A stretch of DNA of 64,000 bases, taken from contig NZ_AP022603.1 of NCBI RefSeq assembly GCF_010726955.1, positions 2,170,001 through 2,234,000 on the forward strand, read 5' to 3'. A model generated the notes under the pieces. The model did no database searches. It was not told where the DNA came from and saw only the letters and a program-made list of their open reading frames with translations. Each line of letters opens with the position of its first letter. Position 1 is the first letter of the stretch. Origin of the DNA: Mycolicibacterium fallax (lineage in GTDB: Bacteria > Actinomycetota > Actinomycetes > Mycobacteriales > Mycobacteriaceae). Made by a program: the position numbers and the translations under genes. This document shows, piece by piece, positions 1-64,000 of this stretch.

Positions 1-384
1 TCCGGCCGGGGCACGGGTGATGTCGCGGACCCGGACGTCGGAGGGCAGGAAGCGGGCCAGCCGGCGGATCAGCGGAAGGAACTCGGCCTCCCCGCCCGGT
101 CGCGGCGTGCGCGGACGGCCGTGCCGCAGCGCGGATTCCGGTACGTCGACGTGCGCGACCTGACCGGTGGCGTGCACCCCGGCGTCGGTGCGACCGGCGG
201 CCCGCAGGATCACCGGCTGCCGAAACACCGTCGACAGCGCGTCCTCGATCACCCCGGCGACGGTGCGCTGCCCGGCCTGGGTGGCCCACCCGGCGAATTC
301 GGTTCCGTCGTAGGCGATGTCGAGCCGCAGCCGGACCGGTTCGCAAACACCGACATGCCCGCCACCGGTGTCGGTGACGGGCAT
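1..384 (-). CDS. truA: tRNA pseudouridine synthase A, 3' part missing
   Basis: The 128 visible N-terminal residues match TruA, which converts uridine to pseudouridine at positions 38-40 of the tRNA anticodon arm. The motif [10 protein letters not shown] is present, with the catalytic aspartate at about residue 67, and the TruA start [13 protein letters not shown] lies at about residues 21-33. The ATG at 384 is 16 bases downstream of the rplQ stop, so truA is the last visible gene of the alpha operon, as in other mycobacteria. The gene runs off the left edge of the window, so its C-terminal half cannot be judged. Confidence 0.93.
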
Positions 385-400
385 GTCGGGTGTCTTACCG

Positions 401-937
401 CTACTTGGCAGCGTCATCCTCGGCGGGCGCGTCGGCCTCAGCCTCGGTGACCTCAGCCTCGGTGACCTCAGCCTCGGTGGCTTCAGCCTCGACGACCTCG
501 GGCTCGGCGGCCTCAGCCGCGGCGGCCTCAGCCTGCTTGGCGGCGGCACGTCGGGCACGGTCGGCCTCGGAGGTGACGGTCTTCTCCCGGACCAGCTCGA
601 TGACCGCCATCGGGGCGTTGTCGCCCTTGCGGTTCTCGACCTTGATGATCCGGGTGTAACCGCCGGCGCGGTCGGCGTAGAACGGCGCGATCTCCGCGAA
701 CAGGACGTGCACGATGTCCTTGTCGCGGATCTTCTTCATCACCTCACGACGGTTGTGCAGCGCACCCTTCTTGGCGTGGGTGATCAGCTTCTCCGCGTAC
801 GGCCGCAGCGCCCGGGCCTTCGGCTCGGTGGTGGTGATCCGGCCGTGCTCGAACAGCGCGGTGGCCAGGTTGGCCAGCAGCGCCTGCTGGTGCGAGGACG
901 ACCCGCCGAAACGGGCACCCTTGGTGGGCTTGGGCAT
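401..937 (-). CDS. rplQ: 50S ribosomal protein L17 with acidic C-terminal tail
   Basis: L17 is a large-subunit protein near the polypeptide exit tunnel. The 178-residue product starts [20 protein letters not shown] and has the conserved L17 core through about residue 120. The rest is an Ala/Glu-rich tail that includes repeated EVTEA units, visible in the DNA as a roughly 15-bp tandem repeat near 430-480. Long acidic tails on L17 are usual in mycobacteria, but the repeat makes the tail prone to length change. The gene follows rpoA after about 75 bases and precedes truA. Confidence 0.97.
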
Positions 938-1012
938 TGCGACTATCTCCTAAATGGGGCCGGCCCCCGTATCAGGTAGGACCGGGACGGTGGGTTTGAA
1001 AACCCCGGTGGG

Positions 1013-2089
<1,077 letters not shown>

Positions 2090-2149
2090 CTATTTGATGC
2101 CGGTTGGGGTGGTCCCCCGCGGCACGTCGCCGCGGAGGACCCTCATCGG

Positions 2150-2755
2150 TTACTTCGAGTAGAGCTCAACGATCAGCTGCTCGGACAGCGGCACGCTGAT
2201 CTGCGCGCGCTCGGGCAGCTGGTGAACCAGGATGCGCTGACGCTCGCCGACGACCTGCAGCCAGCCCGGGATCGGGCGCTCACCGGCGGTTTCCCGCGCG
2301 ATGATGAACGGGTCGGTGTTCAGCGACTTGTCCCGCACATCGATGATGTCGTACTGCGACACCCGGTAGCTCGGGACGTCGACGCGCACGCCGTTGACGG
2401 TGAAGTGGCCGTGGCTGACCAGCTGACGGGCCATCCGCCGGGTACGGGCCAGGCCCGCGCGGTAGACGACGTTGTCCAGCCGGCTCTCCAGGATGCGCAG
2501 CAGGTTCTCGCCGGTCTTGCCCGGCTTGCGAACCGCTTCCTCGTAGTAGCGGCGGAACTGCTTCTCCATGACGCCGTAGGTGAAGCGAGCCTTCTGCTTC
2601 TCCTGCAGCTGCAGCCGGTATTCGCTCTCCTTGATCCGCGCGCGGCCGTGCTGGCCGGGCGGGTAGGGGCGCTTCTCGAACGACTGATCGCCGCCGACGA
2701 GGTCGACGCCGAGGCGGCGCGACTTGCGGGTGACGGGTCCGGTGTAACGAGCCAT
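2150..2755 (-). CDS. rpsD: 30S ribosomal protein S4
   Basis: S4 is a primary 16S rRNA-binding protein that starts 30S assembly and in many bacteria feeds back on its own operon. The 201-residue protein begins MARYTGPVTRKSRRLGVDL and holds the S4 RNA-binding domain at about residues 90-155 (SRLDNVVYRAGLARTRRMAR). It has no N-terminal Cys cluster, so it is the zinc-free form. It sits 21 bases downstream of rpsK and 84 bases upstream of rpoA. Confidence 0.98.
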   Translation of the reverse strand: MARYTGPVTRKSRRLGVDLVGGDQSFEKRPYPPGQHGRARIKESEYRLQLQEKQKARFTYGVMEKQFRRYYEEAVRKPGKTGENLLRILESRLDNVVYRAGLARTRRMARQLVSHGHFTVNGVRVDVPSYRVSQYDIIDVRDKSLNTDPFIIARETAGERPIPGWLQVVGERQRILVHQLPERAQISVPLSEQLIVELYSK

Positions 2756-2776
2756 CTTTCTAAATCCTCCCTAGCC

Positions 2777-3193
2777 CTAGACCCGGCGCCGCTTGGGCGG
2801 ACGGCAACCGTTGTGCGGCTGCGGGGTGACGTCGGAGATCTGACCGACCTCGAGGCCGGCGGCCTGCAGCGAACGGATGGCGGTTTCACGGCCCGAACCC
2901 GGGCCCTTGACGAACACGTCGACCTTCTTGACGCCGTGCTCCTGCGCCTTGCGGGCGGCGTTCTCGGCGGCCAGCTGGGCGGCGAACGGGGTCGACTTAC
3001 GCGAACCCTTGAATCCCACGTGACCCGAGGAGGCCCACGCGATCACGTTGCCCTGGGGGTCGGTGATCGAAACGATGGTGTTGTTGAAGGTGCTCTTGAT
3101 GTGAGCGGCACCGTGCGGAACGTTCTTCTTTTCCTTGCGCCGCGTGGTGGTCTTGCCGCGCTTGGCGGTGGCGGCTTTCTTCTGCGGGGGCAT
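2777..3193 (-). CDS. rpsK: 30S ribosomal protein S11
   Basis: S11 forms part of the 30S platform near the 3' end of 16S rRNA. The 138-residue product from the ATG at 3193 begins [20 protein letters not shown] and ends with the S11 signature [15 protein letters not shown]. The frame stays open further upstream into rpsM, but that extension is an antisense-like artefact. The chosen start lies four bases after the rpsM stop, which suggests translational coupling. Confidence 0.97.
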
Positions 3194-3197
3194 CTGC

Positions 3198-3572
3198 TTA
3201 CCTGGCCTTCTTCTTGCCGGCGATGGTGCGCTTCGGGCCCTTGCGGGTGCGCGCGTTGGTCTTGGTCCGCTGGCCGCGCACCGGCAGGCCGCGACGGTGC
3301 CGCAGGCCCTGGTAGCAGCCGATCTCGATCTTGCGGCGAATGTCGGCCTGCACCTCGCGGCGCAGATCACCCTCCACCTTGAGGTTGCCCTCGATGTAGT
3401 CGCGCAGCTGGGTCACCTGATCGTCGGTCAGGTCCTTGCTGCGCTGGTCCCGGTCGATGCCGGTCGCATCCAGGATCTCCTGGGAGCGGGTACGGCCGAT
3501 GCCGTAGATGTAGGTCAGCGCGATCTCCATGCGCTTATCGCGCGGGAGGTCGACGCCCATGAGACGTGCCAT
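3198..3572 (-). CDS. rpsM: 30S ribosomal protein S13
   Basis: S13 sits in the head of the small subunit and makes bridges to the 50S subunit and the P-site tRNA. The protein has 124 residues, the usual length, starting [19 protein letters not shown] with the basic tail [15 protein letters not shown] near the C-terminus. It is followed four bases later by rpsK. About 200 bases of non-coding spacer separate it from rpmJ upstream. Confidence 0.98.
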
Positions 3573-3692
3573 GTGGCAGTTTTCCTTCTTCAGTGCGGAG
3601 GTCTGGTCCCAGCCCGTTCCCTGATGGGGCCCGGCCTCCGTGCCGGGCGTTGTCGGGCGGCCAATCCGCCCGGTGGTGCTGGGAGTTCATCG

Positions 3693-3738
3693 TTGAGTTG
3701 TCGGTATTGAGTTGTGGGTACTGCGATGTGGGTACTGC
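3693..3738. repeat. Imperfect tandem repeat in the rpmJ-rpsM spacer
   Basis: Three degenerate units lie head to tail: TTGAGTTGTCGGTA, TTGAGTTGTGGGTACTG and CGATGTGGGTACTG. The repeat is inside the roughly 200-base spacer between rpmJ and rpsM, which is transcribed as part of the alpha operon and has no reading frame I can support. It may be replication slippage or part of an RNA structure in the rpsM leader. Confidence 0.55.
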
Positions 3739-3769
3739 TGACGCCGGCCCGCGGGCAGGCGCCGATCTG

Positions 3770-3883
3770 CTAACCCTGCCGCTGCTTGTGGCGGGGATCG
3801 GAGCAGATCACCATGACCCGCCCATGCCGGCGGATCACCCTGCACTTGTCGCAGATCGGCTTGACGCTCGGGTTCACCTTCAC
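3770..3883 (-). CDS. rpmJ: 50S ribosomal protein L36, zinc-binding form
   Basis: This short gene translates to 37 residues beginning with a GTG start and reading [20 protein letters not shown], with a C-terminal part ending PRHKQRQG. Two cysteines in CDKC, a third in ICSDP and a histidine in PRHKQ form the zinc site, so it is the zinc-containing (C+) L36. L36 is the smallest 50S protein and binds 23S rRNA. Its place between infA and rpsM is the standard one. Confidence 0.95.
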
Positions 3884-3967
3884 GGCTGTTCGATCCTTTG
3901 GGGTCTCGGGCGCCACGGACGGAGCCGTCCGCGGCGCGGGGTTTCGGTTGTGTGTGACCGGCGGGTG

Positions 3968-4189
3968 CTACTTGTAGCGGTAGACGATGCGACCGCGGGA
4001 CAGGTCATAGGGCGAGAGCTCCACGACCACGCGGTCCTCGGGCAGGATGCGGATGTAGTGCTGCCGCATCTTGCCGCTGATGTGGGCGAGCACCTTGTGT
4101 CCGTTCTCCAGCTCAATGCGGAACATCGCATTGGGCAGGGGCTCGATCACGCGGCCCTCAACCTCGATGGCGCCCTCTTTCTTGGCCAT
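3968..4189 (-). CDS. infA: Translation initiation factor IF-1
   Basis: IF-1 occupies the ribosomal A site during initiation. The 73-residue product is one S1/OB-fold domain, beginning [20 protein letters not shown] and ending [10 protein letters not shown], a near-universal sequence. It is the first gene of this operon segment, transcribed towards rpmJ (84-base gap). Confidence 0.98.
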
Positions 4190-4279
4190 GCTTACTGACG
4201 ATCCTGTCGCTCGGTTTCGTGTCTGCGCTGTGTCACTGCACCTGTCTGGCGGCAGCCAACACTCCGACTAAAACGTGGG

Positions 4280-4307
4280 ATCCTAACTGGGCATACCGCC
4301 ATGCGAA
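4280..4307 (-). promoter_or_regulatory. Candidate promoter of the infA-rpmJ-rpsM operon
   Basis: On the minus strand, TTCGCA (4302-4307) and TAGGAT (4280-4285) are 16 bases apart, matching a SigA-type -35 and a TANNNT -10. Transcription would start near 4272, about 80 bases upstream of infA. It lies in the 298-base divergent region between infA and the NfeD gene, where I see no other gene. Confidence 0.4.
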
Positions 4308-4487
4308 GAAAACACGCAAAAAAGCCGGCGCGATGGCCGCACCGTCTGCCCACGATACCCGCTGCGAGGCCAGGCACCAAAACCGCGCGGAACCCGCCGG
4401 CCGCCGGCAAATCTGCCGCTCTCCACCACGCCCCGGCGCTGCCACAATGGAATCCGCGGGGCCGGCCCGCGCCCGGGAGAGGAAGCT

Positions 4488-4994
4488 GTGACCGCAGCAT
4501 ATGTGGCGATGTTCGCCGTCGGGGCGATCGCGGTCCTGACCGCACTGCTGCTCACCGACTTCGATCTCGGCGCGCACCACGACGGGCTGCCGTTTTTGAG
4601 CCTGACCGGGCTGTCGGCCGGCCTGATCGGCGCGGGCACCGGCGGCCTGATCAGCAGCTGGGCCGGGCTGCCCGCGGTGGGCGCGGGCGCCGTCGCGCTC
4701 GGTTGCGGCGTCACGCTGATGGCCGCCTTCCAGTACCTGCTGCTGCCGTATCTGCGCAGGCAGGAGGGCAATTCCCACCGCGGCCGGGCGGACTACATCG
4801 GCCGGCTGGGCACCGTCACCCTGGAGGTGGCCCCCGGCGGCTGGGGCGAGGTCACCTTCCTCGACGCCGACGGCAACCGGGTGCACGCCCGGGCCGTCAC
4901 CGCCGAACCCGCACCGCTGGCCAAGTCCACCCGGATCTACATCGCCGACGTCGACGCCGACGTCGTGCACGTCGTCGCTGTCCCCGAGTCCTGA
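4488..4994 (+). CDS. NfeD-like membrane protein
   Basis: The 168-residue protein has three hydrophobic segments (about residues 3-22, 37-58 and 63-88) and a soluble C-terminal part (about 100-168) with the alternating glycine/valine pattern of the OB-fold found at the end of NfeD proteins. NfeD proteins typically pair with flotillin/SPFH proteins in membrane microdomains, and such a gene follows 61 bases downstream. The GTG start is preceded by GAGAGGAAG. Assignment rests on topology, size and neighbour; the exact family should be confirmed by profile search. Confidence 0.7.
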   Translation: MTAAYVAMFAVGAIAVLTALLLTDFDLGAHHDGLPFLSLTGLSAGLIGAGTGGLISSWAGLPAVGAGAVALGCGVTLMAAFQYLLLPYLRRQEGNSHRGRADYIGRLGTVTLEVAPGGWGEVTFLDADGNRVHARAVTAEPAPLAKSTRIYIADVDADVVHVVAVPES

Positions 4995-5055
4995 CCCCCA
5001 GTCCTAGCGCTCCCGAGTCCAAGCACCCCCGAGTCCTGCCGAGAAAGGCCCCCGC

Positions 5056-6588
5056 TTGTCCACCCTGCTGATCGTCGTCATCGCCGTGCTGGCCGTCCTG
5101 CTGCTGGTCGCGCTGCCCATCGTGTACGTGAAGAACTACATCAAGGTGCCGCCCAACGAGGTCGCGGTGTTCACCGGCCGCGGCACCCCGAAGGTGGTGC
5201 GCGGCGGCGCGCGGTTCCGGATGCCGGGCATCGAACGCGTCGACATCATGAGCCTGGAGCCGTTCAACGTCAGCATCAACCTGCAGAACGCGCTGAGCAA
5301 CAACGGGGTGCCGGTCAACGTCGAGGCCGTCGGCCTGGTCCGGATCGGCTCGGCCGATGAGGCCGTGCAGACCGCGGTGCAACGCTTCCTGACCTCCGAC
5401 CTGGCCGAGCTGCAGCGCCAGATCAACGAAATCCTGGCCGGCAGCCTGCGCGGCATCACCGCGACCATGACCGTCGAGGACCTGAACTCCAACCGCGACT
5501 CGCTGGCCCGCAGCGTGGTGGAGGAGGCGGGCACCGACCTCGCCCGGATCGGCATGGAGGTCGACGTGCTCAAGATCGCCGGCATCTCCGACCGCAACGG
5601 CTACCTGGAATCCCTGGGCCAGCGCCGGATCGCCGAGGTCAAGCGCGACGCCACCGTCGGCACCGCCGAGGCCGAGCGGGACGCCCAGATCCAGTCCGCC
5701 AAGGCCCGCCAGGAGGGCTCGATCGCCCAGGCCGAGGCCGACACCGCGATCGCCACCGCCAACCAGCGCCGCGACGTGGAACTGGCCCGGTTGCGCGCGC
5801 AGACCGAGGCGGAGAACGCCCAGGCCGATCAGGCCGGGCCGCTGGCCAATGCGCGGGCCCAGAAGGACGTCGGCATCGCCGTCGAGCAGGCCGAGGCCGC
5901 CCGGGTGCAGGCCCGCATCGAGGTCGAGCAGCGCCGCAGCGAGCAGGCCCAGGCCGCGCTGGCGGCCGACGTGATCGCCCCGGCCGAGGCGCAGCGCCAG
6001 GCCGACGTGAAGCTGGCCGAGGGCCGGCGGCAGGCCGCGATTCTGGCCGCCGAGGCATCGGCCGCGGCCGCCCGCCAGGCCGGCGAGGCCGAGGCCGACG
6101 CCCGCAAGGCCGCCGCCGACGCGCTGCGGGTGGAACGTCAGGCTCAGGCCGACGGCACCCGGGCCGAACTGCTGGCCCAGGCCGAGGGCACCAAGGCGGA
6201 GCTGACCGCCAAGGCCGACGGCACCAAGGCCGAGCTGATGGCCGAGGCCGACGGCATCAAGGCCCGGCTGTTCGCCGAGGCGGAGGGCAAGAAGGAGGTC
6301 GCCGCGGCGCTGAACAGCTTCAGCCCGGAGGCCGCCCGGCTGCAGACGCTGCCGGACGTACTCAACTCCGTGGTCAAGGCGACCGAGGCCGCCGCGTCGC
6401 CGCTGTCCTCCATCGACCGGCTGTCCATCATCGGCGGGTCGGCCGACGCCCAGGCCGGAATCGCCGGCCTGCTCGGGGTCAGCCCGCTGGCGGTCGCGAA
6501 CATCGTGGAGGCGCTGAAGTCCTCGGGCATCGATCTGGCCGCGCTGCTGGGCCGGCCGTCGAACCCGGAGCCCGGCCCGGCCGACTGA
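5056..6588 (+). CDS. Flotillin-like SPFH-domain protein
   Basis: Flotillins scaffold ordered membrane regions. This 510-residue protein has one N-terminal membrane segment (about 2-26), an SPFH/band-7 domain (about 27-190, with PPNEVAVFTGRGTPKVVRGG and a DLARIGMEVDVLKI stretch), then a long Ala/Glu/Gln-rich coiled coil (about 190-425) and a hydrophobic C-terminal end. The coil contains a tandem unit of the type ADGTKAEL repeated around residues 375-405. The start is TTG with GAGAAAGG upstream. It probably forms an operon with the NfeD gene. Confidence 0.85.
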   Translation: MSTLLIVVIAVLAVLLLVALPIVYVKNYIKVPPNEVAVFTGRGTPKVVRGGARFRMPGIERVDIMSLEPFNVSINLQNALSNNGVPVNVEAVGLVRIGSADEAVQTAVQRFLTSDLAELQRQINEILAGSLRGITATMTVEDLNSNRDSLARSVVEEAGTDLARIGMEVDVLKIAGISDRNGYLESLGQRRIAEVKRDATVGTAEAERDAQIQSAKARQEGSIAQAEADTAIATANQRRDVELARLRAQTEAENAQADQAGPLANARAQKDVGIAVEQAEAARVQARIEVEQRRSEQAQAALAADVIAPAEAQRQADVKLAEGRRQAAILAAEASAAAARQAGEAEADARKAAADALRVERQAQADGTRAELLAQAEGTKAELTAKADGTKAELMAEADGIKARLFAEAEGKKEVAAALNSFSPEAARLQTLPDVLNSVVKATEAAASPLSSIDRLSIIGGSADAQAGIAGLLGVSPLAVANIVEALKSSGIDLAALLGRPSNPEPGPAD

Positions 6589-6760
6589 GCGGCCGGGCGC
6601 TGCTCACAGCAGGTGGCCCCTCTCGGTCGGCCGCCGGATCGTCGCGCAGGGCCAGCAGTCGGCCACAGTGCCCGGAAACCGACACTGGTGCACCGTGGCC
6701 GCAACCGGCGGGCCCGCCGACGCCAACTCACTCCCCGGGGCATCACCGGCCCGAGCCCGC
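6589..6760. other. Intergenic spacer left of 13E12 copy 1
   Basis: These 172 bases after the flotillin stop contain no reading frame I can support and no clear terminator. The right edge is the exact point where identity with the second 13E12 copy begins. Confidence 0.5.
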
Positions 6761-6771
6761 CCGCATTCTTA

Positions 6772-6787
6772 TCGAACATTTATTCGA
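6772..6787 (+). promoter_or_regulatory. LexA (SOS) box upstream of 13E12 copy 1
   Basis: TCGAACATTTATTCGA matches the mycobacterial SOS box TCGAAC-N4-GTTCGA at 11 of 12 defined positions. A weaker second element, TCGAAC followed by ATATAGGCGA, lies at 6823-6838. LexA control of some 13E12-family genes is established in M. tuberculosis. Here the site lies about 200 bases before the ATG. Confidence 0.75.
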
Positions 6788-6983
6788 TCAGGGTCTTGCG
6801 CTCTTGTGTCGACGGAGTACTCTCGAACATATAGGCGAATAAACCCTCGCCACCGCGTACCCCACCGCCCGACCCGACACGGGTCGAGCACCGACAGGCT
6901 CCCCCACCGAGCCGACTCACGTATCCACCCTCGATCGCATCCCCGCCCCGGGATGCATCCGCTGGGAAGTACCGGTACCCGCC

Positions 6984-8375
6984 ATGACCAACCCCCACCC
7001 CGCCGGCGGCCTCGACGCCGTCATCGCCGGACTCGACGCCTTCATCAACACCCTGATCGACCAGCTCGCCCCGACCCCGGCCACCGGGAACGACGACGAC
7101 GGCGGCCGATCCCTGTTCCAGCTGCTGCACACCGCGTCTTCGACGACACCCACCTGCTGACCGTGCTCAAATCCGCGGTCACCCTCACCAACCTGACCAC
7201 CCACCTGATCGCCACAGCAACCGCGGCCTGCGAACGCGCCGGCGTCCCCGCCCGCCAACACGCCCGCCACGGCGCCGACCTGCTCACAACCTCGCCCTCA
7301 CCCCGGCGCCGCCCACCGCTACACCCGCGTCGGACGCGCCGCCGTCCTACTGCCCGCCACCACCCGGCTCCAACGCCTCGGCGCCATCAGCATCGAACTC
7401 GCCGACGCCATCGGCAAAGGCCTGACCCACATCGAGCGCCGCACCGAACTCACCGACGACGACCGCACCCGGATCGAACAACAACTGCTCACCCAAACCA
7501 CCCCGGCCACCGTGGCCAACAAAGCCCGCCACATCGCCATCGCCCGAACCCCCGGCCCCGGCCAACCCGGCGCACCCACAATCCCCGCCGCCGAAAACAC
7601 CGACCTCAACGACATGACCCTGACCCAAAACGACGAAGGCCGCATCACCGCCACCCTCGACCTCGACGTCCTGACCGGCGAAGAACTCACCACCGCCCTC
7701 GCCCCGCTGACCCGGCCCATCCCCCAACCCGACGGCACCCCCGACCCCCGCCCCGCACCACAACGCCGCGCCGACGCCCTCGGCCACGTCATCCGCCACT
7801 ACCTACACGGCTACCAGCGCCCCACCTCCGGCGGCGTCCTACCCCACGTCACCCTCATCCGGCCCCCCACCACCGCCTTCGGCCAACCGACCCCAACACC
7901 CACCGGAACCGCGACCGAAGTCGACTTCCTCGCCTTCACCGGCCCCATCAGCTGCCACACCGCCGACCTGATCACCTGCGACTGCACCCTCGACACCGCC
8001 CACCTCGACCACAACGGCGTCCCGCTGGACATCGGCCGCAGCAAACGCCTCTTCACCCCAGAAATCCGCAAAGCCCTCGGCCTGCGCGACCAAGGCTGCG
8101 CCTTCCCCGGCTGCGGACGCCCCATCGCCTGGTGCGACGCCCACCACATCCACCACTGGCACGCCGACCACGGCCACACCTGCCTCGACAACGGCGTCCT
8201 ACTCTGCCGCCACCACCACACCCTCATCCACCACACCGACTGGCAGATCTACCTCGGCCCCGACCGACACCCCTGGTTCATCCCACCCACCGACCCCAAA
8301 CACCCCAACCGACCACCAGAGCACCTACGCTCCCACGCCCGCCGCACCCTCACCACAGAATCCGCCGCCGCATAA
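6984..8375 (+). pseudogene. Frameshifted 13E12 family (DUF222/HNH) gene
   Basis: The frame opens MTNPHPAGGLDAVIAGLDAF like the intact copy at 29298, but three deletions relative to that copy break it: 7 bases at about 7130 (between short CACACC repeats), 1 base at about 7291 and 1 base at about 7303. After the first deletion the frame meets TGA at 7158-7160, leaving 58 residues. The deletions sum to nine, so the distal part is back in the original frame. An open GTG-started part from 7512 still holds the full HNH region (CAFPGCGRPIAWCDAHHIHH). That fragment could be translated alone, but the full-length protein cannot be made. Confidence 0.9.
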
Positions 8376-8432
8376 CCAGCAGCAAACACCGTCGCCAAAC
8401 ACGCAGCTTGACAACTACACAGCGGAAAATAC

Positions 8433-8477
8433 GGCGGGCGCCGGCCCACCCTGAAAGGAATCGGACCGGCACCCGCC
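8433..8477 (+). terminator. Large stem-loop at the right end of 13E12 copy 1
   Basis: GGCGGGCGCCGG (8433-8444) pairs with CCGGCACCCGCC (8466-8477) at 11 of 12 positions around a 21-base loop. It lies 57 bases after the 13E12 stop and 40 bases before rmlB. It has no T-tract, so it could be a weak mycobacterial-style terminator or a structural end of the repeat. The same structure exists in copy 2. Confidence 0.5.
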
Positions 8478-8508
8478 ACGACGCCAGGGCCGCCCGGCCG
8501 AGCGATAG

Positions 8509-9516
<1,008 letters not shown>

Positions 9517-10125
9517 ATGGCATTCCGCGAACTGGCGGTCCCGGGGGCCTGGGAACTCGTCCCGACCGTGCACGACGACGACCGCGGCAGCTTCTTCGAG
9601 TGGTTCACCGACGCCGAGTTCACCGCGATGACCGGGCACCGGCTGGACCTGGCGCAGGCCAACTGCTCGAGCTCCTCGGCCGGGGTGCTGCGCGGGCTGC
9701 ACTTCGCCCAGACCCCGCCGGGGCAGGCCAAGTACGTCGGCTGCCTGCGCGGTTCGGTGTACGACGTGGTCGTCGACGTCCGGGTCGGCTCACCCAGCTA
9801 CGGGCACTGGGACGCGGTGACCCTGTCGGCCCAGCGGCACAACTCGGTGTACCTGGCCGAGGGGCTCGCGCACGGATTCCTGGCCCTGGAGGACGACGCG
9901 ACGGTGGTCTACCTGTGTTCGGCGGGCTACTCCCCCGGCCGCGAGCACACCATCAGCGCCACCGATCCGGCCATCGGGATCCGCTGGCCCGACACCGTGT
10001 TCGGCGCGGTGCACCTGCAGTCCGATCGGGACCGGGACGCCCCGACGCTGGCGCAGGTCGCCGCGGCCGGGCTGCTGCCGGACTGGGCGCAGACCCGGGC
10101 GTACATCGAGGGCCTGGGCCGGTGA
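9517..10125 (+). CDS. rmlC: dTDP-4-dehydrorhamnose 3,5-epimerase
   Basis: RmlC epimerises C3 and C5 of dTDP-4-keto-6-deoxyglucose, the third rhamnose step. The 202-residue product has the cupin-type RmlC core with LRGLHFAQTPPGQAKYVGC (about residues 58-76; the His is catalytic), YDVVVDVRVGSPSYG and a Tyr in the NSVYLAEGLAHGF segment. It begins on the base after the rmlB stop, so the two are translationally coupled. Confidence 0.96.
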   Translation: MAFRELAVPGAWELVPTVHDDDRGSFFEWFTDAEFTAMTGHRLDLAQANCSSSSAGVLRGLHFAQTPPGQAKYVGCLRGSVYDVVVDVRVGSPSYGHWDAVTLSAQRHNSVYLAEGLAHGFLALEDDATVVYLCSAGYSPGREHTISATDPAIGIRWPDTVFGAVHLQSDRDRDAPTLAQVAAAGLLPDWAQTRAYIEGLGR

Positions 10126-10277
10126 GACGGCCGCCGGCGCCGTCGGTGGCAGCACTGCTCCGGGACGCCTGCGGCCCGCTCGCCGAAGCGCTGGGCCAAC
10201 ACTCCGACGCCGAGGTCCGCGACGTCCGCCGCGGCAACGGGCCGTTCGGACCGCTGCCCGGACCGTTCCAGCGGTGA
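10122..10277 (+). CDS. Small hypothetical protein after rmlC
   Basis: A GTG overlapping the rmlC stop in a GTGA junction opens a 51-residue frame beginning MRRPPAPSVAALLRDACGPL and ending GPFGPLPGPFQR. The four-base overlap is the coupling pattern used by other gene pairs here, which is the main argument that it is real. I recognise no domain and cannot assign a function. It may equally be a chance open frame in GC-rich DNA. Confidence 0.35.
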   Translation: MRRPPAPSVAALLRDACGPLAEALGQHSDAEVRDVRRGNGPFGPLPGPFQR

Positions 10278-10304
10278 CGACCGGGGGTCAGACCCTTGCG
10301 CAAG

Positions 10305-10351
10305 ATACTTGCACGTCCTACCATTATTCCGTTACTAGGACATCCAAGTAT
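10305..10351. promoter_or_regulatory. Long inverted repeat upstream of mmsA
   Basis: ATACTTGCACGTCCTA (10305-10320) and TAGGACATCCAAGTAT (10336-10351) are inverted repeats matching at 14 of 16 positions around a 15-base spacer. A possible promoter, TTGCAC-N17-TTACTA, lies within it. A second small palindrome, GCAAG-ATA-CTTGC, overlaps its left arm (10300-10312). The arrangement looks like a repressor operator for the mmsA operon, 47 bases before the ATG. An RNA hairpin is the alternative. Confidence 0.65.
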
Positions 10352-10397
10352 TTCCCAACAGCAACTCCCAAACGCAGCTAAGAACCAGGACACCACC

Positions 10398-11918
10398 ATG
10401 ACCACCCAGATTCCGCACTTCATCGACGGCCAGCGCGCCACCCTGACCTCCACCCGCACCGCCGACGTGCTCGACCCCAGCACCGGCGGCGTGCAGGCCC
10501 AGGTGCTGATGGCCTCCACCGACGACGTCAACGCCGCCGTCGCCTCGGCCGTCGAGGCGCAGAAGGGCTGGGCCGCCTGGAACCCGCAGCGCCGCGCCCG
10601 GGTGCTGATGAAGTTCATCGAGCTGGTCAACGCCAACGCCGACGAGCTGGCCGAGCTGCTGTCCAAGGAACACGGCAAGACCGTCGCCGACTCGCTCGGC
10701 GACATCCAGCGCGGCGTCGAGGTCATCGAGTTCGCCGTCGGCATCCCGCACCTGCTCAAGGGCGAGTTCACCGAGGGCGCCGGCACCGGCATCGACGTGT
10801 ACTCGATCCGCCAGCCGCTCGGCGTGGTCGCCGGCATCACCCCGTTCAACTTCCCGGCGATGATCCCGCTGTGGAAGGCCGGGCCGGCGCTGGCCTGCGG
10901 CAACGCCCTGATCCTCAAGCCGTCCGAGCGGGACCCGTCGGTGCCGCTGCGGCTGGCCGAGCTGTTCAGCGAGGCCGGCCTGCCCCCGGGCGTGCTGCAG
11001 GTCGTCAACGGCGACAAGGAGGCCGTCGACGCCATCATCGAGCACCCCGACATCAAGGCCATCGGCTTCGTCGGCAGCTCCGACATCGCGCAGTACATCT
11101 ACTCCGGCGCGGCCGCGCACGGTAAGCGGGCGCAGTGCTTCGGCGGCGCCAAGAACCACATGGTCGTGATGCCCGACGCCGACCTCGACCAGGCCGTCGA
11201 CGCGCTGATCGGCGCCGGCTACGGCAGCGCCGGGGAGCGCTGCATGGCGATCAGCGTGGCGGTCCCGGTCGGCGAGGAGACCGCGAACCGGCTGCGCAAC
11301 CGGCTGGTCGAGCGGATCGAGCAGCTGCGCGTCGGGCACAGCCTGGACCCGAAGGCCGACTACGGCCCGCTGGTCACCGGTGCCGCCCTGGAGCGGGTGC
11401 GCGGCTACATCGCCGCCGGCGTGGAGGCCGGCGCCGAGCTGGTCGTCGACGGCCGGGACCGCGGCGCCACCGAGCTGACCTTCGGCGACGAGGACCTGTC
11501 CAAGGGCTACTTCATCGGACCCACGCTGTTCGACAACGTCACCACCGACATGTCGATCTACACCGACGAGATCTTCGGCCCGGTGCTGTGCATCGTGCGG
11601 GCGCACGACTACGAGGAAGCGCTGCGGCTGCCGTCGGAGCACGAGTACGGCAACGGCGTTGCGGTGTTCACCCGCGACGGCGACACCGCCCGCGACTTCG
11701 TGTCCCGGGTGCAGGTCGGCATGGTCGGCGTCAACGTGCCGATCCCGGTGCCGGTGTCCTACCACAGCTTCGGCGGCTGGAAGCGGTCCGGCTTCGGCGA
11801 CCTGAACCAGTACGGCACCGCGTCGATCCAGTTCTACACCAAGGTCAAGACGGTGACCGAGCGCTGGCCGTCGGGCATCAAGGATGGCGCCGAGTTCGTC
11901 ATCCCGACGTTCAAGTAG
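10398..11918 (+). CDS. mmsA: Methylmalonate-semialdehyde dehydrogenase (CoA-acylating)
   Basis: MmsA converts methylmalonate semialdehyde to propionyl-CoA in valine catabolism and also acts on malonate semialdehyde. The 506-residue protein is an aldehyde dehydrogenase with the ITPFNFPAMIPLW segment (about residues 145-157) and the catalytic Cys282 in GSAGERCMAIS. I chose the ATG at 10398 (MTTQIPHFIDGQ); the frame is open further upstream, but that stretch is the operator region. It heads an operon with fadE and mmsB. Confidence 0.94.
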   Translation: MTTQIPHFIDGQRATLTSTRTADVLDPSTGGVQAQVLMASTDDVNAAVASAVEAQKGWAAWNPQRRARVLMKFIELVNANADELAELLSKEHGKTVADSLGDIQRGVEVIEFAVGIPHLLKGEFTEGAGTGIDVYSIRQPLGVVAGITPFNFPAMIPLWKAGPALACGNALILKPSERDPSVPLRLAELFSEAGLPPGVLQVVNGDKEAVDAIIEHPDIKAIGFVGSSDIAQYIYSGAAAHGKRAQCFGGAKNHMVVMPDADLDQAVDALIGAGYGSAGERCMAISVAVPVGEETANRLRNRLVERIEQLRVGHSLDPKADYGPLVTGAALERVRGYIAAGVEAGAELVVDGRDRGATELTFGDEDLSKGYFIGPTLFDNVTTDMSIYTDEIFGPVLCIVRAHDYEEALRLPSEHEYGNGVAVFTRDGDTARDFVSRVQVGMVGVNVPIPVPVSYHSFGGWKRSGFGDLNQYGTASIQFYTKVKTVTERWPSGIKDGAEFVIPTFK

Positions 11919-11924
11919 GCACCG

Positions 11925-13094
11925 TTGACCGCCACCTACGAACTCGACGAGGACGATCGGGTCATCACCGAAACCGCCGCCGCCTTCGCGGCCAAGCGGC
12001 TGGCCCCGTTCGCCCGGGAGTGGGACGAGACCAAGCACTTCCCCGTCGACGTGCTGCGCGAGGCCGCCGAGCTCGGCATGGCGGCGGTCTATTGCGCCGA
12101 GGAGGTCGGCGGCTCCGGGCTGCGGCGGATCGACGCGGTGCGGATCTTCACCGAACTGGCCGCCGCCGACCCGGCGATCGCGTCGTTCCTGTCCATCCAC
12201 AACATGTGCGCCTGGATGGTGGACAGCTACGGCACCGATGCGCAGCGGGCCCACTGGATCCCCCGGCTGGCCTCGATGCAGACCGTCGCCAGCTACTGCC
12301 TGACCGAGCCGGGCGCCGGCTCCGACGCCGCCGCGCTCAGCACCCGTGCGGTGCGCGACGGCGACGAGTACGTGCTCGACGGGGTCAAGCAGTTCATCTC
12401 CGGGGCCGGTGTGTCAGACCTGTACCTGGTGATGGCGCGCACCGGCGCCGAGGGGCCGCGCGGCATCTCGGCGTTCCTCATCGAGCGGGACACCCCCGGG
12501 CTGTCCTTCGGGGTCAACGAGGCGAAGATGGGCTGGTCCGCCCAGCCCACCGCGCAGGTGATCCTGGAGGGCGTCCGGGTGCCGGCCGACGCGCTGCTCG
12601 GCGGGCCGACCGCCGAGGGCACCGGGTTCGGCATCGCGATGAACGGGCTCAACGGCGGCCGGATCAACATCGCGGCCTGTTCGCTGGGCGGCGCCCGGAC
12701 CGCCTACGAACAGGCCCGCGGCTACGTCGCGGACCGCCAGGCCTTCGGCGGCGCGCTGATCGACGAGCCGACCATCCGGTTCACCCTGGCCGACATGGCC
12801 ACCGCGCTGGAAACCTCCCGGCTGATGCTGTGGCGCGCCGCGGCAGCCCTCGACGCCGGCGCGCCGGACAAGGTCGAGCTGTGCGCGATGGCCAAGCGCT
12901 ACGTCACCGACGCCTGCTACGACGTCGCCGACTCGGCGCTGCAGCTGCACGGCGGCTACGGCTACCTGCGCGAATACGGCGTCGAAAAGATCCTCCGGGA
13001 CCTGCGGGTGCACCGCATCCTGGAGGGCACCAACGAGATCATGCGGGTGGTGATCGGGCGCGCCGAGGCCACCCGGGCCCGCGCGTCGGCATGA
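11925..13094 (+). CDS. Acyl-CoA dehydrogenase, probable isobutyryl-CoA dehydrogenase
   Basis: This 389-residue flavoprotein has the acyl-CoA dehydrogenase signatures: CLTEPGAGSDAAAL near residue 125, WSAQPTAQVILEGVRVP near residue 205 and the C-terminal LRVHRILEGTNEI, whose first Glu is the expected catalytic base. Its place between mmsA and mmsB supports isobutyryl-CoA dehydrogenation in valine breakdown, the role proposed for mycobacterial FadE9. It starts with TTG six bases after the mmsA stop, and its stop is close to mmsB. Confidence 0.9.
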   Translation: MTATYELDEDDRVITETAAAFAAKRLAPFAREWDETKHFPVDVLREAAELGMAAVYCAEEVGGSGLRRIDAVRIFTELAAADPAIASFLSIHNMCAWMVDSYGTDAQRAHWIPRLASMQTVASYCLTEPGAGSDAAALSTRAVRDGDEYVLDGVKQFISGAGVSDLYLVMARTGAEGPRGISAFLIERDTPGLSFGVNEAKMGWSAQPTAQVILEGVRVPADALLGGPTAEGTGFGIAMNGLNGGRINIAACSLGGARTAYEQARGYVADRQAFGGALIDEPTIRFTLADMATALETSRLMLWRAAAALDAGAPDKVELCAMAKRYVTDACYDVADSALQLHGGYGYLREYGVEKILRDLRVHRILEGTNEIMRVVIGRAEATRARASA

Positions 13095-13126
13095 CCGGCG
13101 ACCACACACACGAGAGGCAGACCGCG

Positions 13127-14017
13127 ATGACATCCACGACAGCGGCAACGGTGGCGTTCCTGGGACTGGGCCACATGGGCGGGCCGATGGCCGCCAACCT
13201 GGTCTCCGCGGGGTTCGCGGTGCGCGGCTTCGACCCGGTGCCGGCCGCCCAGCAGGCCGCCGCGGCCAACGGTGTGACGGTCCTGGGCAGCGTCGCCGAG
13301 GCGGTCACCGGCGCCGACGTGGTGCTCACCATGCTGCCCAACGGGGACCTGGTGCGCAGCTGCTACGCCGACATCCTGCCGGCCGCCAAGCCCGGCGCGC
13401 TGCTGATCGACAGCTCGACCATCTCGGTCGACGACGCCCGCGCGGTCAACCGGCTGGCCGACGACGCCGGCTTCGCCCAGCTCGACGCGCCGGTGTCCGG
13501 CGGGGTCAAGGGCGCGGTCGCCGGCACCCTGGCGTTCATGGTCGGCGGCAGCGACGACGCCGTCGCCGCCGCCCGGCCGGTGCTCGAGCCGATGGCCGGC
13601 AAGGTGGTGCACTGCGGGGCCCCCGGCGCCGGCCAGGCCGCCAAGGTCTGCAACAACATGGTGCTGGCCGTGCAGCAGATCGCCATCGGCGAGGCCTTCG
13701 TGCTGGCCGAGCACCTCGGGCTGTCCGCCCAGTCGCTGTTCGACGTGATCACCGGCGCGACCGGCAACTGCTGGGCCGTGCACACCAACTGCCCGGTGCC
13801 CGGACCGGTGCCGACCTCGCCGGCCAACAACGACTTCCAACCCGGCTTCGCGACCGCGCTGATGAACAAGGACCTGCAGCTGGCGATGAGCGCGGTGGCC
13901 TCCACCGGCAGCACCGCCCCGCTGGGCAGCCACGCCGCGCAGATCTACGCCGATTTCGCCGCCGAGCATGCCGGGCTGGATTTCAGCGCCGTCATCCAGG
14001 CGCTGCGCGAGAGCTAG
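13127..14017 (+). CDS. mmsB: 3-Hydroxyisobutyrate dehydrogenase
   Basis: MmsB oxidises 3-hydroxyisobutyrate to methylmalonate semialdehyde, the substrate of MmsA. The 296-residue protein starts with a Rossmann motif (VAFLGLGHMGGPMAANL), has the substrate motif DAPVSGGVKGA and the catalytic Lys173 in GAGQAAKVCNNM. I used the ATG at 13127 behind GAGAGG. An alternative ATG at 13091 overlaps the fadE stop and would add 12 residues. Its stop overlaps the stop of the convergent marR gene by four bases. Confidence 0.93.
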   Translation: MTSTTAATVAFLGLGHMGGPMAANLVSAGFAVRGFDPVPAAQQAAAANGVTVLGSVAEAVTGADVVLTMLPNGDLVRSCYADILPAAKPGALLIDSSTISVDDARAVNRLADDAGFAQLDAPVSGGVKGAVAGTLAFMVGGSDDAVAAARPVLEPMAGKVVHCGAPGAGQAAKVCNNMVLAVQQIAIGEAFVLAEHLGLSAQSLFDVITGATGNCWAVHTNCPVPGPVPTSPANNDFQPGFATALMNKDLQLAMSAVASTGSTAPLGSHAAQIYADFAAEHAGLDFSAVIQALRES

Positions 14018-14517
14018 AAGTCGCCGGCGCTGCGCCGCAGGGTGTCGATCACCGCGGCCAGCGTGCGGGAGTCCGCACCGGAGACCCCGATGTCGGCGAA
14101 CACCTCGTCGTTCAGCGTCGCGGTGGCCTGCTCGACGGTGCGCCTGCCGTCCTCGGTGATCTGCACCAAGGTGGTCCGCCCGTCGGTCGGATGCGGCAGC
14201 CGGCGCACCAGCCCGGCGTCCTCCAGCCGGCGGATCGCGTGGGTGACGCTGGTGACGTGCACCTGCAGCCGCGCCGACGCCTTCGCGATGGGCAGCGAAC
14301 CGGTCCGGCTGAACGCCAGCAGCCGCAGCAGCTCGAATCGGGAGAAGCTCAGCTCGTAGGGCCGCAGCGCCGTCTCCACCCGGGCCAGCAGGATCTGGTG
14401 GGCCCGCATCACCGAGGTGACCGCGACCATCCCGTCGGCGACATCGCCCCACCCGGCACGCACCCAGTGTGCGCGCGCGGTGGCTATCGGGTCCGGTTTG
14501 TCCGGTGTGTCGGGCAT
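14014..14517 (-). CDS. MarR-family transcriptional regulator
   Basis: The 167-residue protein has a winged helix-turn-helix: FSRFELLRLLAFSR (about 57-70), a recognition-helix segment LQVHVTSVTHAIRRLEDAG and the wing GLVRRLPHPTDGRTTLVQIT. MarR proteins usually repress genes for catabolism or stress and release DNA on binding small phenolic or acyl ligands. It begins four bases after the map stop, so it is probably the last gene of the secY-adk-map transcript, and it converges on mmsB. Its targets are unknown; the mmsA palindrome is one candidate. Confidence 0.9.
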   Translation of the reverse strand: MPDTPDKPDPIATARAHWVRAGWGDVADGMVAVTSVMRAHQILLARVETALRPYELSFSRFELLRLLAFSRTGSLPIAKASARLQVHVTSVTHAIRRLEDAGLVRRLPHPTDGRTTLVQITEDGRRTVEQATATLNDEVFADIGVSGADSRTLAAVIDTLRRSAGDF

Positions 14518-14521
14518 CGGT

Positions 14522-15319
14522 TCACGCGAGGGTCAGGATCCGCGGGCCGTCGTCGGTGACCGCGACGGTGTGCTCCCAGTGCGCGGCGCGCGACCCGTCG
14601 GCGGTCACCACCGTCCAGTCGTCGGCCAGGATCCGGGTCTTGGTGGTGCCCAGGGTCAGCATCGGCTCGATGGCCAGCACCGACCCGGCGGCCAGCCGCG
14701 GCCCGCGGCCGGGGGCGCCCTCGTTGGCCAGGAACGGGTCCATGTGCATCTCCCGGCCGATGCCGTGGCCGCCGTAGCCGGCGACGATCCCGAACGCCCG
14801 GCCGAACCGGTCGGCCGCCGCGCGGGTGCCGCGCTCGATGGCGTGCGAGACGTCGGTCAGCCGGTTGCCGGGCAGCATCGCCGCGATGCCCGCCTCCAGG
14901 GATTCCCGGGTCGCCGCGCTCAGCGCGGCGTCCGCCTCGCCGAGCGGCCCGACCCCGAAGGTGATCGCCGAGTCGCCGTGCCAGCCGTCCACGATGGCGC
15001 CGCAGTCGATGGAGACCAGGTCCCCGGCCGCCAGCCGCTCGCGGGCCGTCGGGATGCCGTGCACGACGCGGTCGTTCACCGACGCGCAGATGGTGGCCGG
15101 AAAGCCGTGGTAGCCCAGGAACGACGGGACGCCGGCGCCGTCGCGGATGACGGATTCGGCAACCTCGTCGAGCTCCAGCGTGGACACCCCGAGGGCGGCC
15201 GCCTCCCGGACCGCGGCCAGCGCCCGGGCCACCAGCGCGCCCGCGGCGGCCATCGCGTCGAGCTCACCGGCGGTGCGCTGGGGCACCACCTTGCGGCCGC
15301 GCAGCCCGGGGATGCCCAT
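14522..15319 (-). CDS. map: Type I methionine aminopeptidase
   Basis: Map removes the initiator Met from nascent proteins. The 265-residue protein has all metal and catalytic residues: His in [11 protein letters not shown], the Asp pair in [14 protein letters not shown], His in [11 protein letters not shown], Glu in LAIEPML and Glu in WEHTVAV. It follows adk by six bases and precedes marR, matching the secY-adk-map order of actinobacteria. Confidence 0.96.
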
Positions 15320-15325
15320 CCCCGG

Positions 15326-15871
15326 TTACCGGCCCAGTGCCCGCAGGGCCCGGCCGAAGACCTCGTCGAGTTCGCCGACGGCCTCGACGGTCTTCAGCTC
15401 GGCGCGGTAGAAGTCCAGCAGCGGTGCAGTCTCGCTCTGGTACACCTTCATCCGGTTGCGGATGATGTCCTCGGTGTCGTCGGCGCGGCCGCGGCCCTTG
15501 AGCCGGGCGACCAGCTCGTCCTCGGGCACCCGGAACTCCAGCACCGCGTCCAGCCGCAGGCCGCGGCGGGCCAGCATCTCGGCCAGCGCCTCGGCCTGCT
15601 CCACCGACCGCGGGAAGCCGTCCAGGATGAAGCCGGCCGCCGCATCCTGGTCGTTCAGCCGGTCGTCGACCAGCGCGTTGGTCAGCGACGCGGGGACCAG
15701 ATCGCCGGCATCGAGGTACTTCTTGGCCGCCACCCCGAGTTCGGTGCCTGCGCCGATGTTGTGCCGGAACAGGTCGCCGGTGGAGATCTGCGGGACGCCG
15801 AGGGTCTCGGACAGCTTGATCGCCTGGGTGCCCTTACCGGCGCCCGGGGCACCGAGCAGAACAATTCTCAC
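15326..15871 (-). CDS. adk: Adenylate kinase
   Basis: Adk interconverts ATP plus AMP and two ADP. At 181 residues it is the short form with a reduced lid, as in M. tuberculosis. The P-loop GAPGAGKGT is at residues 7-15 and [13 protein letters not shown] is in the middle. The start overlaps the secY stop by four bases, so translation is coupled. Confidence 0.97.
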
Positions 15872-17193
15872 TTCAGGAACCCTTCGTAGTTGCGCTGCAT
15901 GAGCTGGCTTTCAATCTGCTTCACGGTATCGAGTCCGACGCCGATCATGATCAGAACGGCCACACCGCCGAACGGCAGGTTCTGCAGCGTCTGCCCGCCG
16001 CCCATCTGCAGGAACACGTTGGGCAGCACCGCGATGACGCCCAGGTAGATCGACCCGGGCAGGGTGATCCGGCTGAGCACGTAGCGCAGGTAGTCGGCCG
16101 TCGGCTTGCCGGGCCGGATGCCCGGGATGAAGCCGCCGAACTTCTTCATCTCGTCGGCCCGCTCGTCGGGGTTGAAGGTGATCGAGACGTAGAAGTAGGT
16201 GAAGAAGATGATCAGCCCGAAGTAGACGGCGATGTAGATCGGATCGGCCGGGTTGGTCAGGTTGTTGCCGACGAACTTGTCCCACCAGCTGGTGCCCGCA
16301 TCGGCCCGGCCGCTGTTGACCAGCTGGGTGATGAGGTTCGGGATGTAGATCAGCGAGGAGGCGAAGATGACCGGGATGACGCCGGCCTGGTTGACCTTCA
16401 GCGGCAGGTAGGTCGAGGTGCCGCCGTACATCTTGCGGCCGACCATCCGCTTGGCGTACTGCACCGGGATGCGGCGCTGGCCCTGCTCGACGAAGATCAC
16501 GCCGACCAGGATGGCCATCGCGGCCACGCAGACCAGGGTGAAGGTGGCGGCGCCACGGCTCTCCAGGATCATCCCGCCCTCGGACGGGATGCGCGCGGCG
16601 ATGCCGGCGAAGATCAGCAGCGACATGCCGTTGCCGATGCCGCGCTCGGTGATCAGCTCGCCCATCCACATCACCAGGGCCGCGCCGCCGGTCATCACGA
16701 TGACGATCACGAACAGCGTGAAGATGGAGTCGTCGATCAGGATCTGCGCGTCGCAGCCCTGCATCAGGCCGCCGTTGGCGGCCAGCGCGACCACGCTGGT
16801 GGCCTGCAGGATCGCCAGCGCGATCGACAGGTAGCGGGTGTACTGCGTCATCTTGGCCTGGCCCGCCTGGCCCTCCTTGCGCAACTGCTCGAAGCGCGGG
16901 ATGACCACGGTCAGCAGCTGCACGATGATGCTGGCGGTGATGTAGGGCATGACGCCGACGGCGAACACCGCCAGCTGCAGCAGTGCCCCGCCGGAGAACA
17001 GCGTGATCAGCGAGTACAGCTGCGCCGAGTCACCGCTCTGCAGCTGATCCAGGCACTGGTGCACGTTGCGGTAGTTGACCCCGGGCGAGGGCAGCGAGGC
17101 GCCGACCCGGTAGAGCACCACCAGCGCCAAGGTGATGAGGATCTTGCGCCTGAGGTCCGGTGTCCGCAGCGCAGAGGTGAAAGCGGAGAGCAC
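15868..17193 (-). CDS. secY: Protein translocase subunit SecY
   Basis: SecY is the channel of the Sec export machinery. The 441-residue protein has ten predicted membrane segments and typical SecY sequence such as [17 protein letters not shown] near the N-terminus, [14 protein letters not shown] in the middle and [12 protein letters not shown] in the cytoplasmic loop. Here secY is separated from the spc operon (rplO at 24200) by about 7 kb of unrelated genes. A possible -10 (TAGACT, minus strand, 17321-17326) lies about 120 bases upstream. Confidence 0.97.
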
Positions 17194-17450
17194 TCATTCC
17201 TCCTGGGCCGCCGGGTCGGGTCTCGGCGTGCCGGTGGGGCTGGTCTGACCAGCGTCGGATAATCCTGGGTCGAGCACCGACACCGTCAGACCGGGCGGCC
17301 TGTGGACTCGGGCGTCAAACAGTCTACGAGAGTAACAGTTGATGCTGACCGTCCCCGAATGCGGCGAGCTCAGCGGATTCACAGCCGGGACCACTAGCAT
17401 CAGTTACATCGCCTAACTAATTGTTGGGCCCGACGAGAATGAGGTGCCCG

Positions 17451-18368
17451 ATGGCCCGAACCGCCGACGACAGCTGGGACCTGGCCTCCAGCGTGGGCGC
17501 CACCGCCACCATGGTCGCCGCCGCCCGCGCGGTGGCCAGCCGCGGCCCCGACGCCGTCATCGACGACCCGTTCGCCGAGCCGCTGGTGCGCGCCGTCGGA
17601 ATGGACTTCTTCACCCGGCTGGCCGCCGGCGAGCTGACCGCCGAGCACCTCGACACCGACGACTCTCCCACCGACATCACCGCCTTCGTCAACGGGATGG
17701 CCGCCCGCACCCGGTTCTTCGACGACTTCTTCGCCGCCGCGGTGGCCGCCGGGGTGCGCCAGGCGGTGATCCTGGCCTCCGGTCTGGACTCCCGGGCCTG
17801 GCGGCTGGACTGGCCGGCGGACATGGTGGTCTTCGAGATCGACCAGCCCGAGGTGATCGCCTTCAAGTCCACCACCCTGGCCGGGCTCGGCGCGGCACCG
17901 AAGGTGCAGTTGCGCCCGGTCGCGGTGGACCTGCGCGCCGACTGGCCGGCCGCGCTGGCCGCCGCCGGCTTCGACGCCGCCGCGCCGACCGCCTGGATCG
18001 CCGAGGGCCTGCTGGGCTACCTGCCGCCGGAGGCCCAGGACCGGCTGCTGCAGACCATCGGTGAACTGTCCGCCCCCGGCAGTCGGCTGGCGGTGGAGTC
18101 GGTGCCCTCACAGCACGCCGCCCCCGACGACAAACTCGCCAGCCGGATGCAGCAGGTCCGCGAGCAGTGGCAGCGGCACGGTTTCGACCTGGATTTCTCC
18201 GAGCTGGTCTATCTCGGCGAGCGCGCCGACGTCGGCGACTACCTGACCGCCCGCAACTGGTCGGTCCGGGTGCTGTCGTCCAACGACATCCTGACCGGCT
18301 GCGGGCTGCCCGCGATCGAGGACCCCGAGCGCCTCCCGACGGCCGCCTACCTGACCGCAACCCGGTGA
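17451..18368 (+). CDS. SAM-dependent methyltransferase, TIGR00027 type, copy A
   Basis: The 305-residue protein belongs to the family of putative SAM methyltransferases that is expanded in mycobacteria. It has [20 protein letters not shown] at residues 6-25, FFDDFF, the SAM-site segment [17 protein letters not shown], an EIDQPEVI acidic motif and [16 protein letters not shown]. The ATG at 17451 is preceded by GAGG; earlier in-frame starts exist but lack this support. It overlaps the next copy in a GTGA junction. Substrates of this family are largely unknown. Confidence 0.88.
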
Positions 18369-19270
18369 CCCGCACCGACAGCGACAGCTGGGACCTGGCC
18401 TCCGGCGTCGGCATCACCGCCACCATGGTCGCCGCCGCCCGCGCGCTCGCCAGCGCCGAGCCCGAACCGCTGATCCACGATCCGTTCGCCGCGCCGCTGG
18501 TGCGGGCCGTGGGCGTCGAGCACTTCGTCGGGCTGGTCGACGGCACCGCCGCGGTGCCCGAGCAGGCCGCGGACGCGGTCGCGATGCTGACCGCCGTGCT
18601 GGCCGTGCGAACCCGGTTCTTCGACGATTTCTTCGCCGACGCGGCGGCCGCCGGGGTGCGTCAGGCGGTGATCCTGGCCAGCGGCCTGGATTCGCGCGCC
18701 TACCGGCTGGACTGGCCCGCGGGCACCACGGTCTACGAAATCGACCAGCAGGCCGTGCTGGACGGCAAGAACGCCGCGCTGGCCGCGCTGGGCGCCGCCC
18801 CGACCGCCGAGCGCCGCGCGGTGACCGTCGACCTGCGCGAGGACTGGCCCGCCGCGCTGCGCGCCGCCGGCTTCGACACCGCCGCGCCCACCGCCTGGAT
18901 CGCCGAGGGCCTGCTGATCTACCTGCCGCCGCAGGCCCAGGACCGGCTGTTCGACAACATCACCGCACTGTCGGCCCCCGGCAGCCGGCTGGCCACCGAG
19001 TTTCACCGCGGCGACGTCGTCGCGGCCCTGAACGAGCGATCCCAACAGTTGGCCGACTCCTGGAAAGGTGCCGGAGTGGGCCTGGATTTCGCCGCGCTGA
19101 CCTACCGTGGTGAGCGCAACGACGCGGCGCAGTATCTCGCCGAGCGCGGCTGGTCGGTGACCGGCCGGGCCCGCACCGAGGTGTTCGCCGGCTACGGGCG
19201 TGCCTTCCCGACCGGGCAGGAGGCGGCCGGGCTGAGCGACTCCACCGCGATCGTCGCGATCCGCGACTGA
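18365..19270 (+). CDS. SAM-dependent methyltransferase, TIGR00027 type, copy B
   Basis: The 301-residue second copy starts at a GTG overlapping the previous stop. Motifs are [57 protein letters not shown] and [15 protein letters not shown]. The EIDQPEV motif of its neighbours is EIDQQAV here, and the segment before the last motif differs from copies A and C, so the substrate pockets have probably diverged. Confidence 0.88.
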
Positions 19271-19292
19271 GCCGGCCCCGCAGGAGGCGAGC

Positions 19293-20198
19293 ATGACCCG
19301 ATCCGACAATGACAGCTGGGACCTGGCCTCCAGCGTGGGCGCGACGGCGACCATGGTCGCCGTCGGCCGCGCGTTGGCCAGCCGCGATCCGCGGCCGCTG
19401 ATCGATGACCCGTTCGCCGCCCCGCTGGCCCGGGCGGTCGGCATCGAGTTCTTCACCCGGGTGCTCGACGGCGACATCGACACCCAGATCCCCGGCGCCT
19501 CCCCGGCGCGCACCCAGGCCATGATCGACGGGATGGCGGTGCGAACCCGGTTCTTCGACGACTACTTCACCGAGGCCACCGCCGCCGGGATCCGGCAGGT
19601 CGTCATCCTCGCCGCCGGCCTGGACGCCCGGGCCTACCGGCTGGCCTGGCCGGCGGGCACCGTGGTCTACGAGATCGACCAGCCCGAGGTGATCGCGTTC
19701 AAGTCCGAGACGCTGGCCGGCATCGGGGCCGTCCCGACCGCCACCCGGCGCACCGTCGCCATCGACCTGCGCGAGGACTGGCCGGCCGCGCTGGCCGCGG
19801 CCGGTTTCGATCCGGCCGCGCCGACCGCGTGGCTGGCCGAGGGGCTGCTGATCTACCTGCCGCCGGAGGCCCAGGACCGGCTGTTCGACGAGATCGCCGC
19901 GCTGTCCGCGCCGGCAAGCGCGGTGGCCACCGAATACGTGCCCGGGATCATGGACTTCGACCGGGAGCAGGCCAGGGCGGCCTCCACCCAGCTGCGCGAG
20001 CGGGGCCTGGACATCGACATGGGCGCGCTGGTGTTCGCCGGTGCCCGCAGCCACGTGATGGACTACCTGACCGGCCAGGGCTGGGCGGTCACCGGGGTGC
20101 CGCGCGCGGAGCTGTTCACCCGGCACGACCGGGTGCTGCCCGCCCCCGAGGAGGACGACGTGCTCGGCGAGATCGTCTACGTGTCGGCGACCCGCTAG
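19293..20198 (+). CDS. SAM-dependent methyltransferase, TIGR00027 type, copy C
   Basis: This is the third tandem member, also 301 residues, 22 bases after copy B with an AGGAGG-like site before the ATG. It has [59 protein letters not shown] and [15 protein letters not shown]. Its stop at 20198 directly abuts the stop of the convergent sppA gene. All three copies look intact and are likely co-transcribed. Confidence 0.88.
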
Positions 20199-21989
20199 TC
20201 AGAACCGCCAGTCGCCCAGCCACAGCGCGTTGACGCCGTTGAGCGCGCGGCCGGTCTGCTCGACCGCGCCGGCCACCGAGCCCAGTACCGCGCCGGCCAG
20301 CACATCGGCCAGCGCCGCGGCCGGCTGCGAGGACGCCTTGGGCCGCAGCAGGTCCTTGACCGACGAACCGGGCAGGAACTCCGCCTTCACCTTGGTGTCC
20401 GGGTCGATGCCGGCCAGGATCTTGGCCCGGCGGATCGCGGTGCGCAGCCCGCCGAGCTCGTCGACCAGCCCGCGCTCGGCGGCGTCGGCGCCGGTCCAGA
20501 CCCGGCCCCGGGCCACCTCGTGCACCGCCTCGACGGTCATCTCCCGGCCCTCGGCGACCCGGGCGACGAAGTCGTCGTAGAACATCTCCGCCGACGCCGC
20601 CACCTGGGCGTGCTGGTCGGCGGTGAACGGCGCGTCCGGCGACCAGGCGTCGGCGTTGGCGTTGGTGCGCACCACGTCCGAGCCGACCCCGAGCTTGTCC
20701 TTGAGGCCGCGCGCGATGAGCTTGCCGGTGATCACCCCGATCGAGCCGGTCAGGGTGCCCGGGTTGGCGACGATCGCGTCGGCGGCCATCGACACGTAGT
20801 AGCCGCCGGAGGCCGCCACCGCGCCCATCGAGGCGACCACCGGGATGCCGCGCTCGCGGGCCCGCACCACCTCCCGCCAGATGGTCTCCGAGGCGGTCAC
20901 CGACCCGCCGGGACTGTCCACCCGCAGCACGATCGCCGCCGTGCCCGGCGCCGCGGCGGCCTGCCGCAGCGCCGCGGCGATGGTGTCCCCGCCGGCGCTG
21001 GAGCCGCCCAGCGGCAGCAGCGGGCGCTCCCCTCGGCCGTTGACGATCGGGCCGGACAGCGTGACGACGGCGATCCGGCGGTCGGACTTGACCCCCGGCA
21101 GCGACGGCGTCGGCAGCCCCGGGGCCCCGGAGCGGGCGTAGCGGGCCAAAAACAGCCGCTGCGGGGCGTCGTCGCCGTCGGCGCCGGCCGGGCCGGTCAC
21201 CGGCGCGCCGGCCAGCTCGGCAATCCGGGCGTAGGCCTGGTCCCGGAAACCGATCCGGTCGACCAGCTTGGCCTCGACGGCGGCATCGCGGCGCAGCGGC
21301 GCCCGATCGGCCAGCGCGTCCAGGGCGGCCTCGTCGATACCGCGGCTGGCGGCGACGTCGCGCCAGACCTGCTCGGCCAGGCTGTCGAGTAGCCGGGCGT
21401 CGGCCTCCCGGTGTGCCTCGGTGTAGGCCTGCTCGGTGAACATGTTGGCCGCCGACTTGTACTCGCCCTTGGCGATGAACTCCGCCGAGACCCCGGCCTT
21501 GTCCAGGGCGTCGCGCAGGAACATCGGGTGGGTGGCGAAGCCGATCAGGCCGACGGTGCCCGACGGCTGCAGCCAGACCTCGCCGAACGCCGAGGCCAGG
21601 TAGTAGGACAGCGTGCCCGGGTAGTCCTCGGCCCAGGCCAGCGACGGCTTGGCGGCGGTGAACGCGGCGATCGCCTCGCGCAGCTCCTGCACCGGACCCG
21701 GTGCGGCGGCGCTGAGCTGTACCCGGGCGATCAGCCCGGCGACCCGGTCGTCCTCGGCGGCCCGGTGGATCGCGGCGACCGTCTCGCGCAGCAGCAGCGG
21801 GCGACGGCCGCCGGCCAGGCTGCTGACGATCGCGACCGGATCGAAGTGCGCGGTCTCGGCGGGCACCGTGGTCAGATCGAGCTCCAGGATGCACCCGGCC
21901 GGGACGCCGTGATGGCGGGCGGTGTCGACACGACGGGCGATGGCACGAAAGTCGTCGGCTCCGGGCAGGCCGGACAGCAAAGACAGCAT
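20199..21989 (-). CDS. sppA: Signal peptide peptidase SppA, 67K type
   Basis: SppA (protease IV) degrades cleaved signal peptides in the membrane. The 596-residue protein has two repeated peptidase S49 halves. The N-terminal half carries KGEYKSAANMFTEQAYTE with the expected catalytic Lys, and the C-terminal half carries the Ser in TGSIGVITGKL following GAVAASGGYYVS. I see no obvious N-terminal membrane anchor, unlike the E. coli enzyme. In M. tuberculosis sppA also neighbours rplO and methyltransferases of this family. Confidence 0.92.
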   Translation of the reverse strand: MLSLLSGLPGADDFRAIARRVDTARHHGVPAGCILELDLTTVPAETAHFDPVAIVSSLAGGRRPLLLRETVAAIHRAAEDDRVAGLIARVQLSAAAPGPVQELREAIAAFTAAKPSLAWAEDYPGTLSYYLASAFGEVWLQPSGTVGLIGFATHPMFLRDALDKAGVSAEFIAKGEYKSAANMFTEQAYTEAHREADARLLDSLAEQVWRDVAASRGIDEAALDALADRAPLRRDAAVEAKLVDRIGFRDQAYARIAELAGAPVTGPAGADGDDAPQRLFLARYARSGAPGLPTPSLPGVKSDRRIAVVTLSGPIVNGRGERPLLPLGGSSAGGDTIAAALRQAAAAPGTAAIVLRVDSPGGSVTASETIWREVVRARERGIPVVASMGAVAASGGYYVSMAADAIVANPGTLTGSIGVITGKLIARGLKDKLGVGSDVVRTNANADAWSPDAPFTADQHAQVAASAEMFYDDFVARVAEGREMTVEAVHEVARGRVWTGADAAERGLVDELGGLRTAIRRAKILAGIDPDTKVKAEFLPGSSVKDLLRPKASSQPAAALADVLAGAVLGSVAGAVEQTGRALNGVNALWLGDWRF

Positions 21990-22017
21990 GCGTCGAGCCT
22001 ACCGAGCGGGTTGTGCC

Positions 22018-22404
22018 CTACCGGCCGATGTAGCGGCCGTACTGCGGGCAGTACGTCGCGACCGACATCCGCAGCAGCGTGACGGCCTGCGGCTTGGTCA
22101 ACCCGTTGGATTCCAGGGTCGACACCGTGCCGCGGACCGCGGGCACCGGGTTGATCTGCCCCTTCAGGCCGGAGGTCATGATGTCGCAGACCTGCCGGCC
22201 GAGCGCCGGGATGTTCTGGTCGGGCGCCACCGGGATGCCGAGCTGATTGAAGGCCTCGGTGAACTTGGTGTCGGCGGCGGTGGGCACCGGATCCTCGGTC
22301 GGATCCGCCGAGGCCGCCCCGGCCGCGGTTACCGCGGCGGCAGCACACCCGAGGGCGACGCACCCGGCGGCGAGCACCGCCGTGACGAACCGATGACTGG
22401 ACAC
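22018..22404 (-). CDS. Secreted DUF732-type protein
   Basis: The 128-residue product has a Sec signal peptide (hydrophobic stretch at about 8-28, likely cleavage after ASA near residue 33). The mature part has two cysteines (QVCDIM and ATYCPQY) bracketing helices with the LRMSVATYCPQY ending typical of mycobacterial DUF732 proteins. The function of the family is unknown. It lies just upstream of sppA on the same strand, with only 28 bases between them. Confidence 0.8.
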   Translation of the reverse strand: MSSHRFVTAVLAAGCVALGCAAAAVTAAGAASADPTEDPVPTAADTKFTEAFNQLGIPVAPDQNIPALGRQVCDIMTSGLKGQINPVPAVRGTVSTLESNGLTKPQAVTLLRMSVATYCPQYGRYIGR

Positions 22405-22564
22405 GTTTGTCTATCTCCTCATTCACCCCACCCGTTACCGGGCCGACGCCAGTTTAGTCGGCGCGCCGACCTCCCGCTTCCCACGACCGGGCACCGGCGG
22501 CGGCCGAGCGAATTCCGGGCTCGTTCCCGATCCGCGGCGCTGTTGAATCCGTCACACTGAATCG

Positions 22565-24130
22565 GTGGGGCCGGCACCGTTCATCGGCGCCTCGCCGTCG
22601 CGGGTCCCGGCGGCGCGGTCCCTCCCGGCGGCCCCGGACCGGCTGCGCCGGATCGTGCTGCACCGCTGGATTCTGGCCGGCGCCGGGGTCAACGCCCTCG
22701 GCGGCGCGATCGTCTTTCTCTTCCTGTTCCTCGCCGCGCCGATCCTGCTGACCCCCGAACAGTTCCGCGAGCAGTTGGCGCTGGCCGGGATCGCGGTCGG
22801 GGCGGTGCTGGCCGTGGTGCTGCCGCTGCTGCTGCGACACCGGCGGCGACAGTTCGCCGCCGCGACCGCCTGGCTGGCCGAGAACCGGTTGCCGACGCCG
22901 GCCGAGGCTCAGCTGACCCTGGCCGCGCCGTGGGATGCCGCCCGGATCTCGGCGGCGATCTGGACCGGCTGCGCGGTGCTCTGCGCGGGGCTGGCGCTGC
23001 GCGCGACGCCGGCCGCCGCGGCGTACGTGCTGTGCGCGGTGCTGCTGTGCGGCCTGAGCACCACCGGGGTGTGGTACCTGGTGGTGGAATGGGTGATGCG
23101 GCCGCTGTCGGCCGGCGTGCTGGACGGCAGCTCGCCGCACCGCGACTACGGCCCCACCATCACCCGTCGGCTGCTGGCGGCCTGGACGCTGGCCACCGGG
23201 GTGCCGCTGGTCGGGATCGCCACCCTGACCATCGGCTATCTGACCGCCGCCGAGTTCCGGGTGCCGCGCACGCTGGCCGCGATTCTGGTGCTGGTGACCT
23301 CGGCGGTGGTGACCGGGCTGTCGCTGATCGTGATCGCGGTCCGGTCGATCGCCGCGCGGATCGGCGCGCTGCGGGCCGCACTGCGCCGAGTGCAGCAGGG
23401 TGACTACGCGGTGCGGGTGCTGGTCGACGACGCCAGCGAGATCGGCCGGCTGCAGGTCGGGTTCAACGCGATGACCGCCGGGCTGGCCGAGCGGGAACGG
23501 ATCCGGCGGACCTTCGGCACCTACGTCGACCGCGACGTCGCCGAGCACATCCTGCGCACCGAGTCGGGCCCACCGGCCGAGGAGGTCGAGGTGACGATGA
23601 TGTTCGTCGACGTCCGGGGGTTCACCGCGCTGGCCGAGGCGCTGTCCCCGGCCGCGGTGGTGGCGATCCTCAACCGGCTCTTCGAGACGATCGTGCCGCT
23701 GGTGCACGCCCACGGCGGACACGTCGACAAGTACGCCGGCGACGGGCTGCTGGCGGTGTTCGGGGCGCCGCGGCGCCAGCCCGACCACGCCGAGCGGGCG
23801 CTCACCGCGGCGCTGGCCATCCCCGAGGCGGTGCGCACCGAGTTCGGCGACACCCTGTCGGTGGGCGTCGGGCTGAATTCCGGGCCGGTGATCGCCGGGA
23901 ATGTCGGCGGGGCCGGGCGGCTGGAGTTCTCGGTGATCGGCGACGCGGTCAACGTCGCCGCACGGGTCGAGTCGGCCACCCGCCAGACCGGCGACACCGT
24001 ACTGCTGACCCAGCACACCCGGGAGCTGCTGGGTGCCAGCCCGGTCACGCTGGTGGAGCGGCCCGGCATTCAGCTCAAGGGCAAGACCGCCGCGGTCCGC
24101 CTCTTCGCTCCCCTCGACGCCCCCGGCTGA
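22565..24130 (+). CDS. Membrane-bound class III adenylate cyclase with HAMP domain
   Basis: The 521-residue protein has six predicted membrane segments (about 30-290), a HAMP linker (about 265-320, ending IGRLQVGFNAMTAGLAERE) and a cyclase homology domain (about 340-510). All catalytic residues expected for ATP are present: metal-binding Asp349 (FVDVRGFT) and Asp393 (YAGDG), adenine-selecting Lys389 and Asp460 (IGDAVN), and transition-state Asn463 and Arg467. It therefore should make cAMP. The layout matches the 6TM-HAMP cyclases of M. tuberculosis (Rv1318c-Rv1320c, Rv3645). It converges on the spc operon. Confidence 0.92.
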   Translation: MGPAPFIGASPSRVPAARSLPAAPDRLRRIVLHRWILAGAGVNALGGAIVFLFLFLAAPILLTPEQFREQLALAGIAVGAVLAVVLPLLLRHRRRQFAAATAWLAENRLPTPAEAQLTLAAPWDAARISAAIWTGCAVLCAGLALRATPAAAAYVLCAVLLCGLSTTGVWYLVVEWVMRPLSAGVLDGSSPHRDYGPTITRRLLAAWTLATGVPLVGIATLTIGYLTAAEFRVPRTLAAILVLVTSAVVTGLSLIVIAVRSIAARIGALRAALRRVQQGDYAVRVLVDDASEIGRLQVGFNAMTAGLAERERIRRTFGTYVDRDVAEHILRTESGPPAEEVEVTMMFVDVRGFTALAEALSPAAVVAILNRLFETIVPLVHAHGGHVDKYAGDGLLAVFGAPRRQPDHAERALTAALAIPEAVRTEFGDTLSVGVGLNSGPVIAGNVGGAGRLEFSVIGDAVNVAARVESATRQTGDTVLLTQHTRELLGASPVTLVERPGIQLKGKTAAVRLFAPLDAPG

Positions 24131-24155
24131 CGCCGGCCGGCCCGAAACGGCCGAA

Positions 24156-24183
24156 AGGGGCCCCCGCCGAAGCGGGAGCCCCT
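24156..24183. terminator. Hairpin between the cyclase gene and rplO
   Basis: AGGGGC-C-CCCGC (24156-24167), loop CGAA, GCGGG-A-GCCCCT (24172-24183) forms a strong stem with one internal mismatch. It lies between the ends of two convergent genes, 25 bases after the cyclase stop and 16 bases after the rplO stop, so it can stop transcription from both sides. There is no clear U-tract, as often in mycobacteria. Confidence 0.75.
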
Positions 24184-24199
24184 GTCGTGCTTGGTCGAA

Positions 24200-24643
24200 C
24201 TACAGCTCGGTGGCGGTGCCGCCGGCGGCGGTGATCGCCTCCCGGGCGGAGCCGGAGAACTTGTGCGCGGTGACGTCGACCTTGACGGCCAGCTTGCCGT
24301 CGCCGAGCACCTTCACCAGCACGTTCTTGCGGACCAGGCCCGCATCCACCAGCTCGGAAACACCGATGGTGCCGCCGTTCGGGAACGCCTTGGCGATGTC
24401 GCCGACGTTCACCGGGCCGTACTCGGTGCGGAACCGGTTGCGGAAGCCCTTCAGCTTGGGCAGCCGCATGTGGATCGGCATCTGGCCACCCTCGAAGGTG
24501 ACCGGCACGTTCTTGCGCGCCTTGGTGCCCTTGGTGCCGCGGCCCGCGGTCTTACCCTTGGATCCCTCACCGCGACCGACGCGGGTCTTGGCCTTCTTGG
24601 AGCCGGGAGCCGGCTTCAGGTCGTGCAGCTTGATGACGCTCAT
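24200..24643 (-). CDS. rplO: 50S ribosomal protein L15
   Basis: L15 is a late-assembly 23S rRNA-binding protein. The 147-residue product starts [20 protein letters not shown] and has the glycine/lysine-rich N-terminal segment with [17 protein letters not shown]. It overlaps the rpmD stop by four bases and ends the spc transcript here, since secY has been moved about 7 kb away. Confidence 0.97.
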
Positions 24644-24822
24644 TTGACTTCCTCCACCTCGACGAGGTGATCAACAACGCGGATCAGGCCGCGGGTCGCC
24701 GGGGTGTCCTCACGGACCACCGACTGGCGGATCTTGCGCAGGCCCAGCGTCCGCAGGCTTTCCCGCTGATTCCAGCGCGCCCCGACGATGCCCCGCACCT
24801 GGGTGATCTTCAACTCGGCCAT
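24640..24822 (-). CDS. rpmD: 50S ribosomal protein L30
   Basis: L30 is a small 50S protein. The 60-residue product begins [20 protein letters not shown] and ends with the conserved [16 protein letters not shown]. The start is two bases after the rpsE stop and its stop overlaps the rplO start. Confidence 0.97.
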
Positions 24823-24824
24823 GG

Positions 24825-25526
24825 CTACACATTTCCTTCACGCGCGGCCGCGGCGGCCTGCGCCTCGCTCTCGCGACGCGCACGCAGCATGCCCGCCGGC
24901 GCGACGTCCTCGATGGGCAGACCGCGACGGGCCGCCACCTCTTCGGGACGCTGCAGCATCTTCAGCGCGGCAACGGTGGCGTGCACCACGTTGATCGCGT
25001 TGTCGCTGCCCAGCGACTTGGCCAGGATGTCGTGCACGCCGGCGCATTCCAGCACCGCGCGCGCCGCACCGCCGGCGATCACACCGGTACCGGGGCTGGC
25101 CGGGCGCAGCATCACGACGCCCGCAGCGGCCTCGCCCTGCACCGGGTGGACGATGGTCCCGCCGATCAGCGGCACCCGGAAGAAGTTCTTCCGAGCCTCT
25201 TCGACGCCCTTGGCGATGGCGGCCGGAACTTCCTTGGCCTTGCCGTAGCCCACGCCGACCATGCCCTTGCCGTCGCCGACGATGACCAGTGCGGTGAAGC
25301 TGAACCGCCGACCGCCCTTGACCACCTTCGACACCCGGTTGATGGTGACGACGCGCTCCAGGTAGTTGCTCTTGTCGCCGCGGTCGTCACGGCCACCCCG
25401 GCCGCCGCGATCGTCCCGACGGCCACGGCCGCCGCGATCGTCGCGACGCCCACGGTCGTCGTTGCCGCCACCGGTGGTGGCAGCGCTGGTTCCGGCGTCA
25501 GCGGCCGTAGTCTGCTCCGCCATCAT
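24825..25526 (-). CDS. rpsE: 30S ribosomal protein S5 with basic/acidic repeat N-terminus
   Basis: S5 helps decoding accuracy and tRNA selection. The 233-residue protein has the S5 double-stranded-RNA-binding core (about 60-200, [20 protein letters not shown] onwards). Its first 60 residues are a low-complexity region of Gly and paired Arg/Asp, with [12 protein letters not shown] units repeated at least four times. Two ATGs are adjacent at 25526 and 25523; the second sits at better spacing from GGAAGGA. The N-terminal extension is longer and more repetitive than in E. coli S5. Confidence 0.96.
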
Positions 25527-25557
25527 GCGGTCCTTCCGTTGTTGGAAAAGTCGTTCA

Positions 25558-25965
25558 CTAGAACTTCAGCCCCCCTTCACGGGCGGCGTCGGCCAGTGCC
25601 GCGATCCGCCCGCCGTAGGAGTAGCCGCCGCGGTCGAAGACCACGGTCTCCACGCCGGCGGCCTTCGCGCGCTCGGCGATCAGCTGACCGACCCGGGTGC
25701 TGACGGCCTTCTTGTCACCGTCGACCCCGCGGACGTCGGCCTCGATGGAGGACGCGGCGGCCAGCGTGGTGCCGGTCAGGTCGTCGATGAGCTGCACGTG
25801 GATATGCCGCGACGACCGGTTGACCATCAGGCGGGGACGCTCGGCGGTGCCGGCGACCTTCTTGCGCAGCCGGGCGTGGCGGCGCAGCCGCGCGACCCGA
25901 CGGGTGGCCGAGACGTTCTGCCCGACCGGCTGATGCTTCTTGGTTGCTTCGTCAGTCTTGGCCAT
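25558..25965 (-). CDS. rplR: 50S ribosomal protein L18
   Basis: L18 anchors 5S rRNA on the large subunit. The 135-residue product has the L18 core [20 protein letters not shown] and the C-terminal [20 protein letters not shown] motif. It starts two bases after the rplF stop and lies 31 bases before rpsE. Confidence 0.97.
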
Positions 25966-25967
25966 GA

Positions 25968-26507
25968 CTACTTACCTGTCTTTCCGACCTTGCGGCGGAT
26001 CTGCTCACCCTCGTAGCGGATGCCCTTGCCCTTGTACGGGTCGTTCTTCCGCAGCCGACGGATGTTGGCCGCGATCTGGCCGACCTTCTGCTTGTCGATG
26101 CCGGACACCGTGAACCGGGTGGGGTTCTCCACTGTGAAGCTGACGCCCTCGGGGGCGGTGATCAGCACCGGGTGGCTGAAGCCCAGAGCGAACTCCAGGT
26201 CAGAACCCTTGGCGACGACGCGGTAGCCCACGCCGTGGATTTCCATCTTGCGGGTGTAGCCCTCGGTCACACCGGCGATCAGGTTGGCGATCAGGGTCCG
26301 CGACAGCCCGTGCAGGCTGCGGTTCTCCCGATCATCGTTGGGACGGCTCACCACGATGGCGCCGTCGTCGTTGCGGGCGACCGAGATGGGCTCGGCGACA
26401 TCCAGGGTCAGGGTGCCCTTGGGGCCCTTGACCGAAACGTTCTGCCCGTCGATCGTGACGTCGACCCCAGCGGGGACCGGGACCGGCTGCTTTCCAATAC
26501 GCGACAT
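25968..26507 (-). CDS. rplF: 50S ribosomal protein L6
   Basis: L6 lies near the GTPase centre of the 50S subunit. The 179-residue product begins [20 protein letters not shown] and ends with the L6 signature [20 protein letters not shown]. It is followed two bases later by rplR and preceded by rpsH after 20 bases. Confidence 0.97.
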
Positions 26508-26527
26508 GTCTACTGGCTCCTATCCCG

Positions 26528-26926
26528 CTACCAGACGTACGCGAGGACTTCGCCGCCCACGCCCTGACGGGCCGCCTGGCGATCGGTCAACAGGCCGGTG
26601 GACGTGGAGATGATCGCCACGCCCAGGCCACCGAGCACCCGCGGCAAACTGGTGGACTTCGCGTAGACCCGCAGGCCGGGCTTGGAAACCCGGCGCAGGC
26701 CCGCGATGCTGCGCTCACGGCTGGGGCCGTACTTGAGCTGAACAACCAGCGACTTGCCCACCCGGGCATCCTCCGTGCGGTAGTCGCTGATGTAACCCTC
26801 GCGCTTCAGGATCTCGGCGATGTTGGCCTTGATCTTGCTGTGCGGCAGGGTCACCTCGTCGTGATACGCCGAGTTGGCGTTGCGCAGACGCGTCAAGAAG
26901 TCTGCGATCGGATCCGTCATTGTCAT
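26528..26926 (-). CDS. rpsH: 30S ribosomal protein S8
   Basis: S8 binds the central domain of 16S rRNA and in E. coli represses the spc operon. The 132-residue product starts [20 protein letters not shown] and ends [18 protein letters not shown], both conserved. The second Met at position 3 is an alternative start. The 154-base spacer between rpsN and rpsH (26927-27080) has no reading frame I can support. Confidence 0.97.
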
Positions 26927-27080
26927 GACAGCGGTGTCACCTTCCTCGCGGCGGTTCCCGGCCCGGACCTCATCCGGCGGGCCTGCCGCGCACCTTTGTT
27001 AGTGGTCTGTTGGTCTGTGGTGCGCCGGGTTCGTCGCGTAGTTCTGCGGGGACGAGGCACGGCGCTTCCGTCTCTGTGGG

Positions 27081-27266
27081 TTACCAGCTGGACTTCTGCA
27101 CACCCGGCAGCTCGCCGGCGTGCGCCATCTCGCGCAGGCAGATCCGGCACAGGCCGAACTTGCGGTACACGGAGTGCGGGCGACCGCACTTGTTGCAGCG
27201 GGTGTAGCCACGCACCGCGAACTTCGGCTTCTTGTTGGCCTTGTTGACCAGAGCCTTCTTTGCCAT
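27081..27266 (-). CDS. rpsN: 30S ribosomal protein S14, type Z (zinc-binding)
   Basis: The 61-residue product from the ATG at 27266 ([16 protein letters not shown]) is the short S14 with two CxxC pairs, RCNKC and LCRIC, that bind zinc. The frame is open a little upstream, but the ten extra codons overlap the end of rplE. It lies four bases after rplE. This is the only S14 gene in the window; the zinc-free paralogue is absent from the alternative operon at 31.3-32.0 kb. Confidence 0.96.
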
Positions 27267-27270
27267 CTGC

Positions 27271-27834
27271 TCAGTTCTCCTTGAACGGGAAGCCAAGGGC
27301 CCGCAGCAGTGCTCGCCCTTCGTCGTCGGTCGCCGCCGAGGTGACGACGGTGATGTCCATGCCGCGCGGACGGTCGATCGAGTCGACGTCGATCTCGTGG
27401 AACACCGACTGCTCGGTCAGGCCGAAGGTGTAGTTGCCGGTGCCGTCGAACTGCTTGGGGCTCAGGCCGCGGAAGTCGCGGATACGCGGCAGCGAGATCG
27501 ACACCAGGCGGTCCAGGAACTCCCACATCCGGTCGCCGCGCAGGGTGACGCGGGCGCCGATCGGCATGCCCTCACGGAGCTTGAACTGGGCGATGGACTT
27601 GCGGGCCTTGCGGATCTCGGGCTTCTGGCCGGTGATCAGGGTGAGGTCGTTGACCGCACCGTTGATCAGCTTCGCGTCCCGGGCGGCCTCGCCGACACCC
27701 ATGTTCACCACGACCTTGACCACGCCCGGGATGAGCATGACGTTCGGGTAGGCGAACTCCTTGTTCAGCGTGTCCCGGATTTCCTCGCGGTAGCGCTGCT
27801 TCAGCCGCGGCTGAACCTTTTCTGTCGTTGTCAT
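27271..27834 (-). CDS. rplE: 50S ribosomal protein L5
   Basis: L5 binds 5S rRNA and contacts P-site tRNA. The 187-residue product contains [20 protein letters not shown] near the start and [20 protein letters not shown] near the end, both typical. Its start overlaps the rplX stop by four bases. Confidence 0.97.
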
Positions 27835-28154
27835 GCCTTGATGTCCTTGCCGTTGGTCTTGGCGATGCGGACCCGCTTGCCGGTCTCGGAATCGGTGCGG
27901 TAGCCGACCCGGGTCGGCTTGCCGTCGGAGTCCAGCACCATCACGTTGGAGACGTGGATGGACGCTTCCTGGGTGACGATGCCGCCGGACTGCGCGCCAC
28001 GCTCGTTGGCCGAGACCGCGGTGTGCTTCTTGATCCGGTTGACGCCCTCAACGAGGATCCGGTTGCGGGTCGGGAAGGCGCGCAGCACCTTGCCCTTGGC
28101 GCCCTTGTCCTTGCCGGAGACAACCAGAACGGTGTCGCCCTTGTGGACCTTCAT
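27831..28154 (-). CDS. rplX: 50S ribosomal protein L24
   Basis: L24 starts 50S assembly at the 5' end of 23S rRNA. The 107-residue product begins [20 protein letters not shown], the KOW-type motif of L24. It abuts the rplN stop exactly and overlaps rplE by four bases. Confidence 0.97.
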
Positions 28155-28523
28155 TTACAAAACCTCCGGAGCCAGCGAGACGATCTTCATGAAGCGCTTC
28201 TCGCGCAGCTCGCGACCCACCGGGCCGAAGATGCGGGTGCCGCGCGGATCGTTGTCGTTCTTGATGATGACGGCGGCGTTCTCGTCGAAGCTGATGTAGC
28301 TGCCGTCGGCCCGACGACGTTCCTTCTGGGTGCGCACCACGACGGCCTTGACGATCTCGCCGCGCTTGACGTTGCCGCCCGGGATGGCGTCCTTGACGGT
28401 CGCCACGATGATGTCACCGATGCCGGCGTAGCGCCGCTTCGAGCCACCGAGCACGCGGATGCACAAGATCTCCTTGGCGCCCGTGTTGTCGGCGACCTTC
28501 AACCGCGATTCCTGCTGAATCAC
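28155..28523 (-). CDS. rplN: 50S ribosomal protein L14
   Basis: L14 forms intersubunit bridges near the factor-binding site. The true start is the GTG at 28523 ([20 protein letters not shown]) behind GGGAGA; upstream in-frame codons are leader sequence. This gives 122 residues, the standard length. It is the first gene of the spc operon here, because the accessory region separates it from rpsQ. Confidence 0.97.
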
Positions 28524-28554
28524 TCGATCTCCCTGTTTCTTGTGTGCATGGCAG

Positions 28555-28576
28555 AAAAGGCCGCCCCGAAGGGCAG
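28555..28576 (-). terminator. Terminator-like hairpin in the rplN leader
   Basis: Read on the minus strand, CTGCCC-TTCG-GGGCGG makes a six-pair stem with a stable UUCG loop, followed after two bases by TTTT. It lies about 30 bases before the rplN GTG and inside the predicted 5' leader. A hairpin plus U-run in this place could act as an attenuator of the spc operon. It is short, so a fortuitous structure remains possible. Confidence 0.4.
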
Positions 28577-28666
28577 TCTGAGTAACCTGACATGCGCGGT
28601 CTTTGTCACCGAAAGGCACGCGGGGCCGACTGACGCCGGCCGAGGTCTGCCCACGGCAACCCCCTG

Positions 28667-28695
28667 AGTCTAGGGGAGAAGCGCCCGGTCGCCAA
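28667..28695 (-). promoter_or_regulatory. Promoter of the spc (rplN) operon
   Basis: On the minus strand TTGGCG (28690-28695) and TAGACT (28667-28672) are exactly 17 bases apart, a good SigA-type match. Transcription would start near 28660 and leave a leader of about 137 bases before rplN. The separation from rpsQ by 15 kb makes an own promoter necessary. Confidence 0.65.
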
Positions 28696-29074
28696 ATTGT
28701 CGCCGGCCGGGGCGCCAGGACGGGCGGGCCGGGCGGGGGCCGCCAACCTCAGCGGAGCCGCTCAGTGGATCCGCGAGGCCGCGGCACCTCGCCCCGTACT
28801 CCATCAATGGGCCCGCCTCGCGGTTCCGCAACCAGTCGGCGATGGCGGCCTCCCCTTGCCACGATTGCGGTCCACCGGTCCCGCGCAAGACGCGGGGTTC
28901 GAGCGATTGCAGTCCAGCCTCGGGCTTTCAGGAGGCCCCGTGCCGCAACCGAGGAAAGGGACTCCGAACTGGGATGATTCGGCTTACCCATGGTCGAATA
29001 TTGGCAGCTGAAGGAGTCCTTTCCGGCGGGCAAGTCGACGACGTGGCACCCGTCGCGGTGCGCCGACGCCACCA
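28696..29074. other. Gene-free stretch between the rplN promoter and 13E12 copy 2
   Basis: About 380 bases with several short overlapping open frames on both strands but none with a recognisable product, good start or conserved motif. The right edge is the left boundary of 13E12 copy 2. The DNA could be a degraded remnant of an earlier insertion, but I see no direct evidence for that. Confidence 0.45.
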
Positions 29075-29085
29075 CCGCATTCTTG

Positions 29086-29101
29086 TCGAACATTTATTCG
29101 A
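29086..29101 (+). promoter_or_regulatory. LexA (SOS) box upstream of 13E12 copy 2
   Basis: TCGAACATTTATTCGA, identical to the site in copy 1, matches the mycobacterial SOS box with one mismatch. A weaker half-conserved element starts at 29137. It predicts induction of the intact 13E12 gene by DNA damage. Confidence 0.75.
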
Positions 29102-29297
29102 TCAGGGTCTTGCACTCTTGTGTCGACGGAGTACTCTCGAACATATAGGCGAATAAACCCTCGCCACCGCGTACCCCACCGCCCGACCCGACACGGGTCG
29201 AGCACCGACAGGCTCCCCCACCGAGCCGACTCACGTATCCACCCTCGATCGCATCCCCGCCCCGGGATGCATCCGCTGGGAAGTACCGGTACCCGCC

Positions 29298-30698
29298 ATG
29301 ACCAACCCCCACCCCGGCGGCGGCCTCGACGCCGTCATCGCCGGACTCGACGCCTTCATCGACACCCTGATCGACCAGCTCGCCCCGACCCCGGCCACCG
29401 GGAACGACGACGACGGCGGCCGATCCCTGTTCCAGCTGCTGCACACCCCACACCGCGTCTTCGACGACACCCACCTGCTGACCGTGCTCAAATCCGCGGT
29501 CACCCTCACCAACCTGACCACCCACCTGATCGCCACAGCAACCGCGGCCTGCGAACGCGCCGGCGTCCCCGCCCGCCAACACGCCCGCCACGGCGCCGAC
29601 CTGCTCACCAACCTCGCCCTCACCCCCGGCGCCGCCCACCGCTACACCCGCGTCGGACGCGCCGCCGTCCTACTGCCCGCCACCACCCGGCTCCAACGCC
29701 TCGGCGCCATCAGCATCGAACTCACCGACGCCATCGGCAAAGGCCTGACCCACATCCAGCGCCGCACCGAACTCACCGACGACGACCGCGCCCGGATCGA
29801 ACAACAACTGCTCACCCAAACCACCCCGGCCACCGTGGCCAACAAAGCCCGCCACATCGCCATCGCCCGAACCCCCGGCCCCGGCCAACCCGGCGCACCC
29901 ACAATCCCCGCCGCCGAAAACACCGACCTCAACGACATGACCCTGACCCAAAACGACGAAGGCCGCATCACCGCCACCCTCGACCTCGACGTCCTGACCG
30001 GCGAAGAACTCATCACCGCCCTCGACCCGCTGACCCGGCCCATCCCCCAACCCGACGGCACCCCCGACCCCCGCCCCGCACCACAACGCCGCGCCGACGC
30101 CCTCGGCCACGTCATCCGCCACTACCTACACGGCTACCAGCGCCCCACCTCCGGCGGCGTCCTACCCCACGTCACCCTCATCCGGCCCCCCACCACCGCC
30201 TTCGGCCAGCCGACCCCAACACCCACCGGGCCCGCGACCGAAGTGGACTTCCTCGCCTTCACCGGCCCCATCAGCTGCCACACCGCCGACCTGATCACCT
30301 GCGACTGCACCCTCGACACCGCCCACCTCGACCACAACGGCGTCCCGCTGGACATCGGCCGCAGCAAACGCCTCTTCACCCCAGAAATCCGCAAAGCCCT
30401 CGGCCTGCGCGACCAAGGCTGCGCCTTCCCCGGCTGCGGACGCCCCATCGCCTGGTGCGACGCCCACCACATCCACCACTGGCACGCCGACCACGGCCAC
30501 ACCTGCCTCGACAACGGCGTCCTACTCTGCCGCCACCACCACACCCTCATCCACCACACCGACTGGCAGATCTACCTCGGCCCCGACCGACACCCCTGGT
30601 TCATCCCACCCACCGACCCCAAACACCCCAACCGACCACCAGAGCACCTGCGCTCCCACGCCCGCCGCACCCTCACCACAGAATCCGCCGCCGCATAA
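29298..30698 (+). CDS. 13E12 repeat family protein (DUF222 and HNH domains)
   Basis: The 466-residue protein has the 13E12/DUF222 N-terminal region (about 1-300) and a C-terminal HNH nuclease-like motif: Cys375 and Cys380 in CAFPGCGRP, the CDAHHIHHW segment, and LLCRHHHTLIHH near residue 415. The cysteine pairs probably bind zinc. The family is abundant in mycobacteria and its function is not established; nuclease activity is inferred from the motif. The start at 29298 follows a long leader with an SOS box. This copy is intact. Confidence 0.9.
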   Translation: MTNPHPGGGLDAVIAGLDAFIDTLIDQLAPTPATGNDDDGGRSLFQLLHTPHRVFDDTHLLTVLKSAVTLTNLTTHLIATATAACERAGVPARQHARHGADLLTNLALTPGAAHRYTRVGRAAVLLPATTRLQRLGAISIELTDAIGKGLTHIQRRTELTDDDRARIEQQLLTQTTPATVANKARHIAIARTPGPGQPGAPTIPAAENTDLNDMTLTQNDEGRITATLDLDVLTGEELITALDPLTRPIPQPDGTPDPRPAPQRRADALGHVIRHYLHGYQRPTSGGVLPHVTLIRPPTTAFGQPTPTPTGPATEVDFLAFTGPISCHTADLITCDCTLDTAHLDHNGVPLDIGRSKRLFTPEIRKALGLRDQGCAFPGCGRPIAWCDAHHIHHWHADHGHTCLDNGVLLCRHHHTLIHHTDWQIYLGPDRHPWFIPPTDPKHPNRPPEHLRSHARRTLTTESAAA

Positions 30699-30755
30699 CC
30701 AGCAGCAAACACCGTCGCCAAACACGCAGCTTGACAACTACACAGCGGAAAATAC

Positions 30756-30800
30756 GGCGGGCGCCGGCCCACCCTGAAAGGAATCGGACCGGCACCCGCC
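30756..30800 (+). terminator. Large stem-loop at the right end of 13E12 copy 2
   Basis: The same 12-base arms (11 of 12 paired) seen at 8433-8477 occur here, about 57 bases after the stop of the intact 13E12 gene. In this location it would end 13E12 transcription before the convergent PPOX-type gene. No T-tract follows. Confidence 0.5.
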
Positions 30801-30843
30801 ACGACGCCAGGGCCGCCCGGCCGAGAGGCCGGCTGTCGCCGGG

Positions 30844-31224
30844 TCAGCGCGGTGCGCGCACCTTGAACACGACGCAGTCGTGCAGGCACCCGGAGTCCGC
30901 GACCGCCGCCGGCTCGGCCCGCCGGTGCAGCAGCGCCTTGGTCGGCACCACGCGCAGGGTGTCGGCGGCGGGCTCGGCGCGGCCGTCGACCATCAGGGCG
31001 TAGCCGCCCGGCTGCCGCGGCGGCCACAGCAGGGTGACCATCGGGTGGCCGGCGATGTTGGTCGCGGTGTGGCCACCGAATGCGCCGACGTCGAACACGC
31101 CGTCAACCAGCACCGGGTCGACCATGACCGAATGCGGGAGGTGGTCGTCGCCGACGGTGACCAGAAACGCCTGGTCGTAGTCGGGCAACGCGTTCGCCAG
31201 TCGCTCCAGATCAACGCTGCTCAT
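30844..31224 (-). CDS. Pyridoxamine 5'-phosphate oxidase-like (split-barrel) protein
   Basis: The 126-residue protein has the pattern of small flavin/F420-binding split-barrel proteins: [17 protein letters not shown] near residue 20, [17 protein letters not shown] in the middle and [11 protein letters not shown] after it. Such proteins act as F420- or FMN-dependent reductases, or bind haem or biliverdin. No cofactor can be assigned from sequence alone. It lies upstream of nothing obviously related and converges on the 13E12 gene. Confidence 0.65.
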
Positions 31225-31299
31225 GGGGTTCCTCCCGGTCGGTCTTCCCAGGATCTCACTCCGGCAGCCGGCGCCCCGATGCTCGTACCCCGGCGCAGG

Positions 31300-31560
31300 T
31301 CAGCGGGGCGTCGGGCCCGCATACGGCAGCAGCGCCATCTCCCGGGCGTTCTTGATGGCGGTGGCCACCTGCCGTTGCTGTTGCACGGTCAGTCCGGTCA
31401 CCGCGCGTGATCGGATCTTGCCGCGATCGGAGATGAACAGCCGCAGCGTCGCGGTGTCCTTGTAATCGACGGTCGTCACCCCGAGCTGGCGCAGCAGGTT
31501 CTTCCTGGCCGGCCGGGCTTCGGCGCGGCGGGCGCGGGCTCTGGACGCCTGGGGGGCCAT
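31300..31560 (-). CDS. rpsR2: Alternative 30S ribosomal protein S18 (zinc-free)
   Basis: The 86-residue product has the S18 core ([40 protein letters not shown]) and no cysteine, so it is the C- paralogue that replaces zinc-binding S18 when zinc is scarce. It overlaps the end of the L33 gene by one base in a TGATG junction. It is the last gene of the alternative operon. Confidence 0.93.
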
Positions 31561-31727
31561 CAGCGCTCCTCCCGGAACTCGACGTGCCGGCGCACGATCG
31601 GGTCGTATTTGCGCAGCACCAGCCGGTCGGGGTCGTTGCGGCGGTTCTTGCGGGTGACGTAGGTGTAGCCGGTGCCGGCGGTCGAGCGCAGCTTCACCAC
31701 GGGCCGGATGTCGGTGGCTCGGGCCAT
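31560..31727 (-). CDS. rpmG: Alternative 50S ribosomal protein L33 (zinc-free)
   Basis: A 55-residue product, starting [20 protein letters not shown], with [20 protein letters not shown] in the middle. It has no cysteines, so it is the C- form of L33. It overlaps its neighbours on both sides by one base, which implies tight translational coupling. In M. tuberculosis and M. smegmatis an alternative S14 gene normally lies between S18 and L33; here they are directly joined. Confidence 0.93.
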
Positions 31728-31963
31728 CAGATTCGCTGCCCGTCTCGGCGCAGCCGGGCGATGACGGCGTCGATGCCGTCGCGGTCGATGACCTTGATGC
31801 CCTTGGCGCTGACCCGCAGCGTGACGCGGCGGCCCTCCGAGGGCAGGTAGTAGGTCTTGGACTGGATGTTCGGGTTCCAGCGGCGCCGGCTGCGCCGGTG
31901 CGAGTGCGAAACGGTGTTGCCGAAGCTCGGCTTGGCGCCGGTGACCTGGCAGTGGGCGGACAC
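31727..31963 (-). CDS. rpmB: Alternative 50S ribosomal protein L28 (zinc-free)
   Basis: From the GTG at 31963 behind AAGGAGG the product has 78 residues, beginning [20 protein letters not shown] and containing [20 protein letters not shown]. Only one cysteine is present, so the zinc knuckle of C+ L28 is missing. It is the first gene of the minus-strand Zur-type operon. Confidence 0.93.
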
Positions 31964-32002
31964 GGGGTGTTTCCTCCTTCGCGGCCGCACCGGGCGGCTT
32001 AA

Positions 32003-32072
32003 TGAAAATCATTTTCGACAAGGTCGGCCTCGGACTGTACTCTCAAACCCGAACTAATGAAAATGATTGTCA
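32003..32072. promoter_or_regulatory. Two Zur-like boxes in a divergent promoter region
   Basis: TGAAAATCATTTTCG (32003-32017) and TGAAAATGATTGTCA (32058-32072) are AT-rich palindromes of the mycobacterial Zur (FurB) type, each symmetrical at six of seven arm positions and 55 bases apart. They lie between the alternative ribosomal-protein genes (minus strand) and the mrf-like gene (plus strand). Zur with zinc represses such operons, so both directions should open under zinc starvation. Confidence 0.85.
32015..32043 (+). promoter_or_regulatory. Candidate promoter of the mrf-whiB operon
   Basis: TCGACA (32015-32020) and TACTCT (32038-32043) are 17 bases apart on the plus strand. The -35 overlaps Zur box 1 at its last three bases, so bound Zur would block it. 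A possible divergent promoter, TTTTCA (minus strand, 32058-32063) with TACAGT (32034-32039), overlaps box 2 in the same way. Confidence 0.5.
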
Positions 32073-32139
32073 TTAACGGTTCGGCGGGCGCCCTCTTCCA
32101 GCGCGCCTCGCGGCCAACCGTTCGCGACGAAGGAGGCAA

Positions 32140-33318
32140 ATGCGGACCCCGGTGATACTGGTCAGCGGTCAGTGCGGCAGCGACGCCGTCGTCGATCAAC
32201 TGGTGCGACACCCCGGAACAGTGGTGGTCTCGCACCGCTTCGACGGTCACGTTGTGCACCGCAGCACCCGCACCATCGTGCGAGAGGTGACACTGCGCAA
32301 CGAGATGGTGCTGGAGCTCGCGCACGGCTGCACCGCGTGCACCATCCGCAACGACCTGCTGGTGCTGCTGCGTCAACTGCACCGCCGCGACGAGGTCGCC
32401 CGCATCGTGGTGCACCTGGAGCCCTGGCTGGAGCCCGAACCGATCTGCTGGGCGATCCGGCACGCCCGGGTCACCGGGATGCCGGGCGCCGTGGACGGGC
32501 CGGCCGTCCGGGACGTGATGATCGCCGCCGTCATCACCTGCATCGACGAGAGCCGTTGGCTGCAGCAGGCGCTCGGGGGCGCCGATCTGCCCGACGGTCG
32601 CACGGTGGCCCAGGTGGTGGTGGGCCAGGCCGAGTTCGCGGACCTGCTGGTCTGCGGCGGGGACGCCGAACTCGACGCCGTCCTGCACCGACTGTCCCCG
32701 CGGGCGCTGGTGGTGCCCGCGGCCGACGACGTCGAGGCGGCACTGACCCGGTTGCCCTCCGCGGCGCGGCGCGGCGACCAGGACCACCCGCACGGCCCAC
32801 TGTTGGCCGGCCAGCCGCCGCTGCAACCGGCCGGCCGGGTCACGCTGCTGCACTACCGGGCCAGCCGGCCGTTCCACCCGGCCAGGCTGGACGCGGCGCT
32901 GGAGGTCCTGCTCGACGGCGTGGTGCGTACCCGCGGCCGAATCTGGCTGGCCAGCAACGACACTCAGGCGATGTGGCTGGAGACGGCCGGCGGCGGCCTC
33001 CGCGCGACGGCGGGCGGCAAGTGGCTGGCCGCGATGACCGACTCCGAGGCCGCCTACGTCTGCCCGCAACGACGGGTGCTGTCGAGCCTGATCTGGGACC
33101 GGGTGCACGGCGACCGGCACACCGCCATGACGATCCTGGTCTGCGGCGCCGACCCGGAGGAATTGGTCAGCGCGCTCGACGGCGCGCTGCTGACCGCCGG
33201 GGAAATGCGCCGCAGCGCGGACTGGTCCCGGCTGCCCGATCCGTTCGGCGACTGGAGCCGAGACGGCGCCGACGCCGAAGACCTGGTCTCCCTCACCGAC
33301 GAGGGGGGCCACCGGTGA
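32140..33318 (+). CDS. mrf: CobW/Mrf-like protein with degenerate P-loop
   Basis: The 392-residue protein follows the CobW/COG0523 plan: N-terminal nucleotide-binding-like half with the Cys motif region GCTACTIRNDLL near residue 65-76, and a CobW C-terminal domain starting near SRPFHPARLDAALEVLL (about 245). The expected P-loop Gly-Lys-Ser/Thr is absent: the N-terminus reads ILVSGQCGSDAVVDQ. In M. smegmatis a homologous gene beside the alternative ribosomal proteins, Mrf, recruits hibernation factor Mpy to C- ribosomes. The neighbours and Zur boxes support the same role, but it is inference. AAGGAGG precedes the ATG. Confidence 0.8.
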   Translation: MRTPVILVSGQCGSDAVVDQLVRHPGTVVVSHRFDGHVVHRSTRTIVREVTLRNEMVLELAHGCTACTIRNDLLVLLRQLHRRDEVARIVVHLEPWLEPEPICWAIRHARVTGMPGAVDGPAVRDVMIAAVITCIDESRWLQQALGGADLPDGRTVAQVVVGQAEFADLLVCGGDAELDAVLHRLSPRALVVPAADDVEAALTRLPSAARRGDQDHPHGPLLAGQPPLQPAGRVTLLHYRASRPFHPARLDAALEVLLDGVVRTRGRIWLASNDTQAMWLETAGGGLRATAGGKWLAAMTDSEAAYVCPQRRVLSSLIWDRVHGDRHTAMTILVCGADPEELVSALDGALLTAGEMRRSADWSRLPDPFGDWSRDGADAEDLVSLTDEGGHR

Positions 33319-33611
33319 GGGCCGCCCGCCCGCCCGCGCAAAGCGCCGAGGACTGGGACTGGCAGCTGCGGGCGCGCTGCCGTGGGCTGCCGGCCGAAAC
33401 GTTCTTCACCACCGCGAGGGAAAAGGGCCGCCGGCGCGACGAGCACGAGGAGACCGCAAAGGCGATCTGCCGGCGGTGCCCGGTGCTGCGCCGCTGCCTC
33501 GACTACGCACTCGCGGCCGACGAGACCTACGGCATCTGGGGTGCCACCACCCCCGGCGAGCGCCGGGCGCTGCGCCCCCCGGACTCCGCAGCGCAGCGGG
33601 CGGCCGGATAG
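33315..33611 (+). CDS. WhiB-family iron-sulfur regulator
   Basis: The 98-residue protein has the four iron-sulfur cluster cysteines at 22, 52, 55 and 61 (C-X29-C-X2-C-X5-C) and the WhiB turn motif as GIWGATTPGERR, where the usual second Gly is Ala. WhiB proteins bind 4Fe-4S clusters and modulate SigA-dependent transcription in response to redox or nutrients. It starts at a GTG overlapping the mrf stop by four bases (GTGA), so it is co-translated with mrf. I cannot assign it to a numbered WhiB class. Confidence 0.88.
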   Translation: MRAARPPAQSAEDWDWQLRARCRGLPAETFFTTAREKGRRRDEHEETAKAICRRCPVLRRCLDYALAADETYGIWGATTPGERRALRPPDSAAQRAAG

Positions 33612-33612
33612 C

Positions 33613-34497
33613 TCACCGCACGCAGCGGAACCCGATGTGGGTGGTCGCGCTGTCCTGGGACTGCGGGGAACGGGCGGCCGGCCGGTAGCGGTGGCAGTAC
33701 TCCGGGGCGCACAGGTGCGAGCCGCCCTTGAGCACCTGGTTGACCGACGGATCGGGCTCGCGCCCCGGCGTGCAGCAGCCGCTGCGCTGTCCCGGCCGAT
33801 GCCCGCCGCGGAACCGGGTCGTGGTCCATTCCCAGACGTTGCCGATCATGTCCACCAGCCCGAAGCCGTTGGCCGGAAAGGTGCCCACCGGCGAGCTGCC
33901 GACCCAGCCCAGCGCCCCGTCGTTGCGGTACGGAAACGCGCCGCGCCAGGTGTTGGCCATCGGCCGTCCGCCCGGGGCGGGGTCCTCGCCCCACGGGTAG
34001 GTCGATGTCGTCCCGGCCCGGGCGGCGTACTCCCACTCGGCCTCGGTCGGCAGCCGCCGGCCGGCCCACCCGGCGTAGGCGGCGGCATCGGGGTAGGCGA
34101 TCTGGACGACGGGATGGTCGCCGCGGTCGGCGATCGAACTGTCCGGCCCGAACGGGCGGCGCCAGCAGGCCCCCGGCACCCAGGCCCACCACTGCCGCCA
34201 GTCGGTCAGGTCCACCGGTCCCGGCGTCGGGGTGAAGACCAGCGCCCCGGGCGCCAGGTCCGCGGCGGCGACGCCGGGATAGTCGGCGGGATCCATCGGG
34301 CGTTCGGCGACGGTGCGGTAGCCGGTGTCGGCGACGAACCGGGCGAACTGCGCGTTGGTCACCGGATGGCGTTCGACGGCCAGCGGACCGACCGATACGG
34401 TGTGGACCGGCATCTCCTCGGGATAGAAGTCCGCGGAACCCAGGGTGACGGTGCCGCCGGGCAGCTCGACGAGGTCGGTGAGCGGCGCCGTGACCAT
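33613..34497 (-). CDS. Formylglycine-generating enzyme (sulfatase maturase)
   Basis: FGE oxidises the sulfatase active-site cysteine to formylglycine. The 294-residue protein belongs to the FGE-sulfatase family, with ATADTGYRTVAER-type N-terminal segments, VGSSPVGTFPANGFGLVDMI, and the catalytic cysteines 263 and 268 in GSHLCAPEYCHRYR. These match Cys272/Cys277 of the Streptomyces enzyme. The arylsulfatase gene 0.4 kb away on the same strand is the obvious substrate. M. tuberculosis has the same pair between rpsQ and rplN. Confidence 0.92.
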   Translation of the reverse strand: MVTAPLTDLVELPGGTVTLGSADFYPEEMPVHTVSVGPLAVERHPVTNAQFARFVADTGYRTVAERPMDPADYPGVAAADLAPGALVFTPTPGPVDLTDWRQWWAWVPGACWRRPFGPDSSIADRGDHPVVQIAYPDAAAYAGWAGRRLPTEAEWEYAARAGTTSTYPWGEDPAPGGRPMANTWRGAFPYRNDGALGWVGSSPVGTFPANGFGLVDMIGNVWEWTTTRFRGGHRPGQRSGCCTPGREPDPSVNQVLKGGSHLCAPEYCHRYRPAARSPQSQDSATTHIGFRCVR

Positions 34498-34576
34498 CGC
34501 ACCAGTGTAAAGCCCGATTTACCCGCCCGAGTCGCGGCATCCGGTTTACCGTCGAGTCACCAACCTGGAGGAACCA

Positions 34577-34906
34577 ATGGGCAGCATGGTCAAGAAGTTC
34601 GTCATGGCGGTGGCCGCCGCCGCGGTACCGGCCATGGTGGTGAGCGCCGTCCCGGCACACGCCAACGGGCTCACGCTGACCGCCGCCCCGCAAATCACCG
34701 ATCAAGGCGTCTGGATCGGCTGGGTCGGCGGCAGTGGCGCGTCCTGGTGCACGGTTAGCACCGACTGGCTGACCAGCAAGGCGTTCCAGGACGATCAGGG
34801 CAAGGGCGGCGTGCTGATGGGCAGCACCCCGCTGTGGCGGGCGTCGAACTACCAGGTCAGCTGCGAGAACGGCGACGAGGGGTTCATCGGCGGCGTCTGG
34901 TACTGA
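34577..34906 (+). CDS. Small secreted protein of unknown function
   Basis: The 109-residue product has a Sec signal peptide (hydrophobic core about residues 9-26, likely cleavage after AHA near 30) and a mature part of about 79 residues with two cysteines (SWCTVS and VSCENG) that could form a disulfide. A GGAGG five bases before ATG supports the start at 34577. I recognise no family. It is convergent with atsA and divergent from the FGE gene. Confidence 0.75.
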   Translation: MGSMVKKFVMAVAAAAVPAMVVSAVPAHANGLTLTAAPQITDQGVWIGWVGGSGASWCTVSTDWLTSKAFQDDQGKGGVLMGSTPLWRASNYQVSCENGDEGFIGGVWY

Positions 34907-34918
34907 CCCGCCGGACGG

Positions 34919-37267
34919 TCAGTCCCGCTCGAACGCGGCGGCCAGCTCGGCCTCGGCGTCCAGGTAGGGCGTCCCGGAGATGTCCACGGTCACCGTCGCG
35001 ATGGTCGCGCCGGTCAGTGGGTTGGGCGCGCCGTAGCTCGCCGACACCGCCTGCCCGGAGTTGCGCCCCACCCTCGCGCTGACCCCACCGAGTCCGAAGG
35101 TGCCCGGATGCGTCCGGACCTCGTCGCGGGTGCCGACCACGGCGTCGTCGACGTAGAGCGTGAGCACCCCGACCGGGGTGTGGCTGCCCTCGGCGGTGCC
35201 GGTGCGCTCGAACCGGGCACCCAGCACATGCCGGCCCGACGGCAGCGGCGCCTCGGCGCGGACCAGCTGCTCGTCGGCGCCCATGAAGTTGTAGACGAAC
35301 GACAGTCGGCCGTCGTCGACGAACAGCACGTAGCCGCCGTGCCCGCAGCCGTGTTTGAAGATCACCCCGTCCGGCTCGGGCCCCAGCTCGACCTCGGCGA
35401 GCACCGAGAACGACTGCCCGCGCAGTTCCGGCGCCGCCCCCATGCCGACGTCGGCGGTGCCCGGGTAGAAGGTGAACCGCTCGCGCTCCCCCGCCACGCC
35501 GGGCCGGGCCCGGCCGAAGATCTCCGCGACGCTCAGGTCCGCCAGCGGCAGGCCGTGGTACTTCGCCGCCTCGGCGAACCACAGCTGCTGCATCTCGGCG
35601 AGCTTGTCGGGCTGCTCGGCGGCCAGGTCGCGGCATTGGCTGCGGTCGGCGTCGATGTGGAACAGTTCCCAGCGGTCGTCCTCGAAATGGCCCCAGCCGC
35701 TGGGGGTGGCCGCGTGCACGGTGTTGGCGAACCAGCCGCGATGCCAGATCCCGCGGGTGCCGAGCATGCTGTAGAACTGGGTCTCCTTGCCGGTCGGCAG
35801 CTCCGGATCGCGCAGCGCCGCGGCGAAGCTGGTGCCCTCCAGCGGCCGCTGCGGGATGCCGCGCACGGTGGCCGGCGGCGTGATGCCGAGCAGCTCGTAC
35901 ACCGTCGGGGTGACGTCGGCGACGCTGATGTAGTTGTCCCGGAGTTCCCCGGCCGCGCCGATCCCGGCCGGCCAGGAGATGATCGCGGTGTCGGCGATGC
36001 CGCCCTCGTGGCTGGCGTAGCGCTTGAACAGCTTGTAGGGCGTGTTGAACGCCATCGCCCAGCCGATCGGGTAGTGCCCGTAGGTCGACGGGCTGCCCAG
36101 CTCGTCGTAGAACCGCAGGCTTTCGGCGACGGTGTCGATGTAGCCGTTGAAGAACTTGACCTCGTTGACCGAGCCGTTCGGACCGCCCTCGCCGCTGGCC
36201 CCGTTGTCGGAGATGACGACGATGATGGTGTTGTCCAGCTGACCGGACTCCTCCAGGTAGTCCAGGATCCGGCCGATCTGCGCATCGGTGTAGGACAGGA
36301 ACCCAGCGAACACCTCCGCCATCCGGGCGAACAGCCGCCGCTCGTCGTCGGACAGTTCGTCCCACGGCCGGACGGTGTCCTGGACCGGCCAGGGCTGCCC
36401 GGCCGGCCCGGTGACCTCGGCGTACGGGTTCATCGGGGAGAGCTCGGTGTCCGGCGGGACGACGCCGAGCCGCTTCTGGTTCTCCAGCACGATCTCCCGG
36501 TACGCCTCATAGCCCATGTCGAAGCGCCCGGCGTAGCGGTCGGCCCACTCGCGCGACACCTGGTGCGGGGCGTGCCCGGCGCCTGGGCAGACGTAGGAGA
36601 ACCACGGCTTGTCCGGCGCGATCACCTTGGCGTCGCGGATGAACTCGATGGTCTTGTCGGCGAGGTCCTTGGACAGGTGGTAGCCCTGCTCCGGGGTGGC
36701 CGGCGGGTCGACGGGATGGTTGTCGTAGACCAGCTCCGGGTACCACTGGTCGGTTTCCCCGCCCATGAACCCGTAGAACCGGTCGAAGCCGCGCGAGCAC
36801 GGCCAGTGCCGCCGGGTGGCGGCCAGGTTGGATTCCTCCAGCGGGGCCAGGTGCCATTTCCCGACGGCGTAGGTGCTCCAGCCGCGTTCGGCCAGCACCT
36901 CCGAGAGCAGCGCGGTCTCGGCCGGGATTCGCCCGTTGCTGTTCGGGAAGCCCTCGGTGAATTCCTCGACGGTGGCCATCCCGACCGACGTGGCGTTGCG
37001 CCCGGTCAGCAGCGAGGCCCGGGTCGGCGAGCACAGCGCGGTGGTGTGGAACTGGGTCAGCCGCACCCCGGCATCGGCGATCCGGGTCATGTTCGGCATT
37101 TCGACCAGGCCGCCGAAGCAGTCCCAGGTGGCGATCCCGGTGTCATCCCAGACCAGGTACAGCACGTTCGGGGCGCCGTCGGGGGCGTTCGGCGCGACGT
37201 AGGGCGCCCAGTCCGGTTCGGAGTCCCGGATGTCCAGGGCGATCTTCCCGTTGAATTCTGCTGCCAT
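34919..37267 (-). CDS. atsA: Type I arylsulfatase
   Basis: The 782-residue sulfatase carries CSPTRASLLTGR with Cys79, the residue converted to formylglycine, after an N-terminal PNVLYLVWDDTG calcium-binding segment (about 33-44). Other sulfatase motifs are AVGKWHLAP and VVISDNGASGEGG. I start at the ATG at 37267 (MAAEFNGKIALD) behind GAGG; an open frame 14 codons longer lacks support. No signal peptide is evident, so the enzyme is probably cytoplasmic or non-Sec. It ends 12 bases from the convergent secreted-protein gene. Confidence 0.93.
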   Translation of the reverse strand: MAAEFNGKIALDIRDSEPDWAPYVAPNAPDGAPNVLYLVWDDTGIATWDCFGGLVEMPNMTRIADAGVRLTQFHTTALCSPTRASLLTGRNATSVGMATVEEFTEGFPNSNGRIPAETALLSEVLAERGWSTYAVGKWHLAPLEESNLAATRRHWPCSRGFDRFYGFMGGETDQWYPELVYDNHPVDPPATPEQGYHLSKDLADKTIEFIRDAKVIAPDKPWFSYVCPGAGHAPHQVSREWADRYAGRFDMGYEAYREIVLENQKRLGVVPPDTELSPMNPYAEVTGPAGQPWPVQDTVRPWDELSDDERRLFARMAEVFAGFLSYTDAQIGRILDYLEESGQLDNTIIVVISDNGASGEGGPNGSVNEVKFFNGYIDTVAESLRFYDELGSPSTYGHYPIGWAMAFNTPYKLFKRYASHEGGIADTAIISWPAGIGAAGELRDNYISVADVTPTVYELLGITPPATVRGIPQRPLEGTSFAAALRDPELPTGKETQFYSMLGTRGIWHRGWFANTVHAATPSGWGHFEDDRWELFHIDADRSQCRDLAAEQPDKLAEMQQLWFAEAAKYHGLPLADLSVAEIFGRARPGVAGERERFTFYPGTADVGMGAAPELRGQSFSVLAEVELGPEPDGVIFKHGCGHGGYVLFVDDGRLSFVYNFMGADEQLVRAEAPLPSGRHVLGARFERTGTAEGSHTPVGVLTLYVDDAVVGTRDEVRTHPGTFGLGGVSARVGRNSGQAVSASYGAPNPLTGATIATVTVDISGTPYLDAEAELAAAFERD

Positions 37268-37382
37268 GGCGGTTCCTCGAGGTCCGGCCGCGGCCGCTCC
37301 GCGGGGCATACACCGACGACACTAATCACCGCGGGCCCCCCCGACCACCGGTTTCCGCGGCACTCGTTTGCCACCGGGGCGG

Positions 37383-39068
37383 CTATTCCCGATCGCCGGC
37401 CGACGGTTCGAACACCCGGTACAGCCGCCAGTTCGGCTGACTGTCGCCGTCGTTGGCGATCTCCAATTCCAGGGTCGCCACCTCGGCGCCGGTCTCGTAC
37501 AGGGTTGGGTACCGCTGGTTCAGGGCGTCCGAGGCGCCGCGTCCGGTGTCCGGGACGGCAAGCAGGTACCGCACATCGCCGCCGATCGGATCGTTGAGCA
37601 GCTGCACGAAATCCGGATCGGACGGGATGACGAAGGTCCGGGGCTTGCGCGAGGCGGCGACCACGGCGAAACCGTAGACCGTGTCGGTGATGACCGAGCT
37701 TTCCGGCAGGTTCAGCCGATCCAGATACTCCGCGATCTGCCGCTCGGTGGAAAACGTCGCCGCGATCCGCCGCTCGACGGTCTTGCGGGCACTGGTGTCG
37801 TCGGGGTCCGGGCGCAGCACCGCACCCAGCGCGTATTCCTGCGGCGCGTACTTCGGCAGGCTCATCCCCCACCCGGCGACCGGCAGTCCCACCGCCAACA
37901 GCACCGCGACCACCGGGTAACCGGCGCGGCCGGCCCGGGTGGTCGCGACGGTGGCCGGCGGCGGGGCGTGCCGACCGGGTCGCTTGGCGGGCAGCAGCGG
38001 CCCCTCGGGTACCGCCAGCATGGCCAGGCAGGCCGCCAGTGGCAGCGCCGCGATGTAGAACCGCAGGAATCCGAAGGTGGAACCGGTGGCGTAGGAGTGG
38101 GCCTGAAACACCAGCACCGCGCCGAACATCACCGTCGGCACCAGCAGCACCGTCCAGTTCGGCCGGCGCCACCGGACCCAGCCCGCCCACACCGCGATCG
38201 GGATGACGGTGGGCGCCAGCAGCAGTACCGACACCGCCGCGAACAACAGCCCCGACCCGAACCCGCCCACCTGCGAGCCGCCGGATTGCGCCAGGATCGC
38301 CGCGTTGCCGTAGCGGGAGCTGAACTGTGCGAAGGCGTCCCCGGTGATCAGCCAACTCGCGGCCGCCCAGCCCAGAAACGACCCCGCCCCGGGCCCGGCC
38401 ACCAGGATCAGATCCAGCAGCGCCCGCCGGATCCTCGGCGGCGCCGGCGCCCGCAGGTAGGTGGTGGCGAAGACCAGCGCCCCCGCACCGGCCACCGCGC
38501 CGGCGGCGTCGTAGCGGGTCAGGTAGGCCAGCCCCATCGCGATGAAACCGGCACTGATCAGGTGGTGGACGTCGTCGTCGACCATCCACAGAATCAGCCG
38601 GCGGACCGCCCAGATGCTGAAGAACAGGAACGGGGCTTCGCTCATGCCGTTGGAGCCGTAGAAAAGGATCATCGGGTTCAGGGCGAACATCGCGGTGATG
38701 GCCAGTCGGTAGCGCCGCGGCAGTCCCCGGTCGGTTCCAATGCCCAGGATCTGTACCGCCGCGCCGGCCATGAACAGCGCCGAGACGATGCTGCCGGCCA
38801 GCGCCCGGCCGGTCAGCTCCGGCAGCACCTGCATGAACGGCATCGCCGGCAGCTCGATCAGCGCGGTCAGCGGGGTGAAGACGAAGCCGACCGCGGCCAC
38901 GTGCGGGCTGCGGCTGTACAGCACGCTCTCGGCCGCGGCCACCCGGGACAGCGCGTCACCGAGGATGAAGCCGTTGCACACCTGCAACCAGTAGCCGACC
39001 CCCAGGTACAGCGCGAACAGCAGGCAATAGACCAGCACCGCCAGCCGGCGATCCGAGAGCCGGCTCAC
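37383..39068 (-). CDS. Polytopic GT-C-like glycosyltransferase
   Basis: The 561-residue protein has about ten membrane segments, with an acidic motif GDALSRV in the first loop (about residues 37-43), as in lipid-linked sugar glycosyltransferases (GT-C fold, GT39/ArnT-like), and a C-terminal soluble part. It is the last gene of a four-gene operon and overlaps the GT2 gene by four bases. It probably adds a lipid-linked sugar to a product of the synthase, but substrate and acceptor are unknown. Confidence 0.65.
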   Translation of the reverse strand: MSRLSDRRLAVLVYCLLFALYLGVGYWLQVCNGFILGDALSRVAAAESVLYSRSPHVAAVGFVFTPLTALIELPAMPFMQVLPELTGRALAGSIVSALFMAGAAVQILGIGTDRGLPRRYRLAITAMFALNPMILFYGSNGMSEAPFLFFSIWAVRRLILWMVDDDVHHLISAGFIAMGLAYLTRYDAAGAVAGAGALVFATTYLRAPAPPRIRRALLDLILVAGPGAGSFLGWAAASWLITGDAFAQFSSRYGNAAILAQSGGSQVGGFGSGLLFAAVSVLLLAPTVIPIAVWAGWVRWRRPNWTVLLVPTVMFGAVLVFQAHSYATGSTFGFLRFYIAALPLAACLAMLAVPEGPLLPAKRPGRHAPPPATVATTRAGRAGYPVVAVLLAVGLPVAGWGMSLPKYAPQEYALGAVLRPDPDDTSARKTVERRIAATFSTERQIAEYLDRLNLPESSVITDTVYGFAVVAASRKPRTFVIPSDPDFVQLLNDPIGGDVRYLLAVPDTGRGASDALNQRYPTLYETGAEVATLELEIANDGDSQPNWRLYRVFEPSAGDRE

Positions 39069-40510
39069 GGCGGCGGTTCCGCGGGCCGCTGGGCCAGCCC
39101 GTGAAAGGTCTTCTCCCAGTACGACGGGTTGCGGATCAGCTGGTAGGTGCCCTTCGCCGCGGCCACGCTCATCATCAGCCAGAACGCCGGCACGGTGAGC
39201 GCCGGGACCAGCAGGTCGGGCCGGTCGTCCTCACGCAGCGCGATGACGTTCATGTACAGCGTCGCGGCATTGCCCAGCACCAGCGCGACCAGCGCGGGAA
39301 AGTAGATGAACCACGGGAAGATGGACCCGACGACGGCCGGCTGACCCAGGAACCACACCATGGTGATGAACCAGAACACCAGGTTGAGCACCGCGATGAG
39401 CGGCGTGCCGGCCAGCACCAGGTTGAACCGCAGAAAGCTGCGCGGCCCCAGCGTGCGGTACAGCTGAAGCGGCTGGCGAATGTTCACCAGCCAGGTCTGC
39501 AGGTAGCCCTTGTACCAGCGGGAGCGCTGCCGGATCCAGTTGATCGGATCGCTGTTGGCCTCCTCCAGCGTGGACGAATCCAGCACGGCGGTGTGATAGC
39601 CGGACGCGTCGATGCGCAGGCCGAGGTCAGCGTCCTCGGTGACGTTGAACGGATCCCAGGACCCGATCTCGTCAAGCACCTCGCGCCGCAGATGGTTGGA
39701 GGTGCCGCCCAGCGGGATCGGCGAACCGCTGCTCATCATGCCCGGCAGCAGGTAGCCGAACCACAGACCGTATTCGGCGGTGAACCAGCCGGTCAGGAGG
39801 TTCTGCCCGCCGTTGTGGTAGACCAGCTTGGCCTGCACGCAGGCCACCTCATCGGGGAGCTGCGCGAACGCCGCAACCACCCGGCGCAGTTGCAGCGGCT
39901 CGGGCAGATCCTCGGCGTCGTAGATGGTGACGATCTCGCCGGTGGCGAAGAACAGCCCGTAGTTGCAGGCCTTCGGTTTGGTCCGGGGATCGGCCGGCGG
40001 CACCTCCAGGATGGTGATGACCTCGGAGGACGCGCAGCCCTGCGCCGCGGCGATGGTGACCGCGTCGTCGGCCTCCAGCAACAGCAGCACCTGCAGCTTG
40101 TCGACCGGATAGTCCAGCGCGCCCATCGCGGCGATCAGGTCGCCGACCACCTCGGGCTCGTCGTAGGCCGGTACCAAGATGGTGTACGGCGGCAGCTCGT
40201 CGTCGGGGATCGCGCGGGCCTGCTCGTCGGAGATCAAGATCGGCCGGGACTTCAGGCCCTGCCGGAAGATCAACACCCGGTCGGTCATGGTGAGCACGTA
40301 ACCCAGCGTGCACAGCCCGATCAGGAAGATCGCGGTGCCCATCGGGCGCCAGACGGCGAAGCCGCCGAGGACCGCCAACAGCGAGTAGAGCGCCGGTTTC
40401 TGCCAGCCCCAGATCGAGACCGACGACGAGCGGATCGGATGGTCCTCGCGCAGCCCGTTGATCGCCCGGTCCAGCGCCCACTCCGGGTCGACGCCCGGCG
40501 GCGTGCTCAT
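39065..40510 (-). CDS. Family 2 processive glycosyltransferase, BcsA-like
   Basis: The 481-residue protein has an N-terminal membrane pair (about 35-80), a cytoplasmic GT-A catalytic domain and a C-terminal membrane group (about 355-455). Catalytic motifs are complete: DAED at 198-201, TED at 291-293 and QRSRW at 328-332, the signature of cellulose, hyaluronan and chitin-type synthases. There is no C-terminal PilZ domain, so unlike BcsA it should not be gated by cyclic di-GMP. A BcsB-like gene lies two genes upstream in the same operon. The polymer made is unknown. Confidence 0.85.
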   Translation of the reverse strand: MSTPPGVDPEWALDRAINGLREDHPIRSSSVSIWGWQKPALYSLLAVLGGFAVWRPMGTAIFLIGLCTLGYVLTMTDRVLIFRQGLKSRPILISDEQARAIPDDELPPYTILVPAYDEPEVVGDLIAAMGALDYPVDKLQVLLLLEADDAVTIAAAQGCASSEVITILEVPPADPRTKPKACNYGLFFATGEIVTIYDAEDLPEPLQLRRVVAAFAQLPDEVACVQAKLVYHNGGQNLLTGWFTAEYGLWFGYLLPGMMSSGSPIPLGGTSNHLRREVLDEIGSWDPFNVTEDADLGLRIDASGYHTAVLDSSTLEEANSDPINWIRQRSRWYKGYLQTWLVNIRQPLQLYRTLGPRSFLRFNLVLAGTPLIAVLNLVFWFITMVWFLGQPAVVGSIFPWFIYFPALVALVLGNAATLYMNVIALREDDRPDLLVPALTVPAFWLMMSVAAAKGTYQLIRNPSYWEKTFHGLAQRPAEPPP

Positions 40511-42039
40511 CGGGACGGCCCCGCCCCGGCGAACTGCCGGTCAACCACCCCACGGGCGAACTCCAGCACCAGGTCGTCGTCCTTGAGGTTGGGTTGGTCG
40601 TCGGTGAGCGCGGCGTTCCCGCGGAACAGCAGGATCAGGATGGTGTTGAGGGTCTGTACCAGCCCGCCGGTCGGTTCCGGGAACGGCGCCTTGTCCTCAT
40701 GGTTGTCCACCGCGACCACCATCATCCGCTGCGACTGGGTGCCGTTGGTCCAGGTCCAGGTGAGTTCCTTCCAAGTGACCAGCAGCCGGTCGTCGACCGC
40801 GCTGCCCAGGCTGCCGGTCACCCCGTGCCCGAGATCGACGGTGCGCGACGCGCCGAACCGCAGTTCGCTGGTGTCGTAGATGACGACCGGCGGGAACACC
40901 TTGAGCCGGTGCGGGAACTCGGTGGTGAGGGTGTCGAGCACCAACGTGCGGGGCCGGGCGAACTTGTCGAATCGGTGGTCGCCGGTGACCGCGGCGAGCT
41001 TCTGCCGCTGCAGCAGCGCGTCGCGGCCGAACACCCGGCTCACCCACGGGTAGTCGGCGGTGGCGGCCACCCGCCAGCCGGGCGGCGGGGCGGGCGGCCC
41101 GTCGAGCATCCGCGCGTCAACATGCCGGGGCACGCCGGTCTCGGGCTCGGGCAGCGGCACCAGCGACAGCCCGACGGCGACGGCGGCGATCACCGGCACC
41201 ACCTTCCACACCTGGTTGGTCGACAGCGGTTCCATCTTGCGGTCGAACAGTCTCTTGGGCGCGCCGCGCCGTGACAGCAGGTACATCGCCAGGCCCGTCC
41301 CGGCGATCGCCGTCAGCGCCGGGAGCAGCTGGTAGACGACGATCGGGACGTTCGGGGCGATGAGCGCCAGCAACCCCAGCACACCCAGCCCGACCGCCCA
41401 GGCCACTGCGGCGCCGATCACCCCGCGGCGGGCGGTGCGACCGACCGCGATGCCGGCGGCCGCCCCGGCGATCGCCAGGGTGCCGACGGCCGCCGCGCCG
41501 GAGCCGCCGCCGGCCAGGATGACCAGCAGGTAGTACCACAGCGGGAAGACCGCGCCCATCAGGACCCAGACCGCGGTGAACCGGATCACCGGCCGCAGCC
41601 CGAACAGCAGGGTCGCCGCGCACACCAGGAAAACCCACATCGCCAGCAGATCCAGCTGCAGCAGCCGGTAGTACTGCTGGTAGCGGGCCAGCAGCACCGA
41701 ATGCAGCAGGACGCTGAGCACCAGGCCCATGCCGCCGACGATGAGGTCGGTCTGCCGGTCGTGGATCGGCAACTCGGTGCGCTGCCGGCGGGCCACCCCG
41801 AGCGCCGCGAGGGCACCGGCCGGCGGCAACAGCCATACGTAACTGATCAGGCTGCCGCCGGAGGTGGCCAGCACCAGGTCGGCGAGGCTGCGGTGGAAGG
41901 CGACGACGGTCAGCACCGCGATCAGCGCCCAGCGCAGCACCAGACGCGCGGAGGGATGCCAGTGCTCGAGCTCCCAGATCCGGGTCCGGGTCCGGGTCAC
42001 CGTCGGCGCGGCGGCGACCGTCTCAGTCACCGGCGGCAC
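40507..42039 (-). CDS. Polytopic membrane protein with periplasmic C-terminal domain
   Basis: The 510-residue protein has about eight membrane segments (residues about 35-280) and a soluble C-terminal part of about 220 residues. Its layout, with a WLLPPAGALAALGV segment followed by a LFGLRPVIRF-type segment, loosely recalls exosortases with an EpsI-type tail, but the expected catalytic Cys/Arg/His set is not visible, so I do not name it so. The GTG start overlaps the BcsB-like stop by 17 bases, and its stop overlaps the GT2 gene. Its role is probably in assembly or export of the same polymer. Confidence 0.6.
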   Translation of the reverse strand: MPPVTETVAAAPTVTRTRTRIWELEHWHPSARLVLRWALIAVLTVVAFHRSLADLVLATSGGSLISYVWLLPPAGALAALGVARRQRTELPIHDRQTDLIVGGMGLVLSVLLHSVLLARYQQYYRLLQLDLLAMWVFLVCAATLLFGLRPVIRFTAVWVLMGAVFPLWYYLLVILAGGGSGAAAVGTLAIAGAAAGIAVGRTARRGVIGAAVAWAVGLGVLGLLALIAPNVPIVVYQLLPALTAIAGTGLAMYLLSRRGAPKRLFDRKMEPLSTNQVWKVVPVIAAVAVGLSLVPLPEPETGVPRHVDARMLDGPPAPPPGWRVAATADYPWVSRVFGRDALLQRQKLAAVTGDHRFDKFARPRTLVLDTLTTEFPHRLKVFPPVVIYDTSELRFGASRTVDLGHGVTGSLGSAVDDRLLVTWKELTWTWTNGTQSQRMMVVAVDNHEDKAPFPEPTGGLVQTLNTILILLFRGNAALTDDQPNLKDDDLVLEFARGVVDRQFAGAGPSR

Positions 42040-43978
42040 GCCGCCGCAACAGCAGCACCGCGGCCCCGACCAGCGCGGCCCCGGCCAGCACGCCCGTCAG
42101 GGTCCAGGCCCAGGTCGGCATGGTCGGGCCCGCGGCGGCGACGGGGACGGCGATTTCCGGCACCAGCACCGGGTCGCGGCCCGGCACCGACAGCAGCGCC
42201 CGCCCGTCCAGGTTAGACCAGCGGCGCTCGTCGGCGGCCAGCCAGTCCAGCAGCCTGTCGAGTTCGGCGGGCGCCCCGTTGGACGTCGCGACCAGCACCG
42301 TACGCCCGCGCTGGTACACCACCTCCAGCGCACCGAACCGCAGCGCCGGATCCAGCGTCAGGGTGGTCGACTCTCCGGTGCTGTCGGTCACGTTGATGGT
42401 CGTCGGCACGGTGTCCGGGGCCCGCAGCGGCAGCGGGATCTCCTCGAAGGTCCAGTCGCCGGGGGCGATCACCACCGCCGGGAGCGCCGAGGCCACCGCG
42501 TCGGCGGTGTCCACCACCTGCGGATCCAACGGCAGTGCACTCAGCCGCTGCAGGCCCACCACCACGCCGATCGCCCGGTCGATGTCGCCGCGGCTGCTGC
42601 TTTCGATACCGATCTGGGTTTTCGGCATCAGGGCCTGGGGCAACGACTGGAAACCCTCCGGGATCGGCGGCGCGGCCGGGGTGCTGGTGACCACACTCTC
42701 CCCGTCGATCATCAGGGTGACCGGCTGGAACTCACCGCAGCGCCCGGTATTGCCGGAGATGCCCACCTGGACGGTGAGGTTCATGTACCGCTTGAGCAGG
42801 CGGTCGGGCACGTCGACCCACCGGTCGATGACGCCGCCCGGTTCGGCGGGCCAGCGTGCCAGCGTCTCACCGGCGAGCGCGACCACCACCTGGCCACCGA
42901 TGTCGCCGGGCAGCGGGGTGTAGGACCCGATCAGGTGCACCCGCACCGATTTGACCGATCGGCCCAGCCTGGTCTGGTCCAGCGCGACGCCGACCATCGG
43001 GTTCAGCGCGCTGGCGTTGACTCCGGGCTGGCCCAGCTGCCGGATGGTGGTGGTGTTCGCGGGCAGCTGGGCCGACCGATGCAGCGGTCCGGCCACGGCC
43101 GCCGAACTCAGCGCGAAATACAGCGTGCCCGAGGTCAGCAGCCGGGTCTGGTTGATCAGCTCGTTGCGGGGCCCCGACACCAGCAGCGCCGGCACGCCGC
43201 CGGCGCCGGGCAGCAGCGACACCCCGGTGTCGTCGCGTTCGGAGATCACGATGTGGCGTTCGAACGGTGCGGCCGGCGCCGGCGGCACCGCGCCGGGCCC
43301 CGGCAGGCCGGCCACCTCGATCGCCGGGTTCTGGTCCCCGTAGCGGGCGGCGATCGCCGCGGCGAGGTTGACCACGGCGTCGGCCTCCGCCCAGGTCGGC
43401 TCGGGCCGCACATAGAAGATCAGCTTGCGCAGCACCGGCGGCAGAAAGTCCGCGACGACGGTCGGCGGCCGCTCGGTGCCGGCGAAGGTGACGCCGATTT
43501 CGGTCAACCGCAGCGGGTTCGTCGGGTCCAGGCAGTAGCCGTCCAGCGGCAGCAGGTAGGAACGCAGCTGGACAGTCACCGCGTTCTCCCGGACCCGGGC
43601 TCCGGCCAGCGGGATCACCAGCGGCCCCGCCGGTCCGGGCGGCACCTCGACGGTGGCCAGCACCCGCTCGTCCTGCGACACCGTGATCGAGGCCGAACGG
43701 ACGTAGACCGGCAGGCCGACCGTCACGTTCAGCGACGCCGGGTCCATTCCGGCCGGCACCGGGATGGTGAGCGTAGCGGTGCCCTGCTGCCCATAGAGCG
43801 CCAGGTCGGGGGTGGAGGCGCCGAGCTCCAGCAGCCGCAGCGTCGGCGAACTCGCCAGCGCCGGTTCGGCCGGGGTGGCCTGCTCGCCGGGCTCCGCCCC
43901 GGCCGGCGGCGCACCCAGGAACGTCACGGCCACCGCGAGCAGTGCGGCGAGCAGCCGAATACCCGGAGGGAGTGTCAT
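42023..43978 (-). CDS. BcsB-like periplasmic polysaccharide-synthase subunit
   Basis: The 651-residue protein has a signal peptide (hydrophobic core about 8-26, cleavage near AGA/EP), a large periplasmic region and one C-terminal membrane segment (about 626-645) ending in RRR. The domain order fits BcsB, which guides the glucan leaving BcsA: SITVSQDERVLATVEVP and SYLLPLDGYCLDPTN in the first carbohydrate-binding-like module, then FLPPVLRKLIFYV and AVVNLAAAIAARYG in the flavodoxin-like module. It heads the operon. Confidence 0.75.
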   Translation of the reverse strand: MTLPPGIRLLAALLAVAVTFLGAPPAGAEPGEQATPAEPALASSPTLRLLELGASTPDLALYGQQGTATLTIPVPAGMDPASLNVTVGLPVYVRSASITVSQDERVLATVEVPPGPAGPLVIPLAGARVRENAVTVQLRSYLLPLDGYCLDPTNPLRLTEIGVTFAGTERPPTVVADFLPPVLRKLIFYVRPEPTWAEADAVVNLAAAIAARYGDQNPAIEVAGLPGPGAVPPAPAAPFERHIVISERDDTGVSLLPGAGGVPALLVSGPRNELINQTRLLTSGTLYFALSSAAVAGPLHRSAQLPANTTTIRQLGQPGVNASALNPMVGVALDQTRLGRSVKSVRVHLIGSYTPLPGDIGGQVVVALAGETLARWPAEPGGVIDRWVDVPDRLLKRYMNLTVQVGISGNTGRCGEFQPVTLMIDGESVVTSTPAAPPIPEGFQSLPQALMPKTQIGIESSSRGDIDRAIGVVVGLQRLSALPLDPQVVDTADAVASALPAVVIAPGDWTFEEIPLPLRAPDTVPTTINVTDSTGESTTLTLDPALRFGALEVVYQRGRTVLVATSNGAPAELDRLLDWLAADERRWSNLDGRALLSVPGRDPVLVPEIAVPVAAAGPTMPTWAWTLTGVLAGAALVGAAVLLLRRRAAGD

Positions 43979-43986
43979 GAAAACGC

Positions 43987-44033
43987 AGCATACGCACAGT
44001 TATCCCGAGTACCCATCGATCCCGCGTACCCAT
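43987..44033 (-). promoter_or_regulatory. Promoter and tandem direct repeats before the BcsB-like gene
   Basis: On the minus strand TATGCT (43987-43992) lies eight bases before the ATG at 43978, a spacing that would give a leaderless transcript. In the -35 zone are two 15-base direct repeats, ATCCCGAGTACCCAT (plus strand, 44002-44016) and ATCCCGCGTACCCAT (44019-44033), identical at 14 positions with a 17-base period. No good -35 hexamer is seen, so the repeats look like a regulator binding site. Confidence 0.55.
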
Positions 44034-44056
44034 CATTCGCGGTCCCCCCGGGACCC

Positions 44057-44084
44057 AAAAAAGCCCGGCGCGGGGCGCCGGGCT
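44057..44084 (-). terminator. Intrinsic terminator after rpsQ
   Basis: Read on the minus strand, AGCCCGGCGC-CCC-GCGCCGGGCT is a perfect ten-pair stem followed by TTTTTT. It lies 18 bases after the rpsQ stop and ends the S10 operon. The downstream polysaccharide operon therefore needs its own promoter. Confidence 0.92.
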
Positions 44085-44101
44085 CTTCTGGGTTCGCGGT
44101 C

Positions 44102-44404
44102 TTACTTGGCCTTCTCCAGGACCTCGACCAGCCGCCACCGCTTGGTGGCCGACAGCGGCCGGGTCTCCATCAGCGAGACGCGGTCGCCGATGCCGGCGTC
44201 GCCGTTCTCGTCGTGCGCCTTGACCTTCTTGGTGGTCCGGATGATCTTGCCGTAGAGCGGGTGCATCTTGCGATCCTCCAACTCGACGACGATCGTCTTC
44301 TGCATCTTGTCGCTGACCACGTAGCCGATGACCGTCTTACGACGGCCGCGCGGCTGCTCGGTGCGCGGGGTGTGGTTGGGCCCCTTGGTGCCAGTGTCTG
44401 CCAT
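44102..44404 (-). CDS. rpsQ: 30S ribosomal protein S17
   Basis: S17 binds the 5' domain of 16S rRNA. The 100-residue product has a basic N-terminal extension ([18 protein letters not shown]) before the S17 OB-fold core ([20 protein letters not shown]). The actinobacterial length is slightly more than in E. coli. It overlaps the rpmC stop by one base and ends at a strong terminator. Confidence 0.97.
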
Positions 44405-44637
44405 TACGATTCCTCACCTGCGGGCCCGGCGGACAGGCCCAGTTCACGTTCGTTCAGCACGGTGTAGAGCCGCGCGATCTCCTTGCGGACCCGGCCCAGC
44501 GCGTGGTTCTTGTCCAGCTGACCGGTGGCCAGCTGAAAGCGCAGGTTGAACAGCTCTTCCTTCGACTTGCGCAGGCGATCGGTGAGCTCCTCATCGGTGA
44601 GCTCGCGCAGTTCGCCAGCGGTAACTCCCACTGCCAT
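44404..44637 (-). CDS. rpmC: 50S ribosomal protein L29
   Basis: L29 lies by the exit tunnel and helps bind trigger factor and SRP. The 77-residue product contains [20 protein letters not shown] and [16 protein letters not shown], the L29 core. It overlaps rplP and rpsQ by one base each. Confidence 0.97.
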
Positions 44638-45053
44638 CAGAACTGCTCCTCTCGGGTGACGATGCGTGCCTTGATCGGCAGCTTGTGGATCGCGCGGGTG
44701 AGCGCCGCCCGCGCGGTTTCTTCATTGGGGTAGCTCAGCTCGAACAGCACGCGTCCGGGCTTGACGTTGGCGACCCACCACTCCGGCGAACCCTTACCCG
44801 AACCCATCCGGGTCTCGGCGGGCTTCTTGGTCAGCGGGCGGTCCGGGAAGATGTTGATCCACACCTTGCCGCCACGCTTGATGTGCCGGTTGATGGCGAT
44901 ACGAGCGGACTCGATCTGCCGGTTGGTGATGTAGGCGTGCTCCAGGGCCTGGATGCCGTAGTCACCGAAGGTCACGGTCGTGCCGCCGCTGGCCAGCCCA
45001 CGCTGCTTGGGGTGGTGCTGCTTGCGGTGCTTGACCCTGCGGGGAATCAACAT
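44637..45053 (-). CDS. rplP: 50S ribosomal protein L16
   Basis: L16 helps position A-site tRNA and late 50S assembly. The 138-residue product starts [20 protein letters not shown] and has [20 protein letters not shown] with [19 protein letters not shown], all conserved. It follows rpsC by two bases. Confidence 0.97.
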
Positions 45054-45055
45054 GG

Positions 45056-46376
<1,321 letters not shown>

Positions 46377-46380
<4 letters not shown>

Positions 46381-46658
46381 CGGCGCTTACTCTTCCGGTC
46401 GTCCTTGATGTGACCCTTGAAGGTCCGCGTCGGGGCGAACTCGCCGAGCTTGTGCCCGACCATCGACTCCGTCACGAACACCGGCACGTGCTTGCGGCCG
46501 TCGTGGACGGCGAAGGTGTGTCCGATGAAGTCGGGGATGATGGTCGACCGACGGGACCAGGTCTTGATGACCTGCTTGGTGTTCTTCTCGTTCTGGACGT
46601 CGACCTTCTTCAACAGATGGTCGTCGACGAACGGACCCTTCTTCAGGCTGCGTGGCAT
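46377..46658 (-). CDS. rpsS: 30S ribosomal protein S19
   Basis: S19 pairs with S13 in the 30S head. The 93-residue product begins [20 protein letters not shown] and ends [20 protein letters not shown], the standard sequence. It starts 27 bases after the rplB stop. Confidence 0.97.
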
Positions 46659-46685
46659 GCTCTGTGTCTCCTCTTCCGGATCCGG

Positions 46686-47522
<837 letters not shown>

Positions 47523-47555
47523 CAGTAGGTCTCTCTAGTCTTTCGTCGGCCGGCC

Positions 47556-47858
47556 TCAGGCCGGCGCTCCGAACACGTCGATCGGCTTCTCGCCGGCGGC
47601 CAGGGTGACGATCGCGCGCTTGGTGCTCTTGCGCTGTCCGAAGCCGGCCCGGGTGCGCTTGCGCTTGCCCTGCCGGTTGGCGGTGTTCACCGAGTCGACC
47701 TTCACCTGGTAGATCTTCTCGACGGCGATCTTGATCTGCGTCTTGTTCGAGTCCGGGTGGACCAGGAACGTGTACACGTTGCCCTCGATCAGGCCGTAGG
47801 CCTTCTCCGAGATCACCGGTGCCAGGATGATGTCGTGGGGTGCGGAGACGGTTGCCAT
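47556..47858 (-). CDS. rplW: 50S ribosomal protein L23
   Basis: L23 is the main chaperone and SRP docking site at the exit tunnel. The 100-residue product contains [20 protein letters not shown] and [18 protein letters not shown]. It overlaps the rplD stop by one base. Confidence 0.97.
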
Positions 47859-48505
47859 CAGGCGGAGACCTCCTGCTCGGTGTTGGCGGCGATGTAGGCG
47901 TTGAGCGCCTCCACCGAGAACACCACGTCGTCGGCGTAAAGCACGTCGTAGGTGTTCAGCTGGTCCGGGGCGATGATGTGCACGCCCGGCAGGTTGCGCA
48001 CGCTGCGCGCGCCAACCTCATCGGTGCGGCCGATCACCACGAGCACCTTGCCGTTGGAGGTCAGCTCGGCCAGGAACGACTTGGCGCTCTTGGTCGAGGG
48101 GGCCTGACCGCTGACCAGCTCGGTGACGGCGTGGATCCGGTCGTTGCGGGCCCGGTCGCTGAGTGCACCGCGCAGCGCGGCGGCGATCATCTTCTTCGGG
48201 GTCCGCTGGCTGTAGTCGCGCGGCTTGGGGCCGTGCACGACGCCACCGCCGGTGAACTGCGGGGCGCGGGTCGAGCCCTGACGGGCGCGGCCGGTGCCCT
48301 TCTGCCGGTACGGCTTCTTGCCGCCGCCGGAGACCTCAGCGCGGGTCTTGGTCGAGTGGGTGCCCTGACGCTTTGCGGCCTGCTGCGCGATGACCACCTG
48401 GTGCATCAGCGCGATGTTGGGCTCGACGTCGAACAGGGCGGCCGGGAGCTCAACCGTGCCGTCGGTCTTGCCGCCCGGGGTCCGGACGTCAATCTTGAGT
48501 GCCAT
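47858..48505 (-). CDS. rplD: 50S ribosomal protein L4
   Basis: L4 reaches into the exit tunnel and in E. coli represses the S10 operon. The 215-residue product has [20 protein letters not shown] and [20 protein letters not shown], the L4 tunnel loop. It follows rplC by two bases. Confidence 0.97.
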
Positions 48506-48507
48506 AA

Positions 48508-49161
48508 CTACTTCTCACCTCGTTTGATCGCAGTGCGAACCATGACGAGCCCGCCGTTGCGGCCGGGGATGGCGCCCTTGATCAGCAGCACGCCGTTCTC
48601 GGCGTCCACCTTGTGCACCTTCAGGTTCTGCGTGGTGACCTTCTCGTGGCCCATCCGGCCCGACATCCGGGTGCCCTTGAATACCCGGCCGGGGGTGGCG
48701 CAGCCACCGATGGAGCCGGGACGACGGTGCACCGCCTGGGTGCCGTGGCTGGCGCCCTGGCCGCTGAAGCCGTGCCGCTTCATGGTGCCGGCGAAGCCCT
48801 TGCCCTTGGAGGTGCCGGTGACGTCGACGTAGCTGCCGTCGGCGAAGATCTCGGCGGTCAGCTCCTGGCCGACCTGGTAGTCGGCGGCGGCGGCCTCGTC
48901 GTCGAGACGCAGCTCGGCGAGGTGGCGACGCGGGTTGACCCCGGCGGCGGCGTACTGGCCGGTGACCGGCTTGTTCACCTTGCGGGGGCTGATCTCACCG
49001 TAGGCGAGCTGCACGGCGGAGTAGCCGTCGCGCTCAGTGGTACGGATGCGGGTCACCACGTTGGGGCCGGCCTTGACGACGGTCACCGGGACCACCCGGT
49101 TGTTCTCGTCGAACACCTGCGTCATGCCCAGCTTGGTGCCCAGAATGCCTTTTCTAGCCAT
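48508..49161 (-). CDS. rplC: 50S ribosomal protein L3
   Basis: L3 starts 50S assembly and reaches towards the peptidyl-transferase centre. The 217-residue product begins [20 protein letters not shown] and has [20 protein letters not shown] followed by [18 protein letters not shown], a diagnostic L3 segment. It starts 14 bases after rpsJ. Confidence 0.98.
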
Positions 49162-49175
49162 TGTGTTCTGGTCTC

Positions 49176-49481
49176 CTACTGGATGTTCACGTCGACGCTG
49201 GCCGGCAGGTCGATGCGCATGAGGGCATCCACCGTCTTCGGCGTCGGGTCGAGGATGTCGATGAGGCGCTTGTGGGTCCGCATCTCGAAGTGCTCGCGCG
49301 AATCCTTGTACTTATGCGGAGACCGGATGACGCAGTACACGTTCTTCTCGGTCGGCAGCGGCACCGGGCCGACCACACTGGCGCCCGTACGGGTGACCGT
49401 TTCCACGATCTTGCGCGCCGAGGCGTCGATCGCCTCATGGTCGTAGGCCTTGAGCCTGATGCGGATCTTCTGTCCCGCCAC
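49176..49481 (-). CDS. rpsJ: 30S ribosomal protein S10
   Basis: S10 is a head protein and, as NusE, an antitermination and NusG partner. The 101-residue product begins [20 protein letters not shown] and contains the conserved [20 protein letters not shown]. It is the first gene of the S10 operon. Confidence 0.98.
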
Positions 49482-49826
49482 GCTTCTCCTACCTCACTGT
49501 CATGCCTGGCCACCTGGCCAGACGTGGTGCCTCCGGCGCATTTCGCGCTCGATTGCCGCCGCTGTTTACCTGTCTGAAGTTCACCGACCCCCGCGCTCGG
49601 GCGTGTCGCCGTTGCGCAGCCCGGAGGGTTCCGAGAGATTCTCGTCGCCGTCCAGGTTGGGACCGGACGCGCCCGCATGGGCGCCGGTCGTATGCCCGGC
49701 CAGGTGCGAACCCGGCTCAAGGCAACCCGAACAGTATGCCCCAGATCGGCGCACGCTCCAAATGCGGTGGTATCTGCGCCGAGGACGCCCCGCGGGGTGC
49801 CCGGCGGCCGTCCCGCGGGCGTCTAA
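49482..49826. other. Leader and upstream region of the S10 operon
   Basis: About 345 bases between rpsJ and the divergent DUF4442-type gene. It contains the predicted S10 promoter (49733-49761) and a leader of about 240 bases. Several short open frames cross it but none has a believable product. The long leader is compatible with a regulatory RNA structure, but I cannot outline a fold with confidence. Confidence 0.5.
49733..49761 (-). promoter_or_regulatory. Candidate promoter of the S10 operon
   Basis: On the minus strand TTGGAG (49756-49761) and CATACT (49733-49738) are exactly 17 bases apart. Transcription would start near 49726, leaving a leader of about 245 bases. It is the best-spaced pair I can see upstream of rpsJ. 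Confidence 0.5.
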
Positions 49827-49842
49827 CTTACTTTGAAGTAAG
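49827..49842. promoter_or_regulatory. Perfect seven-base-arm palindrome at the DUF4442-type gene start
   Basis: CTTACTT-TG-AAGTAAG ends directly before ATG 49843. It overlaps a TACTTT (49829-49834) that could be a -10 for a leaderless or near-leaderless transcript. Such a site suits a TetR- or MarR-type repressor. Confidence 0.55.
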
Positions 49843-50322
49843 ATGGTGGTCATGAGCGTCTCCCCCACCTACCGGGCCTGGCAGCGACTGTCCGGCAAGC
49901 CCGGCGGCTCGGCCCTGTTCTCCGCCGCGATGATCGCCCGGGTGCCGTATTTCGCCTCCGTCGTCCCGCACGTACACCGGATGGAACCGGGGCGCTGCGA
50001 GGTGACCGCGCCCAAGTGGTACGGCGTCTACAACCATCTCGGCACCTTTCACGCGATCGCCGCCTGCAACCTCGCCGAGGTGTCGATGGGCATGCTGATG
50101 GAGGCCACCGTGCCGGCCAGCCACCGCTGGATCCCCAAGGCGATGACGGTGCAGTACCTGACCAAGGCCAAAACCTCGCTGCGCGCGGTGGCGACGCTGG
50201 CGGTCCCGGATTTCGCCGCGATCACCGAGGGCACCGAGGTGACGGTGCCGATCAGCATCACCGACCGCGACGGCACCGAGGTGGTCAGCGCCGAGATCAC
50301 CACCTGGGTCACCCCGGCCTGA
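49843..50322 (+). CDS. DUF4442 / hotdog-fold thioesterase-like protein
   Basis: The 159-residue protein has the hotdog-fold layout of the DUF4442/PaaI-like group: WYGVYNHLGTFHAIAACNLAE (residues about 56-74, split here as WYGVYNHLGTFH and AIAACNLAE) followed by VSMGMLMEATVP and the strand TVQYLTKAKTSLRAVATL. Members are acyl-CoA thioesterases or acyl-binding proteins. ATG 49843 would be nearly leaderless; ATG 49852 gives 156 residues. No Shine-Dalgarno sequence is seen for either. Confidence 0.75.
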   Translation: MVVMSVSPTYRAWQRLSGKPGGSALFSAAMIARVPYFASVVPHVHRMEPGRCEVTAPKWYGVYNHLGTFHAIAACNLAEVSMGMLMEATVPASHRWIPKAMTVQYLTKAKTSLRAVATLAVPDFAAITEGTEVTVPISITDRDGTEVVSAEITTWVTPA

Positions 50323-50328
50323 GCCCGG

Positions 50329-51966
50329 TCAGCTGCCCAGCCCGGCCCAGAACTCGCAGCGGTGCTCGGCGGCGTAGTCGGAGATCGGCCGGGAACCGTC
50401 GGTCCGCAGCGACAGCACCGGGCCCGCGCCGGCGGCATCGGCGACGGCGGGCCAGCTCGGCGCGCCGGGAACCGCGGGCACCCCGGTGGTCACGAACGCC
50501 GACCAGTACCCGATCATCTGCGCCGACAACCGGCGCTGGGCGGCGCTGAGCGCCGGCGCGCCGACGATGTCGAACAGGTACCGCAGGTCCAGCGAGTGGC
50601 TGGCGCCCACCCGGAATGGCACCCGGGTCAACGGCTCGGGCCGCGGCGCCGCCGGGTCGTCGAACTCGTAGAAGTAGACCGGCGCCGCACCCGCGAGCGC
50701 GGCCGCCATCCGGGTCGCCGGGCAGGCGAACGCGCCGTCGGTGACCGTCCGGGCGTACCGCTCGGTGACCTGCGCGGGCGTCGCGCCCGCGGGCAGCGGG
50801 TAGCGGGCCGCGACCGCAGCGCCGTGCCGCCCGAAGGCCTGCGCCAGCAGGCCCGGGTAGTCCGCGGCCGTCGGCAGCCCGGCACCGGTGCGCAGATACT
50901 GCAGCGCCGGGAACAGGGTGAACTCGTCGGCGGTGGTGCCGATCAGCACCGGCACCGACACCGCGTCGGGTCCGCCCATCGCGGTGACCGGGTCGACCGG
51001 CAGCACCGGGGTGCCCAGCACCGGGCCGGTCAGCGGCTCATCCCCGAGCCGGGTGTACCACGGGGATTCCTCCAGGTCGGTGGCCGCGATCGCCCGCAGG
51101 CAGCCGGCGATCTCCTCGTCGCGCCCGCGCGCGCAGCCCGCCGCCGCGACATAGTCGCGGCCCACCCGCTCGGCGGTGGCCCGGTCGGCCTGGGCCCGGC
51201 ACGGGCCGCTGGCGATGACGGCAGAGCGGAACAGTCCGGCCGAATCCGGCGCGGCCAGGTGGTCGCAGACCGACATCGCCCCGGCGGATTCCCCGGCGAT
51301 GGTCACCCGGTCCGGGTCGCCGCCGAAGCCGGCGATGTTGGCGCGGACCCAGCGCAGCGCGGCCTGCTGATCGGCCAGCCCGTAGTTGCCCTCGCCGAGG
51401 GCCGGATGGATCAGGAAACCGAGCGCGCCGAGCCGATAGTTCAGTGTGACCACCACGACGTCACCCTCGGTGGTCAGCCGGCGGGCGTCGTACATCGCGC
51501 CGCTGCCGTTGGCGAAGCCGCCGCCGTGGATCCACACCAGCACCGGCCGGGCCACCGCGCCCGCCGGGCTCCACACGTTGACGAACAGGCAGTCCTCGGA
51601 GTCGCCGTGCCCGCCGCCGGGATCGAGCCGGACGTCCTGGATGCAGCGCTTGCCCGGCCGGCTGGCGTCGCGGATCCCGGGCCAGGGCTCCGCCGGCCGC
51701 GGCGGCTGCCAGCGCAGCGGTCCGATCGGGGCTGCCGCATAGGGGATGCCCTGGAACAGCCGGTAGCCCTGGCCGATCTCGCCGCGGACCCGCCCGGCGG
51801 TGGTGTGCACCATCCCGTCGTCCAGGCCCGGGTCCGGCGGCGCGGGCAGCGCGGTGCCGGCGGGGGCGGATCCGCGGGTTCCGCAGCCGCCCAGCGCGGT
51901 GGTCAGCATCAGCAGTGCGGCCGCGACGGCTGCCCACCTCGCGGTCCGAGGCGCCCGATGCTGCAC
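50329..51966 (-). CDS. Type B carboxylesterase lipoprotein
   Basis: The 545-residue alpha/beta hydrolase has the esterase elbow GESAGAMS, the oxyanion segment WIHGGGFANGSG, NYRLGALGFL and a catalytic His in GASHSLDLRYLF. The N-terminus is a lipoprotein signal with lipobox LGGC at about residue 28, so the enzyme is tethered outside the membrane. It starts with GTG, 12 bases upstream of tetR on the same strand side; tetR is transcribed first. Substrate unknown. Confidence 0.88.
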   Translation of the reverse strand: MQHRAPRTARWAAVAAALLMLTTALGGCGTRGSAPAGTALPAPPDPGLDDGMVHTTAGRVRGEIGQGYRLFQGIPYAAAPIGPLRWQPPRPAEPWPGIRDASRPGKRCIQDVRLDPGGGHGDSEDCLFVNVWSPAGAVARPVLVWIHGGGFANGSGAMYDARRLTTEGDVVVVTLNYRLGALGFLIHPALGEGNYGLADQQAALRWVRANIAGFGGDPDRVTIAGESAGAMSVCDHLAAPDSAGLFRSAVIASGPCRAQADRATAERVGRDYVAAAGCARGRDEEIAGCLRAIAATDLEESPWYTRLGDEPLTGPVLGTPVLPVDPVTAMGGPDAVSVPVLIGTTADEFTLFPALQYLRTGAGLPTAADYPGLLAQAFGRHGAAVAARYPLPAGATPAQVTERYARTVTDGAFACPATRMAAALAGAAPVYFYEFDDPAAPRPEPLTRVPFRVGASHSLDLRYLFDIVGAPALSAAQRRLSAQMIGYWSAFVTTGVPAVPGAPSWPAVADAAGAGPVLSLRTDGSRPISDYAAEHRCEFWAGLGS

Positions 51967-51977
51967 GACCGCCGTGC

Positions 51978-52610
51978 CTAGGGCTGCTCGGACGCGGCCG
52001 GCCGGCCGTAGACGTGCAGGAATCCCTCGACGGAGGCGCGGACGGTCTCCCGGTAGTCGGCGTCGACCAGGGTGGAGAGCCGGGCGGTGACCAACGGCCC
52101 GACCAGCAGCGTCATCGCGGTGGCCCGGTCGAACTCGACGAGTTCGGCGGCGGTCTGCGGGCTGTCGAAGATCGCGTCGAACGGCGCCGCGTACTGCTGG
52201 GCGATCCGCTCGCGCAGGGTGCGCACCTCCTCGCTGTCCGAGGACGCGTGCGTGTCCGGCATCTGTTCGAGGTCGCGGCCCAGCGCCAGCCAGTTCATCG
52301 CGGTCAGCAACGCCGGCGCCTCGGCGATGTGCTCGGCGAAGGCCTGCAGCAGCCCGGTCAGCCGGTCCCGCAGCGAGCCGTCCTCCGGCGGCATCGGGGC
52401 CGGCGGGATCAGCGACTGGAACGCGGCCGCCAGCAGGTCGGTGCCGCTGGAGAAGTGTCGGTACAGCGTGGCCCGGGCGACGTTCGCCCCGCGCAGCACC
52501 GCGTCGACGGTCACCGCGCTCGGGCCGCCGGAGTTCAGCAGCGTGGTCGCGGCCTCCAGCAGCCGGGCCCGGGATCGGGCCGGGCGCGGATCGGTACGGC
52601 CACCGCTCAC
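51978..52610 (-). CDS. TetR-family transcriptional regulator
   Basis: The 210-residue protein from the GTG at 52610 (GGGAGG seven bases upstream) has a TetR helix-turn-helix: SRARLLEAATTLLNSGG, then GANVARATLYRHFSSGTDLL (about 40-59). The C-terminal ligand domain is not conserved. It is divergent from the MFS exporter with a palindrome between them, the usual arrangement for a local repressor, and is probably co-transcribed with the esterase. Confidence 0.88.
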   Translation of the reverse strand: MSGGRTDPRPARSRARLLEAATTLLNSGGPSAVTVDAVLRGANVARATLYRHFSSGTDLLAAAFQSLIPPAPMPPEDGSLRDRLTGLLQAFAEHIAEAPALLTAMNWLALGRDLEQMPDTHASSDSEEVRTLRERIAQQYAAPFDAIFDSPQTAAELVEFDRATAMTLLVGPLVTARLSTLVDADYRETVRASVEGFLHVYGRPAASEQP

Positions 52611-52733
52611 CGGGTCACCTCCCTGATCTCGGGGCGCAGCGATTCCATGCTGGCGAACGCGTGGGCCCCGCGCGGGCAAACCGCGCGATCCGGGCCGATC
52701 CAGTTTACAAGACTGTTAGTCTCGGACAGATTT

Positions 52734-52748
52734 GAGACACAGCGTCTC
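52734..52748. promoter_or_regulatory. Likely TetR operator between tetR and the MFS gene
   Basis: GAGAC-ACAGC-GTCTC is a perfect five-base-arm inverted repeat, extended by partial symmetry (TTT before, GAAA after). Another GTCTC half-site precedes it at 52709. It sits 23 bases before the MFS start. Confidence 0.55.
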
Positions 52749-52771
52749 GAAACGTGCGACGGGAGCGCCCG

Positions 52772-54367
52772 GTGACCGATGCCCTGCTCGCCCCGCCCGA
52801 GCCCGGCACCGCCACCGCCCACCGCCGCGGCTGGACCCTGACGGTGGCCTGCCTGGGCGTGCTGCTGGTGATGTCGTCGATGGTCGCGCTGAACACCGCG
52901 CTCGGTGACATCGCGATCCAGACCTCGGCCAGTCAGACCCAGCTCACCTGGATCGTCGACGGCTACACCCTGGCGCTGGCCTGCCTGCTGCTGCCCGCCG
53001 GCGCGATCGGCGACCGGTTCGGCCGCCGCGGCGCCCTGCTGTTCGGCCTGGTGCTGTTCGGCGCGTCGTCGTTCCTGCCGATCTTCGTCGCCGACGCGAC
53101 CACCCTGATCGTCTCCCGCGCCATCGCCGGGCTCGGGGCCGCGTTCGTCATGCCGGCCACCCTGTCGCTGATCACCTCGGTCTACAGCCGGCAGCAGCGC
53201 ACCAAGGCCGTCGGCGTGTGGGCCGGGGTGTCCAGCTGCGGGGGCATCGTCGGGATGCTGGGATCTGGTGTGCTGCTGCACTTCTGGTCCTGGCCGTCGA
53301 TCTTCTGGGCGTTCGCGCTTTCGGCGATCCTGCTGATCCCGCTGACCCTGCTGGCGCGAGGTTCCAAGGAGGAGAACCCGCATCCGCTCGATGGCACCGG
53401 CGCGGCGCTGATCGCCGCGGCGGTGGCGGCGTTCGTGTTCGGGATCCTGGAGGCGCCGGCCCGGGGCTGGTCGGACCCGGTGGTCTACGGCTGCCTGATC
53501 GCTGGTGTCGGGCTGGCGGCCGGCTTCGCCGCGGTCGAGGTGCGGCACGAATTTCCGCTGCTGGATGTTCGGCTGTTCGCCGACACCATGTTCGCCACCG
53601 GTGCGGCCGCCATCACCGTGGTGTTCTTCGCACTGTTCGGCTTCTTCTTCATCTACATGCAGTTCATCCAGCTCGCCCTGGACTACAGCGCGCTAGGCAC
53701 CGCGGTGGCGATCAGTCCGCTGGCGGTGCCGCTGCTGATCCTGTCGCTGCTGTCGTTCTGGTACCTGCCCCGAATGGGACTGCGGCTGGTGGTGTTCCTC
53801 GGCCTGGCCATCACCGGGGTCGGTTTCCTGTGCATGCGGTTCCTGTCACTGGATTCGGACTACTGGGCGCTGGCCTGGCCGCTGCTGGTGCTGTCGGCCG
53901 GCCTCGGCCTGACCGTGGCGCCGACCACCTCGGCGATCATGACCGCCATTCCCGACGACAAGCAGGGCGTCGGATCGGCGATCAACGACACCACCCGGGA
54001 GGTCGGCGCCGCCCTGGGCATCGCGCTGGCCGGCTCGATGCTGGCCTCGCAGTACGCCCAGGTGCTGCGACCGCTGCTGTCGGCGTTCCCCGAGCCGATC
54101 CGGGAGTCCGCGGCCCGCTCGCTGGGCGAGGCACTCGGGGTGGCCGGTTCGCTCGGCCCGGACGGCCAGGCGCTGGCCGACGCCGCCCGGGCCGCCTTCA
54201 CCGAGTCGGTGCACTCCTCGCTGACCGCGCTCGGTGCGGTGACGACGATCTCCGCGGTGCTGATCGGCGCCTGGGCGCCCGGGCGCGACGGCCGTCAGCT
54301 CGCGATCGTGCGGCGGCTGCGCGGGCAGCGCCCCGGCGGCAGGCATCGGCGCCGGGCGGGCGCCTGA
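52772..54367 (+). CDS. MFS drug exporter, DHA2 (14-segment) family
   Basis: The 531-residue protein has about 14 membrane segments. MFS motif A appears as GAIGDRFGRRGALL (about residues 74-87), and segment 5 carries the antiporter-type GLGAAFVMPATLSLI. These features match EmrB/QacA-type drug:proton antiporters. The GTG at 52772 is six bases after GGGAG; a GTG 18 bases earlier is less well placed. Divergent TetR control is likely. Confidence 0.88.
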   Translation: MTDALLAPPEPGTATAHRRGWTLTVACLGVLLVMSSMVALNTALGDIAIQTSASQTQLTWIVDGYTLALACLLLPAGAIGDRFGRRGALLFGLVLFGASSFLPIFVADATTLIVSRAIAGLGAAFVMPATLSLITSVYSRQQRTKAVGVWAGVSSCGGIVGMLGSGVLLHFWSWPSIFWAFALSAILLIPLTLLARGSKEENPHPLDGTGAALIAAAVAAFVFGILEAPARGWSDPVVYGCLIAGVGLAAGFAAVEVRHEFPLLDVRLFADTMFATGAAAITVVFFALFGFFFIYMQFIQLALDYSALGTAVAISPLAVPLLILSLLSFWYLPRMGLRLVVFLGLAITGVGFLCMRFLSLDSDYWALAWPLLVLSAGLGLTVAPTTSAIMTAIPDDKQGVGSAINDTTREVGAALGIALAGSMLASQYAQVLRPLLSAFPEPIRESAARSLGEALGVAGSLGPDGQALADAARAAFTESVHSSLTALGAVTTISAVLIGAWAPGRDGRQLAIVRRLRGQRPGGRHRRRAGA

Positions 54368-54371
54368 ACCG

Positions 54372-55814
54372 TCAGCCGGCCGTGACGAACGATGCGGCCC
54401 GGTGCGCGATCATCACCGTGCTGGCGTGTGGCCCGCGGCTCGGGACGCTGGGCAGCACCGACCCGTCGATCACCCACAGATTCTGCGCCCCGCGAACCCG
54501 GCAGCGCTCATCGAGCACCGCCCGTGAGTCGCTCTCGCCGCCCATCGGCGCGGTGCCGCACAGATGCTGCGAGGTGGCCCACGCCGGATCACCGAGTCTG
54601 ACTGTGCCACCGAGGATTTCGCGGACCAGGCCGACACCTTTGGCCAGTGCTCGAGCGTCACCGTCGGCACTGTCGTAGCGGTGCCGGATCTCCGGGCCGA
54701 TCCGCGGATCCGCGGAGAGGAGCCGAAGTCGTCCTCGCGCAATCGGATTCATCAGCGCGACGCCGATCTGCGGACGATCATCGGAAACCTCGCCAGCGCC
54801 CGTCATTGCGGCGAAACCCTGTGTGTAGGGCCGTATTTCAATGCCATCGGCGGTGCTCAGCACCGCTTGCAGTGCCGGCCCCGGCGCGCCGGATGCCCAG
54901 TCCGTCGGCAGCAGCCACTCCGGGTGGTCGGCGAACGCAGCCCCGACGGGCGCCTCGATCAGCGGCTCAATGCCCAAGTCTCGCAACATATCCGGATCGC
55001 CGATACCGGAGCGCAGCAACAGCGTGGCCGAGCCGATCGCGCCGGCCGACAGCACGATCCGGTCGGCGGTGAACACCGTGGCCGAGTCCGGTCCGGTCGC
55101 CTCGACACCGGTCGCGCGCAGCCCGTCGAACCGGATCCGGTGCACGCTGCGCACCGGCAGCACGCTCAGGTTGGGCCGGCCGGCGGTCCGGGCCAGGAAA
55201 ACCTCACCGGGGCCGTAGCGGTGCCCGCCCAGGATGTTCGACGGCACCGCGCCGATCCCGTCGACCGGGCCGGCGCCGTCGGTACCGCCGTTGAGGTCGT
55301 CGATCCAGCCGAAGCCGGCATCGGCCGCCGCGGCGGCCAGGGCGGCGGCCGGCCCGGTCAGCTCGGCGGCCCGGCGCACCGGAACCGGGCCGTCGCGGCC
55401 GTGCAGCGGCCCGGCCACATCGTGATCGGTCTCGATCGCCCGGAAGTGCCCGAGCACGTCGGGCCAGGCCCAGCCGGGCAGTGCCCAGCCGTCGAAATCC
55501 CGCGGCAGGCCGCGGCAGAAGTAGCCGCCGTTGACCGCGCCGGAGCCGCCGACGGTGGCGCCGCGGACCAGTTCGGCCGGCCGGGCCGGGTCGTCGGTGA
55601 GCACCGCGGAGTACCGCGCGATCACCGGGCTGTCGGCGGCCAGCGGCAGCCGGGTGCCGTCCCCGGTCAGCGCGGCCACCCGGGGGTCCGGACCGGGACC
55701 CGCCTCCAGCACCGTGACCCGGCAGCCGGGGTCCGCCGAAAGGCGTTCGGCCAGGACGGATCCGGCACTGCCCGCACCAACGATGAGGACGTCGCTGTGC
55801 ACCGCCGCGATCAC
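54372..55814 (-). CDS. mftG: Mycofactocin-associated GMC oxidoreductase
   Basis: MftG is a GMC flavoprotein needed to move electrons from reduced mycofactocin to the respiratory chain during growth on ethanol. The 480-residue protein opens with the FAD motif [18 protein letters not shown], has [18 protein letters not shown] and the active-site [10 protein letters not shown] (His near residue 430). The GTG at 55814 overlaps the mftF stop by four bases. A frame open far upstream belongs to the reverse of mftF and is not used. Confidence 0.93.
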
Positions 55815-57232
55815 ATCCGAATCTGTGGACGCAGCGGCACCAGGGTCTGGTTGCGCAGCACCGAGTACCACAGCCCGGCCCCGTAGGCGAGGTCGTCGAG
55901 CCGCTTGAGCAGCAGGTAGGCGATCGGACCCACCGGCCGCACCTCGTCGTCGTCGGCGGCGCCGCTGCGGTGCCCCAGCCAATCGGCCACCCCGTCCAGG
56001 ACGGCCGCCAGCAGCACCACCTGGCGAAACCGCGGTGAGAGCACCGCGGCCACCGCCGCCACCGGCCAGTAGTGCCGGCAGATCGCCGCCGCCAGTTGCA
56101 GCCCCGCCGCGCCGAGCCCGCGGGCGGCGACCACCGCCACGTCGCGCGGCGCGGCCTCCGGGGACCGCATCGAGCGGGCCACCTTGGCGCCGACCACCCC
56201 GGCGGCCAGCAGCGAGGCCAGCGCCGTCAACCGGGTGCCCAGCGCCAGCAGCAGCCAGGTCAGCAGCGACCAGCCCGAGATGACCATCGGGGCCACCTTG
56301 CCCGGGTGCCGGGCCGACAGCGGCCCGGTCGAGGTGCCGTAGAACGCCTTGCGCCGCAGCCACGCCCCCGGTTCGATCCGGTGCTCGTGGGAGACCAGGG
56401 CGATCGGCTCGTAGCGCAGCCGCGCCCCGGTTTCGATCAGCCGCCAGCACAGGTCGACGTCCTCGCCGCAGCGCATGTCCTCGTCGAACCCGCCGACCGC
56501 GCGCAGCGTCGCGACCCGGCCGATGATCGCCGCGCTGGGCAGATAGGACACCGTGCCGTACGGGGTCACCGGCGCCTCCCGCCGGCCCAGGTCCAGCGAG
56601 GAGCGCACCGCCTCGTAGCGGGCCAGCAGGTTGTCCGGGCCGGGCAGGCCGACGATCCGCGGGGCGACCAGGGCCACCGCCGGATCGCAGAAGTGCCCGA
56701 GCAGCACCTCCAGCCAGCCGCGGCGCGGCAGCACATCCGAATCCAGGAACGCCACGAAGTCGGTGTCGCAGGCCGCCAGGCCGGTGTTGCGGGCCGCGGC
56801 CGGACCGCGCGGTTCGTCGTGCCGCAGGATCGTCACCTCGCAGCCGGCACCCTGGAAATCGTTGCCGGACAACGGCACCGGTGAACCGTCGTCGACGACG
56901 ACGACCCGGACCCCGCGCAGCGCGCCGACCAGCCGGATCACCCCGGCCGGGTTGTCGTGCACCGGGATCACCACCGTGACATCCAGGTAGGACGGGCCGG
57001 TGGCCGGCCGGGGGTGGGCGACGGTGGCGTCCAGCAGGGCCCGGGCCAGCTGGGCGCTGCTGGCGTCGCGGACCTCCAGCCGACCGTCCCCGAGCATGTC
57101 GCGGGCGGCCGGCGCCAGCCGCAGCAGCCGGGTCGGGGAACCGCCGAGCAGCGCGCTGCCCGCGCCGAGCACTCGAACCCGGCGATCGACCTGCACCGCG
57201 AAACCGTCGGGCAGCCGGGGCCCGGCGGTCAC
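55811..57232 (-). CDS. mftF: Mycofactocin glycosyltransferase
   Basis: MftF is the GT2 enzyme that puts beta-1,4-linked glucose chains on mycofactocin precursors. The 473-residue product has the GT-A fold: [26 protein letters not shown], the DXD-type [14 protein letters not shown] and [19 protein letters not shown], followed by C-terminal membrane-prone segments. The GTG start at 57232 overlaps the mftE stop (GTGA). Confidence 0.93.
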
Positions 57233-57939
57233 GCCAGCATCCCCGTCCCGCCCGGATTCCACTCGCCGATGCGGCGCGCGCACCCGTCGACCATGGCGGC
57301 CAGGATGCGCGCCCCCGCCGCAGCGGTCGCCGTCCTCGGATCGCCCAAGATACCTACCTCGCTCACTGCTGCCAGTCCCCCTCGGCGCATCATCGGCATC
57401 AGCTCGCTCAGCGGCGCGCTGTTGCCGGCCTCGATTCGTTCGGTCCGCACATCCGCCGGGCAAAGATGCAGCAGGACCGAGGTTTCGGTGTGCCCCGCGT
57501 GCGCGTCGGCACCGTCGACCAGCGGGGCGCACCAGGCGACGTCGCGGCCCTCGGCGCGCAATCGACGCACCGCGCCGACCAGCGCGGGCACGTTACCGCC
57601 GTGCCCGTTGACGAACACCACCCGCCGGGTCCAGCGGCACGCCGAGCGGCCGTACTCGACCAGCACCGATTCCAGCACCTCGGTGCCGATGGAGACGGTG
57701 CCGGCAAAGCCCTCGTGCTCGCCGCTGGCCCCGTAACACAGCGCCGGGGCGCCCAGGTAAGCCCCGGGCGCCAACCGGTCCAGCACGGCGGCGACCACGG
57801 CGTTCGCTATCCGGGTGTCGGTGTCCAGCGGCAGGTGCGGCCCGTGCTGCTCGACCGAGCCCACCGGAACCACCAGCGTCGGGTCCAGCGGGGCCACCTC
57901 GCTCGAGGTCGAGTCTGCAAGCCAGGTGGGGGACTCCAC
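57229..57939 (-). CDS. mftE: Mycofactocin precursor peptidase (creatininase family)
   Basis: MftE cleaves the modified MftA to release the Val-Tyr-derived core AHDP. The 236-residue protein has creatininase motifs [39 protein letters not shown] and AHAGHTETS, which supply metal-binding His, Glu and Asp. The GTG at 57939 ([10 protein letters not shown]) is the first good start; the frame is open for 28 more codons. No clear Shine-Dalgarno precedes it. It is separated from mftD by about 140 bases. Confidence 0.88.
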
Positions 57940-58078
57940 GCTTGAGAATGTTAGGCGGTATCCATCCGGCGCGCACCGGTTGTTGGGGTCCGGTTTGCAC
58001 TTCTTGCGGCCCGCTGACCGCATAGCGCCACCGTGGTCCCGCCAGTCCCGGGCGCCACAGGCGCCCGCCCGGGGCGTC

Positions 58079-59263
58079 TCAGATGTTGGGCACGCCCAGC
58101 GCGCGGGTGAAGCCCTCCGGGATCAGGATGTCCTCGGCGGACAGCTCGTGGATGGAACTGCGGCCCAGACCCATCAGCGCGGAGTCGATGCCACCGCGCA
58201 GGATGTCGAGCACGTTCTCCACGCCGGTCTGCCCGCCCGCGGCCAGGCCCCACAGGTAGGCCCGGCCGATCATCACCGCGCGCGCCCCCAGCGCGACCGA
58301 CTTGACCACGTCGCTGCCGCGGCGGATGCCACCGTCGAGCAGCACCTCGACCTCGTCGCCGACCGCGTCGGCAATCGCCGGCAGGCAGCGGATCGAGGCC
58401 GGTGTGCCGTCCAGGTTGTTGCCGCCGTGGTTGGACACCGAAATGGCCGAAACCCCGGCATCCACAGCACGTTTGGCGTCGTCAACGCGGACGATGCCCT
58501 TGAGCATGAACGGGCCGCCCCACAGCTCCCGCAGCCAGGCGATGTCCTCCCAGGTGGGCGGCGGGGTGCCCATCCATTCGCCGTAGGCCTGGAAGAACGG
58601 CGGACCCGGCTCACCGCGTCCGCCCTGGTTGGGCACCCGCAGGTTCGGCGGTCGCAGGGTCTTGGCCCATTGCAGGAACCAGCCCGGCCGGCTCAGCCCC
58701 TCGGGCATCATCTTGGCGATGGTCTTGAGGTCCATCTGCTCGGGGATCTGCGGGCTGCCCCAGTCCCGGCCGTGCGAGAAGCTCCAGTCGGTCGTCACGA
58801 TCAGGCCGACCGCACCGGCCTCCTTGGCGCGCTGAGCCCGGGCGGCGATCGCCGCGCGATCCCCCAGCCAGTAGATCTGGAAGAAGATCTTGCCGTTGAC
58901 GGCGACGACCTCCTCGATCGGCTTGCTGGCGAACGAGGACAGCCCCATCGCGGTGCCGCGGGCCGCAGCGGCGCGGGCAACGGCCACCTCACCGTCGGGA
59001 TCGACCGCCTGAACCCCGGTCGGCGAGATGATGACCGGCATCGAAATCTCTTGGCCCATAACGGTGGTCGCCATGTCGCGCTTCTCCGGCGCGCCGATGA
59101 CATGCGGCGCGAACCCGAGTTCGCCGAAGGACTCGACATTGTCGGCGACGGTCAGCCCCTTCTCGCTCGCCGAGATCAGCGAGGAGTAGACCGACTTGGG
59201 CAGCCGCTTCTTCGCCCGCTGTTGGGCGATCGCGACCGTCTCGAACCAGGTGTTGCGTGGCAT
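58079..59263 (-). CDS. mftD: Mycofactocin FMN-dependent dehydrogenase
   Basis: MftD oxidises AHDP to the alpha-keto form, premycofactocin. The 394-residue protein is of the alpha-hydroxyacid dehydrogenase (LldD-like) family, with AARGTAMGLSSFASKPIEEV, the VSNHGGNNLD segment with catalytic His and FMN-phosphate residues GGIRRGSDVVKS and GRAYLWGLAAGG. Its start MPRNTWFETVAIAQQRAKKR fits the family. mftC stops three bases earlier. Confidence 0.94.
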   Translation of the reverse strand: MPRNTWFETVAIAQQRAKKRLPKSVYSSLISASEKGLTVADNVESFGELGFAPHVIGAPEKRDMATTVMGQEISMPVIISPTGVQAVDPDGEVAVARAAAARGTAMGLSSFASKPIEEVVAVNGKIFFQIYWLGDRAAIAARAQRAKEAGAVGLIVTTDWSFSHGRDWGSPQIPEQMDLKTIAKMMPEGLSRPGWFLQWAKTLRPPNLRVPNQGGRGEPGPPFFQAYGEWMGTPPPTWEDIAWLRELWGGPFMLKGIVRVDDAKRAVDAGVSAISVSNHGGNNLDGTPASIRCLPAIADAVGDEVEVLLDGGIRRGSDVVKSVALGARAVMIGRAYLWGLAAGGQTGVENVLDILRGGIDSALMGLGRSSIHELSAEDILIPEGFTRALGVPNI

Positions 59264-59266
59264 TGC

Positions 59267-60457
59267 TCAGACCGGGCTTTCGTTGCAGAACTTCTTCGGC
59301 GGAGTTGTCAGGAGCTTCAACGGGATCGGGCCCGCGGGGGTGCCGCGGCCGCCGGACCGGGAGTGGTCGATGTGCGAGCGCGGCTTGTCCCGGTCGCCGG
59401 CCAGCGCCGACTCCCCGTGGCCGACAACGCATTCGGGATCCGGGCCGTCCATCGGCAGGCCGGTGAAGAACTTCGCGGCCATGCAGCCGCCGCGGCAGGC
59501 GTCGTAGTGACCGCAGCTCCCGCAGGCGCCGGCCGACTGTGGTTCGCGCAGCTCACGGAACAGCTCCGCGTTCTTCCACACGTGGTCAAAACCGCCGTCG
59601 GACAACACGTTTCCGGCCAGGAACTTTTCGTGGATGGCGAACGGGCAGGCATAGACGTCGCCGACCGGATCGATCAGGCAGACCACCCGCCCGGCCCCGC
59701 ACAGGTTCAGCCCGGCCAGCGCACCGGGCTCGCCCAGCCCGGACAGGTGGAAGAACGAGTCACCGGTCAGCACCCCCTCGCCGTGCGCGACCAGCCAGTC
59801 GTAGAGGGTGACCTGCTGGGCGGCGGTGGGGTGCAGGTCGTCCCAGACGTCGGCGCCGCGGCCCGATGGGCGCAGCCGGGTGATCCGCAGGGTGGCGCCG
59901 AAGCTGTCGGCCAGCGCCTTGAAGTCGTCGAGTTGCTCGACGTTGTGCCGGGTCACCACCACCGAGATCTTCGCGTCGCGGAAGCCCGCATCGCGCAGGT
60001 TCTCCAGCGCCCGCACCGCCATCGCGAACGAGCCGGGCCCGCGCACCGCGTCGTTGATCTCGGCGGTCGCGCCGTCCAGTGAGATCTGGACGTCGACGTA
60101 ATCGCTGGCGGCCAGCCGGGCGGCGACCTCCGGGGTGATCCGAACTCCGTTGGTGGAAAACTTGACTCCGACCTGGTGGGCGGTCGCGTAGTCGACCAGT
60201 TCCCAGAAGTCCGAGCGCACGGTGGGCTCACCGCCGCCGATGTTGACGTAGAACACCTGCATCCGCTGCAACTCGTCGATGATCGACTTGCACTGCTCGG
60301 TGGTCAGCTCGCGCGGATCCCGCTTGCCCGAGGAGGACAGGCAGTGCACGCAGGACAGGTTGCAGGCGTAGGTGAGCTCCCAGGTCAGGCAGATGGGAGC
60401 GTCCAAGCCCAGCTCGAACTGATCGACGAGCCGGGGCACCGGGGCGACCGCGGTCAC
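59267..60457 (-). CDS. mftC: Mycofactocin radical SAM maturase
   Basis: MftC decarboxylates and cyclises the C-terminal Val-Tyr of MftA. The 396-residue protein has the CxxxCxxC cluster motif at Cys32, Cys36 and Cys39 (ACNLSCVHC) and a C-terminal SPASM region with many cysteines (ACGSCGHYDACRGGC) for extra clusters. It overlaps the mftB stop by four bases. All residues expected for activity are visible. Confidence 0.95.
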   Translation of the reverse strand: MTAVAPVPRLVDQFELGLDAPICLTWELTYACNLSCVHCLSSSGKRDPRELTTEQCKSIIDELQRMQVFYVNIGGGEPTVRSDFWELVDYATAHQVGVKFSTNGVRITPEVAARLAASDYVDVQISLDGATAEINDAVRGPGSFAMAVRALENLRDAGFRDAKISVVVTRHNVEQLDDFKALADSFGATLRITRLRPSGRGADVWDDLHPTAAQQVTLYDWLVAHGEGVLTGDSFFHLSGLGEPGALAGLNLCGAGRVVCLIDPVGDVYACPFAIHEKFLAGNVLSDGGFDHVWKNAELFRELREPQSAGACGSCGHYDACRGGCMAAKFFTGLPMDGPDPECVVGHGESALAGDRDKPRSHIDHSRSGGRGTPAGPIPLKLLTTPPKKFCNESPV

Positions 60458-60768
60458 GGATTCTCCTTCGGGACAATCATTCTGGAAGTGGCGAGCACGC
60501 TCAACGCGTGCAGGTAGGGCGCCCGGGCGTCGTCGTCGATGTCGACGGCGCGGCAGGCCGCGGCGACGTCGTCATGCTCGCCGAGCACCCGGACCAAATC
60601 GGCCACCGTGCGGTTTTTGAGGAAGGACAGCTTGCGGGTGCCGAAGTGGTAGAGCAGCGCGCCGAACGGCTCCGGGCGCACCGCGACCTGCGGGTGCAGG
60701 CGCCAGCCACGATCCGGGTCGAACGGCGGCGGCCGCCCGGTCCCGGCGGTGACTGGCGCCGCCGACAC
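60454..60768 (-). CDS. mftB: Mycofactocin RRE peptide chaperone
   Basis: MftB binds the MftA precursor through an RRE domain and delivers it to MftC. From the GTG at 60768, two bases after the mftA stop, the product has 104 residues, with GWRLHPQVAVRPEPFGALLY and FGTRKLSFLKNRTVADLVRV, typical of the family. An earlier GTG at 60786 inside mftA is a less likely start. Confidence 0.92.
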   Translation of the reverse strand: MSAAPVTAGTGRPPPFDPDRGWRLHPQVAVRPEPFGALLYHFGTRKLSFLKNRTVADLVRVLGEHDDVAAACRAVDIDDDARAPYLHALSVLATSRMIVPKENP

Positions 60769-60770
60769 GG

Positions 60771-60860
60771 TCAGTAGACCCCGCACATACCGTCGATGGA
60801 CACCTCTTCAACGAGGGCCTCGGCGACGAGCTCGGTGTCGACCTGCTGGTTTTCTGCCAT
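60771..60860 (-). CDS. mftA: Mycofactocin precursor peptide
   Basis: The 29-residue peptide starts [20 protein letters not shown] and ends SIDGMCGVY. The final Val-Tyr is the substrate of MftC and becomes the redox core; IDGMCGVY is the diagnostic C-terminus of all MftA peptides. The gene is too short for standard prediction but is certain from sequence and place. Confidence 0.96.
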
Positions 60861-60876
60861 CTGCTGCACCTTTCGT

Positions 60877-60896
60877 GATGTGGTCCTCGACACATC
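60877..60896. promoter_or_regulatory. Candidate MftR operator between mftR and mftA
   Basis: GATGTG-N8-CACATC is a perfect six-base-arm palindrome in the 91-base divergent region. A possible minus-strand -10, TATTCT (60911-60916), lies just upstream, so the palindrome would fall at the mftA transcription start. Its place fits repression by the adjacent TetR protein. Confidence 0.5.
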
Positions 60897-60951
60897 GGTC
60901 GGGCTCGGTAAGAATATGGCATCGAGTGCAGAAATGGAAGGTGGGATTTTC

Positions 60952-61551
60952 ATGACGACGGTTTCGGGCCCCCGGGCCGGCCGGCGGCCGTCGACCACCC
61001 ACGATCAGATCGCCGCCGTCGCGATCGAACTGTTCGGCGAACGCGGCTTCGACGCGGTCAGCGTCGACGACGTGGCCGCCGCCGCCGGCATCGCCCGGCG
61101 CACCCTGTTCCGCTACTACTCGTCGAAGAACGCCATCTGCTGGGGCGACTTCGACACCCACCTGGACCACCTGCGCGGCCTGCTGGCGAGCGCCGACCCC
61201 GCACTGTCGATGCGCGACGCGCTGCGCGCGGCGCTGCTGGACTTCAACGACTTCGGCGACACCGAGGCGCACCGGCACCGCCAGCGGATGCGGGTGATCC
61301 TGGAAACCGCCGAACTGCAGGCGTATTCGATGACGATGTACGCGGGCTGGCGCGCGGTCATCGCCGAGTTCGTGGCCCGCCGCCGCGGCGAGTCCGCCCG
61401 CGACCTCGCGCCGCAGACCATCGCCTGGACCATGCTCGGGGTGGCGCTGGCGGCCTACGAGCACTGGCTGGCCGACGAGTCGGTGGCGCTGCCGCAGGCT
61501 CTCGGCGCGGCGTTCGACCTGGCCGCACCCGGCGACCGCCCGCGGGTCTGA
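60952..61551 (+). CDS. mftR: Mycofactocin TetR-family regulator
   Basis: MftR represses the mft cluster and is relieved by long-chain acyl-CoA in M. smegmatis. The 199-residue product from ATG 60952 has a TetR domain: [40 protein letters not shown] and [17 protein letters not shown]. In-frame codons upstream are the intergenic region. It is divergent from mftA and convergent with the flavoprotein gene downstream. Confidence 0.93.
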
Positions 61552-61571
61552 GAGTCGGCCGCCGCGGGCGG

Positions 61572-62744
61572 CTACCCCAGCACGTCGGCGATTGGGGCGC
61601 CCGCGGCGATCTTGGCGCGCACCTTCATCACCTTGCCGGGCATTCCGCCGCCGACCACACCGACCACCATGCCGTCGCGCTCGTAGAAGGCCAGGAACTT
61701 ACGGCCGTCGTCTTCGACCAGATGCACGATGTCGTCGGCCTCGGGTTCACCCAGGCACTGGATCTTGACGTCGTACTGGTCGCTCCAGAAGTACGGCACC
61801 ACAACGGCTTCCGGGGCGTCGGAGCCCAGCAGCGCGGGCACCAGCACGCGCGCCTGCTCGGCGACGTTGCTCCAGTGCTCGACGCGCACCTGGTGGCCGG
61901 ACGCGTCACGCCAGGACGCCACATCCCCGAGCGCCCAGACGTGCGGCGCGCTGGTGCGGCCCACGTTGTCGCAGACGATGCCGTTGTCGACCTCGATGTC
62001 GGAGTCGGCCAGCCAGTCGGTGGCCGGGCGCGAGCCGATCCCGACCACGACCAGATCGGCCGCCACCTCGGTGCCGTCGGACAGCGTGACCCCGGCGACC
62101 CGGTCCTGGCCGGTCACTCCGGAAACCCCGGTGCCGGTGCGCACATCGACGCCCTCGGCGCGGTGCAGCCGACTGACCAGCCCGCCGATCTGGGTGCCCA
62201 GCACCGAGGCCAACGGCTCGGCCTGCGGCTCGACGAGCACGACCTCGACGCCAAGGGCGCGCAGGCTGGCGGCCACCTCGCAGCCGATGAAACCGGCGCC
62301 GACGATCACCGCGCGCCGCGCCGAACCGGCCTCGGCCCGCAGCTTGGCGCCCTCGTCGTAGTTGCGCAGCACGTGGATGCCGTCCAGCTCCGGGAACGAC
62401 GGGATCCGCTTGGGCACCACGCCGGTGGCGATGATCAGGTCGTCATAGCCCAGCGCGGCGCCGTCGGACAGCGCCACCGTCTTGGCCTTGACGTCGACCC
62501 CGGTCGCGGCGGCGCCGAGACGCAGGGTGATGTTCTGCTCGTCGTAGAAGGCCTGCGGCTTGAGCGTGACATCGATGTCGGGGTTGCGCAGCACCTCCTT
62601 GGACAGCGGCGGACGATCGTAGGGCAGATGCAACTCGTCGCTGACGATGGTGATCGGGCCGGCGTACTCCGCCCGACGCAGCTGCTCGGCGAGCCGGGTC
62701 GCACCCAGCCCACCGCCGACGATCACAGTTCCGATTTCGCTCAC
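61572..62744 (-). CDS. Ferredoxin reductase-like FAD/NAD(P) oxidoreductase
   Basis: The 390-residue flavoprotein has FAD motif VIVGGGLGATRLAEQLRR at the N-terminus, the NAD(P)-binding VIVGAGFIGCEVAASLRALG (about 145-165) and the reductase-type HVWALGDVASW (about 270). These match the rubredoxin/ferredoxin reductase class. M. tuberculosis has a homologue, Rv0688, beside its mft region. The GTG start at 62744 is used; the open frame upstream is unrelated. It could feed electrons to a P450 or Rieske system encoded elsewhere. Confidence 0.87.
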   Translation of the reverse strand: MSEIGTVIVGGGLGATRLAEQLRRAEYAGPITIVSDELHLPYDRPPLSKEVLRNPDIDVTLKPQAFYDEQNITLRLGAAATGVDVKAKTVALSDGAALGYDDLIIATGVVPKRIPSFPELDGIHVLRNYDEGAKLRAEAGSARRAVIVGAGFIGCEVAASLRALGVEVVLVEPQAEPLASVLGTQIGGLVSRLHRAEGVDVRTGTGVSGVTGQDRVAGVTLSDGTEVAADLVVVGIGSRPATDWLADSDIEVDNGIVCDNVGRTSAPHVWALGDVASWRDASGHQVRVEHWSNVAEQARVLVPALLGSDAPEAVVVPYFWSDQYDVKIQCLGEPEADDIVHLVEDDGRKFLAFYERDGMVVGVVGGGMPGKVMKVRAKIAAGAPIADVLG

Positions 62745-62779
62745 GCGTCCGTTAATACACGATGAACCCCGAGTACCGG

Positions 62780-63250
62780 TTATCCACCCTCGCCCGGATC
62801 GGCGGTCCGGGACCGGTCGATCAGATTGGTCAGCACCACGATCGATTCGCTGCGCTTGAGGTCGGCCCGGCTGCGGATGCGTTCCAGCGCGCTTTCCAGA
62901 TGCTGCATGTCCCGGGCCAGCACGTGCAGGATCGCGTCCGCGGTGCCGGTGACGGTGGCCGCGCTGAGCACCTCCGGAATGTCCTCCCAGGCCCGGCGCA
63001 GCTCCGCCGGAGCGATCGCACCCTGGCAGTACACCTGCACGTAGGCCTCGGTGTGCCAGCCCAGCGCGCTGCGGTCCACCACGGTGGTGAAGCCACGGAT
63101 CACCCCGAGGTCGAGCAGCCGATCGACCCGGCGCTTGACCGCGGGCGCCGACAGATTCACCCGCGCACCGATTTCGGCGAAGGTGGCCCGGGCGTTGTCG
63201 GTGAGCGCGGCCAGGATCTGCTCGTCGGTGGCGTCCAGCCGAGGCAACAC
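62780..63250 (-). CDS. Lrp/AsnC-family regulator
   Basis: The 156-residue protein has an N-terminal helix-turn-helix (LDATDEQILAALTDNARATF then VNLSAPAVKRRVDRLLDLGV) and a C-terminal RAM ligand domain (VTGTADAILHVLARDMQHLE). Such proteins sense amino acids. It is divergent from a dimethylargininase-type gene with a 122-base spacer, which suggests arginine-related control. The GTG start has GGAAGGGAG upstream. Confidence 0.9.
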   Translation of the reverse strand: MLPRLDATDEQILAALTDNARATFAEIGARVNLSAPAVKRRVDRLLDLGVIRGFTTVVDRSALGWHTEAYVQVYCQGAIAPAELRRAWEDIPEVLSAATVTGTADAILHVLARDMQHLESALERIRSRADLKRSESIVVLTNLIDRSRTADPGEGG

Positions 63251-63304
63251 GGCTCCCTTCCGGCCAAGGACGCAACAAAGCGCCCGCGAATTTGAATCGA
63301 CACA

Positions 63305-63365
63305 TTGTTTGCTGTTTGTACTCGCACTATATGGCGATTGCTTGCGTATTTCTCCGCCAATACGC
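63305..63365 (+). promoter_or_regulatory. Promoter and inverted repeat before the dimethylargininase-type gene
   Basis: TTGTTT (63305-63310) and TATATG (63328-63333) are 17 bases apart. Downstream, GCGTATT (63344-63350) and AATACGC (63359-63365) form a perfect seven-base-arm inverted repeat with an eight-base spacer, ending seven bases before the ATG. The repeat lies after the -10, where a repressor would block transcription; the divergent Lrp/AsnC protein is the likely binder. Confidence 0.55.
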
Positions 63366-63372
63366 TCGTTTC

Positions 63373-64000
63373 ATGACGATCCTTGATGTTTCGCCCGGGG
63401 TCTTCCGCGCCGCCCGCCCCCGGCACTACGTGATGGCGCCGCCCACCCACTTCGCCGTGACCTACGAGATCAACCCGTGGATGGACGCCAGCCGCGGGGT
63501 CGACCGCGCGCTGGCGCACCGGCAGTGGGACGCGCTGCGGCAGACCTACCTGAGCCTCGGGCACCGCGTCGAGGTGCTCGATGCGGTGCCCGGACTGCCG
63601 GACATGGTGTTCGCCGCCAATGGCGGCACCGTCATCGGCGGTACGGCCGTGCTGGCCCAGTTCAAGTTTGCCCAGCGGGCCGACGAGGCACTGGCGCACC
63701 GAGCCTGGATGACCGCCGCCGGCCACCGCCCGATCCCCACCACCGGCGTCAACGAGGGTCAGGGCGACCTGCTGACGGTGGGCTCGATGATCCTGGCGGG
63801 CACCGGATTTCGCACCGACCGGCACAGCCACGCCGAGATCGCCGCGATCACCGGGCTGCCGGTGATCAGCCTGCAGCTGGTCGATCCGCGGTTCTACCAC
63901 CTCGACGTCGCGCTGGCCGTGCTCGACGACCACACCATCGCCTACTTCCCGGCGGCCTTCGCCCCCGAATCCCGGCTGCTGCTGGCCGAGTTGTTCCCGG
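63373..64000 (+). CDS. Dimethylargininase / arginine deiminase-superfamily hydrolase, 3' end missing
   Basis: The visible 209 residues begin MTILDVSPGVFRAARPRHYV and show the amidinotransferase fold of dimethylarginine dimethylaminohydrolases: PDMVFAANGGTVIGG (about residues 75-89) and a catalytic His in FYHLDVALAVL (about 175). The catalytic Cys lies near the C-terminus and is outside the window. It hydrolyses methylated arginine or a related guanidino compound; substrate cannot be fixed from this part. It is divergent from an Lrp/AsnC regulator, as in M. tuberculosis Rv2323c/Rv2324. Confidence 0.85.
   Translation, partial: MTILDVSPGVFRAARPRHYVMAPPTHFAVTYEINPWMDASRGVDRALAHRQWDALRQTYLSLGHRVEVLDAVPGLPDMVFAANGGTVIGGTAVLAQFKFAQRADEALAHRAWMTAAGHRPIPTTGVNEGQGDLLTVGSMILAGTGFRTDRHSHAEIAAITGLPVISLQLVDPRFYHLDVALAVLDDHTIAYFPAAFAPESRLLLAELFP

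Follow-up and report, generated by a model that had tools for sequence, protein, structure and literature searches.

Four overlapping minus-strand genes of Mycolicibacterium fallax, located in the window (the whole 64,000-nucleotide stretch of DNA that was analysed), were judged likely, at a probability of roughly 0.7, to encode a synthase-dependent system that makes and exports a beta-linked glycan. According to the mechanism proposed here: (i) the GT2 glycosyltransferase of gene 3 would, at the cytosolic face, build a polymer from a sugar nucleotide and thread the growing chain through its own membrane channel; (ii) the BcsB-type protein of gene 1 would take up the chain and guide it on the outer face; (iii) the gene 2 product, its peptidase site presumably lost, may have been kept as a structural subunit that connects the outer domain with the GT2 side; and (iv) the GT-C enzyme of gene 4 may add side-chain or terminal sugars outside the membrane from a polyprenyl-phosphate donor. 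In most of the non-mycobacterial relatives, a secreted GH5-like hydrolase would trim the product, comparable to BcsZ for cellulose. An earlier note on this DNA had already suggested that these genes form a membrane machine that exports a glycan, and the suggestion is supported by the BcsB fold, the processive-type GT2 and the PMT-type GT-C described below.

Organization and conservation of the four-gene locus

The open reading frame list of the window bore out the arrangement previously described, with the four genes covering positions 37383-43978 and overlapping by 16, 4 and 4 bp in succession from gene 1 to gene 4 (Table 1). The genes for ribosomal proteins L16 and S3 (PF00252 and PF00189) were found next upstream of rpsQ. 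Within the gap between rpsQ and gene 1, the sequence was found to contain a likely intrinsic terminator with a fold energy of -37.4 kcal/mol (z -6.5), which none of 200 shuffled sequences equalled; a consensus terminator scan found none. Since this likely terminator separates rpsQ from gene 1, transcription of the operon probably starts from a promoter of its own. The sulfatase gene downstream was left out of the conserved system because a homologue was present in only 2 of 58 loci, namely L032 and L040, which come from the same genus.

Table 1. Coordinates of the four-gene operon, its flanking features and the domains of the gene 1 protein (domains in residues of the protein).
Feature	Position	Strand	Remarks
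Formylglycine-generating (sulfatase-modifying) enzyme-like gene	33613..34497	-	PF03781, 8.6e-79; adjoins sulfatase
Sulfatase, downstream neighbour	34919..37309	-	PF00884, 3.2e-62
Gene 4, polytopic GT-C glycosyltransferase, PMT type	37383..39068	-	561 aa
Gene 3, GT2 glycosyltransferase	39065..40510	-	481 aa; PF13632, 1.8e-27; PF13641, 1e-26
Gene 2, about nine membrane helices and alpha/beta domain (~300-505)	40507..42039	-	510 aa
Gene 1, BcsB-type subunit	42023..43978	-	651 aa
Likely intrinsic terminator, gap between rpsQ and gene 1	44050..44105	-	read in the sequence and from fold energy
rpsQ (ribosomal protein S17), upstream neighbour	44102..44404	-	PF00366, 1.6e-30
Gene 1, first beta-sandwich	~46-168		after N-terminal hydrophobic stretch
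Gene 1, first alpha/beta domain	~185-300		
Gene 1, second beta-sandwich	~305-435		
Gene 1, second alpha/beta domain	~450-610		
Gene 1, C-terminal helix	622-648		

Conservation was assessed in these 58 loci, which came from 55 further genomes of the family. All four genes were carried by 49 loci, and in 41 they followed the order 1-2-3-4 on one strand, a degree of conservation by which a chance origin of the set is excluded. Within the fetched stretch, the BcsB gene stood without the other operon genes in L040, L063, L088 and L208-L211. In broader samples, the BcsB gene was detected in 56 of 121 related genomes, and gene 2 in 31 of the 148 genomes of a genus sample. The system occurs in some mycobacteria and in many related soil bacteria.

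A predicted BcsB fold and a processive-type GT2

The predicted model of the gene 1 protein was found to match BcsB over nearly its whole length (Foldseek E 5e-29), with the first 22 PDB rows all being BcsB, and hydrophobic stretches were detected at residues 3-21 and 626-644. Gene 1 is thus a BcsB by predicted fold, in agreement with the BcsB-like architecture, with signal peptide and C-terminal anchor, that the earlier note had described. At the level of sequence, the BcsB family PF03170 matched 19 of 44 aligned gene 1 sequences, and the window protein itself had no Pfam match. Among the listed relatives, some are named BcsB or 'cellulose synthase subunit' by their sources.

For gene 3, the processive-synthase motifs claimed from the sequence (DAED, TED and QRSRW), and DD as well, did not vary across 28 aligned sequences, that of the window among them, and a Pfam search of the 481-residue protein gave no PilZ match, as had also been anticipated; its assignment as a processive-type GT2 is supported by these motifs. 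The best NCBIfam match was to CelA, a model that all 28 aligned sequences hit and that gave the lowest E-value of any; the nearest PDB sequence was BcsA (5ej1, E 8.9e-14), and the six best of eight PDB matches were cellulose synthase chains. Together with the BcsB fold and the BcsB names given to relatives of gene 1, these matches argue for a divergent cellulose synthase, in which gene 3 would use UDP-glucose to make a beta-1,4-glucan and gene 2 and the GT-C would be accessory. However, the CelA score of 74.1 bits is far below the equivalog cut-off of 699.1, the PilZ domain is unmatched, and the hydrolase of the relatives (see below) has mannanases as its closest solved structures, so that we regard a cellulose synthase as possible but rather unlikely. 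When compared with BcsA-BcsB of E. coli and Cereibacter sphaeroides, the window system shares the BcsB fold, the D, DxD-type, TED and QxxRW motifs of the GT2 and the adjacency of the two genes; it differs in the PilZ and CelA results and by the addition of exosortase-like and GT-C genes.

The exosortase-like and GT-C membrane proteins

The earlier note had spoken of a polytopic partner for gene 2; the protein is indeed polytopic, and its identity can now be extended to a most likely exosortase-derived protein with the catalytic residues missing. The exosortase profile PF09721 was used to scan 121 whole genomes in six frames, which hold many polytopic proteins, and gene 2 orthologues accounted for 10 of the 12 top matches and for all four over the cut-off, the best at 35.8 bits versus a cut-off of 25.7. 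The exosortase models XrtD and XrtC also matched, in 5/31 (best 0.0097) and 3/31 (best 1.5e-4) sequences, respectively. In some orthologues the similarity covers profile positions 2-143, which corresponds to the membrane core of exosortases (EpsH, XrtA-type), and the succession of this core and an outer domain is reminiscent of an exosortase followed by EpsI, as in genome G307. The EpsI resemblance of the outer domain is weak, since of the 26 PF11984 hits at E up to 1 two belonged to gene 2, neither over the cut-off. In contrast to true exosortases, the matches stop at profile position 117-143 and leave unmatched the region of the catalytic Cys (~168), Arg (~213) and His (~234). No Cys column was shared by more than 10/31 or 12/53 sequences, and 7/31 and 12/53, respectively, had no Cys at all. 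Because the similarity ends before the catalytic residues, gene 2 looks like a non-enzyme derived from an exosortase, with an added outer domain.

The opposing view, that gene 2 is not kin to exosortases and that generic membrane helices account for the weak profile matches, would be consistent with several results: (i) only 11 of 44 PF09721 rows were gene 2, with most members, including that of the window, having no match; (ii) profile-profile comparison by hhalign gave no significant score against a narrow set of exosortases; and (iii) the predicted model, of mean pLDDT 90, matched no PDB fold at E 0.001. We nevertheless consider it unlikely, as the profile ranked gene 2 first across the six-frame genomes and the XrtD and XrtC models agree.

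Gene 4 is by sequence a GT-C of the PMT type (GT39 kind), as the presence of a GT-C enzyme in the operon had been predicted: PF13231 (PMT_2) matched 24 of 28 aligned sequences (best 1.3e-9), with the window protein having no Pfam match.

A linked hydrolase and the possible polymer

In 44 of the 58 loci, a gene for an apparently secreted GH5-like hydrolase lies at most 2 kb from the operon, and for 42 of them the distance is no more than 400 bp. As raw counts that ignore relatedness, the BcsB gene was present in 50/50 genomes with a strong hydrolase match versus 56/121 overall, and in the genus sample all nine hydrolase genomes fell among the 31 of 148 with gene 2, the two genes standing together in none of the nine. 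Cellulose operons carry BcsZ, which trims cellulose. The nearest structures to the hydrolase were endo-beta-1,4-mannanases (E 3.7e-11), and its two conserved Glu residues aligned with those of 4awe and 1qno; it differs from these enzymes in having Gly in place of the Asn that precedes the acid Glu. The sole Pfam match, seen in 2 of 4 members, was to the broad GH5 'Cellulase' family, below the cut-off. These likenesses suggest that the backbone is most likely beta-linked and that the polymer is perhaps a beta-1,4-mannan or glucomannan-like, and the hydrolase partner provides a testable prediction of its nature. For the window the polymer assignment is indirect, because no hydrolase was found in its own genome, as in 22 of the 31 gene 2 genomes of the genus sample. 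With respect to BcsC, BcsD and BcsZ, said earlier to be missing, none was present among the window neighbour genes tested; the system at large often has a hydrolase next to it, much as BcsZ accompanies cellulose operons.

A non-processive GT2, with genes 2-4 placing short sugars on a membrane lipid or protein and BcsB merely binding them, would suit the MftF and XrtP-associated glycosyltransferase models (28/28 gene 3 sequences each) and the PMT-type GT-C, yet is quite improbable, as the invariant QxxRW, the BcsB fold and the linked endo-type hydrolase all fit a polymer. Returning to the exported glycan, a more specific version is advanced tentatively and at somewhat less than even odds: a distinct machine of the Mycobacteriaceae, in which an exosortase became a non-catalytic subunit of the GT2/BcsB pair and the product is a mannan-like surface polymer new to the group. 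If true, this would be a case of an exosortase converted into a polymer synthase subunit.

The earlier description of the synthase as unrecognised holds in part. Our literature search found no study of the four-gene system; however, BcsB-type names are in use, and two papers each devote one sentence to putative parts of a cellulose synthase in M. neoaurum and M. cosmeticum. PMC12167362 and PMC6364259 call the mycobacterial machinery for cellulose-like polymers unknown or not yet identified and state that M. tuberculosis lacks BcsA and BcsB. The operon is a concrete candidate for such machinery in the groups that carry it, namely environmental mycobacteria, Rhodococcus, Gordonia, Nocardia and Williamsia; on its own, it cannot account for M. 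tuberculosis.

The BcsB model also has a match in B. subtilis, which we take to be YdaN. The ydaJKLMN operon differs from that of the window in having the c-di-GMP receptor YdaK, and it is not known to contain an exosortase-like or PMT-type gene. Likewise a Gram-positive operon, ydaJKLMN is described in PMC13274460 as combining a putative glycosyl hydrolase with three genes that serve exopolysaccharide synthesis or secretion.

The four-gene operon and its surroundings

Four overlapping open reading frames (overlaps of 16, 4, and 4 bp) were called on the minus strand of the window from Mycolicibacterium fallax, whose genome is a single contig of 4,156,821 bases. They encode a BcsB-type protein (gene 1), a polytopic exosortase-like protein (gene 2), a GT2 glycosyltransferase (gene 3), and a PMT-type GT-C glycosyltransferase (gene 4). 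The hairpin behind rpsQ (−37.4 kcal/mol, z −6.5, none of 200 shuffles equally good) closes with a run of six Ts, and read-through from the ribosomal genes into the operon is therefore probably absent; a consensus terminator scan reported no terminator at this hairpin. In M. tuberculosis, rpsQ presumably adjoins the sulfatase gene without the four-gene operon.

Features of the operon, its flanks, and neighboring families in related loci
Feature	Position	Strand	Remark
Four-gene operon	window 37383-43978	-	genes 1-4
rpsQ	window 44102-44404		flanks operon on one side
Sulfatase gene	window 34919-37309		flanks operon on the other side
Sulfatase-modifying enzyme gene	window 33613-34497		with the sulfatase, same flank
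Terminator-like hairpin	window 44050-44105	-	behind rpsQ; 56 bases, strong fold
Esterase and pectate-lyase-like neighbor families	L031:11043-12392; L121:13981-15276		loci include these and related loci

The window gene 3 protein was assigned to GT2 by Pfam (PF13632, 1.8e-27), with no match to PilZ, and its best NCBIfam model was CelA at 74.1 bits against a cut-off of 699.1. CelA matched all 28 aligned gene 3 sequences, as did MftF, a second cellulose synthase model, PgaC/IcaA, and the XrtP-associated glycosyltransferase; invariant in all 28 were DD (148-149), DAED (198-201), TED (291-293), and QRSRW (328-332). For gene 4, the window protein had no Pfam match, and PMT_2 (PF13231) matched 24 of 28 aligned sequences (best 1.3e-9).

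Distribution of the operon

Gene 1 was present in 56 of 121 Mycobacteriaceae genomes, representing 20 of 31 genera. From 55 of these genomes (all except the window's own) 58 loci were taken, and a gene was scored as present above 80 bits by tblastn. All four genes were found at 49 loci, with the order 1-2-3-4 on one strand at 41; three of the remaining nine (L085-L087) carry a divergent operon ordered 2-3-1-4, in which gene 2 falls under the threshold. The same divergent order was observed at a further locus, L212. Within the genus, gene 2 was detected in 31 of 148 genomes (E < 1e-79 in 25). Named records with operon genes (77 loci retained from 155 confirmed stretches, some contigs being shared with the other set of loci) include M. 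neoaurum, M. senegalense, M. wolinskyi, Williamsia, Rhodococcus, Gordonia, and Nocardia. Across the class Actinomycetes, gene 1 matched 23 of 246 genomes. The five from other families with gene 1 E < 1e-30 (L203-L207) had a BcsB-like gene, accompanied in three by a different, distant GT2, and genes 2 and 4 were not seen in the fetched stretches at E 1e-4.

In the list of gene 1 relatives, some entries are labeled BcsB, cellulose synthase subunit, or the like by their sources. Two papers (PMC7952908, PMC6364259) credit M. neoaurum and M. cosmeticum with genes for putative cellulose synthase components. Since M. neoaurum ATCC 25795 has all four genes (order 2-1-3-4, L129), the M. neoaurum components are probably the operon genes. 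A literature search turned up no study of the four-gene system, of gene 2, or of the hydrolase described below.

Two variations were observed among mycobacteria: (i) a BcsB-type gene unaccompanied by any of genes 2-4 within the stretch fetched (L040, L208, L209, L210, and L211), located at the same rpsQ-sulfatase place in L040 and L210; and (ii) an extra gene 2 copy near the operon (L100, L102, L106, L108, L109, L110, and L112), joined in L100 by an extra gene 1 copy.

Gene 2 and the exosortase family

The predicted model of gene 2 (mean pLDDT 90) has about nine membrane helices followed by an alpha/beta domain roughly 200 residues long, which we place outside the membrane. Exosortase_EpsH (PF09721) matched three of 31 aligned gene 2 sequences (best 2.4e-7, 30.8 bits, cut-off 25.7), and the NCBIfam models XrtD and XrtC matched five (best 0.0097) and three (best 1.5e-4), respectively. 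As a control, six-frame translations of the 121 whole genomes were scanned with the exosortase profile, with E-values up to 1 accepted; of the resulting 44 rows, 15 were compared with gene 2 frames by script and the others via their contig numbers. All four rows over the cut-off were gene 2. Nine of the top 12 overlapped a gene 2 frame, a tenth (genome G097) was the same gene 2 directly past the end of the fetched stretch, and the other two (G080 and G081) were frames of 97 and 102 aa; a lower row (G047) brought gene 2 to 11 of 44. Most gene 2 genes, of which 51 frames were found outside the window, gave no row.

No gene 2 match extends beyond profile positions 2-143. The canonical exosortase of genome G307 has Cys, Arg, and His near positions 168, 213, and 234, which we take to be the catalytic residues, and the gene 2 alignments hold no conserved Cys column (at most 10/31 or 12/53). 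In G307, EpsI directly follows the exosortase, comparable to the further domain after the membrane core of gene 2; the EpsI profile matched gene 2 weakly (2 of 26 rows). We put exosortase ancestry of gene 2 at roughly three in four. Against it stand a non-significant profile-profile comparison to a narrow set of exosortases, a Foldseek search of the model that returned no PDB match at E 0.001, and a PDB holding no sequence relative of exosortases for comparison.

A GH5-like hydrolase and the possible product

Clustering of neighboring genes revealed a protein with a signal-like N-terminus adjoining the operon in relatives. By tblastn this hydrolase was found at 44 of the 58 loci, never farther than 2 kb away and in 42 cases within 400 bp; gene calling had located it at 39. 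Two of four members tested matched the GH5 'Cellulase' family with scores below the Pfam cut-off; a profile of nine members matched 11 PDB sequences at E 0.01 (best 3.7e-11), of which ten carry the name mannanase or mannosidase and one is named Man5A. Two Glu are invariant (E202 and E314, numbering of the first sequence) and align with what are presumably the GH5 acid and nucleophile, with Gly in place of the Asn preceding the acid in the aligned mannanases.

Hydrolase matches occurred in 52 of 121 family genomes, two at E near 1e-3 only; the other 50, including a match split in two pieces (G108), all have gene 1. Six gene 1 genomes lack the hydrolase (G000, G001, G022, G029, G052, and G112), and it was not found in the window's genome. 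In the genus, all nine hydrolase genomes of 148 are among the 31 with gene 2, and in each the gene is separated from gene 2 by millions of bases or sits on a different contig. The hypergeometric values (1e-27 for the family, 3e-7 for the genus) ignore relatedness and serve only to illustrate the bias.

Following from known BcsAB biology applied to the matching parts, the GT2 would polymerize and translocate the chain, and the BcsB-type protein would take it up on the outside. We infer that gene 2 would be a retained structural subunit, that the GT-C would decorate the chain outside, and that the hydrolase, where present, would trim the product. The hydrolase points tentatively, at somewhat less than even odds, to a beta-1,4-mannan-like backbone, for which cellulose or another beta-glycan are the main rivals.

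Two other neighboring families, each with one member tested, are possible polymer-modifying enzymes: an esterase-domain family (PF00756) within 300 bp of the operon at seven loci and a pectate-lyase-like family near it at seven, three within 2 kb, where one genome's loci may count twice.
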